Assembly (NCBI GenBank): GCA_031269935.1
Contig: JAISYL010000224.1
Span: 1-39,307, forward strand
DNA length: 39,307 nt
Origin: Planctomycetota bacterium
GTDB taxonomy: Bacteria > Planctomycetota > SZUA-567
Direction: 5' to 3'
The notes under the pieces: generated by a model
What the model was told of the DNA's origin: nothing
Seen by the model: only the letters and a program-made list of their open reading frames with translations
The model's database searches: none
Made by a program: the position numbers and the translations under genes
Shown: positions 1-39,307 of the stretch, one piece after another
Position numbering within the stretch: the first letter of the stretch is position 1
Layout of the letters: every line of letters starts with the position of its first letter

Positions 1-1
1 C

Positions 2-193
2 AGAGGTTCCCAGACCAGCCTACATTCCGACTATATCTCCGCCATGGATTTGCTCGCGCACGGAAAGGTCAGACTGGCGCCGCTGATAACGCGGCATTTC
101 CCTTTCGAGAAATACGGACAAGCCTACCGCTTCATTGAGGAGAACGGCGACAAGGTCATGAAGATCCTGATTGACATGTCGCCGGGGGAATGA
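2..193 (+). CDS. Zinc-type medium-chain alcohol/polyol dehydrogenase, C-terminal end only
   Basis: The window opens inside this gene. The readable frame gives 63 residues ending MKILIDMSPGE before TGA. The pattern AMDLLAHGKVRLAPLITRHF, then FEKYGQAYRFIEE, is the usual C-terminus of MDR-family dehydrogenases (threonine, sorbitol and similar dehydrogenases), in which the last helices close on the Rossmann domain. The zinc ligands and the NAD-binding GxGxxG motif lie upstream of the window, so substrate and cofactor cannot be judged. It is not in the ORF track because it has no start here. Confidence 0.8.
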   Translation, partial: RGSQTSLHSDYISAMDLLAHGKVRLAPLITRHFPFEKYGQAYRFIEENGDKVMKILIDMSPGE

Positions 194-738
194 CAACTCC
201 ATCGGGGGAGTGACAGTTCCATTTTCCGGGAGATGGTCGGAACTGGTGCTTTATCAAGGATCTACGGGTGATTGGTTCGTTTGTGGACGGCAGCAACGAT
301 CAGAAGCCGATTATTGTTCGCCAACGCCGTGTTCGGAAGGGAACCAAGCAGGGTTGAGAATGTCCGTTGTTTTTCCCCTTTACTTTAGGGCTCGTCCAAC
401 CATCTTTTTCCGAATTTTAGATCGGCTTCGGTCAAGTCATGGCCTTTCGTCAGCAGATCGTCCCTGTCATACACCCTTTTTATGCTCATAGCCGAATCGG
501 GATCCATCGGCAGCAAACGCCTCAGGCGCTCAAGTTCGTCTCAATCCTTGTTGTCGTGGGCGGCAATAAGATCGATGGAGACTTTCAACACATCGACCGG
601 AATCCCGCGTCATCCCGTGCCGCAACACCTCGTCGGCGGCGACTGTGGGAGTGGTCATCGACAATCCCCCCCGGTACTTGGCTATACGGAGCGACCGCTT
701 TGTCCGGGGCTGCGATCATGCATCTACTTCTTCCGCCA
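194..738. other. 545-bp gap with no intact gene
   Basis: This stretch separates the dehydrogenase tail from the end of hydG. ORFs listed here on either strand have no recognisable domain. The only coding-like signal is a decayed small gene on the minus strand (385-658). The stretch GGGCTCGTCCAA near position 388 matches the outer inverted repeat of the palindromic element at 22134-22277, so part of the gap may be a repeat remnant. Confidence 0.5.
385..658 (-). pseudogene. Decayed small protein gene, about 90 codons
   Basis: Reading the minus strand from an ATG at 658 gives MTTPTVAADEVLRHGM. A one-base frameshift then leads into GIPVDVLKVSIDLIAAHD, an in-frame TGA, and DELERLRRLLPMDPDSAMSI, continuing to a TAA at 385. 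Both halves have the composition of a real, mostly helical, charged small protein, and the family is not recognised. The frameshift plus the internal stop argue for decay. The last residues (WLDEP) come from a sequence that matches a repeat end found at 22266-22277, so an insertion may have truncated the gene. Seen by eye only. Confidence 0.35.
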
Positions 739-2145
739 TCAGCAGAAAACGTCCCGTTCGCCCGCCCGCACCCTGGCCAGCATGGCCTCGTTTTTGTCCT
801 TTTCCATTGGTTCCATTTCCTCCAGCGCGTCCCGGAGGAGTTGTTCCCCGACTCGCCGGGTTTCGGGGGAGGCGTAGTCCAGCAGGTATTCCTGGAAGGT
901 CGACAGGGCGTTGGGATCGCAATGCCGGCGGATTTCCCCGGGTTTGGCCAAATCCATGAAATCCTTGCCGGTGCGGCCCAGGCGGTAGCAGCCGGTGCAG
1001 AAGGAGGGGATGAGCCCCAATTTCGCCACATCCCGGATAACCTCGTCCAGCGTCCGCTGATCCCCCAGGGAAAATTGCGCCTCGCCGTCGTCCTGAAGCC
1101 CGTCCTCGGAATAGCCGCCGGGGTTGGTGCGGCTGCCCCCGGAAATCTGGCTTACCCCCAGGGCGAAAAGCTCCCTCCGGAGGTTGGCCGTTTCCCTGGT
1201 CGACATGATGATGCCGGTGTAGGGCACGGCCAGGCGGAGGATGGCCACTATTTTCCGGAAATCAAGATCGGACACGGCGGCGGGCGGTTGTTGCGACATG
1301 TCCGATCCCACCGCCGGCTCTATTCGCGGGACGCTGACGGTGTGGGGTCCGACCCCGAACCGTTCCTCCAGGTGGCGGATGTGCTGGAGCATGGCTAAAA
1401 TTTCGTGCCGCCAATCGAACAGGCCGAACAGGATTCCGATGCCGCAATCGCTTATTCCGGCCCGCATGGCCCGATCGAAGGCGGTGACCCGCCATTGATA
1501 ATCCCTTTTCCGGCCGGCCGGATGTACCCGGGCGTAGACGCCGCGATGGTAGGTTTCCTGGAAAAGCTGGTAGGTGCCGATTCCGCTGTCCCGGAGGCGC
1601 CGGAATTCCTCCAGGCTCAAGGGGGCGATGTTGACGTTTACCCGGCGGATTTCCCCGGGCCCGGATTTCACTTCGTAAACGGTTCTTATGGCGTCCAGGA
1701 TGTATTGGAAACCCCGCTGGGCCGGATAGGATTCGCCCGCCACCAGCAACAGGCGCTTGTGCCCGCCCTCGATCAGGATTTTCGTTTCCCGGGCTATTTC
1801 CTCCAGGCCGAGCGCCCGGCGCCCGACCTCGAGGTTCCGGGCCCGGAAGGCGCAATACAGGCATTCGTTGGAACATAGGTTGGATATGTAAAGGGGGGCG
1901 AAAAGAACGATGCGGCGGCCGTAAATTGAATTCTTCACCCGGTTGGCGGCGGTGAAAAGTTCGTCCAGCAACTCCGGATCCGACAAGGGGGTCAGGGCGG
2001 CGACCTGGGGCGAGCTCAATCCCTTGAGTTCCAGCGCCCGGGCCAGGATTTCCCGAACCAGGCCGGGATCGGGCCGGCGGTTTTCCGCCAACAGCCTCTC
2101 CGTTTCGGCCTCGTTTATAAAGGCGTCGGAATCCTCGTCCGGCAT
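739..2145 (-). CDS. hydG: [FeFe]-hydrogenase maturase HydG (tyrosine lyase)
   Basis: Radical SAM enzyme that cleaves tyrosine to p-cresol, CO and cyanide and builds the Fe(CO)2CN synthon for the H-cluster of [FeFe]-hydrogenase. The 468-residue length fits the family. The radical SAM triplet is CSNECLYC (C91, C95, C98). The C-terminal auxiliary-cluster motif CTGC followed 22 residues later by another Cys is the CX2CX22C signature of HydG and separates it from ThiH and other relatives. The C-terminus (GERDVFC) resembles the usual GERDLYF-type ending. HydE, HydF and the hydrogenase are not in the window. It is the last gene of a minus-strand series behind the TPR protein gene and may be cotranscribed with it, although the functions look unrelated. 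The antisense ORFs at 439-1398 and 1405-1878 are shadows of this gene. Confidence 0.95.
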   Translation of the reverse strand: MPDEDSDAFINEAETERLLAENRRPDPGLVREILARALELKGLSSPQVAALTPLSDPELLDELFTAANRVKNSIYGRRIVLFAPLYISNLCSNECLYCAFRARNLEVGRRALGLEEIARETKILIEGGHKRLLLVAGESYPAQRGFQYILDAIRTVYEVKSGPGEIRRVNVNIAPLSLEEFRRLRDSGIGTYQLFQETYHRGVYARVHPAGRKRDYQWRVTAFDRAMRAGISDCGIGILFGLFDWRHEILAMLQHIRHLEERFGVGPHTVSVPRIEPAVGSDMSQQPPAAVSDLDFRKIVAILRLAVPYTGIIMSTRETANLRRELFALGVSQISGGSRTNPGGYSEDGLQDDGEAQFSLGDQRTLDEVIRDVAKLGLIPSFCTGCYRLGRTGKDFMDLAKPGEIRRHCDPNALSTFQEYLLDYASPETRRVGEQLLRDALEEMEPMEKDKNEAMLARVRAGERDVFC

Positions 2146-2229
2146 CGATTCCCTTTCCTTTCCGCCCGCGGCCGGCGCGGAAAAGCCGCCCCGGCCCGGT
2201 TGGAGGATATTTTTCCGCCCCCGGCCGGA

Positions 2230-2586
2230 TCATTCCCGGGGCGACTTCCTTTTTTTCTTTTTTTGCCGGAGGGGGAATTCGGAAGGATCCAGTTCCCTGA
2301 TCAAATCGGTCGGGGCGGGATAGGCGTCCGTGGGCTGGTTGTTGATCGCTTGGCTGGGCGAATCAAGGATGTGTCGCAGCATCCGCCGGGCCTCTTCCAT
2401 GTTCCCGGCCTCCCGGCAACCGGTTTGCAGGCGGCGGCAGGTTTTGTAGGAGCCTTCCCAAATCGGGGTCGGCTCTTCCCGGACGGTGAACCAGATGAGC
2501 TGCCAACCCGGGGAATCATGGTTGCATTGGCCCCGGACCGCCATGCCGTCGGGATTGAACTGGGTGGGTTTGCTGACGGTCAGCAT
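2230..2586 (-). CDS. Hypothetical protein, 118 residues
   Basis: Family not recognised. The ORF begins 24 bases after the stop of the TPR gene and ends 84 bases before hydG, on the same strand, which suggests an operon position. The N-terminal half (FNPDGMAVRGQCNHDSPGWQ, then LIWFTVREEP) looks like a compact beta-rich domain with two later cysteines (TCRRLQTGC). The middle is a short helix (MEEARRMLRHILDS), and the C-terminus is a basic tail (RQKKKKRKSPRE). There is no signal peptide or membrane segment. The start ATG has a weak AAAGGG about 10 bases upstream. The plus-strand ORF covering it is an antisense shadow. It is probably real but could be spurious. Confidence 0.6.
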   Translation of the reverse strand: MLTVSKPTQFNPDGMAVRGQCNHDSPGWQLIWFTVREEPTPIWEGSYKTCRRLQTGCREAGNMEEARRMLRHILDSPSQAINNQPTDAYPAPTDLIRELDPSEFPLRQKKKKRKSPRE

Positions 2587-2610
2587 GACCGGCCGCCCTT
2601 TCCGGGAAAA

Positions 2611-4329
2611 TCAGAGCCGGCTTCCCCCCCAGGAATTCCAGTAGGCTTCACATTCCCGCAGGCTTCTCTGGGCGGTGGCGTTGTTCTTGTCGATTTCATC
2701 CAGGATGGATTGTTGCACATCGTGGGCGCTTTTCAATTCAATCAGGGCCAGGTCCATTTTCCCCAGTTGCTGGTAAAGAATGGCTTTCCTGAGATACAGC
2801 CCCCCCAACAGGGCCCGGGGGCCGGAATCGCCGGGGCTGAGCCGGGCCCGCTCCCGGGATCGGGCTATTCCCCGGTTGATGACGTCCAGGCAATTTTCCG
2901 CGAATACCTCGGCCCGTTCGCGGTTTTCCCGTTCCGGGCCCAGTTTCAGGAAGCTGATGGCGTTCGAATACAGTTTTCGGCTGGCCCCCTCGGCGGCCAT
3001 GGCTTCGCCGTAAATGGCCTCGCCGTCGTTGGGGGCCCGCCTCAGGCAGAGGCCAAGCTGATCCAGGGCTTTTTTATAATTTTCATGGGCTTGGGAGAAA
3101 ATGCGGGCGCCTTCCTCCTTGTTTCCCCGCGCCACCTCTTCCTGCATCTTACGCCAATATTCGTGCCCATGGTGGAGCAGGGCGAATCCCTGGCCGCGCA
3201 GGGCGTAATAGTCATTCGGATCCAATTCCAGGGCCCGGGCGTAACTGGCTATGGCGGGTTCGAGCTCCAGGAGGTTGTATTGGCAGTCGCCCAGCCAGCG
3301 CCAAACGGCGGCGGAGGGCTGGCGGGAAGCCTCCTCCAGGAGGATGGCCCTGGCTTCGCCGAACCGATTGTCCTTCACCAGGCCGACCGCGTTTTCAAAC
3401 CGGGGGGAGGGGGGCGGGTTTCCGCCGGCCGGAATGGACGGGCGGGTCGCCGTTCCGCCCTGGGGCGGGGGCGGAAGGAAACGATCCTCGGAGGTTGCGG
3501 CCGGGTAGGGGGAATAATCCGGCTGCGGGGCATAACCGCTTGGCTGGTTCGCTTCATAGGAATACCCGGTTCCCGGGTAGGCATACCCGGGAGGGTAGGG
3601 ATTCGTGGGGGGAGGGGAATTGGGGAGGGTATAGGGATCCCCCACCATTCCTCCGGAAAACCCCGCCGTTCCCTGGGCATAGGGATCGCTCCCGGATCGG
3701 TCCGGGGAAGGGTAATAGCCGCCGGCTTCGGAACCGGGCTGGTTGTATCCGTCGTAATCCTCGTCGTTCCAGAAATCGTCGGCGGCCGGGGGCGGGGGAG
3801 CCGTGGCCGCCCGGCCGGGGGCGGGGGCGGAATTGCCGCCTCCCCGGTTGCCGCGGCGGTTGCGCCAAAGGCCCCCCTTCCACCAGGGAACGCGTTCGCC
3901 CTCGGGAATTAACCTTTCGCCGGCCAAGCGGACGGTTTGCTGGGGGGAGACTTCGGAAAGGGCGCCGTTCCGGCGGTCGCGACCGCCGGCCCTGACCATC
4001 GCCTCGGTCAACCCGGGATGATTGGGATTGGGAACAAAACGGTTTTCCACCGACAGGGGCGGGGCGGCGTAAAGAACCGTTTCCCCGGCCGGTCGGGGAT
4101 TGGGGATTTCGTCGGGATGGACCGTCCCCCGGTAGGCGCGGATTTCATTGGTTTGCGCGTCCAGTCCGAAATGGGTGTCGAGATAAATCGAATTGTCGGC
4201 GCCGGGAGCCGGACAGTATTTGGCGCCGGGCGGGCAATAAGCGGCGGCCGGAGCCGGATCCGCCGCCGCCAGAATCGGGAAGAAAACCGGCGGCCACATC
4301 GCAAGAGCGAAACCGATATTCCTTTTCAC
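2611..4329 (-). CDS. Exported TPR-repeat protein with a Pro/Gly/Tyr-rich middle
   Basis: Start chosen at GTG 4329, not the longer ORF: GAGGAAA sits 5 bases upstream, and the protein then opens with a clean signal peptide (VKRNIGFALAMWPPVFFPIL, cleaved near AAADP). The mature part starts with a short Cys-containing segment (YCPPGAKYCPAPG). A long low-complexity region rich in Pro, Gly, Tyr and Ser follows. The C-terminal half carries tetratricopeptide repeats (for example WRWLGDCQYNLLELEPAIAS followed by YARALELDPNDYYALRGQG, and later YQQLGKMDLALIELKSAHD). TPR arrays are protein-binding scaffolds, so an envelope role is inferred. It is divergent from the PEGA lipoprotein gene, a pairing that suggests a shared envelope function. 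The 570-residue plus-strand ORF over it is an antisense shadow created by the biased GC-rich sequence. Confidence 0.8.
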   Translation of the reverse strand: MKRNIGFALAMWPPVFFPILAAADPAPAAAYCPPGAKYCPAPGADNSIYLDTHFGLDAQTNEIRAYRGTVHPDEIPNPRPAGETVLYAAPPLSVENRFVPNPNHPGLTEAMVRAGGRDRRNGALSEVSPQQTVRLAGERLIPEGERVPWWKGGLWRNRRGNRGGGNSAPAPGRAATAPPPPAADDFWNDEDYDGYNQPGSEAGGYYPSPDRSGSDPYAQGTAGFSGGMVGDPYTLPNSPPPTNPYPPGYAYPGTGYSYEANQPSGYAPQPDYSPYPAATSEDRFLPPPPQGGTATRPSIPAGGNPPPSPRFENAVGLVKDNRFGEARAILLEEASRQPSAAVWRWLGDCQYNLLELEPAIASYARALELDPNDYYALRGQGFALLHHGHEYWRKMQEEVARGNKEEGARIFSQAHENYKKALDQLGLCLRRAPNDGEAIYGEAMAAEGASRKLYSNAISFLKLGPERENRERAEVFAENCLDVINRGIARSRERARLSPGDSGPRALLGGLYLRKAILYQQLGKMDLALIELKSAHDVQQSILDEIDKNNATAQRSLRECEAYWNSWGGSRL

Positions 4330-4397
4330 GGCAGTTTCCTCGCTTCTGGTTCCGTTTTCCCCAATCCGGCGGCTTGGCCAACCAGCCCGCAAGTCGT

Positions 4398-4426
4398 ATC
4401 ATATCCGATACGGCCGCCCGGATCAA
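4398..4426 (-). promoter_or_regulatory. Candidate promoter for the TPR gene
   Basis: Minus-strand TTGATC (-35) and TATGAT (-10) are separated by 17 bases. The -10 box lies about 70 bases upstream of the GTG start at 4329. Consensus-like boxes stand out in this GC-rich stretch. Confidence 0.5.
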
Positions 4427-4488
4427 GAATATCCTCCCCGGCCGCCGGCGGTTTCCACCGCCGCCGCGAGGACGGCTGGCCTTCCGGC

Positions 4489-4516
4489 TTGACAAACCGC
4501 CGCCGGCGCCTAAGAT
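4489..4516 (+). promoter_or_regulatory. Candidate promoter for the PEGA lipoprotein gene
   Basis: A perfect TTGACA -35 box is followed 16 bases later by TAAGAT. The predicted transcript start is near 4523, giving an untranslated leader of about 150 bases before the ATG at 4676. Confidence 0.5.
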
Positions 4517-4675
4517 TCAATTTCGGCGGGGCGAGGGGTGGGGCGGCCGAAGGCGCCCGCGATAAATTCACCGGGAATCCCCCTGGGATGAGGTATATAT
4601 GCATGTCGCCGCCGGAACAATTTCCTTCCCGGCGGATTCGCTTTTAATATTTCCGGATCGGCGGGGAGAAACGAA

Positions 4676-5314
4676 ATGATTGGATTGGCTGCGTCCCGGC
4701 GGCCGGGGAGGAAGCTTTCGGCCGTTTTGGCCGCCTGTTCGCTGTTTTGCCTGCCGGGCTGCGTGGAGCGGGCTCTGGTGGTTACCAGCGAGCCGTCCGG
4801 GGCCAACGTGACCATAAATCAGCAATGGAAGGGGAAAACCCCTTATGTCCTTCCTTTCAAGCATTATGGGGTTTACGACATCTGGCTGGAGCATCCCGGC
4901 TTCGAGGAAAACGGCCGCCTGATCCAGTTTTATCCCCTGCACGTGGGGGAACCCATCCCGGCCCCGGCCTACCAATACGCGGGCGCGGATTTCGTCACCG
5001 AAGTCCTGTTGCCGGCCACTTGGCGGGATCAGCATAATCTCCACTATGTTCTGGAACGGGTGGACAGGGCGGACGAGGTTGCCGATGTTCTGGCCCGGGC
5101 GGACCAACTCCGGGAGGCTAGCGCCGCCCGCAATTTGGTTCGCCGCAACCAGGATTCGCGGCGCGGGGGTATTTCGGCGGAGACCGCTTCGCCTTCAAGC
5201 GGGGACGGATATGATTCGGACGCCGGCATCGACGCCACCCCGCCGTTGCCGAGGGAGGTGCCGATTTACGGGGGGGACGCGACGGATTGGGAAGAACCTC
5301 CGGCGATCCCCTAG
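4676..5314 (+). CDS. PEGA-domain lipoprotein
   Basis: A 212-residue protein with a lipoprotein signal: a basic N-terminus, a hydrophobic stretch (LSAVLAACSLFC) and the lipobox LPGC, predicting a lipid-anchored Cys near residue 29. A PEGA domain follows directly (ALVVTSEPSGANVTINQQWK, then GKTPYVLPFKHYGVY), a small beta-sandwich usually found on surface or envelope proteins. The C-terminal third is charged and Pro-rich, probably disordered. GGGGAGAAACGAA precedes the ATG. Domain order and sequence resemble the PEGA lipoproteins common in planctomycetes, which is the main taxonomic hint in the window. It is divergent from the TPR protein gene and convergent with the TRAP operon. Confidence 0.85.
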   Translation: MIGLAASRRPGRKLSAVLAACSLFCLPGCVERALVVTSEPSGANVTINQQWKGKTPYVLPFKHYGVYDIWLEHPGFEENGRLIQFYPLHVGEPIPAPAYQYAGADFVTEVLLPATWRDQHNLHYVLERVDRADEVADVLARADQLREASAARNLVRRNQDSRRGGISAETASPSSGDGYDSDAGIDATPPLPREVPIYGGDATDWEEPPAIP

Positions 5315-5351
5315 TTGGTTTCCCGGGGGATCGGCCGTTCCAAGCCGGGAA

Positions 5352-6635
5352 TCACATCAGCCCAAGCAGCCGGGGAACGAAAAAAGCGATTTCCGGGACC
5401 ATGGCCACCAGGAGCAGGATCACCAGGAGCGAGGCGATATAGGGGAGGACCCCCCACAGGGATCTTTCTATGGACAAATCGGCGATGGAACTGGCAATCA
5501 GCAGGCACAGGCCATAGGGGGGGGTGACCAGGCCGATGGCCAGGGTGATGACGGTGACCAGGCCGAGATGGATGGAACCGATGCCGAGGTTCAGGGCCGG
5601 CGGCAGCATTACCGGAGTGAAAAGAATCATGGCCGGAATGGCGTCCATGAAAGTGCCGATGAAAAGCAGGAAGGCGATGACCATGAGCATGAAGACATGC
5701 TTGTTGGCGACGTATTCGGAAAAGAAAACCATCACCTGGTCCGAGATCTTGTAATAGCCCAGAAGTTCGCCCAGGGCGCTGGCGGTGGAGAGGGCGAAAA
5801 GCGAGAGGGAACTCAGCTTCAGGGTTTCCCTGAGGATTCCCGGCAAATCCCGCGGGCGAAGCGTCCGGTAGACGAAGGCGCAAATGAACATGGAATAAAG
5901 CGAGGCGAAGGCGGCGGCCTCGGTCGGGGTGTACCAGCCGGTGCTGATGCCGCCGACGATAATCACCGGGGCCAGCAGGGCGGCGAAGGATTTTTTGAAC
6001 AGCCGCCACATCTCGCTCCGGTTGGTCCGGGCGTAAACCGGGAAGTTCAAGCGCCGGCCCCGTAATACGACTATCCCCATCATGGTCAGGCCGATGAGGA
6101 TGCCGGGGACCAAGCCGCTGATGAACAGCGCCGCCACCGAGGCGCTGGTCAAGCCGGCGTAAACCACCATGGGAATGCTGGGGGGGATGATTACCCCGAT
6201 GGTGGAGGAGGCCGCCGTCACTCCCACCGAGGTCTCCTTGTCGTAGCCGGTGCCGATCATGGCCGGGATAAGCATCTTGCCGACCCCGGCGGTGTCGGCC
6301 TGGGCCGCCCCCGACACCCCGGCGAAAATCATGGAAACCAGGATGTTGGCGTGGGCCAGGCCTCCCCGGATGTTCCCGACCACGGCGATGCAGAAGTCCA
6401 CCAGCATCTTGGTGATCAAGCCGGCGTTCATCAGGTTGGCGGCCAGGATGAAGAGGGGGATGGCCAGAAGCACGAAGGAATTGAGGCCGTTGAACATCTT
6501 CATGAAAACCGTCATGTTGGGAGTGCCGGGCATGGTGTTGATGCCCACCAGGGAAACGATGCCGATGACGAAGGCTATCGGGGTCCCCAGGAAAATCAGG
6601 AGGGCGAACAGGCAGACGATCAACAAGGCGGTCAT
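5352..6635 (-). CDS. dctM: TRAP transporter large membrane subunit (DctM)
   Basis: 427-residue DctM-type permease with about 12 hydrophobic segments. TRAP landmarks are visible: PLFILAANLMN, FAGVSGAAQADTAGVGK, IGVIIPPSIPMVVYAG, GWYTPTEAAAFASLYS and MDAIPAMILFTPVMLPP. It imports a carboxylate or similar solute with a sodium or proton gradient, taking it from the periplasmic binding protein. The start is the ATG at 6635, which overlaps the dctQ stop as ATGA, so translational coupling is likely. The ORF track runs upstream to 7199 in the same frame, but that extension overlaps dctQ and is not coding. It is the last gene of the operon. Confidence 0.93.
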   Translation of the reverse strand: MTALLIVCLFALLIFLGTPIAFVIGIVSLVGINTMPGTPNMTVFMKMFNGLNSFVLLAIPLFILAANLMNAGLITKMLVDFCIAVVGNIRGGLAHANILVSMIFAGVSGAAQADTAGVGKMLIPAMIGTGYDKETSVGVTAASSTIGVIIPPSIPMVVYAGLTSASVAALFISGLVPGILIGLTMMGIVVLRGRRLNFPVYARTNRSEMWRLFKKSFAALLAPVIIVGGISTGWYTPTEAAAFASLYSMFICAFVYRTLRPRDLPGILRETLKLSSLSLFALSTASALGELLGYYKISDQVMVFFSEYVANKHVFMLMVIAFLLFIGTFMDAIPAMILFTPVMLPPALNLGIGSIHLGLVTVITLAIGLVTPPYGLCLLIASSIADLSIERSLWGVLPYIASLLVILLLVAMVPEIAFFVPRLLGLM

Positions 6636-7123
6636 GCGGAAGCCTCCTTCCCGTCGCCCAGGGCTCGGCCGGCCTCGGTCGCGATATGGAACAGGTTGTA
6701 AATCGACATGGTCGTTCCGGCTATGGGGAGGCAGAGCCAGGTGTAGCCCATTTTCATCCAGGGCAGGGTTATCCAGTTGTAGTTCCAGAAGGTCCAGGCC
6801 ACCCGCGAACCGTACCAGGTCAGGGCGAGGGTGAAAAACAGGAGAACGGCCGAAATCAGGGCGGAATAAACCGCCCCGCCCCGACCCTTGAACCTGTCCC
6901 GGAAAAAGGTGAAGCTGAAATGGGCCCGGTGGTAGACCATGACGGAGGCGCCCATGAACACCGCCCAGATGAATGAATAATTGGCCACCTCCTCGGTCCA
7001 GAGCAGAGGCACCCCGAGGTAGCGGGCGGCTATCTGCATCACTATGGCGACGAAAAAAATCGCCAGCAGAATGGTGCCGACAATTTCCTGAACCAGGACC
7101 AATCCGGCGATAACCTTTTTCAT
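6632..7123 (-). CDS. dctQ: TRAP transporter small membrane subunit (DctQ)
   Basis: A four-helix small TRAP subunit that pairs with DctM. The family signature around RYLGVPLLWTEEVANYSFIW is present, with hydrophobic segments before and after. The start is placed at ATG 7123 (MKKVIAGLVLVQEIVGTILL). The longer start at 7156 has no ribosome site, whereas a G-rich stretch with GGGAGAAAG lies 12-14 bases before 7123; the exact start is uncertain. 163 residues with this start, normal for the family. Its stop overlaps the dctM start. Confidence 0.88.
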   Translation of the reverse strand: MKKVIAGLVLVQEIVGTILLAIFFVAIVMQIAARYLGVPLLWTEEVANYSFIWAVFMGASVMVYHRAHFSFTFFRDRFKGRGGAVYSALISAVLLFFTLALTWYGSRVAWTFWNYNWITLPWMKMGYTWLCLPIAGTTMSIYNLFHIATEAGRALGDGKEASA

Positions 7124-7244
7124 GGCGAGCGTACTTTCTCCCCCCCCCATTTTCAAATTGGCGCGAAATTCCCCGCGGGAAAACCTTTCCTCCCGTCAAC
7201 AGTCTCTAAATGAGGGAATTCCGCCGATTTTGTGAAAATGCCGC

Positions 7245-7282
7245 CGGAAGGGGCGGCCCGGGGGACGGGGCCGCCCCTTCCG
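7245..7282 (-). promoter_or_regulatory. Strong intercistronic hairpin after dctP
   Basis: A perfect 15-bp inverted repeat (CGGAAGGGGCGGCCC) with an 8-base loop lies about 15 bases after the dctP stop and well before dctQ. It has no immediate T-run. It looks like an mRNA-stabilising or partially terminating hairpin of the kind found after binding-protein genes. Confidence 0.7.
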
Positions 7283-7296
7283 TTTTCAATACGCGG

Positions 7297-8295
7297 CTAC
7301 TTGCCGGCGTCGCGAATGATTTTAAGCATGTCCGTGGTGTTCAACCGCGCCGCCAGTTCGTCCTGAATGGGAATGGCGATGGCGATGAAGGGCGCCTTGT
7401 CGATGGAGTTGACCGTTCCCCCGTCGGCGATGACCCGGGCCTTGGATTTGGAGAGGTCGGCGTAGGTGACCCGGCGCTCCTCGGCCGTGGCTTCGTTAAG
7501 CGCCTGGGTGATCCAGGACTTGTGCTGCTCGCTCAGGGAATCCCATTTGTTGCCGCTGGCCAATACGATGCGGGTGGTGTAGTCGTGCTCGGTTTCGGTT
7601 ATGAATTTGCCGTTGGCGGTCTTGTGGTGATCCAGCAGGCTGAAATTGGTGTAGTCGTTTTCCGCCGCGTCGACGATGCCCTGTTGCAGGGCCTGGTATA
7701 ATTCGCCCCAGGCCACCTGGGTGGGAATGGCCCCGGTCTTTTTCCAGAAATCCGCCACCACCCCGGACATCTGGGTGCGGATTTTCATCCCCCTGAGATC
7801 ATCGATTTTGTTGATCGGCTTCTTGCCGTAATAATTCCTGACCCCGGCCGACCAGTAGGCGGCGATGCGGAAGGCGTTTCCGGACTTCTGGTTGATGATC
7901 TTGGCCAGGTTCCGCCCCGCCACCCCGTCGACCGCCTTTTCCCAGTGGGTGAAATCGTTGAACAGGTACAGGAGGGAGAACATGTCCACCTCGGGAATGC
8001 CGGCCTTGGTCATGAAGCCGGGGGAGGCCACCACCAGGTCGGCGGCGCCCAATTGCACCTTTTCCACCAGTTCGTCCTCGTTGGTGCCGATGGTCCCGGC
8101 GTGGACGTCGACCGTGATCTCGCCCCCGGAAATCCTTTCCACCGTCTCCTTGAACTTGAGCATTCCGTATTGGTAGGGATTTTCCTGGGAAGTCTGGTTG
8201 TGGGCGGCCACCAGCTTGATCGAGGCGGCCCGGGCCGACGGAACCAGGGCCGGGACGGCCAGGATCGCCAAGCAGAAAATCAGGATTTTTTTCAT
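7297..8295 (-). CDS. dctP: TRAP transporter periplasmic solute-binding protein (DctP)
   Basis: 332 residues with a Sec signal peptide (MKKILIFCLAILAVPALVPS, cleavage near ARA). DctP-fold landmarks include KLVAAHNQTSQENPYQYGML, the DLRGMKIRTQMSGVVADFWK segment that carries the conserved carboxylate-binding Arg of the family, and LYQALQQGIVDAAENDYTNF. The Arg suggests an organic-acid ligand, but the specific solute cannot be read from sequence. AAAGG precedes the ATG. It lies between tctA and dctQ in one operon, so a TTT and a TRAP system are probably co-expressed. Confidence 0.93.
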   Translation of the reverse strand: MKKILIFCLAILAVPALVPSARAASIKLVAAHNQTSQENPYQYGMLKFKETVERISGGEITVDVHAGTIGTNEDELVEKVQLGAADLVVASPGFMTKAGIPEVDMFSLLYLFNDFTHWEKAVDGVAGRNLAKIINQKSGNAFRIAAYWSAGVRNYYGKKPINKIDDLRGMKIRTQMSGVVADFWKKTGAIPTQVAWGELYQALQQGIVDAAENDYTNFSLLDHHKTANGKFITETEHDYTTRIVLASGNKWDSLSEQHKSWITQALNEATAEERRVTYADLSKSKARVIADGGTVNSIDKAPFIAIAIPIQDELAARLNTTDMLKIIRDAGK

Positions 8296-8375
8296 GGATA
8301 GGCCTTTCTTGCCAAGATGCCGGTCCGAATCCGGGACCGGACGCCAATTTCCCGGGCTTCCCTTCCGCCCGGCGC

Positions 8376-9959
8376 TTATTGCTTACCCTCCGCGTTCTGC
8401 CCGCCCCCTCCTCCGATTCCTTCCAGTATTTCCGAGGTCATGGTGACCCGGCGCGGCCGGTAGAACAGGATGATGCGCTTGACGCCGGCGTAAATGATGA
8501 GAAGCAGGCAGAGGATGAGGATGATGCCGATGGGCCGCTCCAGCAGGGGAAGGATGGCGCCCCGGCTCTGCATCAAGGCCCGGCGGAAGCTGATGTCGGC
8601 GATGGGCCCGAGGATAATCCCCAGAACCAGCGGGGCCATCGGGTAATCCATCCGCCGGAGGATGTAGCCCAGCACCCCGAAGAAAAACATCACGTAGATG
8701 TTGAACAGGCGGGCCTCGGCCGCGTAGGCGCCGATCAGGGTCAGCGGCACCACCAGCGGAAGGAGGATTTCCCGCTTGATTTTAAGGATCGCGATCATCG
8801 GCTTGGCCAGGGTGAAGCCCCAGAAAACCATGGCGAGCGAGGCGGCGAACAGGGCGATGCCGACATAGGGCAGGAGCCAGGGAGTCTCGTCGTTCAGGGT
8901 GGGGCCGGGGCGGATGCCGTGCAACTGCATGGCGGCCATCATCAGGGCGTTGGGCGCGCTCCCCGGGATGGCCAGGGTGAGCATGGGGATCATGGCGCCG
9001 CCGATGACCGCGTTGTTGGCTACTTCCGGGCAGATGACGCCCTCGATTGCCCCCTTCCCGAAAAGCTCCGGGTGCTTGGAACGCCGGCGGCCGATGTCGT
9101 AGGCCATCCAGGCCCCGATATCCTCGCCGGCGCCGGGAATGGCTCCGACGATGGATCCGATCACGGTGGATCGCAGCGCCGCCGGAATGAAGGGCCGGAA
9201 AACCTTCAAGTTCGGAATCACCCGGCCGATATTCCCTTCGATTTTGTAGGGAGTGCTTTCCTGGAGTACGGTCAGGACCTCGGAAATGCCGAACACCCCA
9301 ATCAGGGCCGGGATGAGGGGGATGCCGCCGTTAAGCTGCAATAGGTCGAAGGTGAAGCGGGGATAGGCGTAAATCGGTTCCATCCCGACCATGGCGGCCA
9401 GGAAGCCGATGAAGCCGACCAGCCAGCCCTTGAGAGGATCCTGGTCGGTGGAAAGCGAGCCGCAGATCATGATGCCGAACAGGGCCAGCAGAAACATTTC
9501 CCAATGCCCGAACTTCAGGGCGATAAGGTAAATGAGCGGGGTGAGGAAGAGCATTATCAGGGTGCTCAGGATGGTGCCCAGGAAGGAGGCCAGGTAGCCG
9601 AAGCCGATGGCCATGCCTCCCTTGCCCTGCTTGGCCAGCGGAAAGCCGTCCAGGGCGGTGGCGGCGGCGGCCGGGGTGCCGGGGATGTTCATCATGATGG
9701 CCGAACCCAGGCCGCCGGTGGTGGAGCCGACGTAGACCGCCAGCAGGAAGGCGATGGCGACGTGGATTTCCATGCCGTAGGAGATGTTTATCAACAGCGC
9801 CAGGGCCATGGTGGCGGTCAGGCCGGGAATCACCCCCACCATCAGCCCCATGACGCTGCCGCCGAAAATCGTCAAAAGAATCCTGACATCCATGATCATG
9901 CCGCCGGATTCTACTATAAGGCCAAGATAATCCAGCGTTCCCGCGATAAAACTTCCCAT
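8376..9959 (-). CDS. tctA: TTT transporter large membrane subunit (TctA family)
   Basis: Large permease of the tripartite tricarboxylate transporter family, with about 12 membrane segments. The family motifs GLMVGVIPGLTATMALALL, MMNIPGTPAAAATALDGFPL and AIPGAGEDIGAWMAYD are present. The track starts at 10010; the ATG at 9959 (MGSFIAGTLDYLGL) is preferred because AAAGGG lies about 8 bases upstream and it gives a normal length of 527 residues. It follows tctB by 66 bases. About 80 bases separate it from dctP, a stretch with small inverted repeats (CCGGTCC...GGACCGG). Confidence 0.93.
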   Translation of the reverse strand: MGSFIAGTLDYLGLIVESGGMIMDVRILLTIFGGSVMGLMVGVIPGLTATMALALLINISYGMEIHVAIAFLLAVYVGSTTGGLGSAIMMNIPGTPAAAATALDGFPLAKQGKGGMAIGFGYLASFLGTILSTLIMLFLTPLIYLIALKFGHWEMFLLALFGIMICGSLSTDQDPLKGWLVGFIGFLAAMVGMEPIYAYPRFTFDLLQLNGGIPLIPALIGVFGISEVLTVLQESTPYKIEGNIGRVIPNLKVFRPFIPAALRSTVIGSIVGAIPGAGEDIGAWMAYDIGRRRSKHPELFGKGAIEGVICPEVANNAVIGGAMIPMLTLAIPGSAPNALMMAAMQLHGIRPGPTLNDETPWLLPYVGIALFAASLAMVFWGFTLAKPMIAILKIKREILLPLVVPLTLIGAYAAEARLFNIYVMFFFGVLGYILRRMDYPMAPLVLGIILGPIADISFRRALMQSRGAILPLLERPIGIILILCLLLIIYAGVKRIILFYRPRRVTMTSEILEGIGGGGGQNAEGKQ

Positions 9960-10025
9960 GGTCGGGACCCTTTGCTCAATGGCGTTCGCCAAGTTCGGGG
10001 CTTGCCGCAACCGCGTTCGCGCGAG

Positions 10026-10571
10026 TCAGGGGATGGGGATGCCGAACCCCTTGCTGAAGGCGTAGAAGACAAAGAGGGTGGTCAACAGGGAAACGGCGAT
10101 CGCCGCCGGCTTGGACATGGCCTTGAGATAGAGGAAGGTGAAGAGGAGATAGCCGCCGGTGGTGATCAGGAACCCGAAGTTGACCGGAACCAGGCCGCCG
10201 CCGAAATCGAAGCTGAAATTAAATTTGGCCAGGTAGGGATGGCCGAACAGCAGCACGTAAACCAGGATGGAAAGCAGAACGACCATTCCCCGCCGGAAAC
10301 GGGGCGCCCGCCAAACCGCCCGCAAGTTTTCCGGGGAAAGAATGTTCATGGCCCGGGCGGCGCCGCCCCGGCGCAGGGCAATGATGAAAATGACGGCGCC
10401 GAAAAGAATGAACACCCCCCCGATGATGGCGGGAAAAAGCCCGGGCGAGACGATGATGGTGCGGAATATCCGCATTTTAAGCGAAGCATAGATGACAAGG
10501 CCGCCCGCCAGCATGAAGACCAGCGAACTGAGAAAATCGGAACCGGCCATGCGATTGTGGTCTTGCTCCAT
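10026..10571 (-). CDS. tctB: TTT transporter small membrane subunit (TctB family)
   Basis: 181 residues with about four to five hydrophobic segments, as in TctB (DFLSSLVFMLAGGLVIYASL, then IIVSPGLFPAIIGGVFILFG). The start is the ATG at 10571 (MEQDHNRMAG), where GGAAGGA sits about 7 bases upstream; the longer track start at 10712 runs back through the intercistronic hairpin and is rejected. It lies between tctC and tctA in the canonical C-B-A order. Confidence 0.88.
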   Translation of the reverse strand: MEQDHNRMAGSDFLSSLVFMLAGGLVIYASLKMRIFRTIIVSPGLFPAIIGGVFILFGAVIFIIALRRGGAARAMNILSPENLRAVWRAPRFRRGMVVLLSILVYVLLFGHPYLAKFNFSFDFGGGLVPVNFGFLITTGGYLLFTFLYLKAMSKPAAIAVSLLTTLFVFYAFSKGFGIPIP

Positions 10572-10670
10572 GTCGCGTTCCTTCCGGGTATCGTGTTCCC
10601 TCGGGGGCGGCTTCCGGCCGCCTGAACCGGGATCGGCCCCCAAGGCGGCTCCAAGGGGAAGGGGAAAACG

Positions 10671-10699
10671 CCCGGGAAAGCCGGAGCGGCTTTCCCGGG
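10671..10699 (-). promoter_or_regulatory. Strong intercistronic hairpin after tctC
   Basis: A perfect 13-bp inverted repeat (CCCGGGAAAGCCG) with a three-base loop lies 9 bases after the tctC stop. tctB starts about 100 bases further on. Same arrangement as after the other binding-protein genes. Confidence 0.7.
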
Positions 10700-10708
10700 A
10701 GGGGAGAA

Positions 10709-11761
10709 TCAATAACCGTATTTCTTCTTTTCCACTTCCCAGTTCCAGTCGCCCGGCTTCACCAGCCCGGCGGCGGCGGGGTCGTTCTGATCCGGCCGGC
10801 CCTGGTATTGGGTCCAGGCATAGGCGGAGAATTGGTAATCCAGCATCTTGTCGGCGTCCTCCCCGGAAATTCCCACCACGTTCAGGGCCCGGGAATTGGC
10901 GAAATCAATCAATTTCTGCTGCTTGATCGCCCAGCGGAATGCCTCTTCCAACTTGGCTATTGTGGCTTTCGGGGCGTCCCGGGGGATCATTATTCCCCAG
11001 GCTTCCGAAAGCAGGGGCATGGCCTTGCCGGCCGGGAAAACCTCGGTGATGGGGGGGGCGGTGATGGTGTCGGTCAGTTTTAGCGGCTTGTCCTGGTTCA
11101 GGAACAGCACCTTGACGTTACCCTTCCGGGCGTGGTCGATCCCGGCCGAGAAGGTGATGATGCCCAATTCCACTTCGCCGGCGTAGACCCCGACCGCCAC
11201 CTGGCCGTCCGCGTCGAAGGTGACGTAATTGACTTCCTTGATGCCGGCCAGCGAAGCGAAGGTTTCCATAAGAACATGGGGGCCGTTGCCGAAGCCGGCC
11301 ATGCCCACGCTGGCCTCGCCGCTTTTGAGCTTGGCGATGGCGTCCTCAACCGTATTGATTCCCGATTTTTCCGGGTTGACCAGCAGGGCGGCCGGACCCT
11401 GCAGGGGGAACCAGCTGGTCCATTTCCAGGGATAGGAATTGGGGCCGGTGCGCTGGACCAGGAAGCCCCCGAGCGTTCCCGTGCCGGTGGAAAACAGGTT
11501 GTAGCCGTCGTGGGGCTTGCTCATCACCAGTTCGGCCGCCACCGCGCTGGAAGCGCCGGGGGTGTTGACTACGTTGATGGTCTCCCCGATGTATTCCTGC
11601 ATCAGGGCGATCAGGGGACGCACGGCGGTGTCGGTGCCGCCGCCGGGACCGAAGCCCACGGTGATGGTGGGAATCTCCCTAGGCCAGACCTTTTCCCCGG
11701 CAACGGCCGCGAGAGCCAGGGTCAGCGACAAAAACGCCGCCAGGACAGTAATTTTCCTCAT
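10709..11761 (-). CDS. tctC: TTT transporter periplasmic solute-binding protein (TctC family)
   Basis: 350 residues starting at ATG 11761 (MRKITVLAAFLSLTLALAAV), where AAGGAG lies about 8 bases upstream; the longer track start is unnecessary. A signal peptide is followed by TctC hallmarks: ITVGFGPGGGTDTAVRPLIA, INVVNTPGASSAVAAE and the substrate-loop region near KPHDGYNL. TctC proteins bind dicarboxylates, tricarboxylates, aromatic acids and others; the ligand here is unknown. It sits directly after the transketolase genes, linking uptake with central carbon metabolism. Confidence 0.92.
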   Translation of the reverse strand: MRKITVLAAFLSLTLALAAVAGEKVWPREIPTITVGFGPGGGTDTAVRPLIALMQEYIGETINVVNTPGASSAVAAELVMSKPHDGYNLFSTGTGTLGGFLVQRTGPNSYPWKWTSWFPLQGPAALLVNPEKSGINTVEDAIAKLKSGEASVGMAGFGNGPHVLMETFASLAGIKEVNYVTFDADGQVAVGVYAGEVELGIITFSAGIDHARKGNVKVLFLNQDKPLKLTDTITAPPITEVFPAGKAMPLLSEAWGIMIPRDAPKATIAKLEEAFRWAIKQQKLIDFANSRALNVVGISGEDADKMLDYQFSAYAWTQYQGRPDQNDPAAAGLVKPGDWNWEVEKKKYGY

Positions 11762-11846
11762 CCTCGTCTCCTTATGGAAGCTGTGTATCCCGCTCCCCTT
11801 GTCCACGCCCGTGCGCGTCCGCGGGAGACCGGGATTGACCGTTCGC

Positions 11847-12770
11847 CTATTTCGCCAGCGCCTCTTCGGCTATCCTTTCCGCCGTCAGGCCGTGCTTCGC
11901 CAAAATCCGCTCGTATTTCTCGGCCGATTCGCCGTAGGTGTCCCGGATGCCGTGCCGGCGGAGGGGAAGGGGATGGTCGGCCAGGGCTTCCAGGACGGCG
12001 GCGCCGAGGCCGCCGATGACGCTGTGCTCCTCCACGGTCAGGATGCGGGGGCAGGGGCCCAGGGCGGCCCGTACCGCCGCCGGATCCAGGGGTTTTATGG
12101 TGGCGAAATTCAGCACCCGGGCCCGGACGCCCTGGCCGGCCAGGATGTCCCGGGCCGCCAGCGACAGGGCGACCATGTGGCCGCTGGCGCAGATGGCCAC
12201 GTCCCCGCCGTCGGCCATGAGGGAGGGTTTGCCGATTTCCAGCGGGGTGTCCGGGGCGGTGACGTCGGGAAGTTCGTTGCGGTTGATCCGGATGTAACAG
12301 GGGCCGCGGCGCCCGACGGCGGTCCGGATCGCCTTGCGCGCCTCCCGGGCGTCGGCGGGGGAGAAGATGGTCATGTGGGGGAGGACCCGCATGATCGCCA
12401 CGTCCTCGAAAGCCTGGTGGGTGGCCCCGTCGGCGAAGTCGGACAGGCCGCAACTGGCGCCGACCACCTTGACGTTGAGTTCGGGAAGGCATACGCTCTG
12501 GCGGATCTGCTCGAAGGAACGGCCGCCCACGAACACCGCGAAGGAGTTGGCCACCGGGATTTTCCCGGCCAGGGCCAGTCCGGCCGCCACCGAAATCATG
12601 TTCTGCTCGCCGATGCCCATTTCGTAAAACGATTCAGGCTTCCCCTTTTCAACCTGAATCGCCTGGGTCCCCCCGCAGAGGTCGGCGTCCAGCACCACCA
12701 CGTCGTTATTTTCCCGGCAGATGGCCAGCAGTTCCTCGCCGTAGGCGTTTCTTTGGCTGCTCTTGCTCAT
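11847..12770 (-). CDS. Transketolase C-terminal (pyrimidine-binding) subunit
   Basis: 307-residue half-transketolase. It holds the Pyr domain with the catalytic segment FYEMGIGEQNMISVAAGLAL, whose Glu activates thiamine diphosphate, the phosphate/sugar-site region SFEQIRQSVCLPELNVKVVG, and the C-terminal transketolase domain (PRILTVEEHSVIGGLGAAVL). Start at ATG 12770 (MSKSSQRNAYGEE), with AAGGG about 6 bases upstream. The split N/C arrangement is common in anaerobes and archaea. Such pairs belong to the pentose phosphate pathway, but split transketolase-like proteins in transporter operons can act on other sugar acids. Confidence 0.92.
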   Translation of the reverse strand: MSKSSQRNAYGEELLAICRENNDVVVLDADLCGGTQAIQVEKGKPESFYEMGIGEQNMISVAAGLALAGKIPVANSFAVFVGGRSFEQIRQSVCLPELNVKVVGASCGLSDFADGATHQAFEDVAIMRVLPHMTIFSPADAREARKAIRTAVGRRGPCYIRINRNELPDVTAPDTPLEIGKPSLMADGGDVAICASGHMVALSLAARDILAGQGVRARVLNFATIKPLDPAAVRAALGPCPRILTVEEHSVIGGLGAAVLEALADHPLPLRRHGIRDTYGESAEKYERILAKHGLTAERIAEEALAK

Positions 12771-12829
12771 TTTCCCTTGTTCTCCCAAAAAGAGGTTCCG
12801 AAAAACGGCGTTCCCGCGACCGCCGGGAT

Positions 12830-13657
12830 TCAGCCGTTGATTTCCGCCAGGGCCTTGGCCCGGGTTTCCTCGCTCATGTCCTTGTTATGGTAGGCGTGGG
12901 TGTTTTCGGCGAAGGAGACGCCCTTCCCCTTGACGGTCCGGCCGACTATGGCGCTGGGTTTCCCCTTGACCCGATCCGCCGCGTCCAGGGCGTCGCCAAT
13001 CTCCTCGACGTCGTGGCCGTCGACCACCTTGGCGTTCCAGCCGAAGGCGGCGAACTTGGCGGCGATGCCGTCGGCGTCCCCGACATTGTAGCGATCCGCC
13101 ACCCGGCCCATGGCGCTGATCCCGTTGGCGTCGACCAGGACCCGGAGATTGTCCAGCTTGTAATTGGCGGCGGCGGTGGCGGCCTCCCAAATCTGGCCCT
13201 CCCCCAATTCGGCGTCGCCGGTGACGACGAACACCCGCCAGGCCGCCCCGTCCCGCCTGGCCGCGAGGCACATGCCCACTCCCAGGGACAGCCCCTGGCC
13301 CAGGGAGCCGGTGTTGGCCTCGATGCCGGGGGTGCTGATTTCCGGATGCCCTTGCAGAAGCCCCCCCAGGGTCTTGGTGCGGGAAAGCTCCTCCCAGGGG
13401 TAATAGCCGAGATCGGCCAGGGCCGCGTATTGCCCAAGCACCGAATGGCCCTTGGACATGATGAAGCGGTCGCGATCCGGCTTCTTCGGGTTCTTCGGAT
13501 CGACATTCATCTTGTAATAATACAGCACCGCCACCATGTCCGCGGCCGACATGGATCCCCCCAGGTGGCCGGGCTTGCCCAAGCCCAGGGCCTCGATAAT
13601 GCCGGTACGGATGCGCTTGGCCTTTTGCCGCAATTTTTCCGCTGTCGCCTTGTCCAT
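12830..13657 (-). CDS. Transketolase N-terminal (pyrophosphate-binding) subunit
   Basis: 275 residues containing the thiamine diphosphate-binding half. GKPGHLGGSMSAADMVAVLY holds the conserved His of the N-terminal region, LGQGLSLGVGMCLA the active-site wall, and GDAELGEGQIWEAA the metal/diphosphate motif. TPEIST-type contacts are recognisable (GHPEISTPGIEANTGSLGQG). The ATG at 13657 has GAGGAGC about 9 bases upstream. It is the first gene of the eight-gene minus-strand operon. Its leader carries the F2-type hairpin at 13686-13729, so expression may be affected by that repeat. Confidence 0.92.
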   Translation of the reverse strand: MDKATAEKLRQKAKRIRTGIIEALGLGKPGHLGGSMSAADMVAVLYYYKMNVDPKNPKKPDRDRFIMSKGHSVLGQYAALADLGYYPWEELSRTKTLGGLLQGHPEISTPGIEANTGSLGQGLSLGVGMCLAARRDGAAWRVFVVTGDAELGEGQIWEAATAAANYKLDNLRVLVDANGISAMGRVADRYNVGDADGIAAKFAAFGWNAKVVDGHDVEEIGDALDAADRVKGKPSAIVGRTVKGKGVSFAENTHAYHNKDMSEETRAKALAEING

Positions 13658-13685
13658 TTTTTATGCTCCTCGAAGTGAAGTGAAC

Positions 13686-13729
13686 CTTTAAGGAAAATCG
13701 GGCCAACCGCCGCCCGATTTTCCTTAAAG
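13686..13729. repeat. F2 dispersed palindrome, copy a
   Basis: A perfect 18-bp inverted repeat (CTTTAAGGAAAATCGGGC) closes an 8-base loop CAACCGCC. A second, weaker element (GTCTAACGCCCTACATCGCA onward) follows to about 13770 and matches the sequence after copies at 26406, 26551 and 38957. On the minus strand it would lie in the untranslated leader of the transketolase operon. Confidence 0.8.
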
Positions 13730-13916
13730 CGTCTAACGCCCTACATCGCAAGATGGTTGTTTTCGCTAACCCGGGGAAAGCAAGCGACCCCGCCAAAATT
13801 CATTCGCGGGAACGCAAGCCCCGAAATGTAAAGTCCACTGACGGCTGGCATGACCTTGCGGCGGCATCCCCAATCGGCATCGGTCGAAGCTTCTTGAAGT
13901 TCCGGGGAATGCCCGC

Positions 13917-14012
13917 GGTTCATCCGGCTTCCGCCTTCGGGGAAGTTAATTCCCCTTCGGCAACCAAGGTTGATTACTGGGCGAACAAACTTCGGCATTG
14001 GCAAGATTAGCC
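13917..14012. repeat. 96-bp direct repeat, copy A
   Basis: It aligns without gaps, at roughly two-thirds identity by eye, with 15295-15390. Shared blocks are GGTTCATYCGGCTTCC at one end and ACTTCGGCRTT...GCC at the other, with an imperfect inner hairpin (CGGGGAA...TTCCCC). Its end lies 11 bases after the MFS stop codon. Sequence further left (13870-13916) also resembles that beside copy B. Confidence 0.65.
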
Positions 14013-14023
14013 TTTTCGGATCG

Positions 14024-15301
14024 CTAGTCAAGAACAAACCCGGCGGCGTTTTTGCGCCGTTCCCGAAAAATCCTTCCGGCGGCGATCAGGGCCGCGGCCA
14101 GGCTGCAGCCGGCCGCGGACAGGAACAGGAGGCCGGTGGAAAAGCCGGTTCGGACAAGCATCCCGGCGGCGATGACTCCGAGGGCGGAAACGAGGCCGGC
14201 GCCCCCCATCACCAGGGCGGTCCGGGTCGCCTGGGTCAGCCCCGAGGCGTTCCTGGCCAGGGCGATGGTCAGGGGGTAAACCGAGGTCGGGGCCAGGAGG
14301 CTGAGGGGAAGGGCGGCGGCCAATCCCAGCCACGGAGATACGGGATAGGCCATGGCGATGAACAGGGGGAAGGCCAGGAGTTGGGTCGCCAGGGTGATCC
14401 GGAAAAATCCGTATTTGTTCGTCAGGGAACTCCAGACCAGGGAGGCCAGAGCGCCGTTAAGGCTGGTCAGCAGCAGTATCCAACCGGCCATGGTTCTGGC
14501 CCCGGGGCCGAAGCGAATCTCGAAATGGCTGGTCATCAAGTTGATGTAGATTCCGTTGCCGAGGCAAAACAGCGAACTCATCGCGAAGATCAGCCAAAAG
14601 GGGAGATTCTTGCCGTTGACCGGGGTTATCCGCTTGGAGCGGGGGCGGATGACTATCGACGGATGCGCGCGCTTCCGCCGGCGGTATTGATCGATTAGGA
14701 GCGCGGTCGAGACGAGGCCGGGGATTATCCATATCCAGAGGGCGGGAAAGCCTAAGGATTCGCTGATCCAGATGCTGGCGAGGGTTCCGATCGCGTAACC
14801 GCCGGCGCCGCCGGCCATGAAGAAGGGAACCCCTAGATAGGCCTCCTCCCCGCTGGCGTCGTTGGCCGCCAGGGCGCCCTCGGGATGGAAAAGGCCGGTG
14901 CCGAAGCCGCCGGCGACAATCATGAAGGCCAGCGGCCAGTAGCCGGGGGCGAAGCCCATCCCCGCCGGCAGGGCCGACAGCGGGATGGCGAACCAGAGTA
15001 TCCAGGCGAGGTTGTGCCTGAGCATGATCCAGCCGGAAATGGGCGAGGCCAGGTTGCAGGCCACCGCCCCCAGGCCAATCAGGATCACCAGATCGCCCAG
15101 GGGGATGTCCAGGAACAGGGAAAGGCCGGGAGCCACCGCCGCCAGGATGCAAATGTAGAGGTCGGCCATGGCGTGCCCGAAGGTCAACACCCAGAGGGTG
15201 GAATTGATCCGCAATTTACCCAGCATGGGAAGGGCGCTTTCTAATGCTCCGCCAAGTCCAAATCGAAGATTTGGACTTGGCGGGGAGTATCCCCGGTTCA
15301 T
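14024..15301 (-). CDS. MFS transporter, fosmidomycin-resistance (Fsr)-like
   Basis: 425 residues with about 12 membrane segments. Motifs typical of the Fsr-like MFS group are present: FGHAMADLYICILAAVAPGL in helix 1 and GTGLFHPEGALAANDASGEE in helix 4. Such proteins export small phosphonates or other compounds; the substrate here is unknown. The ATG at 15301 has GGAGGA 6 bases upstream and is preferred, but its first 25 residues (MNRGYSPPSPNLRFGL onward) are encoded by repeat copy B and a 16-bp hairpin, and conserved MFS sequence begins only at the second ATG, 15226 (MLGKLRINSTLW). The repeat may therefore have supplied a new ribosome site and start. Last gene of the second TTT cluster. Confidence 0.85.
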   Translation of the reverse strand: MNRGYSPPSPNLRFGLGGALESALPMLGKLRINSTLWVLTFGHAMADLYICILAAVAPGLSLFLDIPLGDLVILIGLGAVACNLASPISGWIMLRHNLAWILWFAIPLSALPAGMGFAPGYWPLAFMIVAGGFGTGLFHPEGALAANDASGEEAYLGVPFFMAGGAGGYAIGTLASIWISESLGFPALWIWIIPGLVSTALLIDQYRRRKRAHPSIVIRPRSKRITPVNGKNLPFWLIFAMSSLFCLGNGIYINLMTSHFEIRFGPGARTMAGWILLLTSLNGALASLVWSSLTNKYGFFRITLATQLLAFPLFIAMAYPVSPWLGLAAALPLSLLAPTSVYPLTIALARNASGLTQATRTALVMGGAGLVSALGVIAAGMLVRTGFSTGLLFLSAAGCSLAAALIAAGRIFRERRKNAAGFVLD

Positions 15302-15390
15302 TCGGCTTCCTCCTCCGGGAAAGTGAATTACCCGGAGGAGTTGAAGATCGATTCGGGATCAAACGGACTTCGGCGTTCACAAAATCAGCC
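15249..15390. repeat. Hairpin plus 96-bp direct repeat, copy B
   Basis: 15295-15390 aligns with copy A at 13917-14012. Next to it, 15249-15283 is a perfect 16-bp inverted repeat (CCGCCAAGTCCAAATC) with a GAA loop. A second stem (CTCCTCCGGG...CCCGGAGGAG) lies inside the repeat. The unit spans the start codon and first codons of the MFS gene and the gap after tctA2. Confidence 0.7.
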
Positions 15391-15475
15391 TTTGTCGGAA
15401 CATTTTTGGGGGGAGGATTGGGGGGGTGGGGCGCCAGTATTGATTTGCCCGCCGGAACGGTTTTGCGCAACTCGG

Positions 15476-16981
15476 TTAATTCCCCTTCCCGGCCCGCCTC
15501 CGCCGCCACCAGGAAAAGAGGCCGATTTGGCTTAAAATCATGAAAAGGCAAACCGCCAGGAAGGCGACGCAGATGGGACGGCCGAACATGGGCAGGAACG
15601 AGCCGTCCGAAAGCCGCAGGGCCCGGCGCAGATTGGCGTCGGTCATGGGCCCCAGGACCACCCCGAGGATGAAGGGCGCGGCCGGCACCTTCAGGTAGGA
15701 CATCCCGAGCCCCACCAGCCCGAACACGAACATCACCTTGACGTCGAACAGGTTGTAGTTGATGAGATAGGCGCCGATGACGCAGAGCAGGAAAATGATC
15801 GGCATGAGAATTTTTTTGTCGACGGTGAGCACCCGCACCGTCAGCCTGGCCATCCCGAGGGCAAGCAACCACATCGCCACCGAGGCGAAGACCAGGTAAA
15901 TGGCGACGTTGTAGACGAATTCGGGCGATTCCGACATCAACAGGGGGCCGGGACGGTAATTGTGCATGAAGAAGGCGGCCAGGAGCACCGCCGCCGGGGC
16001 CGATCCCGGGACCGCCAAGCTGAGGACCGGGATGATCGCCCCCCCGATGCAGGAATTGTTTCCGGTTTCGGCCGCCACGATTCCCTGGGGATTGCCGGAG
16101 CCGAAGCTGGCCGCCTCCCGGCTGGACGCCTTCATGGCCCAATAGGAGAGCCAGCCGCCGACATCCTCGCCCACTCCGGGGATGATGCCGACCCCTACCC
16201 CGATCAGGGCGGAACGGGCGATGCCGATCAGGTTGGCCCGGATTATGCGAAAGCCTTCCCGGATGTTGAACCGGGTAAGTTCCAGCACCCGGCCGCCGGA
16301 CTCCCGCTTGAAGGCCAGGACGATCTCCGGAAAGCCGAACAGGCCAATCATCACCGGGATGAGCTGGATGCCGGACATCACGTTCACGTTGCCGTAGCTG
16401 AACCGCTCGAAGGTGTCCACCGTGTCCAGGCCGATTTGCGCCACCAGGATGCCGGCCGCGCCGCTGATCCAGCCCTTCAGGGCGTTGCCGCGCGCCGTCA
16501 GGGCTCCGCAGATGAGGATGCCGAAAATGGAAAGGAGGAAAAACTCCCAACTGGCGAAACTGAGGGCGAAACGGGTGAGGAGCGGGGTCAGGGTGAGGAC
16601 GAAGACCACGCTGAGCAGGGTCCCCAGGCAACTCACGGTGGTGGCGATGAATATGGCCAGCCCCCCCTTTCCCGCTTTCGCCAGGGGAAAGCCGTCCATG
16701 GCGGTCGCCGCCGAAGCCGGGGTGCCGGGGATGTTGAGGAGAATGGCCGACTGGCAGCCCCCGGAAATGGCGCCGACGTAAACCCCCAGCAGGGCGATGA
16801 TGGCGGTCTGGTGATCCCCCACGTTGTAGGTGAGCCCGGTCAGCAGGGCGATGGCCATGGTGGCGCTCAGGCCCGGAAGAACCCCCATCACCAGGCCGGC
16901 GGCGGTGGCCATGATCAGCATCAGCAGATTGTAGGGCGCCAGGACGTTGCCGCAGGCGTCCAGCATGTATTGGAAGGCCAT
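15476..16981 (-). CDS. tctA: Second TTT transporter large membrane subunit (TctA family)
   Basis: 501 residues, about 12 membrane segments. Motifs: GLVMGVLPGLSATMAIALLT, LLNIPGTPASAATAMDGFPL, GIIPGVGEDVGGWLSYWAMK and FILGVVLGPMTDANLRRAL. It is a clear paralogue of the TctA at 8376-9959 but divergent in sequence, so the two systems probably take up different acids. Start ATG 16981; AAAGGA is somewhat far upstream (about 14 bases). It lies 18 bases after tctB2. Confidence 0.93.
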   Translation of the reverse strand: MAFQYMLDACGNVLAPYNLLMLIMATAAGLVMGVLPGLSATMAIALLTGLTYNVGDHQTAIIALLGVYVGAISGGCQSAILLNIPGTPASAATAMDGFPLAKAGKGGLAIFIATTVSCLGTLLSVVFVLTLTPLLTRFALSFASWEFFLLSIFGILICGALTARGNALKGWISGAAGILVAQIGLDTVDTFERFSYGNVNVMSGIQLIPVMIGLFGFPEIVLAFKRESGGRVLELTRFNIREGFRIIRANLIGIARSALIGVGVGIIPGVGEDVGGWLSYWAMKASSREAASFGSGNPQGIVAAETGNNSCIGGAIIPVLSLAVPGSAPAAVLLAAFFMHNYRPGPLLMSESPEFVYNVAIYLVFASVAMWLLALGMARLTVRVLTVDKKILMPIIFLLCVIGAYLINYNLFDVKVMFVFGLVGLGMSYLKVPAAPFILGVVLGPMTDANLRRALRLSDGSFLPMFGRPICVAFLAVCLFMILSQIGLFSWWRRRRAGKGN

Positions 16982-16999
16982 CGGGGGATTTTTATCCTT

Positions 17000-17539
17000 T
17001 TACGGCAGGGTGGTCTTGAATACGCCTTGAAACAGCGCCATGATCAATATTACCGAACCGGCGGTCACCAGCGCCAGCGTTCCGATCTCCCGTACGGCGG
17101 GGAAGCCCATTCCCCGGCCGGTGAAGCGGAGAAAGACAAAAAGGATCAGGAGAAAACCCGAAGCGCCCAGCCAAAAGGGAATCTCCCCCAGGATGAAAAA
17201 GATATAAACGAACATCCAGGCCACCCCGGCCAGCATGATCCGGAAATCCGGGTCGCCGAAGGCGGCCAGGATGCCCCGCCAGGCGGTTTTCAAGTTTTCC
17301 GCCAGGGCTTTACCGGGGCTTCCAGCCCCCTTTACGGTTTCAATCAGGAGCAGGAGGGAAAAGAACGCCAGGAACAACCCCAGGATGCAGGGGAGGAGCC
17401 CCGGGGTGACGATCAAATCGGTTATTTGAAACGGGGGTAGGGTGGCCACGTGGATCATCCGCAGGCTTTCCGCGGTCACGAAGACGCCGATCCCGAATAA
17501 AACCACCCCGAAGGCGGAATCCCGGCTTTTGGTGTCCAC
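17000..17539 (-). CDS. tctB: Second TTT transporter small membrane subunit (TctB family)
   Basis: About 179 residues with the TctB pattern of hydrophobic segments and ITDLIVTPGLLPCILGLFLA. The track starts at a TTG (17551), but a GTG four codons later at 17539 has GGAG 6 bases upstream and gives an N-terminus near the conserved TKSRDSAFG, so GTG is preferred. If TTG were used, its ribosome site would be buried in the hairpin at 17558-17593. It lies between tctC2 and tctA2. Confidence 0.85.
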   Translation of the reverse strand: MDTKSRDSAFGVVLFGIGVFVTAESLRMIHVATLPPFQITDLIVTPGLLPCILGLFLAFFSLLLLIETVKGAGSPGKALAENLKTAWRGILAAFGDPDFRIMLAGVAWMFVYIFFILGEIPFWLGASGFLLILFVFLRFTGRGMGFPAVREIGTLALVTAGSVILIMALFQGVFKTTLP

Positions 17540-17557
17540 CAGCAACTCCAATCAAAA

Positions 17558-17593
17558 CCGCCTTTCATTTGGCCGAAGCCAAATGAAAGGCGG
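17558..17593 (-). promoter_or_regulatory. Intercistronic hairpin with a UUCG loop after tctC2
   Basis: A perfect 16-bp inverted repeat (CCGCCTTTCATTTGGC). On the transcribed minus strand the loop is TTCG closed by C-G, the very stable UUCG tetraloop. It lies between the tctC2 stop and the tctB2 start, close enough to influence tctB2 translation. Confidence 0.75.
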
Positions 17594-17649
17594 GACCATT
17601 CATTCAAAAAAGCGCTTTTTTTCCGGTTGAACACCCGGCGGTCGCCCTT

Positions 17650-18645
17650 TTACCGCTTGAATCCATATTTGGCCGGATCAATCGTGACCGCCCCCGCGTC
17701 GTAAAGGATATAGGCGGCCCGGCTGGCGAAGCTTTCCAGGAAAGCCTGCGATTCGGCCCGGCCCTTGGGGATGACGACGAAACTCCGGACGGCGGCGAAA
17801 TCCAGGAAATCCTTCTCCTTGGCGGCGCTGGCGAAGGCTGCGTCAAGTTTGGCCAGCACCTCGTTCGGCAGGCCCTTGGGAACCAGGATGCCGGTAACCT
17901 CCCCCATGGGGATGTATTTTTTGGCTTCGGGATAGGCTTTTAGAATCGAGGGAATCACCTTTCCCGGCGCCACTTCGATGTCGTCCTCGGCCAGGCAGGC
18001 CAGGGCCTTGACTTCCCCGGCGATTACCAAGTCCTTGTATTCGGCCAGGAGCTGGGGGCAGAAATCCACTTCCCCGGCCAGGGTGGCCTGGACGGCCGGG
18101 CCGCCGCCGGCATAGGTGATGTGCTTGTAGTCGGCTCCGGCCACGCCCTTGATCACCTCGGCGCCGAAGTGGCCGCCCGAACCCTTGCCGGCGGTGCCGG
18201 CGGTTATTTGGCCCGGTTTGGCCCGGATTGCTTCCACCAGATCGGTAATGGTGTTGTAGGGGGAATTTTTGGGGACGATAATCCCGTTCGGGGCATAGGT
18301 GGCGATCCAGATGTCCCATTCCCGGAAGGTCTTTTCGGTATAGCCGTTCAGGGGCATGGTGGTGAAGGCCAACATTCCGTTGGCCAGCAGGGTGTAGCCG
18401 TCCACCCTGGCGTTCTGGACGTTCAGGCTGCCGGCCGAACCGCCGGCTCCCGGGGTGTTGATCACGTTGATGGTGATTCCCAGCACCTTCGACATGCCGT
18501 TGGCGATGCTTCTGGCGGTCAGGTCGGTGGTGCCGCCGGCCCCATAGGGCACGGTCATGTTGATGTTCTTGTTGGGCCAGTCGCCGGCCGGCGAGAGGGA
18601 ACAGATCAACAGGGCGGCCAGCGCCGCCGACAAAATGCGCTTCAT
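17650..18645 (-). CDS. tctC: Second TTT solute-binding protein (TctC family)
   Basis: 331 residues with a signal peptide (MKRILSAALAALLICSLSPA). TctC landmarks: NMTVPYGAGGTTDLTARSIA, INVINTPGAGGSAGSLNVQN and VDGYTLLANG. The ATG at 18645 has AAAAGGAG about 8 bases upstream. It is the first gene of the four-gene cluster tctC2-tctB2-tctA2-MFS, with a strong promoter candidate about 150 bases upstream. The ligand cannot be predicted. Confidence 0.92.
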   Translation of the reverse strand: MKRILSAALAALLICSLSPAGDWPNKNINMTVPYGAGGTTDLTARSIANGMSKVLGITINVINTPGAGGSAGSLNVQNARVDGYTLLANGMLAFTTMPLNGYTEKTFREWDIWIATYAPNGIIVPKNSPYNTITDLVEAIRAKPGQITAGTAGKGSGGHFGAEVIKGVAGADYKHITYAGGGPAVQATLAGEVDFCPQLLAEYKDLVIAGEVKALACLAEDDIEVAPGKVIPSILKAYPEAKKYIPMGEVTGILVPKGLPNEVLAKLDAAFASAAKEKDFLDFAAVRSFVVIPKGRAESQAFLESFASRAAYILYDAGAVTIDPAKYGFKR

Positions 18646-18796
18646 GTTTCGTCTCCTTTTAAACCGGGAATTATATAGGCGATCCCCTTGGATTCGCTTG
18701 GGAATAAAGAATTTGCGGATAAATTTCCGATTGTCCGGACCGGACGGGAAAAGGGGTTGACAGCGAGGTGTTTGGTCCGGTTGACCTTAAAAATCC

Positions 18797-18824
18797 ACTA
18801 TAGGCGCATCTTTTTTTTCGTCAA
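18797..18824 (-). promoter_or_regulatory. Candidate promoter for the second TTT cluster
   Basis: Minus-strand TTGACG and TATAGT with a 16-base spacer that includes an A8 tract. It lies about 150 bases upstream of tctC2. Confidence 0.6.
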
Positions 18825-18835
18825 GGGAATTGACG
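18819..18835. promoter_or_regulatory. Candidate operator: CGTCAA-N5-TTGACG
   Basis: A perfect 6-bp inverted repeat with a 5-base spacer (CGTCAAGGGAATTGACG). One arm is the -35 box of the minus-strand promoter, so a bound regulator would block it. No regulator gene lies next to it. Confidence 0.45.
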
Positions 18836-18985
18836 AAAATTTATTCTCGGAAGAGACATGCCGAATCCATCCGAACCCCCGGGCTGTTCCCATGTAAAAG
18901 CCAACCAAGATGTTGGGTCACGATTCCCGAACTTTCCAGGCGCTTGGCCGGAATTTCCATAATTTTCCAAAAAAATAAAAAAATC

Positions 18986-19013
18986 TTGACAGTGATCGGG
19001 ATTTTTATATCAT
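18986..19013 (+). promoter_or_regulatory. Candidate promoter for the nitrogenase-like operon
   Basis: A perfect TTGACA, a 16-base spacer and TATCAT in AT-rich DNA. The -10 box ends only 11 bases before the ATG at 19025, so the transcript would be nearly leaderless, which fits the lack of a ribosome site there. Confidence 0.6.
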
Positions 19014-19024
19014 ACATAATCCAT

Positions 19025-19891
19025 ATGAATAACATGAAAAGGTTTGAATCGCATCCCTGCTTCGCCGGGAATTGCCGGCCGGCCGCCGGGCGGATTCATT
19101 TGCCCGTCAGCCCGGTCTGCAATATCCGTTGTCGTTTTTGCGCCCGGGGGATTACCACCGGGGTTTCGCGGCCGGGAAACGCGGCCCGGGTGGTGACTCC
19201 GGCGGAGGCGATGACGATTCTGGAGCGGGCGCTGATTGTCTGCCCCGAACTCGCGGTGGTGGGAGTTGCCGGTCCCGGGGATCCCCTGGCCAGCGGCCAC
19301 GCCCTGGAAACGCTGACCTTGGCCCGCCAAAGGCATCCGGAGTTGCTTACCTGCCTTAGCACCAACGGGCTGGGACTGCCCGCCAGCCTGCCGGGTTTGA
19401 TCGGGGCCGGGATCGAGACCTTGACCGTGACGGTGAACGCGGTCGATCCGGACATCCTGGAACGGCTGTGCGCGGGGGTGTGGTGGCGGGGGAGCTTTCT
19501 GCCCGGCCGGGCAGGGGCCGGCCGGCTGATCGAGGCCCAGGGCGAGGGCATCCGCCAGGCCCGGGATCTGGGGATGCTTGTCAAGGTCAACTTGGTCCTG
19601 GCCCCCGGGATCAACGACCGGCATGTCGGGGAGGTGGCGCGGACGGCGGCGGAGTGGGGGGCGAGGTATATGAACGTCATTCCCTTGCTTCCCGCCGCCG
19701 AGTTCGCGGCGGCGGCTCCGCCTTCCGCCGAGGCGCTGGCCGCCGCCCGCGCGGCGGTGGCCGGGCATCTGGAGGTGTTCAGGCATTGTCGGCGCTGCCG
19801 GGCCGACGCCTGCGGCGTCCCCGGCGGGGTCGATTACGCCCGGGAACTGTATCGCGAATTCCGCCAGGTGGAGACTTTTTCCCATGGTTGA
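19025..19891 (+). CDS. NifB-like radical SAM protein (MarB-like)
   Basis: 288 residues from ATG 19025; a second ATG at 19034 is also possible. The sequence follows NifB closely: HPCF near the N-terminus, RIHLPVSPVCNIRCRFC with the radical SAM cysteines C32, C36 and C39, then VGVAGPGDPLA, LSTNGLGLP, VTVNAVDP, KVNLVLAPGIND and a C-terminal CRRCRADACG. NifB makes the 8Fe core of nitrogenase cofactors. Oddity: nitrogenase NifB has a Cys and a Glu in the loop between CNYC and SRPG, and here that loop reads ARGITTGVSRPG with neither. The C-terminal NifX domain of many NifB proteins is a separate gene here, overlapping by 8 bases. It probably builds the metallocluster for the downstream D/K pair. 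Confidence 0.85.
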   Translation: MNNMKRFESHPCFAGNCRPAAGRIHLPVSPVCNIRCRFCARGITTGVSRPGNAARVVTPAEAMTILERALIVCPELAVVGVAGPGDPLASGHALETLTLARQRHPELLTCLSTNGLGLPASLPGLIGAGIETLTVTVNAVDPDILERLCAGVWWRGSFLPGRAGAGRLIEAQGEGIRQARDLGMLVKVNLVLAPGINDRHVGEVARTAAEWGARYMNVIPLLPAAEFAAAAPPSAEALAAARAAVAGHLEVFRHCRRCRADACGVPGGVDYARELYREFRQVETFSHG

Positions 19892-20285
19892 GGCGTTGGG
19901 CAAACCGCCCGGCCGGGTGGCGGTCGCCAGCCGGAGCGGAGTGCTGGTGGATGAATGTTTCGGCCGCGCGGCCGGTTACCGGATTTACGAGGCCGCTCCG
20001 GACGGTTACCGGCTGGCGGAAATCCGGCCCGGGCCCGCGCCTTGCCGGGGACAGGCCCACGATCTCCCGAGCCTGGCGGCCGCCGTCGAGTCGGTGAGCG
20101 ACTGTGAAATGGTTTTGGCGGGCCGGATTGGGCCGGAAGCGGTGCGGTTGCTGGCGGGGCGGGGGGTGACGGGCCTGGCGGTCCGGATCGGCATAGACGA
20201 CGCTTTGGAACGTTTGTCCCGGCGGCGGGAACCTCCGTACGGCTGTCGGGCGGACGGCCCGGCAATTGAAAAAAAGGACCATTAA
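19884..20285 (+). CDS. NifX/NifY-type cofactor-carrier domain protein
   Basis: 133 residues of the dinitrogenase iron-molybdenum cofactor biosynthesis family (NifX, NafY, NifB C-terminus). The fold pattern is visible: [25 protein letters not shown], and later [20 protein letters not shown] ahead of TGLAV. These domains bind and carry cofactor precursors to the catalytic protein. The ATG overlaps the NifB-like stop (ATGGTTGA), with GGTGGAG about 10 bases upstream, so the two are translationally coupled, as if a fused NifB-NifX had been split. The stop shares one base with the next ATG (TAATG). The C-terminal tail is charged and probably disordered. Confidence 0.8.
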
Positions 20286-21160
20286 TGGCACGGGAAATAA
20301 AGCAAATCGCCATCTACGGCAAGGGAGGCATCGGCAAGTCGACCACCTCCTCCAACATTAGCGCCGCCCTTTCCAAGCTGGGATACAAGGTGATGCAGGT
20401 GGGCTGCGATCCCAAAAGCGATTCCACCAACACCCTCCGGGAAGGCAAATACATCCCCACCGTTCTGGACACCCTGCGGGCCAAGGGGAAAACCATTCCC
20501 GAGGAGATTGTCTTCAAGGGGTTCAACGGGGTCTACTGCGTGGAGGCCGGCGGTCCGGCCCCGGGGGTCGGCTGCGCCGGCCGCGGCATCATCACGGCGG
20601 TGGAGCAACTCAAGCAACTCAAGGTTTTCGAGAACCTGGGGATAGACGTGGTCATCTACGACGTCCTGGGGGACGTGGTCTGCGGCGGCTTCGCGGTCCC
20701 CATCCGGGAGGGCATCGCCAAGCACGTCTTCACCGTCACCTCCTCCGATTTCATGGCCATCTACGCCGCCAACAATCTTTTCGCCGGGATCCAGAAATAC
20801 AGCGCCAGCGGCGGCGCCCTGCTGGGGGGGATGATTGCCAATTCGATAAACGCCCCCTATTCGCGATCCATAGTCGACGATTTCGCCAGCCGCACCCGGA
20901 CGCGGGTGGTGGAATATATCCCCCGCTCGGTCACCGTCACCCAGGCCGAACTGCGGGGCAAGACCGTCATTGAAACCCAACCGGACTCGGCCCAGGGGAA
21001 AATCTATCTTCGCCTCGCCCAGCGCCTCGCCGATCACGCCGAGTCGAGGACGCCGGCGCCGATGTCGGTCCCGAACCTGCACGAATGGGCCACCGGCTGG
21101 GCGACGGAATTGTTGAAGGTGGAGACGGGGGAGGTGGGCCAGGAGGCCCAGGGCATTTAA
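20285..21160 (+). CDS. NifH-like nitrogenase-like reductase (MarH-like)
   Basis: 291-residue Fe-protein homologue, the ATP-dependent electron donor to the D/K pair. It has the P-loop [10 protein letters not shown] (residues 11-20), CDPKSDSTN, and the two Cys that bridge a [4Fe-4S] cluster between subunits, C97 (GVGCAGRG) and C133 ([14 protein letters not shown]), matching positions 97 and 132 of Azotobacter NifH. The Arg of GCAGRG, the ADP-ribosylation site in NifH, is present. The ATG has AGGA 7 bases upstream and overlaps the previous stop. The low-similarity C-terminus ([17 protein letters not shown]) differs from classical NifH. BchL/ChlL and CfbC are alternatives for isolated NifH-like proteins, but the NifB-like and paired D/K neighbours favour a Mar-type system. 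Confidence 0.88.
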
Positions 21161-21200
21161 TCCGGGGACGGACCGGAGCCGGGCGGAAGGGAGGATCGAC

Positions 21201-22133
<933 letters not shown>

Positions 22134-22296
22134 GGGCCGGTCTAAAAATAAGTACTGCCTGTTTAGACAAGGAACCGAGCCGCGGCGGTAAATTTTTGCC
22201 CGTGGTTGGGCAAAAATTTACGAGAGCGGCGAAGTGACGCGGTATAAACCCGCGGGACTTATTTTTGGACGAGCCCCAAGGGTCGGTCTAAAAAAA
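22134..22296. repeat. F1-type palindromic element inside the operon, copy a
   Basis: The outer arms (22134-22154 and 22257-22277) pair at 18 of 21 positions. The central stem is GTAAATTTTTGCCC, loop GTGGTT, then GGGCAAAAATTTAC. The interior (TTAGACAAGGAA, GCGGCG, TGACGCGGTATAAACCCG) matches the F1 elements at 27873, 29199 and 39143, though the outer ends differ. It fills most of the gap between cysK and the NifK-like gene. Confidence 0.75.
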
Positions 22297-22311
22297 AAGA
22301 AGGGTTTCGCC

Positions 22312-23658
22312 ATGACTTACATCGAAAGACCGCGGTTTTCCTGCATGCTGGGGGGAGTGCTGGCCACGGTGAATTCGCTCCCCCGGACCGTCCCCGTGGT
22401 GCACGGGGCCCAGGGTTGCGGGCGCAACCTTTCCAGCGCCTATGCCCAGGGCGGCTATTACGGCGGCGGCTACTGCAACGAACACAGCGTTCCCAGTTCC
22501 AACGTCGACGAATCGGACGTCATCTTCGGGGGGGGGGAAACCCTGGCCAAGGAATTGGCCAATTCCTTCGAAATAATCGACGCCGATCTGTTCGTGATCA
22601 CCACCGCCTGCATGACCGACATCATCGGCGACGACGTCAAGTCGGTTCTGAGCCGCTTTCCGGATCGGCCGCCGTCCATTTTCATCGAAACCGGCGGCTT
22701 CAAGGGCGATTGCTATTTCGGCTACCGCCGGTTCATGGAGGAGCTTTTCCTTCAATACATCCCCCGGGCGGAGAGGGGCGCCGGGGAAGGGAAGCCGCCC
22801 CGGGTCAATCTTCTCGGGCTGCTTCCCGGCTACGATCCTTTTTTCCGGGGCGACCTGGAGGAGATCGATCGGCTGCTGGGCCGGCTGGGAGTGGCCGCGA
22901 CCACCTTCCTCACCCCTGGCCAAACCCTGGCCGGGATCCGGGAGGCCGGGACCGCCGGGTTGAACGTCATCTTCAACCGGGCCCACGGGGAGGAACTGGG
23001 CCGGAATCTGCGGGAGAGCCACGGCATCGACTACTGGCTGGCGGATTTGCCGGTGGGGGCCAAGGCGAGCGGGGAATTCCTGCGGGAGATCGCCCGGCGG
23101 CTGAAGCTCGACCCGGCGGCGGCGGAGCGGGTGGCGCGGAGCGAAACCGGGCGGTACTACGATTACGTCGAACGCCTCTCCCCCCTGGTGGTGGATTTCG
23201 ATTTCCAGAATTACGCGGTGGTGGTGGCCAATTCCACCAACGCCCTTCCCTACGCCAGCTACCTGGACAACGAACTGGGGTGGCTGCCCACCCACGTCTA
23301 CATTACCGATCAGTTGTCGGAGGAGCAACGGGAGGCCCTGCGGACGCGTTTCGGGGAATTGGCCTTTTCGGAAAGGCCGGAACTGGTTTTCGAAACCGAC
23401 ACCCAGAACATCCAGCGCCACCTGGAAACCAGCCGCCCGCAATTCCTTTCCCGGACCTATTACGACCGGATCGAACCGCTTTTCATCCTGGGGTCAACCC
23501 TGGAATACGGATTCGCCGAAAGCCTGAGCGGATTCCACCTGTCGGTGAGCCATCCCGTCATCAACCGCACGGCGGTCGCCAGGGGTTACGCCGGGTACAA
23601 CGGCGGACTCAATCTTCTTTGCGACCTGTCCGATGCCCAGGTAGCCAGAAGGGTCTGA
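22312..23658 (+). CDS. NifK-like nitrogenase component 1 subunit
   Basis: 448 residues from ATG 22312 (MTYIERPRFSCMLGG), with AAGAAGGG about 8 bases upstream; the track start at 22234 lies in the palindromic element and is rejected. Three cysteines sit where NifK binds the P-cluster: C11 (FSCMLGG), C36 (VHGAQGCGRN, like NifK HGSQGC) and C100 (TTACMTDIIGDD, like NifK TTCLSETIGDD). The C11-C36 spacing of 25 equals that in NifK. DVIFGGGETLAKEL follows the family pattern. It is shorter than nitrogenase NifK (about 520), lacking the N-terminal extension. Together with the D-like subunit it should form a D2K2-type reductase. The order K before D is the reverse of nifHDK as I recall it. Confidence 0.85.
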   Translation: MTYIERPRFSCMLGGVLATVNSLPRTVPVVHGAQGCGRNLSSAYAQGGYYGGGYCNEHSVPSSNVDESDVIFGGGETLAKELANSFEIIDADLFVITTACMTDIIGDDVKSVLSRFPDRPPSIFIETGGFKGDCYFGYRRFMEELFLQYIPRAERGAGEGKPPRVNLLGLLPGYDPFFRGDLEEIDRLLGRLGVAATTFLTPGQTLAGIREAGTAGLNVIFNRAHGEELGRNLRESHGIDYWLADLPVGAKASGEFLREIARRLKLDPAAAERVARSETGRYYDYVERLSPLVVDFDFQNYAVVVANSTNALPYASYLDNELGWLPTHVYITDQLSEEQREALRTRFGELAFSERPELVFETDTQNIQRHLETSRPQFLSRTYYDRIEPLFILGSTLEYGFAESLSGFHLSVSHPVINRTAVARGYAGYNGGLNLLCDLSDAQVARRV

Positions 23659-23660
23659 AC

Positions 23661-25232
23661 ATGAAACGCGAATTCGAGGCCGATTTCACCCTGAAAGTGC
23701 CGCCCAGCCGGGAGGCGAGTTGCCGCAACACCGGATACGCCTTCGGCGGCGCCACCCGCGGCTTGGTGGAGTGCGCCGGGAAGGGCTGCCTCAACCAGTG
23801 CGACCGGGAATTCCGGCAGTCCACCAATTGCCAGATGTACGTTTCGTCCCTGATCTCCTTTTCGGTCAAGGATTCGGTGGTGATTTTTCACGGCCCGGTG
23901 GGCTGCGGGGCCCAGGCGCACCTGATCGACTACAGCGTCAAGACCTTCGGCGCCCGGCGGGGGGTGAGGATGTCCGGCGCCCGCTGGTTCAGCACCAACC
24001 TGGACGAGGGCGACGTCATCGGAGGGGGCGAGGCCAAATTGCGCCAGACGATAATCGAGGCCGACCGCCGTTTCCGGCCGACCGCCATCTTCGTCATCAA
24101 TTCCTGCGCCCCGGCGATTATCGGGGACGACCTCGACGAAGTGATAAACAATGTCCAGTCCGAGGTTTCGGCGCCCGTGGTCCCCATCCACAGTCCCGGC
24201 TTCAAGGCCAGGGTGTTTTCCTCCGCCTATGACGTGGTCTATCACGGCATTTTGCAGAAATTCGCCTTCAAGCCCGAGCCCTATCTCGACTACCAGCCGT
24301 TTTTCCGCTCCGATCCCGATTACGAACGGAAAGTCCGGGACTACGAATACCAAAAAAGCCGGACCGTCAACCTGTACAACGCCTGGTCCATCGGCCCCGA
24401 CGACGAGGCCGAGATCCGCCGGCTTCTGGAGGCGCTGGGCTTGAACGTGAGGATTTTCGTCGAGTTCAAGGAACCGGACGAATGGCGCTGGCTCGGCGAA
24501 GCGGCGCTGAACGTCTGCTTTTGCCATGTGCACGATTTGTACTTCGTGGAATTTCTCAAGAAAACCCTGGGAATGCCTTATATCCTGCCCAACATCCCGA
24601 TCGGCCTGTCGGCCACCCGGAATTTCGTCAAGGAAATCGCCGACTTCTTCGGCCTGGGGGAGGAGGCGGAAAGGCTGATCGCCAAGGAGGAGGGGGAGTT
24701 GAAGGCCGCCCTGGAGCCGCTGGCCGCGAAAATCCGGGGGAAAAGGGTGCTGATAAGCGGCGGCTATCTCCGGATCGGGGCCACCGGCCTGTTCGCCAAC
24801 GAATTGGGCCTGAAGGTGGTGGGCTTCCGCAATTTCAACTACGACATGTTCGGCAACAAGCTGTTCGGCGAATTGGAGGAGAAGATAGGAAATGTATCCA
24901 ACGTTATTTCCACCCAGTCCTCGGAACTGTTGAACGAGTTGAAGACCCTGAAGCCGGATTTCGCCATTTCCCATCCCGGGATTGGAATCTGGCTCACCAA
25001 GGCCGGAGTTCCGTCCATCACCCTGTTCGCCCAGCGGTTTCCCTTTTTCGGCTACCGCGGGGCCTACGCCCTGACCCGGCGGATAGTCCGGACCCTGGCC
25101 AACCCCAATTACGCCCGGAACCTGGCCGCCAATGTCCCCCTGCCTTACAAGGAGAAATGGTACGACATGAATCCCTACCATTTTCTGGTCGCCAAGGACG
25201 CCGCCGTCGGGGCGGCGAACGCCGGGGGGTAG
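23661..25232 (+). CDS. NifD-like nitrogenase component 1 subunit (catalytic)
   Basis: 523 residues; the ATG is 2 bases after the NifK-like stop with AGAAGGG 7 bases upstream. P-cluster-type cysteines: C57 (STNCQMYVSS), C82 (IFHGPVGCGAQ) and C149 (NSCAPAIIGDD). The segment AALNVCFCHVHDLYFVEFLK aligns with NifD LNLVHCYRSMNY, so C288 matches the cofactor ligand Cys275. The aligned stretch around NifD His442 (GIPFREMHSWD) reads GVPSITLFAQRF here, with no histidine. The N-terminus has extra cysteines (C21, C38, C43, C47) not found in NifD as I know it. These points indicate a nitrogenase-like reductase with a NifB-derived cluster held differently, not a nitrogen-fixing enzyme. The track ORF from 22416 reads through the upstream gene in another frame. 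Confidence 0.85.
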   Translation: MKREFEADFTLKVPPSREASCRNTGYAFGGATRGLVECAGKGCLNQCDREFRQSTNCQMYVSSLISFSVKDSVVIFHGPVGCGAQAHLIDYSVKTFGARRGVRMSGARWFSTNLDEGDVIGGGEAKLRQTIIEADRRFRPTAIFVINSCAPAIIGDDLDEVINNVQSEVSAPVVPIHSPGFKARVFSSAYDVVYHGILQKFAFKPEPYLDYQPFFRSDPDYERKVRDYEYQKSRTVNLYNAWSIGPDDEAEIRRLLEALGLNVRIFVEFKEPDEWRWLGEAALNVCFCHVHDLYFVEFLKKTLGMPYILPNIPIGLSATRNFVKEIADFFGLGEEAERLIAKEEGELKAALEPLAAKIRGKRVLISGGYLRIGATGLFANELGLKVVGFRNFNYDMFGNKLFGELEEKIGNVSNVISTQSSELLNELKTLKPDFAISHPGIGIWLTKAGVPSITLFAQRFPFFGYRGAYALTRRIVRTLANPNYARNLAANVPLPYKEKWYDMNPYHFLVAKDAAVGAANAGG

Positions 25233-25310
25233 CCCGCGGCCGGGACGGGCGGTTCAAGGAACGCAACCAACGGCAATTTCATTTTCGTTTTCATCCAAAA
25301 AGGAGTCGCC

Positions 25311-26342
25311 ATGTCAAACCGCATTCGAAGGAGTTGGATTTTCGGCCTGGGCCTGTTTCTTCTGGCGGCGGGCCGATTCGCCGCCCCGGCCGGGGAATTG
25401 GTGGTCGGCCGCGGCCAGGGGGCGTCCACCATACCGATGGTGGCCAAGGATTCCGGCTACTTGGCCGACGAGGGCATCAATCCCGACATCATACCCTTCC
25501 TTTCCTCCGCCGACGGCCTTAACGCCCTCAACGTCGGCAAAATCGACGTGGGCCTCGACTATGGAACCTGCGCCCCCCTGATTTACGTGACCGAGGGGGC
25601 GGATTTCGTCATCATCGCCGGCACCCTCAGCGGCGGCCACCCGATTATCGCCAAGAAGGAGAACGCCGCCGTTTACAAGGACATCAAGGGGTTCCGGGGC
25701 AAGACGGCGGGGACTCCCCGGCTTTATACGGCCGACGTGGTTTGGCGCGGCGCCTTGAAGAGGGAGGGCCTGGAAATCGGCCGGGACGTAAAGTTGATCG
25801 AATTCAAGCGCCCCCCCGACGTGGTCGAGGCGGTCAATACCGGTAAAATCGATGTCGGAATCGTTTCCAGCGGGCAGGTCGCCCTCATTGAAAAAAGTCC
25901 CGGTCTGGCCATAGTGCTTTGGAGCAACGATCTGTTCCCCGATCATCCCTGCTGCCGCATCGTCACCACCCGGGAAGTGCTCAAGAACCGCCGTCCGGAA
26001 CTGGTGAAATTCATCAAGGCGCTGTTGCGGGCGGAGAAAAAATTCACCGCCGATCCGGAAACGGGGGTGACGGCGGTGAAAAACCAGTTGGGCATGGACG
26101 ACGATCTGGTCCGCAGCCTGGTCCTGGAGCCGCATTCGAAACTGGCGGTGGATCCCAACACCAAGGCGGTGGTGGAAATGTGGAACTACATGAACGACAT
26201 CGGATTCATCAAATCCGACCTAGATCCCCGGACCCTGATCGACACCTCGCTGTACCGGCAGGCCCTGGACGAGGTTAAAAAGGAATACCCCGATCCCTTC
26301 TGGGATGTCCTGGAAGCCCGTTTCCAGGCCCAGAACGGGTAG
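25311..26342 (+). CDS. ABC-type solute-binding protein, SsuA/NMT1-like
   Basis: 343 residues with an N-terminal signal (RRSWIFGLGLFLLAAGRFAA, cleaved near APAGE). The SsuA/THI5/NMT1 fold is visible in VVGRGQGASTIPMVAKDSGY, LADEGI, LNALNVGKIDVGLDYGTCAP and VVEAVNTGKIDVGIVSSGQV. Relatives bind sulfonates, taurine, nitrate or pyrimidines. AAGGAG precedes the ATG by about 6 bases. It follows the D-like gene by 78 bases on the same strand, so it probably recruits the reductase substrate or a sulfur source. No cognate permease or ATPase gene is in the window, so it must use a transporter encoded elsewhere. Confidence 0.87.
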   Translation: MSNRIRRSWIFGLGLFLLAAGRFAAPAGELVVGRGQGASTIPMVAKDSGYLADEGINPDIIPFLSSADGLNALNVGKIDVGLDYGTCAPLIYVTEGADFVIIAGTLSGGHPIIAKKENAAVYKDIKGFRGKTAGTPRLYTADVVWRGALKREGLEIGRDVKLIEFKRPPDVVEAVNTGKIDVGIVSSGQVALIEKSPGLAIVLWSNDLFPDHPCCRIVTTREVLKNRRPELVKFIKALLRAEKKFTADPETGVTAVKNQLGMDDDLVRSLVLEPHSKLAVDPNTKAVVEMWNYMNDIGFIKSDLDPRTLIDTSLYRQALDEVKKEYPDPFWDVLEARFQAQNG

Positions 26343-26355
26343 GGGCGCCCGGTTT

Positions 26356-26387
26356 CCCGGGGCCGGCGGCGGTTTGCCGACCCCGGG
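26356..26387 (+). terminator. Terminator-like hairpin after the SsuA-like gene
   Basis: The stem CCCGGGG-C-CGGC pairs with GCCG-A-CCCCGGG, followed by GAGGTTTTC. It lies 14 bases after the stop codon. The T-run is short, so it could be a stabilising hairpin and not a full terminator. Confidence 0.5.
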
Positions 26388-26405
26388 GAGGTTTTCATTC
26401 GTCGG

Positions 26406-26481
26406 CTTTTAAAGTCGATTTTTAAAGGTTAAACCGCTTGCGTTTCAATGGGGTGTTTTTAGTCAACTCGACTAAAAGTCC
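26406..26481. repeat. F2 dispersed repeat, copy b
   Basis: It contains TTTTTAAAGGTTAAACCGCTTG, then CGTTTCAATGGGG and TTTTTAGTCAACTCGACT, nearly identical to the second half of the copy at 38957-39037. The first palindrome is shortened. Confidence 0.65.
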
Positions 26482-26550
26482 GCCATTTCTCTTTCCCGTT
26501 CAAACCCGGGGCTTCCCTTGCCCCGGGTTTGCCATATAATTCCTCTCGGA

Positions 26551-26648
26551 GGACTTTTAAGGATAATCGAGCCAACCGCCCCTCGGTTTTTCTTAAAGTT
26601 TCAAGCGCTTTTGTTTCAATGGGTTGATTTTCGTCAAGCCGGGTTGAA
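26551..26648. repeat. F2 dispersed repeat, copy c
   Basis: An imperfect palindrome CTTTTAAGGATAATCGAGCC / CCTCGGTTTTTCTTAAAG around CAACCGCC, followed by TTTGTTTCAATGGGTTGATT and a GTCAAGC end. Same two-part layout as copies a and d. Confidence 0.65.
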
Positions 26649-26724
26649 ACCATGGGTTTGTCATGGTTCATGGCGGCAATCAAAAGCCCTCTCAAAGGTC
26701 CGGGACGCGAAAGGATTCCTATAT

Positions 26725-27873
26725 ATGCGACGGGAAACGTTAGTGGTCCGGGCCGGGTTGCATAGCGACCCCGTCACCGGCGCCGTGTCGGCGCCCATCC
26801 ACCAATCCGCCACCTTTGTACACACCCGCTTGCCGCCCCCGGGCGACAACAGCGGCTATGCCTATTCCCGCACCTCCAACCCCACCCGGACCGCCCTGGA
26901 AAAGTCCTTGGCGGCCCTGGACGGGGGCGCCCGCGCCTGCGCCTTCTCCTCGGGCCTGGCGGCCCTGGACGCGGTTCTCCGCCTGCTCGGTCCCTTGGCC
27001 GGGAAACGTTTGATCGTCACCGAGGACCCTTATGGGGGAACCGTCCGGCTGCTGGACAAATTCTTCCGGCCGATCGGCCTGGACACGGTTTACATCGACA
27101 CCTCCGACACCGGGGCGGTGGAGCGGGAGTTGGAGCGCGGGGCGCTCGCCCTGCTTCTTGAAATTCCGTCCAATCCCCTCCTGCGGGTGGCGGACGTGGA
27201 CGCGCTGGCGGCGGCGGCGAAGCGGGCGGGGGCGTTATTGATCGTCGACAACACCTTTCTCACCCCCCACCTGTTCAGACCTCTGGAACATGGGGCCGAC
27301 CTGGTGGTGTACAGCGCCACCAAATACCTGGGCGGCCACAACGACTTGGTGGCCGGGGCGGCGGTCTGCCGTACCGAGGAGATGGGAACGCGCCTGGCCC
27401 TGGTCCAGAACGCGGTGGGCGCCGTCCTCGGCCCCATGGATTCCTGGCTGCTCCTGCGCGGCTTGAAAACCCTGGCCGTGCGCCTGGATCGCCAGCAGGA
27501 AAACGCCCGGGGGGTTGCCGAGTTCCTCCGCCGATGTCCCCGGGTGTCCAGAGTGCGCTACCCCGGCTTGCCCGGGGACCCCGGGCACGAGCGGCTCCGG
27601 CGGCAGGCCTCGGGCTTCGGCGCCATGGTTTCCTTCGAGGTCGAGGATCCGGAGCGGGTGGAGGCCATCCTCACCGGAACGAAGATCTTTTCCTTCGCCG
27701 AGAGCCTGGGGGGGGTGGAATCGTTGATTACCTTCCCCGTTCGCCAGACCCATGCCGATATCGAACCCGCCGAGCGCGAACGCCTCGGCATCACCGACCG
27801 CCTGCTTCGGCTGTCGGTGGGAATAGAAAACCTTGAGGACTTGCTGGAGGATTTGGAACAGGCGCTGGCCTGA
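26725..27873 (+). CDS. Cys/Met-metabolism PLP enzyme, cystathionine gamma-synthase/lyase family (copy 1)
   Basis: 382 residues from ATG 26725 (AAAGGA about 10 bases upstream). Fold-type I family motifs: YSRTSNPTRTALE, the PLP-stacking region FSSGLAALDAVL, EIPSNPLLRVAD, IVDNTFLTP with the PLP aspartate, and the PLP lysine K200 in SATKYLGGH. The family covers cystathionine gamma-synthase, beta- and gamma-lyases, methionine gamma-lyase and O-acetylhomoserine sulfhydrylase, which cannot be told apart by eye. Next to a putative C-S reductase, direct sulfhydrylation with sulfide or methanethiol (MetY-like, as described for methionine recovery in Mar organisms) is attractive. The length (382) is nearer to CGS/CGL than to MetY (about 430). 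An F1 element starts at its stop codon. Confidence 0.87.
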   Translation: MRRETLVVRAGLHSDPVTGAVSAPIHQSATFVHTRLPPPGDNSGYAYSRTSNPTRTALEKSLAALDGGARACAFSSGLAALDAVLRLLGPLAGKRLIVTEDPYGGTVRLLDKFFRPIGLDTVYIDTSDTGAVERELERGALALLLEIPSNPLLRVADVDALAAAAKRAGALLIVDNTFLTPHLFRPLEHGADLVVYSATKYLGGHNDLVAGAAVCRTEEMGTRLALVQNAVGAVLGPMDSWLLLRGLKTLAVRLDRQQENARGVAEFLRRCPRVSRVRYPGLPGDPGHERLRRQASGFGAMVSFEVEDPERVEAILTGTKIFSFAESLGGVESLITFPVRQTHADIEPAERERLGITDRLLRLSVGIENLEDLLEDLEQALA

Positions 27874-28026
27874 GAGACTGTTGACAAATTGCCGTCTCGT
27901 CGGGTTATACGGCGTCAAAAGCCGCTTCCCGGATGATTTTTTCCCCTGATCGCCGGTCAAAAAACATCCCGCCAGCGGCTTTTCCCTTGTCCAACCCGAA
28001 CGATTCGGCATTTAACAACACGCTCT
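27873..28026. repeat. F1 palindromic element, copy b
   Basis: About 154 bp with ends AGAGACTGTTG and CAACACGCTCT. The interior has GTCTCGTCGGGTTATACGGC, GTCAAAAGCCGCTTC and a central stem of ATGATTTTT type. The left end overlaps the stop codon of the first PLP gene and the right end is 15 bases before the next start. It is in the opposite orientation to the copy at 39143. Confidence 0.8.
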
Positions 28027-28041
28027 GAGGGAGTCGACCCC

Positions 28042-29187
28042 ATGGATTATCATACCTTGCTTGTGCACGCCGGCTGGGATCGCGACCCGGTCACCGGCGC
28101 CTCCAGCATCCCGGTTTACCACGCCAGCACCTTTGATCAGGACGATCCCGATCAACCGGGCGAATACGATTATTCCCGGAGCGGCAACCCCACCCGGGCG
28201 GCCCTGGAAAAGGCCCTGGCGGAATTGGAGGGCGGGGCGGCCGCCTTCGCCTTCGCCTCCGGCATGGCGGCGGTGTCGGCGGCGCTGATGCTTTTCCAGC
28301 CCGGGGATCACCTGATTGTCGGCCTGGACGTTTACGGGGGGACCTTCCGGGCCTTGACCCGGGTTTTCCGGCGCTGGGGCCTGACCGCGTCCTTTGTCGA
28401 CACCGGCGATCCCGCCAATATCCGGGCCGCCCTGACCCCGGCCACCCGGGGAATCTGGATTGAGACTCCTTCCAATCCGCTTCTCCGCATAACCGATCTG
28501 GCGGCGGTGGCGGAACTGGCCCGGGAACACGGGCTTTTGGCCATAGCCGACGGCACCTTCGCCACCCCTTTTCTGCAAAGGCCCCTGGACTTCGGCTTCG
28601 ACCTGGTCGTCCACAGCGCCACCAAGTTCCTGAACGGCCACTCGGATGTCCTGGCGGGGATCGCGGCGGCCCGGACGGAGGAACTGGGGCGACGGGTCAA
28701 ATTCGTGCAAAACGCCCTGGGCGCGGTCCTGGGCGTCCAGGATTGCTGGCTGCTTCTCCGGGGGCTGAAGACCCTGGGGGTGCGGCTGGCCCGGGAACAG
28801 GCCACGGCCGGATGGCTGGCGGAACGGCTGGAGGAACTCCCGGAGGTGACCCGGGTTTATTATCCCCTTCTGGCCGGGCATCCCGGGCGGGAAATCCATC
28901 TCCGGCAGGCGGCGGGGGGCGGGGCGGTGCTGTCGTTCGAATTGGCCGGCGGGGAGGCCGCCCGGGCCTTCCTCAAGCGCCTACGGCTGCCGCTCCTGGC
29001 GGTGAGCCTGGGCGGGGTGGAAAGCATCATGACCTATCCCGTGACCATGTCCCACGCCTCCATGCCCAGGGAGGAGAGGGAGCGGCGCGGCATCAGCGAT
29101 CGCCTGGTCCGGCTGTCGGTGGGCCTGGAGGCGGGGGAGGATCTGCTTGCCGACATCAAGCGGGCGCTGAGGCCGGAAGGAAGGTGA
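28042..29187 (+). CDS. Cys/Met-metabolism PLP enzyme, cystathionine gamma-synthase/lyase family (copy 2)
   Basis: 381 residues; the ATG has GAGGGAG about 8 bases upstream. Motifs: YDYSRSGNPTRAALE, FASGMAAVSAAL, ETPSNPLLRITD, the PLP aspartate in AIADGTFATP (usual DNTFATP has Asn where this has Gly) and the PLP lysine K195 in SATKFLNGHSD. It is clearly paralogous to the gene just upstream but not a recent copy. GVESIMTYPVTMSHASMP resembles cystathionine gamma-synthase and beta-lyase enzymes. The pair may form a synthase/lyase couple moving sulfur between cysteine and homocysteine; which does which cannot be read here. It sits between two F1 elements. Confidence 0.87.
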   Translation: MDYHTLLVHAGWDRDPVTGASSIPVYHASTFDQDDPDQPGEYDYSRSGNPTRAALEKALAELEGGAAAFAFASGMAAVSAALMLFQPGDHLIVGLDVYGGTFRALTRVFRRWGLTASFVDTGDPANIRAALTPATRGIWIETPSNPLLRITDLAAVAELAREHGLLAIADGTFATPFLQRPLDFGFDLVVHSATKFLNGHSDVLAGIAAARTEELGRRVKFVQNALGAVLGVQDCWLLLRGLKTLGVRLAREQATAGWLAERLEELPEVTRVYYPLLAGHPGREIHLRQAAGGGAVLSFELAGGEAARAFLKRLRLPLLAVSLGGVESIMTYPVTMSHASMPREERERRGISDRLVRLSVGLEAGEDLLADIKRALRPEGR

Positions 29188-29198
29188 GGGGGGATTTA

Positions 29199-29351
29199 AG
29201 AGCGTGTTGACAAATTATCGTCTCGTCGGGTTATGCCGCGTCAAAAGTCGCTTCTCGGATGATTTTGCCCATGACCGCCGGCAAAAATCATTCCGCCAGC
29301 GCCTTTTCCCTTGCCTAACCCGGACGATCCGTCAATTTGTCAACTAGCTCT
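29199..29351. repeat. F1 palindromic element, copy c
   Basis: About 153 bp, ends AGAGCGTGTTG and CAACTAGCTCT, same orientation and interior as copy b (GTCTCGTCGGGTTATGCCGC, central ATGATTTTGCCC...GGCAAAAATCAT). The right end touches a remnant of a LysR gene. Confidence 0.8.
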
Positions 29352-29354
29352 AAG

Positions 29355-29405
29355 CTATTTGATCCGGAAAGGCGAGTCGCGGGCGGGAAATTCCCGGGTC
29401 AAGTT
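29355..29405 (-). pseudogene. Fragment of a second LysR gene (C-terminal tail)
   Basis: Minus-strand translation reads NLTREFPARDSPFRIK followed by TAG. The intact LysR protein at 30214-31134 ends ELAREFFARNSPFRIK, and the DNA is nearly identical over about 50 bp. The fragment is cut on one side by the F1 element and on the other by the small decayed gene that ends at 29404. It is therefore a leftover of a duplicated or displaced regulator gene. Confidence 0.75.
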
Positions 29406-29619
29406 ATACGCCGCCTTTGTCACGTTCCTTGCGTTCCCGAATCCGCGCGGCGATGTCGTCGATGGTCAAGCCGTCCAATAACGTTCGGCGCTCTTCGGTG
29501 TAATCGCCGCCGCCGCTTTCAAACTACCGCAGGAAATTAACCGTCCCGGCCGCGCCCAAGCCGTCCACCAGGAGGCGTAATCCTTTCTCCCGGATTGCAT
29601 TGAGACTAGCATTGGTCAT
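29404..29619 (-). pseudogene. Small partner protein of the PIN gene, interrupted by a stop
   Basis: From ATG 29619 the frame reads MTNASLNAIREKGLRLLVDG, LGAAGTVNFLR, then TAG at 29524-29526, then FESGGGDYTEERRTLLDGLT, IDDIAARIRERKERDKGGV and TAA. The downstream part keeps the same frame and charge pattern, so one CAG-to-TAG change (Gln to stop) would explain the break. Small proteins of this type (GDYTxER, DIxxxIR) are found next to PIN-domain genes and are probably antitoxin-like. It overlaps the PIN gene end by 14 bases. Absent from the ORF track because of the stop. Confidence 0.65.
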
Positions 29620-30052
29620 AAAGCACCTCCGTCAACCAGGGCAAGGGATTTTCCACCTTGGTGGAAACATCCGAATTCTTCGCGGCGGCCAGCAGCCTGC
29701 GATCAGTCGTGAGGAAAATGTCGACGCATCCTGCTTCGGAACTCGCAAGGTGAAGCGCGTCATACGGTTTGATGCCACGCCGTTCAATCTCCTTTGCCCT
29801 TGCGACGATTTTGGGCGTCAAATCAATGTGAAACACGGCTATTTGGTACAACGAACAGCACTTTTTTCTTTTTGAATGGGTTCGGGTTGTTCTTGATTTC
29901 GTCAGTCAGAATGTCGCTGGAACAAAGCTCCCATTCGGCTTTTTCACACCTGTCGATAATCGCGACGACGGCCTCGGCCTCCATCCGCACCGCATCTCTC
30001 CCGGATCGTCGTATGGGCGGTTGAGGCAACAACAATCCAGGTAAAGTCGCAT
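29606..30052 (-). pseudogene. PIN-domain protein (VapC-like), broken by two frameshifts
   Basis: Three frames join into one PIN domain. From ATG 30052: MRLYLDCCCLNRPYDDPG; then, after a one-base deletion, RDAVRMEAEAVVAIIDRCEK and NPFKKKKVLFVVP; then, after a second shift near 29845, IAVFHIDLTPKIVARAKEIE, GIKPYDALHLASSEA and DIFLTTDRRLL. The acidic PIN residues are all recognisable: D in YLDCC, E in RMEAE, D in PYDALH and D in TTDRR. PIN toxins cleave RNA. Two shifts plus the broken partner mean the module is inactive. Sequencing error is possible but three independent lesions are unlikely. Confidence 0.8.
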
Positions 30053-30213
30053 GGAACGTTCATCCTTTCCACGTTCCTGTCTCAAGCATTATACCCAAAC
30101 GTCCGTAAAAACAAGGCCAAACAACCCGCCATGATTGAATCCCGCCGCCAACTCCCCAAAAGCGGCGGATATCCGCCGCACCCTTCTTCTTGCGAGAGAA
30201 GCATGACTTTGAA

Positions 30214-31134
30214 CTATTTGATTCGGAAAGGCGAGTTGCGGGCGAAAAACTCCCGGGCCAGTTCAATGAAATATTCCTCCACCCGGGTGATTTTGGTTCC
30301 CCGGCGCAGAATTACTCCTTGGTTCCAAAATTCCCTTGGGCGCAGCGAAAAACAATGCACCTTATCCTTGGCGTCGACATAATGCTCCAATAGAATGGAA
30401 ACTCCCACTCCTCGCCTGACCATGCTGTAAGCCAATGAGAATAAACTGCATTCCATCAAAATATGGGGGAGGATGCCGGCTTTGGCGAAATGTTTGTCAC
30501 ACAAATCCCTTATGTTGGTGTCCCGGGATATTAAAATGAATTTGTCCTGGGCCAGCAGTTTCAAGTCCAGAATTCGGAAAGGGGTACCCGGCGGGGAGGC
30601 CAGATGCCCCAACCGATGTCCCGGCGGCAGGGCAATTATCACCTCGCATTTGATGAAGGGGATGTGCTGGAGGTCTTTTCTTGCCAAATTGCCGCCAGTC
30701 ACCGCCAGATCAATCCGACCGCCCTCTACCGCCAATTCCAGTTCCCTGGCGCTGCCCTCCAGAAGATCCAGGTGAAAATTGGGATATTTGGCGTTGAAGA
30801 TGGGAAAGACGTCCTTCAGAAGTTCAATACCGATCTCGCGGGTGACTCCAAGGCTGAGACTGCCTTCGGCTCCGTCCGAAGCGTCGGCAATCTGCCGGTA
30901 GGCCTTTTTTTTGATTTCCAGCATTTTCTTTGCCGCGTCAATATAGACAGTGCCGGCGTGGGTAGGCACCATTTTTTTCCCGATACGTTTGAACAACGGT
31001 ACTCCCAGTTCCGCTTCCAAGTCGATTAGGTAGTGATTAAGAGCGGGCCGGGAAATGAAAAGCCTTTCGGCCGCCCGGGAAATGCTTTGTGCCTCGGCAA
31101 TCCCGATTATATAAGATAACTGTCTGATATTCAT
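30214..31134 (-). CDS. LysR-family transcriptional regulator
   Basis: 306 residues. The N-terminal winged helix-turn-helix (MNIRQLSYIIGIAEAQSISR, AAERLFISRPALNHYLIDLE) is followed by the linker helix and a periplasmic-binding-like effector domain (GSLSLGVTREIGIELLKDVF, DLAVTGGN). AAAGG precedes the ATG. It is divergent from the TRAP2-amidohydrolase genes, the classic LysR layout, and its promoter overlaps theirs, so it probably controls that operon in response to the imported compound. Codon use is AT-richer than in the flanking operons. A second copy of its last 16 codons survives at 29355-29405. Confidence 0.93.
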   Translation of the reverse strand: MNIRQLSYIIGIAEAQSISRAAERLFISRPALNHYLIDLEAELGVPLFKRIGKKMVPTHAGTVYIDAAKKMLEIKKKAYRQIADASDGAEGSLSLGVTREIGIELLKDVFPIFNAKYPNFHLDLLEGSARELELAVEGGRIDLAVTGGNLARKDLQHIPFIKCEVIIALPPGHRLGHLASPPGTPFRILDLKLLAQDKFILISRDTNIRDLCDKHFAKAGILPHILMECSLFSLAYSMVRRGVGVSILLEHYVDAKDKVHCFSLRPREFWNQGVILRRGTKITRVEEYFIELAREFFARNSPFRIK

Positions 31135-31173
31135 GGAATTAGCCTTTAATTGATTTGTAATGTTATTTGCACT

Positions 31174-31201
31174 ATCTTAATAAAAAAACGATCCTTTACA
31201 A
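31174..31201 (-). promoter_or_regulatory. Candidate LysR gene promoter
   Basis: Minus-strand TTGTAA and TAAGAT with a 16-base spacer, about 40 bases upstream of the LysR ATG. The -35 box overlaps that of the opposite promoter, which suits mutual regulation. Confidence 0.5.
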
Positions 31202-31227
31202 ACAATGACCTTTGCATTATATTTGTA
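31195..31227 (+). promoter_or_regulatory. Candidate TRAP2 operon promoter with inverted repeat
   Basis: TTTACA, a 17-base spacer and TATATT. The inverted repeat TACAAA (31197-31202) and TTTGTA (31222-31227) spans it and could be a LysR-type binding site. Confidence 0.5.
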
Positions 31228-31348
31228 GCCACTCATAAGGATAGATTTTAATCTCAATCCAGATTCCGGTTCATTTCATAATTATAATCTTCGCGGTTAA
31301 TCGGTGTCTTGAATAGTCGATATGGGTGGTGCGATGGAAGGGTTTATT

Positions 31349-31849
31349 ATGGCCGGGGTAAAATCATTTTGGAAATGGTTGGACGAACATTTTGAAGAGT
31401 CCATTCTGATATTTTTTCTGATTGTTATTACCGTTTTGACTGGATTGCAGGTTCTGATGCGACGAGTGTTCAGCAGCCCTTTGTCGTGGAGCGAAGAGCT
31501 TTGCCGATACTGTTTCATGTGGTCGGGCTTCATTGGCGTTGCCTACTGCATCCGGAAACGCTGCGAAATTCATATAAACACTTTTCTCAATCTTTTTCAT
31601 GGGGTTAAGCATCTGATTCTAGTGGTGGTCGGGGAAATCATTTGCACTTTTATGTATGCCGCTTTTTTTTATACCACCGCGATCATAATTCGAAAGGCGG
31701 TAGCCAGTCAACAGGTCAGCCCAGCCATTGGCATACCTAATTACATCATTTACATCGGAGCGCTCCTGGCGTTTGGGTTGGCCTTAATCCGCCAGATTCA
31801 GAATCTTGTCAGGGATGCCAGGGGCTTTTCCCCCAAAAAACGGCAATGA
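31349..31849 (+). CDS. dctQ: Second TRAP transporter small membrane subunit (DctQ)
   Basis: 166 residues from ATG 31349 (MAGVKSFWKWLDEHF), which has GGAAGGG 6 bases upstream; the track start at 31322 lacks a ribosome site. Four hydrophobic segments and the DctQ signature region QVLMRRVFSSPLSWSEELCR, with YCFMWSGFIGVAY after it. It pairs with the DctM that follows. AT-rich third codon positions set it apart from the first TRAP system. Confidence 0.9.
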   Translation: MAGVKSFWKWLDEHFEESILIFFLIVITVLTGLQVLMRRVFSSPLSWSEELCRYCFMWSGFIGVAYCIRKRCEIHINTFLNLFHGVKHLILVVVGEIICTFMYAAFFYTTAIIIRKAVASQQVSPAIGIPNYIIYIGALLAFGLALIRQIQNLVRDARGFSPKKRQ

Positions 31850-31906
31850 TAATTCATACTGCCATAATATTAAAGAAGTTATATCGCCGGTCCGGAGGTG
31901 ACAGCA

Positions 31907-33196
31907 ATGCCTTATGGAACCATAGCCTTGATTTTTGCCGGGGTTCTGTTTATCGGGATGCCCATGGGCATGTCATTGGTGGGAGCCGCTATTTTGCCCT
32001 CGCTTTTCAATCCCCGTTTTGTATATAACTTGGAGGCGGTGATACGTACCCTTTCGGTATCATTGGACAGTTTTCTTCTTCTTGCCATTCCGCTTTTCAT
32101 GTTTTCCGGGGTGATCATGGCAAGAGGCGGAATTTCCGAAAAACTCTTCAATATTTTCGCGTTTTTTTTCGGCACCATTACCGGGGGTTTCCCTTTCGCG
32201 GTCATTTTGACCTGCCTGTTTTATGGCGCCATTTCCGGTTCCGGCCCCGCCACCACCGCCGCGGTTGGCTCCATGACCATTCCCTATCTCATCAAGCGGG
32301 GGTATGACCCGGTATTTTCCGCTTCCATTGTCGCGGTGGCCGGTGGTCTCGGGATTATCATTCCGCCCAGTATTCCCATGATTGCCTATTCCTCCATTGC
32401 CAGCGTGTCGGTGGCGGACATGTTTATCGGCGGCGTTCTGCCGGGGATTTTAATCGCGGTTTGCTTGACCGCCTATTCCTGGTACTACTGCCGCACCCAC
32501 GGCGAGGACAAGGCGGAACTTCGCCGCCATTGCCGGGAAATCCGCAATCTGGGGTTATTCCGTCTTCTTAAAGACGGCATTTGGGCCATCCTGGCGCCGG
32601 TAATAATTCTCGGCAGCATTTACGGCGGCGTAGCCACCCCTACCGAAGCCGCTTCGCTCTCGGTTTATTACGCGATATTTGTCAGCATGTTTGTCTATAA
32701 AACGCTCAAATGGGGTGAATTTATGTCGGTGCTCCGAGAAACCGTGAAAACTTACGCCCCCATTCTTTTCGTCATAGCCTGTGCCATGTGCCTTAGTAGA
32801 GTGATGACCCGCCTCCAGGTGGCTCGGGCGATTGAGGAGATGGTGCTTGCCCATCTGTCATCCAAGATGGTTATCTTGCTTCTAGTCAATCTGTTGCTGC
32901 TTCTGGCCGGAATGATTATGGATCCCATCCCGGCCATGATGATTTTCACTCCCATAATAATGCCCTGCGTGGATCGTTTCGGCATGTCTCATGTTCACCT
33001 GGGCATTATCATGGTGTGCAACTTGGCAGTAGGTTTCGTCACTCCCCCCCTGGGAGTCAACTTGTTTGTCACCAGCAATATGACCGGGATACCTGTCCTG
33101 AAACTGGCCAGGTTTTCCATTCCGTTCATTTTTTCATTCATTGCAGCCCTTTTGCTGATCACCTTCGTTCCCGGCGTGTCTTTGATCCTGACCTGA
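31907..33196 (+). CDS. dctM: Second TRAP transporter large membrane subunit (DctM)
   Basis: 429 residues from ATG 31907 (MPYGTIALIFAGVLFIGMPM), with GGAGGT 7 bases upstream; the GTG at 31898 on the track overlaps that ribosome site and is less likely. TRAP motifs: LLLAIPLFMFSGVIMARGGI, YGAISGSGPATTAAVGSM, LGIIIPPSIPMIAYSS, GGVATPTEAASLSVYYA and MDPIPAMMIFTPIIMP. The gene order Q-M-P differs from the P-Q-M order of the first system. Confidence 0.94.
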   Translation: MPYGTIALIFAGVLFIGMPMGMSLVGAAILPSLFNPRFVYNLEAVIRTLSVSLDSFLLLAIPLFMFSGVIMARGGISEKLFNIFAFFFGTITGGFPFAVILTCLFYGAISGSGPATTAAVGSMTIPYLIKRGYDPVFSASIVAVAGGLGIIIPPSIPMIAYSSIASVSVADMFIGGVLPGILIAVCLTAYSWYYCRTHGEDKAELRRHCREIRNLGLFRLLKDGIWAILAPVIILGSIYGGVATPTEAASLSVYYAIFVSMFVYKTLKWGEFMSVLRETVKTYAPILFVIACAMCLSRVMTRLQVARAIEEMVLAHLSSKMVILLLVNLLLLLAGMIMDPIPAMMIFTPIIMPCVDRFGMSHVHLGIIMVCNLAVGFVTPPLGVNLFVTSNMTGIPVLKLARFSIPFIFSFIAALLLITFVPGVSLILT

Positions 33197-33275
33197 CCGA
33201 CAACCAAGAAATTGACAGGACCGGGATATGTTCCCGGTTTCGAACGGCTTGACGTTTTCATAGGAGATGCAAGAA

Positions 33276-34346
33276 ATGGGAAAGACTTTTTCAATTCTGG
33301 TTCTGGAAGCCTGTTTTCTCCTCGCGGTCATCTTTTCCCAATCTCTCCCGGCTGGGGAATTGATCGATCCGGCTACGATTAAGAGCGGGTATTCCGAAGC
33401 TGACGCCGAAATAGTCATGGATATCGCCACTCCGACCGGGCTTGATTCGGTCAATCATTACATGGCTTGGAATACCAAGCATATTATCGAGGAAGGCAGC
33501 AAGGGGCGAATTTATGTGAATGTTCACGAAGCGAGTTCGCTGGGTACCGACCGGGAGATGATAGAAGGCATGCAGAACGGCTCGGTCGATGTTTTCATAG
33601 GAGTCAGCGCCTCCTATGTGCCATATGCCAAACGCCTTGGCGTGTTCGATTTACCAAATGCCTTTTCTAATTTGGCGGTGGCCCGAAAGGTCATGGATAG
33701 CGGGATCGTCGGTATTCTCAGGCCGGACTTCGAGGCCGCCGGATTCAAGATGTTCGGATTCTCGGATGCCGGTTTTCGCCAAGCCACTTCCAACCGGTTG
33801 CTGCAAAAGATAGAAGACTTCAGGGGATTCAAGATACGCACCATGGAAACGCCCAACCATTTGGCGTATTGGACCGCTCTTGGCGCCAATCCAACTCCCA
33901 TGGATTTCTCCGAAGTGTATATTAGTCTGCAGCAGGGCACCATCGACGGCCAGGAAAATCCTTATGATCTGATCGTTGCCAACAAGATATTCGAGACGCA
34001 GAAATATATCACCGAAACCAATCATGTCCTCCATAACCTGACCATGATAATGAGCAAGGTACGCTTCGACTCCTTCCCGGCCGATCTTCAACCCGTCGTT
34101 CAAAACGCCATCGAAGAGTCTCTCAAGTACGGGCGGGTGGTGGCCGACGCCCGCATTGAAAGCCGGAAAAAAATCGTGACCGATTATGGTTGTCAAATTT
34201 ACACCATGCCGCCCCAATTGCGCCAGGATATTCTCGCCCGCATCGGTAAAGTCGAGGACAATATTCGCCAGAATGTCGGAAACGACTTGGTTGACAGGTA
34301 CAAGGAGATTATCGCCAAGGCGGAAGCCGAAGTGGGCGAAAAGTAG
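33276..34346 (+). CDS. dctP: Second TRAP solute-binding protein (DctP)
   Basis: 356 residues from ATG 33276 (MGKTFSILVLEACFLLAVIF), since GGAG lies about 9 bases upstream of it but abuts the earlier ATG at 33267. Signal peptide, then DctP landmarks: EEGSKGRIYVNVHEASSLGT, IEDFRGFKIRTMETPNHLAY with the carboxylate-binding Arg region, and VYISLQQGTIDGQENPYDLI. Followed by the amidohydrolase gene, it probably brings in the amide or ester compound that enzyme hydrolyses, or its product. Confidence 0.93.
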   Translation: MGKTFSILVLEACFLLAVIFSQSLPAGELIDPATIKSGYSEADAEIVMDIATPTGLDSVNHYMAWNTKHIIEEGSKGRIYVNVHEASSLGTDREMIEGMQNGSVDVFIGVSASYVPYAKRLGVFDLPNAFSNLAVARKVMDSGIVGILRPDFEAAGFKMFGFSDAGFRQATSNRLLQKIEDFRGFKIRTMETPNHLAYWTALGANPTPMDFSEVYISLQQGTIDGQENPYDLIVANKIFETQKYITETNHVLHNLTMIMSKVRFDSFPADLQPVVQNAIEESLKYGRVVADARIESRKKIVTDYGCQIYTMPPQLRQDILARIGKVEDNIRQNVGNDLVDRYKEIIAKAEAEVGEK

Positions 34347-34460
34347 CATTCCCATGGCGGGGTGGTTTTCCGGGAAGAATTTCGATTCAACGTCAAGTAC
34401 GCCAAGCGATGATTTGGAACGCGGGGAGTGAAATGTACGCAATCCGCGTTTTTGTGCTTG

Positions 34461-34545
34461 GTGCTCCGTAAAGTCCATATCGAAAGATTCGGACTTTACG
34501 GAGCACTATCAATCGGAATGCATTTTTCATTCCGGATTGGGATGG
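34461..34545 (+). promoter_or_regulatory. Double hairpin after dctP2
   Basis: The first stem has 16 perfect pairs (GTGCTCCGTAAAGTCC) plus an inner ATC/GAT closing a GAAA loop, 34461-34506. A second stem CAATCGGAATG / CATTCCGGATTG follows. The pair lies between dctP2 and the amidohydrolase gene. The first hairpin resembles the one at 15249-15283 (AAGTCCAWATCGAAAGAT-type core). Confidence 0.65.
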
Positions 34546-34576
34546 ACATAAATCCTCACCATGGGGGATTGGTGAA

Positions 34577-35719
34577 ATGAAGTTGGATATTTTGATTAGA
34601 AACGGCCGGGTTTTCGATCCGTCTCGGAATCTTGATGGAATTGAGGACATTGGAATTGTTGATGATCGGGTGGTAGGCATACCGGAAGGATCGGTGGAGG
34701 CGAGGCAGGAGATCGATGCTTCCGGTTGCCTGGTTTTCCCGGGTCTTATTGATTTTCATGCGCATTTTTTCCATAGCGGGGGCACCACCCCGATTCGGCC
34801 GGATCTCATGCTCGCCACCGGGGTGACCGGGACGGTTGATGCCGGGACCAGCGGATGCGCCAATTACGATGCATTTTACAAAGCCGACATAATTCCCAGC
34901 CGGCTACGAATCAAAAGCTTCATCAATGTCCATTCCGCCGGTCTGCCGGATGAATGGATGCCCGAGAACATAGATCCGAGGTATTACAATGAAAAGGATA
35001 TTCGTAAGGTCAAAGACTGCCATGGCGATGACATTCTAGGCCTTAAGATTCGCCTGGCCAGCGATCTTTGCTCCGACATACAACCACTCAAGGCCGCTTT
35101 GGCTTTGGCCGAGAGGATAGGCGATCTGCGGGTTTGCGTTCATGTCACCAATTCGCCTTGCCGAATGGAGGAGATAGCCGATCTTTTACGGCCGGGAGAC
35201 ATTTTTTGCCACATGTATCATGGCCGCCGCGATACCATTTTGGATCCGACGGACGAAATTTGGCCGAAAATACGGCGGGCGCGAGAACGGGGAGTCATTT
35301 TCGATTCTTCTCACGGGATGGGAAATTTTTGCCATGCCGTGGCGTTAAAGGCGATTCAGAGGGGATTTTGGCCGGATGTCATAAGCACGGACATCGGCAA
35401 CTTTAAAATTTACATTTCACATTGGGCGCGCAGTTTGCCGTTTCTAATGTCGAAGCACCTGGATATGGGGATGGATTTGACTTCGGTAATTCGCGCCGTT
35501 ACCGAAACCCCGGCTCGGTTGATGGGTTTGGCCGGACGAATCGGTACTCTCGCGCCTAAAGCGTATGCCGATGTCGCCATTTTCCGTCTGGAAGATCGGC
35601 GAGTAAGGCATCAGGATTTTTTTAACGACTTTTTTTACGGTCGGCGGCTTTTCATGCCGCGTTTCGTCATTTGCGGCGGCGAATATGTCTGGGGAGCCGC
35701 TGATTTCAATATAGAGTAA
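34577..35719 (+). CDS. Amidohydrolase/deacetylase-family metallohydrolase
   Basis: 380-residue amidohydrolase-superfamily TIM barrel. Metal-site residues can be placed: HAHFF (the HxH of strand 1), GLKIRL with the likely carboxylated lysine, HVTN and CHMYHG (His of strands 5 and 6), and STDIG (Asp of strand 8). The N-terminus (LIRNGRVFDPSRNLDGIEDI) matches the group of putative deacetylases related to dihydroorotase and Atu3266/EF0837-type enzymes. It would hydrolyse an amide or ester on a small imported acid. It is last in the LysR-regulated TRAP2 unit; GGTGA precedes the ATG. The substrate is unknown. Confidence 0.87.
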   Translation: MKLDILIRNGRVFDPSRNLDGIEDIGIVDDRVVGIPEGSVEARQEIDASGCLVFPGLIDFHAHFFHSGGTTPIRPDLMLATGVTGTVDAGTSGCANYDAFYKADIIPSRLRIKSFINVHSAGLPDEWMPENIDPRYYNEKDIRKVKDCHGDDILGLKIRLASDLCSDIQPLKAALALAERIGDLRVCVHVTNSPCRMEEIADLLRPGDIFCHMYHGRRDTILDPTDEIWPKIRRARERGVIFDSSHGMGNFCHAVALKAIQRGFWPDVISTDIGNFKIYISHWARSLPFLMSKHLDMGMDLTSVIRAVTETPARLMGLAGRIGTLAPKAYADVAIFRLEDRRVRHQDFFNDFFYGRRLFMPRFVICGGEYVWGAADFNIE

Positions 35720-35946
35720 ACGGGTCGACAGGTTCCTGGCGCGAACAAAATGGAGGTTCAAGGTTTACACGGCGGCAAAACGCCCTTCAGCGCCATATGC
35801 GTTATGCATGTTCAAGAACCGAACGGCAGCGTTTTTCGCCTACTGTGAGTCGGAGAGAAAAGCGCAAAAGCGGCTCCCGGCGCAGCCCAAGCTTGCCCAA
35901 CTTGTTTTTGTCCGGACAACAAGTGCTGTTTTCGATATACAAGGCT

Positions 35947-36969
35947 CTACGACAGCAACCCGGCCTCGGCGAAGCTGTAATAATCGTTTTCCCCCGCCAC
36001 CAGGTAGTCCAGGAGGGTCAGATCCAGAATGCCGCAGGCGGCTCCCAGGCGGCGGGCGAAATCCCGGTCGGCCTCCGAAGGGCTTGCCGCCCCGGCCGGC
36101 TGCCGGCGGACAATGGCCAGACGGGCGGCCCCTTCCCGCAAGGCCGGCCGGAGGATGTCCGGCATGGCGATCCCGGCCAAGCCGGCCGCCGCCCGATCCC
36201 GCAGGCGGATGTCCCGGATGATGTGGCCGCCGGCGTCCAACAAGGCCAGAATAACCGTCTCGCCGCCGGTTCCGCGGAGTTCCAGGCCGTAGCGGGCGTA
36301 AAGATCGCCGGCGGAGGCGATCCGCGCCACCTCCGATCGGCTTGCCGCCAGCAACCGGCGGTGCAGGACGGCGGCCGCCGCCAACCGCAGGGCCGGCGCC
36401 CGCTCCAAATCCCGGAGGCCGAAATATTCCCTTGTTTCGGCCTGAAAAACCCCGGCCAGGCCGCCATGGCGGGCCAGGAGGGAATTCGCCGGCCCCTCCC
36501 GGCCGCCGGGCCGCTCCCCCCACAGGAGGAGGGCCAAAAGCTCGGGGTCGGAAAGCGCTTCCGGGTTTCCCGCCCGAAGGCGTTCGGCCGGGGGCGACAA
36601 GGGGAAATCCGGTTTCCGGGGGGCGTTGAAATAGTCGCATTCCCGGGTCAGCCGGCAGGCCGGACAATTCGGGCTGGCCCCGCAAACCGGATCCAATCCG
36701 GCCCCGGCCTCCCCCTCGGCGAACAATTTGAACAGCGCCCGAACCTGGCGGGCCGGACGGGACGCCGCCTCTCCCGCCCGAACCGAGAAAACGGAAAGAA
36801 AATCCCCTTCCCCGGCGATTTCGAACCCGAGCCGGCGAAATGCCCTTTCGCAGGCGGGGCCGGCCGCCCCTTCCGGCTCGTTCCGGCGGGCGGCGGCCAG
36901 GCGTTCGGCCACCGCCCCCCCGCCGAGAGCGTTTTCCAGGGTTTCGGTCAACCGGGAGAAAAATGTCAC
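35947..36969 (-). CDS. RadC-like protein with an Nth-type four-Cys motif and degenerate JAMM site
   Basis: About 340 residues. The track ORF begins at 37164 inside icd; GTG 36969 (VTFFSRLTETLENAL) is the best start outside icd, with GGGAAG upstream, but remains uncertain. The middle holds CGASPNCPACRLTREC, a CX5CX2CX5C cluster like the [4Fe-4S] loop of endonuclease III. Then comes a RadC region: LSDPELLALLLWG (UPF0758 helix-hairpin-helix start) and a C-terminal JAB/MPN domain (GGHIIRDIRLRDRAAAGL, ILRPALREGAARLAIV). The catalytic HNHPSG of RadC reads RRQPAG here, so both metal His are missing, while the later Asp (SEAD) remains. It is probably a non-catalytic or repurposed relative. It follows icd with a 47-base gap. 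Confidence 0.75.
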   Translation of the reverse strand: MTFFSRLTETLENALGGGAVAERLAAARRNEPEGAAGPACERAFRRLGFEIAGEGDFLSVFSVRAGEAASRPARQVRALFKLFAEGEAGAGLDPVCGASPNCPACRLTRECDYFNAPRKPDFPLSPPAERLRAGNPEALSDPELLALLLWGERPGGREGPANSLLARHGGLAGVFQAETREYFGLRDLERAPALRLAAAAVLHRRLLAASRSEVARIASAGDLYARYGLELRGTGGETVILALLDAGGHIIRDIRLRDRAAAGLAGIAMPDILRPALREGAARLAIVRRQPAGAASPSEADRDFARRLGAACGILDLTLLDYLVAGENDYYSFAEAGLLS

Positions 36970-37016
36970 CAAATCCCGATCTTCCCGGCCCGCCGGACCG
37001 TTGCTTTTCCCCGGGT

Positions 37017-38246
37017 TCACAGGTTTTCCGCCAGGGCCCGCCCGAAGGCCGAGCAGGACAGCAGGCTCGCCCCCTCCATCAGCCGGTGGAAGTCGTAGGT
37101 GACGCGTTTTTGGGCGATGGTTTTCCGCATGGCGCCCAGAATCAAGTCGGCCGCCTCGCTCCAACCCAGGTGGCGGAACATCATTTCCCCCGACAGGACG
37201 AGGGAGGAGGGGTTGACCGTGTCCAGGCCGGCGTAGCGGGGGGCGGTCCCGTGGGTGGCCTCGAAAACGCCGTGCCCGGTGGCGAAATTGAGGTTGGCGC
37301 CCGGGGCGATGCCGATGCCGCCCACCTGGGCCGCCAGGGCGTCGGAAATGTAGTCGCCGTTGAGGTTCGGGGTGGCGATGACGTCATAGTCGCCCGGCCG
37401 GGTCAATATCTGCTGGAGGAAGGCGTCGGCGATGACGTCCTTCACCGTCAGGCGGCGGTTTCCCAGGTCGATTTCCCGCCAGGGGCCGCCGCCGGCGGCC
37501 TTGGCGCCGAATTCCCTTTCCGCCGTTTCATAGCCCCAGTCCCGGAAGCCGCCCTCGGTGAATTTCATGATGTTGCCCTTGTGGACCAGGGTGACGGACT
37601 TCCGGCGGTTTTCGATGGCGTAGCGGATGGCGGCGGCGACCAGGCGGGAGGAGCCTTCCCGCGAAACCGGCTTCACCCCGAAGGCGCTCGTGGCCGGAAA
37701 ACGGATTTTTTCCGCCGCCTCCGGGAAATTCTCCCGCAAAAGCGCCAGGAATTTAGCGCTTTCCGGGGTTCCGGCCGCGAACTCGATGCCGGAATAGATG
37801 TCCTCGGTGTTTTCCCGGAAGACCACCATGTCGATTTGTTCCGGCGACTTGACCGGGCTGGGAACCCCGGGGAAATATCTCACCGGCCGCAGGCACGCGT
37901 AGAGGTCGAGCCGCTGGCGCAGGGCGACGTTCAGCGATCTGATGCCGCCGCCGACCGGGGTGGCGAGGGGGCCCTTGATGCCGACAAGATGCCCGCGAAA
38001 GGCGTCCAGGGTTTCTTCCGGCAACCAGGATCCGGCGGCCCGGAACGCCTTTTCCCCGGCCAACACTTCCCGCCAGGCGATTTTCCGCCTTCCGCCGTAG
38101 GCCTTGGCCACGGCGGCGTCGAAAACCGGCGAAGCCGCGCGCCAGATGTCGGGACCGGTGCCGTCGCCCACGATGTAGGGGATTATCGGGTGATCGGGGA
38201 CGCGGAGGGTCCCCCCGACGAAGGAGACGCTTTCGCCCTCAGGCAT
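37017..38246 (-). CDS. icd: NADP-dependent isocitrate dehydrogenase
   Basis: 409 residues from ATG 38246 ([16 protein letters not shown]), with AAGGGGGAAA upstream; the longer track start is rejected. It converts isocitrate to 2-oxoglutarate with NADP. Motifs: [12 protein letters not shown], the isocitrate loop [13 protein letters not shown] with its serine, [33 protein letters not shown] and [15 protein letters not shown] (the NADP-type basic/Tyr pair appears as R-Y). Length and sequence match the bacterial Icd family. Its start overlaps the lspA stop by 8 bases, so they are coupled. Confidence 0.95.
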
Positions 38247-38781
38247 GGATTTCCCCCTTTTCCCGGCGATCCGGAGGCCGGCGGCGCCGCGGAACATTGA
38301 TTACGCTCCAGATCAGGTAGACCACGACTCCTATCACAATGGCCGCGTCGGCGAGATTGAATACCGGCCAGAGGCTGTAACCGGTGGCGGGATTGACGAT
38401 TTCCAGGAAATCCCTGACCCCGGGGTGGAACAGGCGATCATAGAGGTTGCCGAGGGCGCCCCCGATAATCAGGCCCAGGCTCCAAAGGGGGGAATCGGGT
38501 TCCAGGCAATGGTAGGCGGTCAAAACCAGGATGGGTATCAGGAGGGCGGCGGCGGCGAGAAAAAGCGGAACATTGCCGGCCGCCCAGCCGAAGGCGCCGC
38601 CGGTATTGTAATGGTGGATCAGCCGGAAGGCGCCGGGCAGCAGCCAAATGCCGCTTGGGGAACCGTAAACTCCCTCGATCGGCGATTCCACCCCCAGGAG
38701 ACGGAAGATCAGCGCCTTGGACGCCAGATCGACAATCAGGCTGAAGAGGGCGGCCGTCCAAAACCAGCGAAGCGGGGTCAG
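38239..38781 (-). CDS. lspA: Lipoprotein signal peptidase (LspA), probable CTG start
   Basis: Inner-membrane aspartyl protease that removes signal peptides from prolipoproteins such as the PEGA lipoprotein in this window. Catalytic motifs: [25 protein letters not shown] (first Asp) and [12 protein letters not shown] (second Asp). The track ORF begins at 38691 inside the protein and omits the first helix. The same frame continues upstream as [20 protein letters not shown], which is the missing helix, to a CTG at 38781 with AGGAGGG 6 bases upstream. A TAA lies a few codons further up and there is no ATG, GTG or TTG between. CTG is therefore the best start, giving 180 residues. Confidence 0.88.
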
Positions 38782-38873
38782 GCTGAACCCTCCTGTTTGA
38801 ACATGTTACGACGCATGAAGTTCCCGATCTCCCCCGCCGGCCTTGTCCGGCGCCCTTGTCCCGGAGCGGCCAT
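38778..38873 (-). CDS. Possible 31-codon leader ORF upstream of lspA
   Basis: Minus-strand ATG 38873 opens a short frame (MAAPGQGRRTRPAGEIGNFM, then [11 protein letters not shown]) whose TGA overlaps the lspA CTG as CTGA. The ATG lies only about 9 bases after the -10 box of the predicted promoter, so it would be leaderless. It may exist only to couple ribosomes to the rare CTG start. It has no recognisable domain. Confidence 0.3.
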   Translation of the reverse strand: MAAPGQGRRTRPAGEIGNFMRRNMFKQEGSA

Positions 38874-38881
38874 CCGGGAGA

Positions 38882-38910
38882 ATCTTATCCGGCGGGAGGG
38901 GACGATACAA
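38882..38910 (-). promoter_or_regulatory. Candidate promoter for lspA-icd-radC
   Basis: Minus-strand TTGTAT and TAAGAT with a 17-base spacer, about 100 bases upstream of the lspA CTG. It is the only promoter-like pair noticed before this three-gene unit. Confidence 0.4.
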
Positions 38911-38956
38911 AGGAAAAATCGGGATCGGGCCGGCGTTTCGCCTTCCCTTCGTGGAC

Positions 38957-39037
38957 GTTTAAAGGGAATCGGGCCAACCGCCGCCCGATTTCCTTTAAAG
39001 ACTAAACCGCCTGCGTTTCAATGAGGTTTTTTTAGTC
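38957..39037. repeat. F2 dispersed repeat, copy d
   Basis: The clearest copy. The first stem TTTAAAGGGAATCGGGC pairs with GCCCGATTTCCTTTAAA around CAACCGCC (one mismatch). The second part starts GACTAAACCGCCTGCGTTTC and ends TTTTTTAGTC, whose ends pair. Confidence 0.8.
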
Positions 39038-39094
39038 AACTCTACCCAAACCGGCGGCCTTGCAAAAAAACGGCGCTGAAGGCAACACCCTGAA

Positions 39095-39140
39095 ACTTTG
39101 AAGGAAATCGAACGGCGGTTTGTTTGATTTCCTCAAAAGT
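39095..39140. repeat. F2-like shorter hairpin
   Basis: ACTTTGAAGGAAATCGAAC and GTTTGATTTCCTCAAAAGT pair at about 15 of 19 positions around a GGCGG-containing loop. It resembles the first stem of F2 and sits between copy d and the F1 element. Confidence 0.5.
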
Positions 39141-39142
39141 CG

Positions 39143-39307
39143 ACTTTAAGAGCGTGTTGTTAAATACCGGATCGCCCGGGTTAGACAAGGAAAAAGTCGC
39201 TGGCGGGATGATTTTTGGCCGGCGGTCAGGGGTAAAAATCATCCGAGAAGCGGCTTTTGACGCAGTATAACCCGACGAGACGGCATTTAACAACACGCTC
39301 TTAAAGT
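39143..39307. repeat. F1 palindromic element, copy d
   Basis: Terminal inverted repeats of 23 perfect bases begin ACTTTAAGAGCGTGTTG and end at the last base of the window. The interior has GTTAGACAAGGAAAAAGTCG, a central stem ATGATTTTTGGCC...GGGGTAAAAATCAT, and TGACGCAGTATAACCCGACG. It is inverted relative to copies b and c. The true end may lie beyond the window. Confidence 0.8.

Follow-up and report, generated by a model that had tools for sequence, protein, structure and literature searches.

A branch of NifB-like radical SAM proteins with an altered metal-binding loop and a conserved FSHG tail in nitrogenase-like gene clusters

In resting NifB, a loop cysteine (C62 in MtNifB) ligates the unique iron of the radical-SAM cluster and a loop glutamate (E65) caps the K1 cluster (PMC9692996). 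Mutants suggest that the two residues form an off-switch against premature SAM binding, and the cysteine is displaced when the fused K cluster binds (PMC9692996). Within the window, a stretch of 39,307 nucleotides from the draft genome of a Planctomycetota gut bacterium (GCA_031269935.1, contig JAISYL010000224.1), we found a gene for a NifB-like protein that has neither residue and that ends in FSHG (Table 1). The locus raises the question of whether such a protein can still build a nitrogenase-type cluster and, if so, for which enzyme.

Table 1. Coordinates of the NifB-like gene, its altered loop and tail, and the downstream genes in the window.
Feature	Position	Strand	Basis
NifB-like radical SAM protein, 288 aa	19025..19891	+	Translation; TIGR01290 score; relatives 6y1x and 7bi7
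Altered loop ARGITTGVSRPG, residues 40-51, without loop Cys and Glu	19142..19177	+	Translation, alignment
C-terminal FSHG tail, residues 285-288, clade-conserved, absent from canonical NifB	19877..19888	+	Alignment
NifX/NafY-like cluster-binding protein	19884..20285	+	PF02579; start overlaps end of NifB-like gene
Nitrogenase-like Fe protein (NifH homologue)	20285..21160	+	PF00142 325 bits; TIGR01287 384.7 bits, just below the 394.35 cut-off
cysK, cysteine synthase A	21201..22133	+	TIGR01139 439.7 bits, above cut-off
Nitrogenase-like K subunit, best solved relative MarK	22312..23658	+	Three P-cluster Cys conserved
Nitrogenase-like D subunit, best solved relative MarD	23661..25232	+	Three P-cluster Cys and Cys270/His429 equivalents kept; Arg428 not
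ABC substrate-binding protein, NMT1/SsuA family	25311..26342	+	Domain search
Cys/Met-metabolism PLP enzyme, cystathionine gamma-lyase/synthase type	26518..27873	+	PF01053
Second Cys/Met-metabolism PLP enzyme, cystathionine beta/gamma-lyase type	28042..29187	+	PF01053

The window protein and its loop

The product reads CNIRCRFC-ARGITTGVSRPG where NifB carries a NRKYDCANESRPG-type loop. The initial annotation had reported that the loop Cys and Glu are both gone, and this was confirmed by translation and by alignment to solved NifB structures, since the loops of both 6y1x and 7bi7 contain the two residues and the window protein contains neither. The loop had also been described as one residue shorter, which holds against Methanothrix NifB (CIRDFDCVNESRPG, 6y1x) but not against M. 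thermautotrophicus NifB (CTRDINECERRPG, 7bi7), where the length is equal. Methanothermobacter NifB is counted among the experimentally proven NifB proteins (PMC5715403); shortness alone is thus harmless, and the loss of Cys and Glu is the real point.

The remaining motifs were rightly said to be retained, and HPCF, CNIRCRFC, AGPGDPL, TVTVN and CRRCRADACG are all found in the translation. These supply the HPC motif (H10-P11-C12), the Cx3Cx2C radical-SAM motif (C32, C36, C39), AGPG with TxTxN, and Cx2CRxDAxG of the published NifB fingerprint, and the ExRP element of that fingerprint is VSRP in the window protein (PMC5715403). The cysteine equivalent to C62, which caps the radical-SAM cluster, is missing. 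Against the TIGR01290 nifB equivalog model, which also covers a NifX-like domain that is here encoded by a separate gene, the window protein scores 229.5 bits and three clade members score 242-273, below the NCBIfam cut-off of 343.65. By sequence, the closest solved proteins are 6y1x and 7bi7, and a Foldseek search by fold likewise placed NifB structures at ranks 1-5. The NifB proteins of M. thermautotrophicus (7bi7, 7jma, 7jmb) and Methanothrix thermoacetophila (6y1x) have a like fold and approximately 39-43% identity over the aligned part, and share the K-cluster ligands, the radical-SAM motif and GPGD/E with the window protein; unlike it, they keep the loop Cys and Glu and show no FSHG in the aligned stretches. 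Because the protein lacks the ExRP motif and the loop Cys and scores below the family threshold, we do not claim NifB proper, and judge a working NifB-like protein to be likely.

The window protein is under purifying selection, with a dN/dS of about 0.21 against two sister species (0.219/1.027 and 0.266/1.223), both known from Planctomycetota metagenome bins. Related Cys-less loops occur in both sister species and, together with the dN/dS value and a Cys loss common to a supported clade, this argues that the altered loop is neither a chance event nor an assembly error. AlphaFold2 models of the protein have pLDDT values below 50 exactly at the loop and the tail and are unreliable there.

A branch of proteins ending in FSHG

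A genome scan queried with the three sister proteins returned relatives in Ruminiclostridium hungatei, Treponema and Spirochaetaceae, and a plasmid search added pTS2 of Treponema saccharophilum. A scan of viral contigs gave no matches. In profile searches every clade member but one scores 389 bits or more, with nearly all reaching the profile end, whereas canonical proteins score at most 343 bits with alignments ending near position 270. The sole clade member under 389 bits (L112, 338 bits) is a fragment with its N-terminus cut off. By these searches, the high-scoring class is present in 43 of 200 Treponemataceae genomes, approximately 20 of 391 clostridial genomes and three of 392 Planctomycetota genomes, all three of the window's genus.

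None of the 65 distinct FSHG-ending proteins has a Cys at the usual loop place, whereas a loop Cys is present in 36 of 37 non-FSHG NifB-type proteins. The loop Glu (ExRP) is kept in 57 of the 65, with the window's genus among those that lost it, and four have a Cys immediately following the first Arg of the loop (KRC, RRC). Several separate losses or shifts of the Glu occurred within the branch: it is lost in the window protein and in G002, shifted in G004 and missing or changed in five further proteins (L092, L097, L108, L109, L155). Thus the Cys loss extends across the clade, whereas only a few lineages, the window's genus among them, have lost the Glu. Because the loop motif scan demanded RP, two members with CPG in place of RPG were read by hand: L157 has an EQCPG loop, with a Cys after the Glu rather than at the usual place, together with the FSHG tail, and L160 has NEMCPG, again with Cys after Glu, and ends in CNNVCG.

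In a tree built by a quick method with the loop columns excluded, and with SH-aLRT values rather than bootstraps as support, the FSHG proteins formed one side of a branch (SH-aLRT 98). The window protein and its two sisters grouped together (SH-aLRT 100) and were placed near Methanothermobacter NifB and the Mar-type B protein of Chlorohelix. These comparisons point to a widespread, monophyletic branch that is linked to sulfur metabolism and lacks the loop Cys.

Every one of 53 aligned FSHG proteins has the tail residues F, S and H, and the 35 others lack them; since the 53 were selected for an FSHG end, this conservation is partly by construction. Independent of that selection, nearly all the high-scoring members extend to the profile end, and L160 is the sole clade member without FSHG among those read. 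The tail is also kept in L047 and L048, where the next matched gene starts downstream, and its conservation is therefore not a by-product of the overlap with the next gene.

In NifB, the ligands of the fused K cluster are the Cys of HPC, the His of GR-x-H, the Cys of C-STNG and two C-terminal Cys, which are C18, H31, C115, C260 and C263 in Mth numbering (PMC9692996). Their equivalents in the window protein (C12, H25, C110, C255 and C258) are all present, and these positions are conserved in 100% of the 53 FSHG proteins and in 97-100% of the 35 canonical NifB proteins. The lost loop residues had been credited with helping to bind the 4Fe precursor clusters; this is right for the loop as a metal-binding element and for the Glu, which sits on K1, but the Cys sits on the radical-SAM cluster (PMC9692996). 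That the clusters might be bound or fused differently is not implied by the loss, as all fused-cluster ligands are conserved. Since the K-cluster ligands are kept and the lost residues cap the resting state, the change would affect the control of SAM access rather than cluster holding, the gating of SAM by the loop being itself a model drawn from few structures and mutants.

A compensating ligand was sought in the alignment and none is proven, with the invariant FSHG tail and cysteines specific to the clade as candidates. C17 (HPCFxGxC, in all three sister species) was set aside as a compensating Cys, as a Cys is also found near HPC in canonical clostridial NifB and is absent from most FSHG proteins. 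The CRADAC cysteine, C263 of the window protein, occurs in 31 of the 65 FSHG proteins but in none of the 37 others, and is thus typical rather than required. Among cysteines that are rare in canonical NifB, C73 (19241-19243) is found in 92% and C149 (19469-19471) in 81% of FSHG-type B proteins, and the site of A235 (19727-19729), where the window protein has no Cys, is Cys in 94%.

Gene neighborhood, partner enzyme and known systems

Within flanks of about 1.5 kb, 31 of 49 FSHG loci contain cysK and none of 32 other loci does; 47 of the 49 have a nitrogenase-like H, K, D or X gene. A clostridial locus (L147) has the exact window order of B-X-H-cysK-K-D-binding protein. A single B gene accompanies two D/K pairs in T. 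saccharophilum and in L143, as expected of a generic cluster maker. The T. saccharophilum plasmid region (pTS2, L051, 6486-25482) carries, besides one FSHG-type B and one H, two D/K pairs that differ from each other, an ABC transporter and three NifX-like proteins.

Identity to the sister species is 85% for the window H and 70% for B, and falls to 54% for cysK, 40% for K and 36% for D; the window cysK is 69-70% identical to treponemal copies. Compared with L037, L048, L143 and L147, the operon (21201-25232) looks mosaic. B and H appear to be retained while cysK, K and D are swapped, as would suit a generic cluster maker. Between cysK and the K-like gene lies a perfect inverted repeat, TAAATTTTTGCCC-GTGGTT-GGGCAAAAATTTA (22189-22220), possibly a regulatory hairpin, and two copies of GGTCTAAAAA flank it at a greater distance.

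The source genome also has a canonical nif set with a fused NifN-NifB whose loop reads CVRDFSCPNESRPG. No second, canonical NifB was found in 31 of the 43 FSHG-positive Treponemataceae genomes, which are drafts, and the FSHG-type B seems to be the only NifB of those 31. On the same contig as the window operon, a HydG-type radical SAM maturase (739-2145, minus strand; TIGR03955 above cut-off) suggests that the organism has an FeFe hydrogenase.

The partner D and K subunits together keep all six P-cluster cysteines. In MarD, Cys270 and His429 hold the Fe8S9C cluster, such two-point attachment has been argued to require the carbide, and Arg428 has been called a Mar hallmark (PMC12552129). The window D has the equivalents of Cys270 and His429 and has S-H, without Arg, in place of the Arg428-His429 pair; its nearest relatives likewise lack Arg428, and some FSHG-type B proteins, as in R. 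hungatei, accompany Mar-like D/K proteins with the R-H pair. Since these ligands are kept, the partner D/K can most likely carry an Fe8S9C cluster, for which the B protein would be the natural source.

We also considered whether the loss of Cys and Glu is a clade feature of Mar-type NifB, a question raised by the initial annotation, and it is not. R. rubrum MarB reportedly retains all conserved NifB motifs (PMC12552129), ExRP being the one missing from the window protein, and the B protein of the Chlorohelix Mar-type cluster, whose plasmid-borne D protein is 47% identical to R. rubrum MarD, reads CVRKYDCPNENRPG, with loop Cys and Glu kept and no FSHG. A Mar-type clade feature was thus ruled out; the loss marks another branch, cysK-linked and ending in FSHG. 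The MarB systems of methylthio-alkane reductase (R. rubrum MarBHDK; Chlorohelix L052, L056 and L057) resemble the window in joining B-X-H-D-K to Cys/Met PLP enzymes, and MarD and MarK are the nearest solved structures to the window D/K; the window differs in its loop and tail, in the missing Arg428 of D and in having cysK as marker neighbor.

Clusters with CysK, MetY and group IV-A nitrogenase-like genes have been tied to sulfur metabolism and Mlp methyltransferases (PMC10418091). The L143 cluster, where nitrogenase-like H/D/K are neighbored by CysK, MetY and a URO-D-type methyltransferase, is like these group IV-A clusters and the Nfa system of Endomicrobium; that the FSHG clusters belong to group IV-A is a lead, taken from neighbor genes alone. 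The isethionate reductase IsrBHDK likewise pairs a radical SAM protein with nitrogenase-like HDK in sulfur assimilation, but IsrB is unlike NifB beyond the radical-SAM motif, and Isr D proteins have one P-cluster Cys and no FeMo-co ligands (PMC11423573). All three P-cluster Cys are present in the window D, as are the cofactor Cys and a His, and these ligands exclude an Isr identity.

R. hungatei also encodes a third NifB-like type (L141, 8699-13353) beside nitrogenase-like H-D-K and apparent molybdenum-cofactor genes. Its loop, RIGISSDAQRPG, has no Cys and no ExRP Glu, and the protein has no FSHG tail; in its relatives L162 and L163 a loop Cys is kept and precedes Asp (SKCDIRPG) or Glu (SKCEIRPG).

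Possible roles of the altered protein

The window protein is probably a functional NifB-type maturase that makes a NifB-co-like 8Fe cluster for the adjacent H/D/K proteins, with the resting-state SAM gate missing or rebuilt. Its setting would be a sulfur-assimilation island that also encodes CysK and PLP enzymes of Cys/Met metabolism. The loop Cys would have been lost once, in the common ancestor of the FSHG branch, and the Glu later in the window's lineage, altering the gate that holds SAM out until K1 and K2 are both loaded and leaving the residues that hold the fused cluster untouched. This reading is argued for by the fully conserved fused-cluster ligands, the low dN/dS, the supported clade, the retained D/K cluster ligands, the Treponemataceae genomes without canonical NifB and the linkage to cysK. 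From these observations we infer that the product is NifB-co, that its gating is changed, that the reductase it serves cleaves C-S bonds and that the tail has a role. Counting against a maturase are the failed ExRP fingerprint and TIGR01290 cut-off, and the canonical NifN-NifB of the same genome, which could supply NifB-co. We know of no activity for any FSHG member.

It is possible, though not our favored view, that the FSHG tail has replaced the loop, with its Ser/His or the C-terminal carboxylate capping the radical-SAM or a K cluster and the gating rebuilt, which would refine the maturase reading more than oppose it. In lipoyl synthase a C-terminal serine ligates an auxiliary cluster, a precedent for a tail ligand. 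The invariance of F, S and H, their retention where no overlap is seen, and the loop Cys of the one member with a CNNVCG tail fit such a replacement. However, Cys loss and tail gain lie on one branch and amount to a single event whose coupling is not demonstrable, and the conservation follows in part from the choice of proteins; moreover, R. hungatei L063 lost both loop residues and gained no FSHG, L157 combines a loop Cys with FSHG, and the tail is not resolved in either AlphaFold2 model. A re-wired NifB in which a C-terminal tail ligand takes over from the loop gate, giving NifB-co by a differently timed reaction or a distinct 8Fe cluster for sulfur-scavenging nitrogenase-like enzymes, is a somewhat doubtful, tentative proposal.

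Other readings depart further from a NifB-co maturase. A different product, such as a fused but carbide-free 8Fe cluster or a methylated cluster serving a reductase with a requirement other than Fe8S9C, would fit the changes in loop, tail and several clade-specific residues and the missing Arg428 of the window D and its nearest relatives (PMC12552129), yet it is improbable given that the fused-cluster ligands and the radical-SAM motif are all kept, that D keeps both residues whose attachment is argued to need carbide (PMC12552129), and that R. hungatei pairs an FSHG-type B with Mar-like D/K having the R-H pair. The IsrB protein of Rhodobacter capsulatus demonstrates that a radical SAM protein beside nitrogenase-like HDK need not be NifB-like (PMC11423573), and the window protein might by analogy build no cluster and act on substrate or activate the reductase, as considered for IsrB; this is very unlikely, as IsrB shares only the radical-SAM motif with NifB and IsrD lacks most cluster ligands (PMC11423573), whereas the window protein has every K-cluster ligand and its D/K every ligand. 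Finally, the canonical NifB in the genome allows for a decaying, redundant duplicate of NifN-NifB, an idea that is hardly credible because it is contradicted by purifying selection, by an operon conserved across phyla and by the many genomes in which the FSHG type is the only NifB found.

In conclusion, the feature is real and selected, and a Cys-less branch of NifB keeps all known fused-cluster ligands. The carbide core of every nitrogenase is made by NifB, and an active question is how the enzyme excludes SAM until both precursors have been loaded. Ready-made proteins for testing whether the gate is needed are found in this natural clade, which has no Cys at the proposed gate and includes some lineages lacking both Cys and Glu. 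The clade also marks nitrogenase-like, sulfur-linked gene clusters that have their own maturase, and in gut genomes a simple sequence test, an FSHG end and no loop Cys, separates it from the NifB of nitrogenase and of Mar systems.
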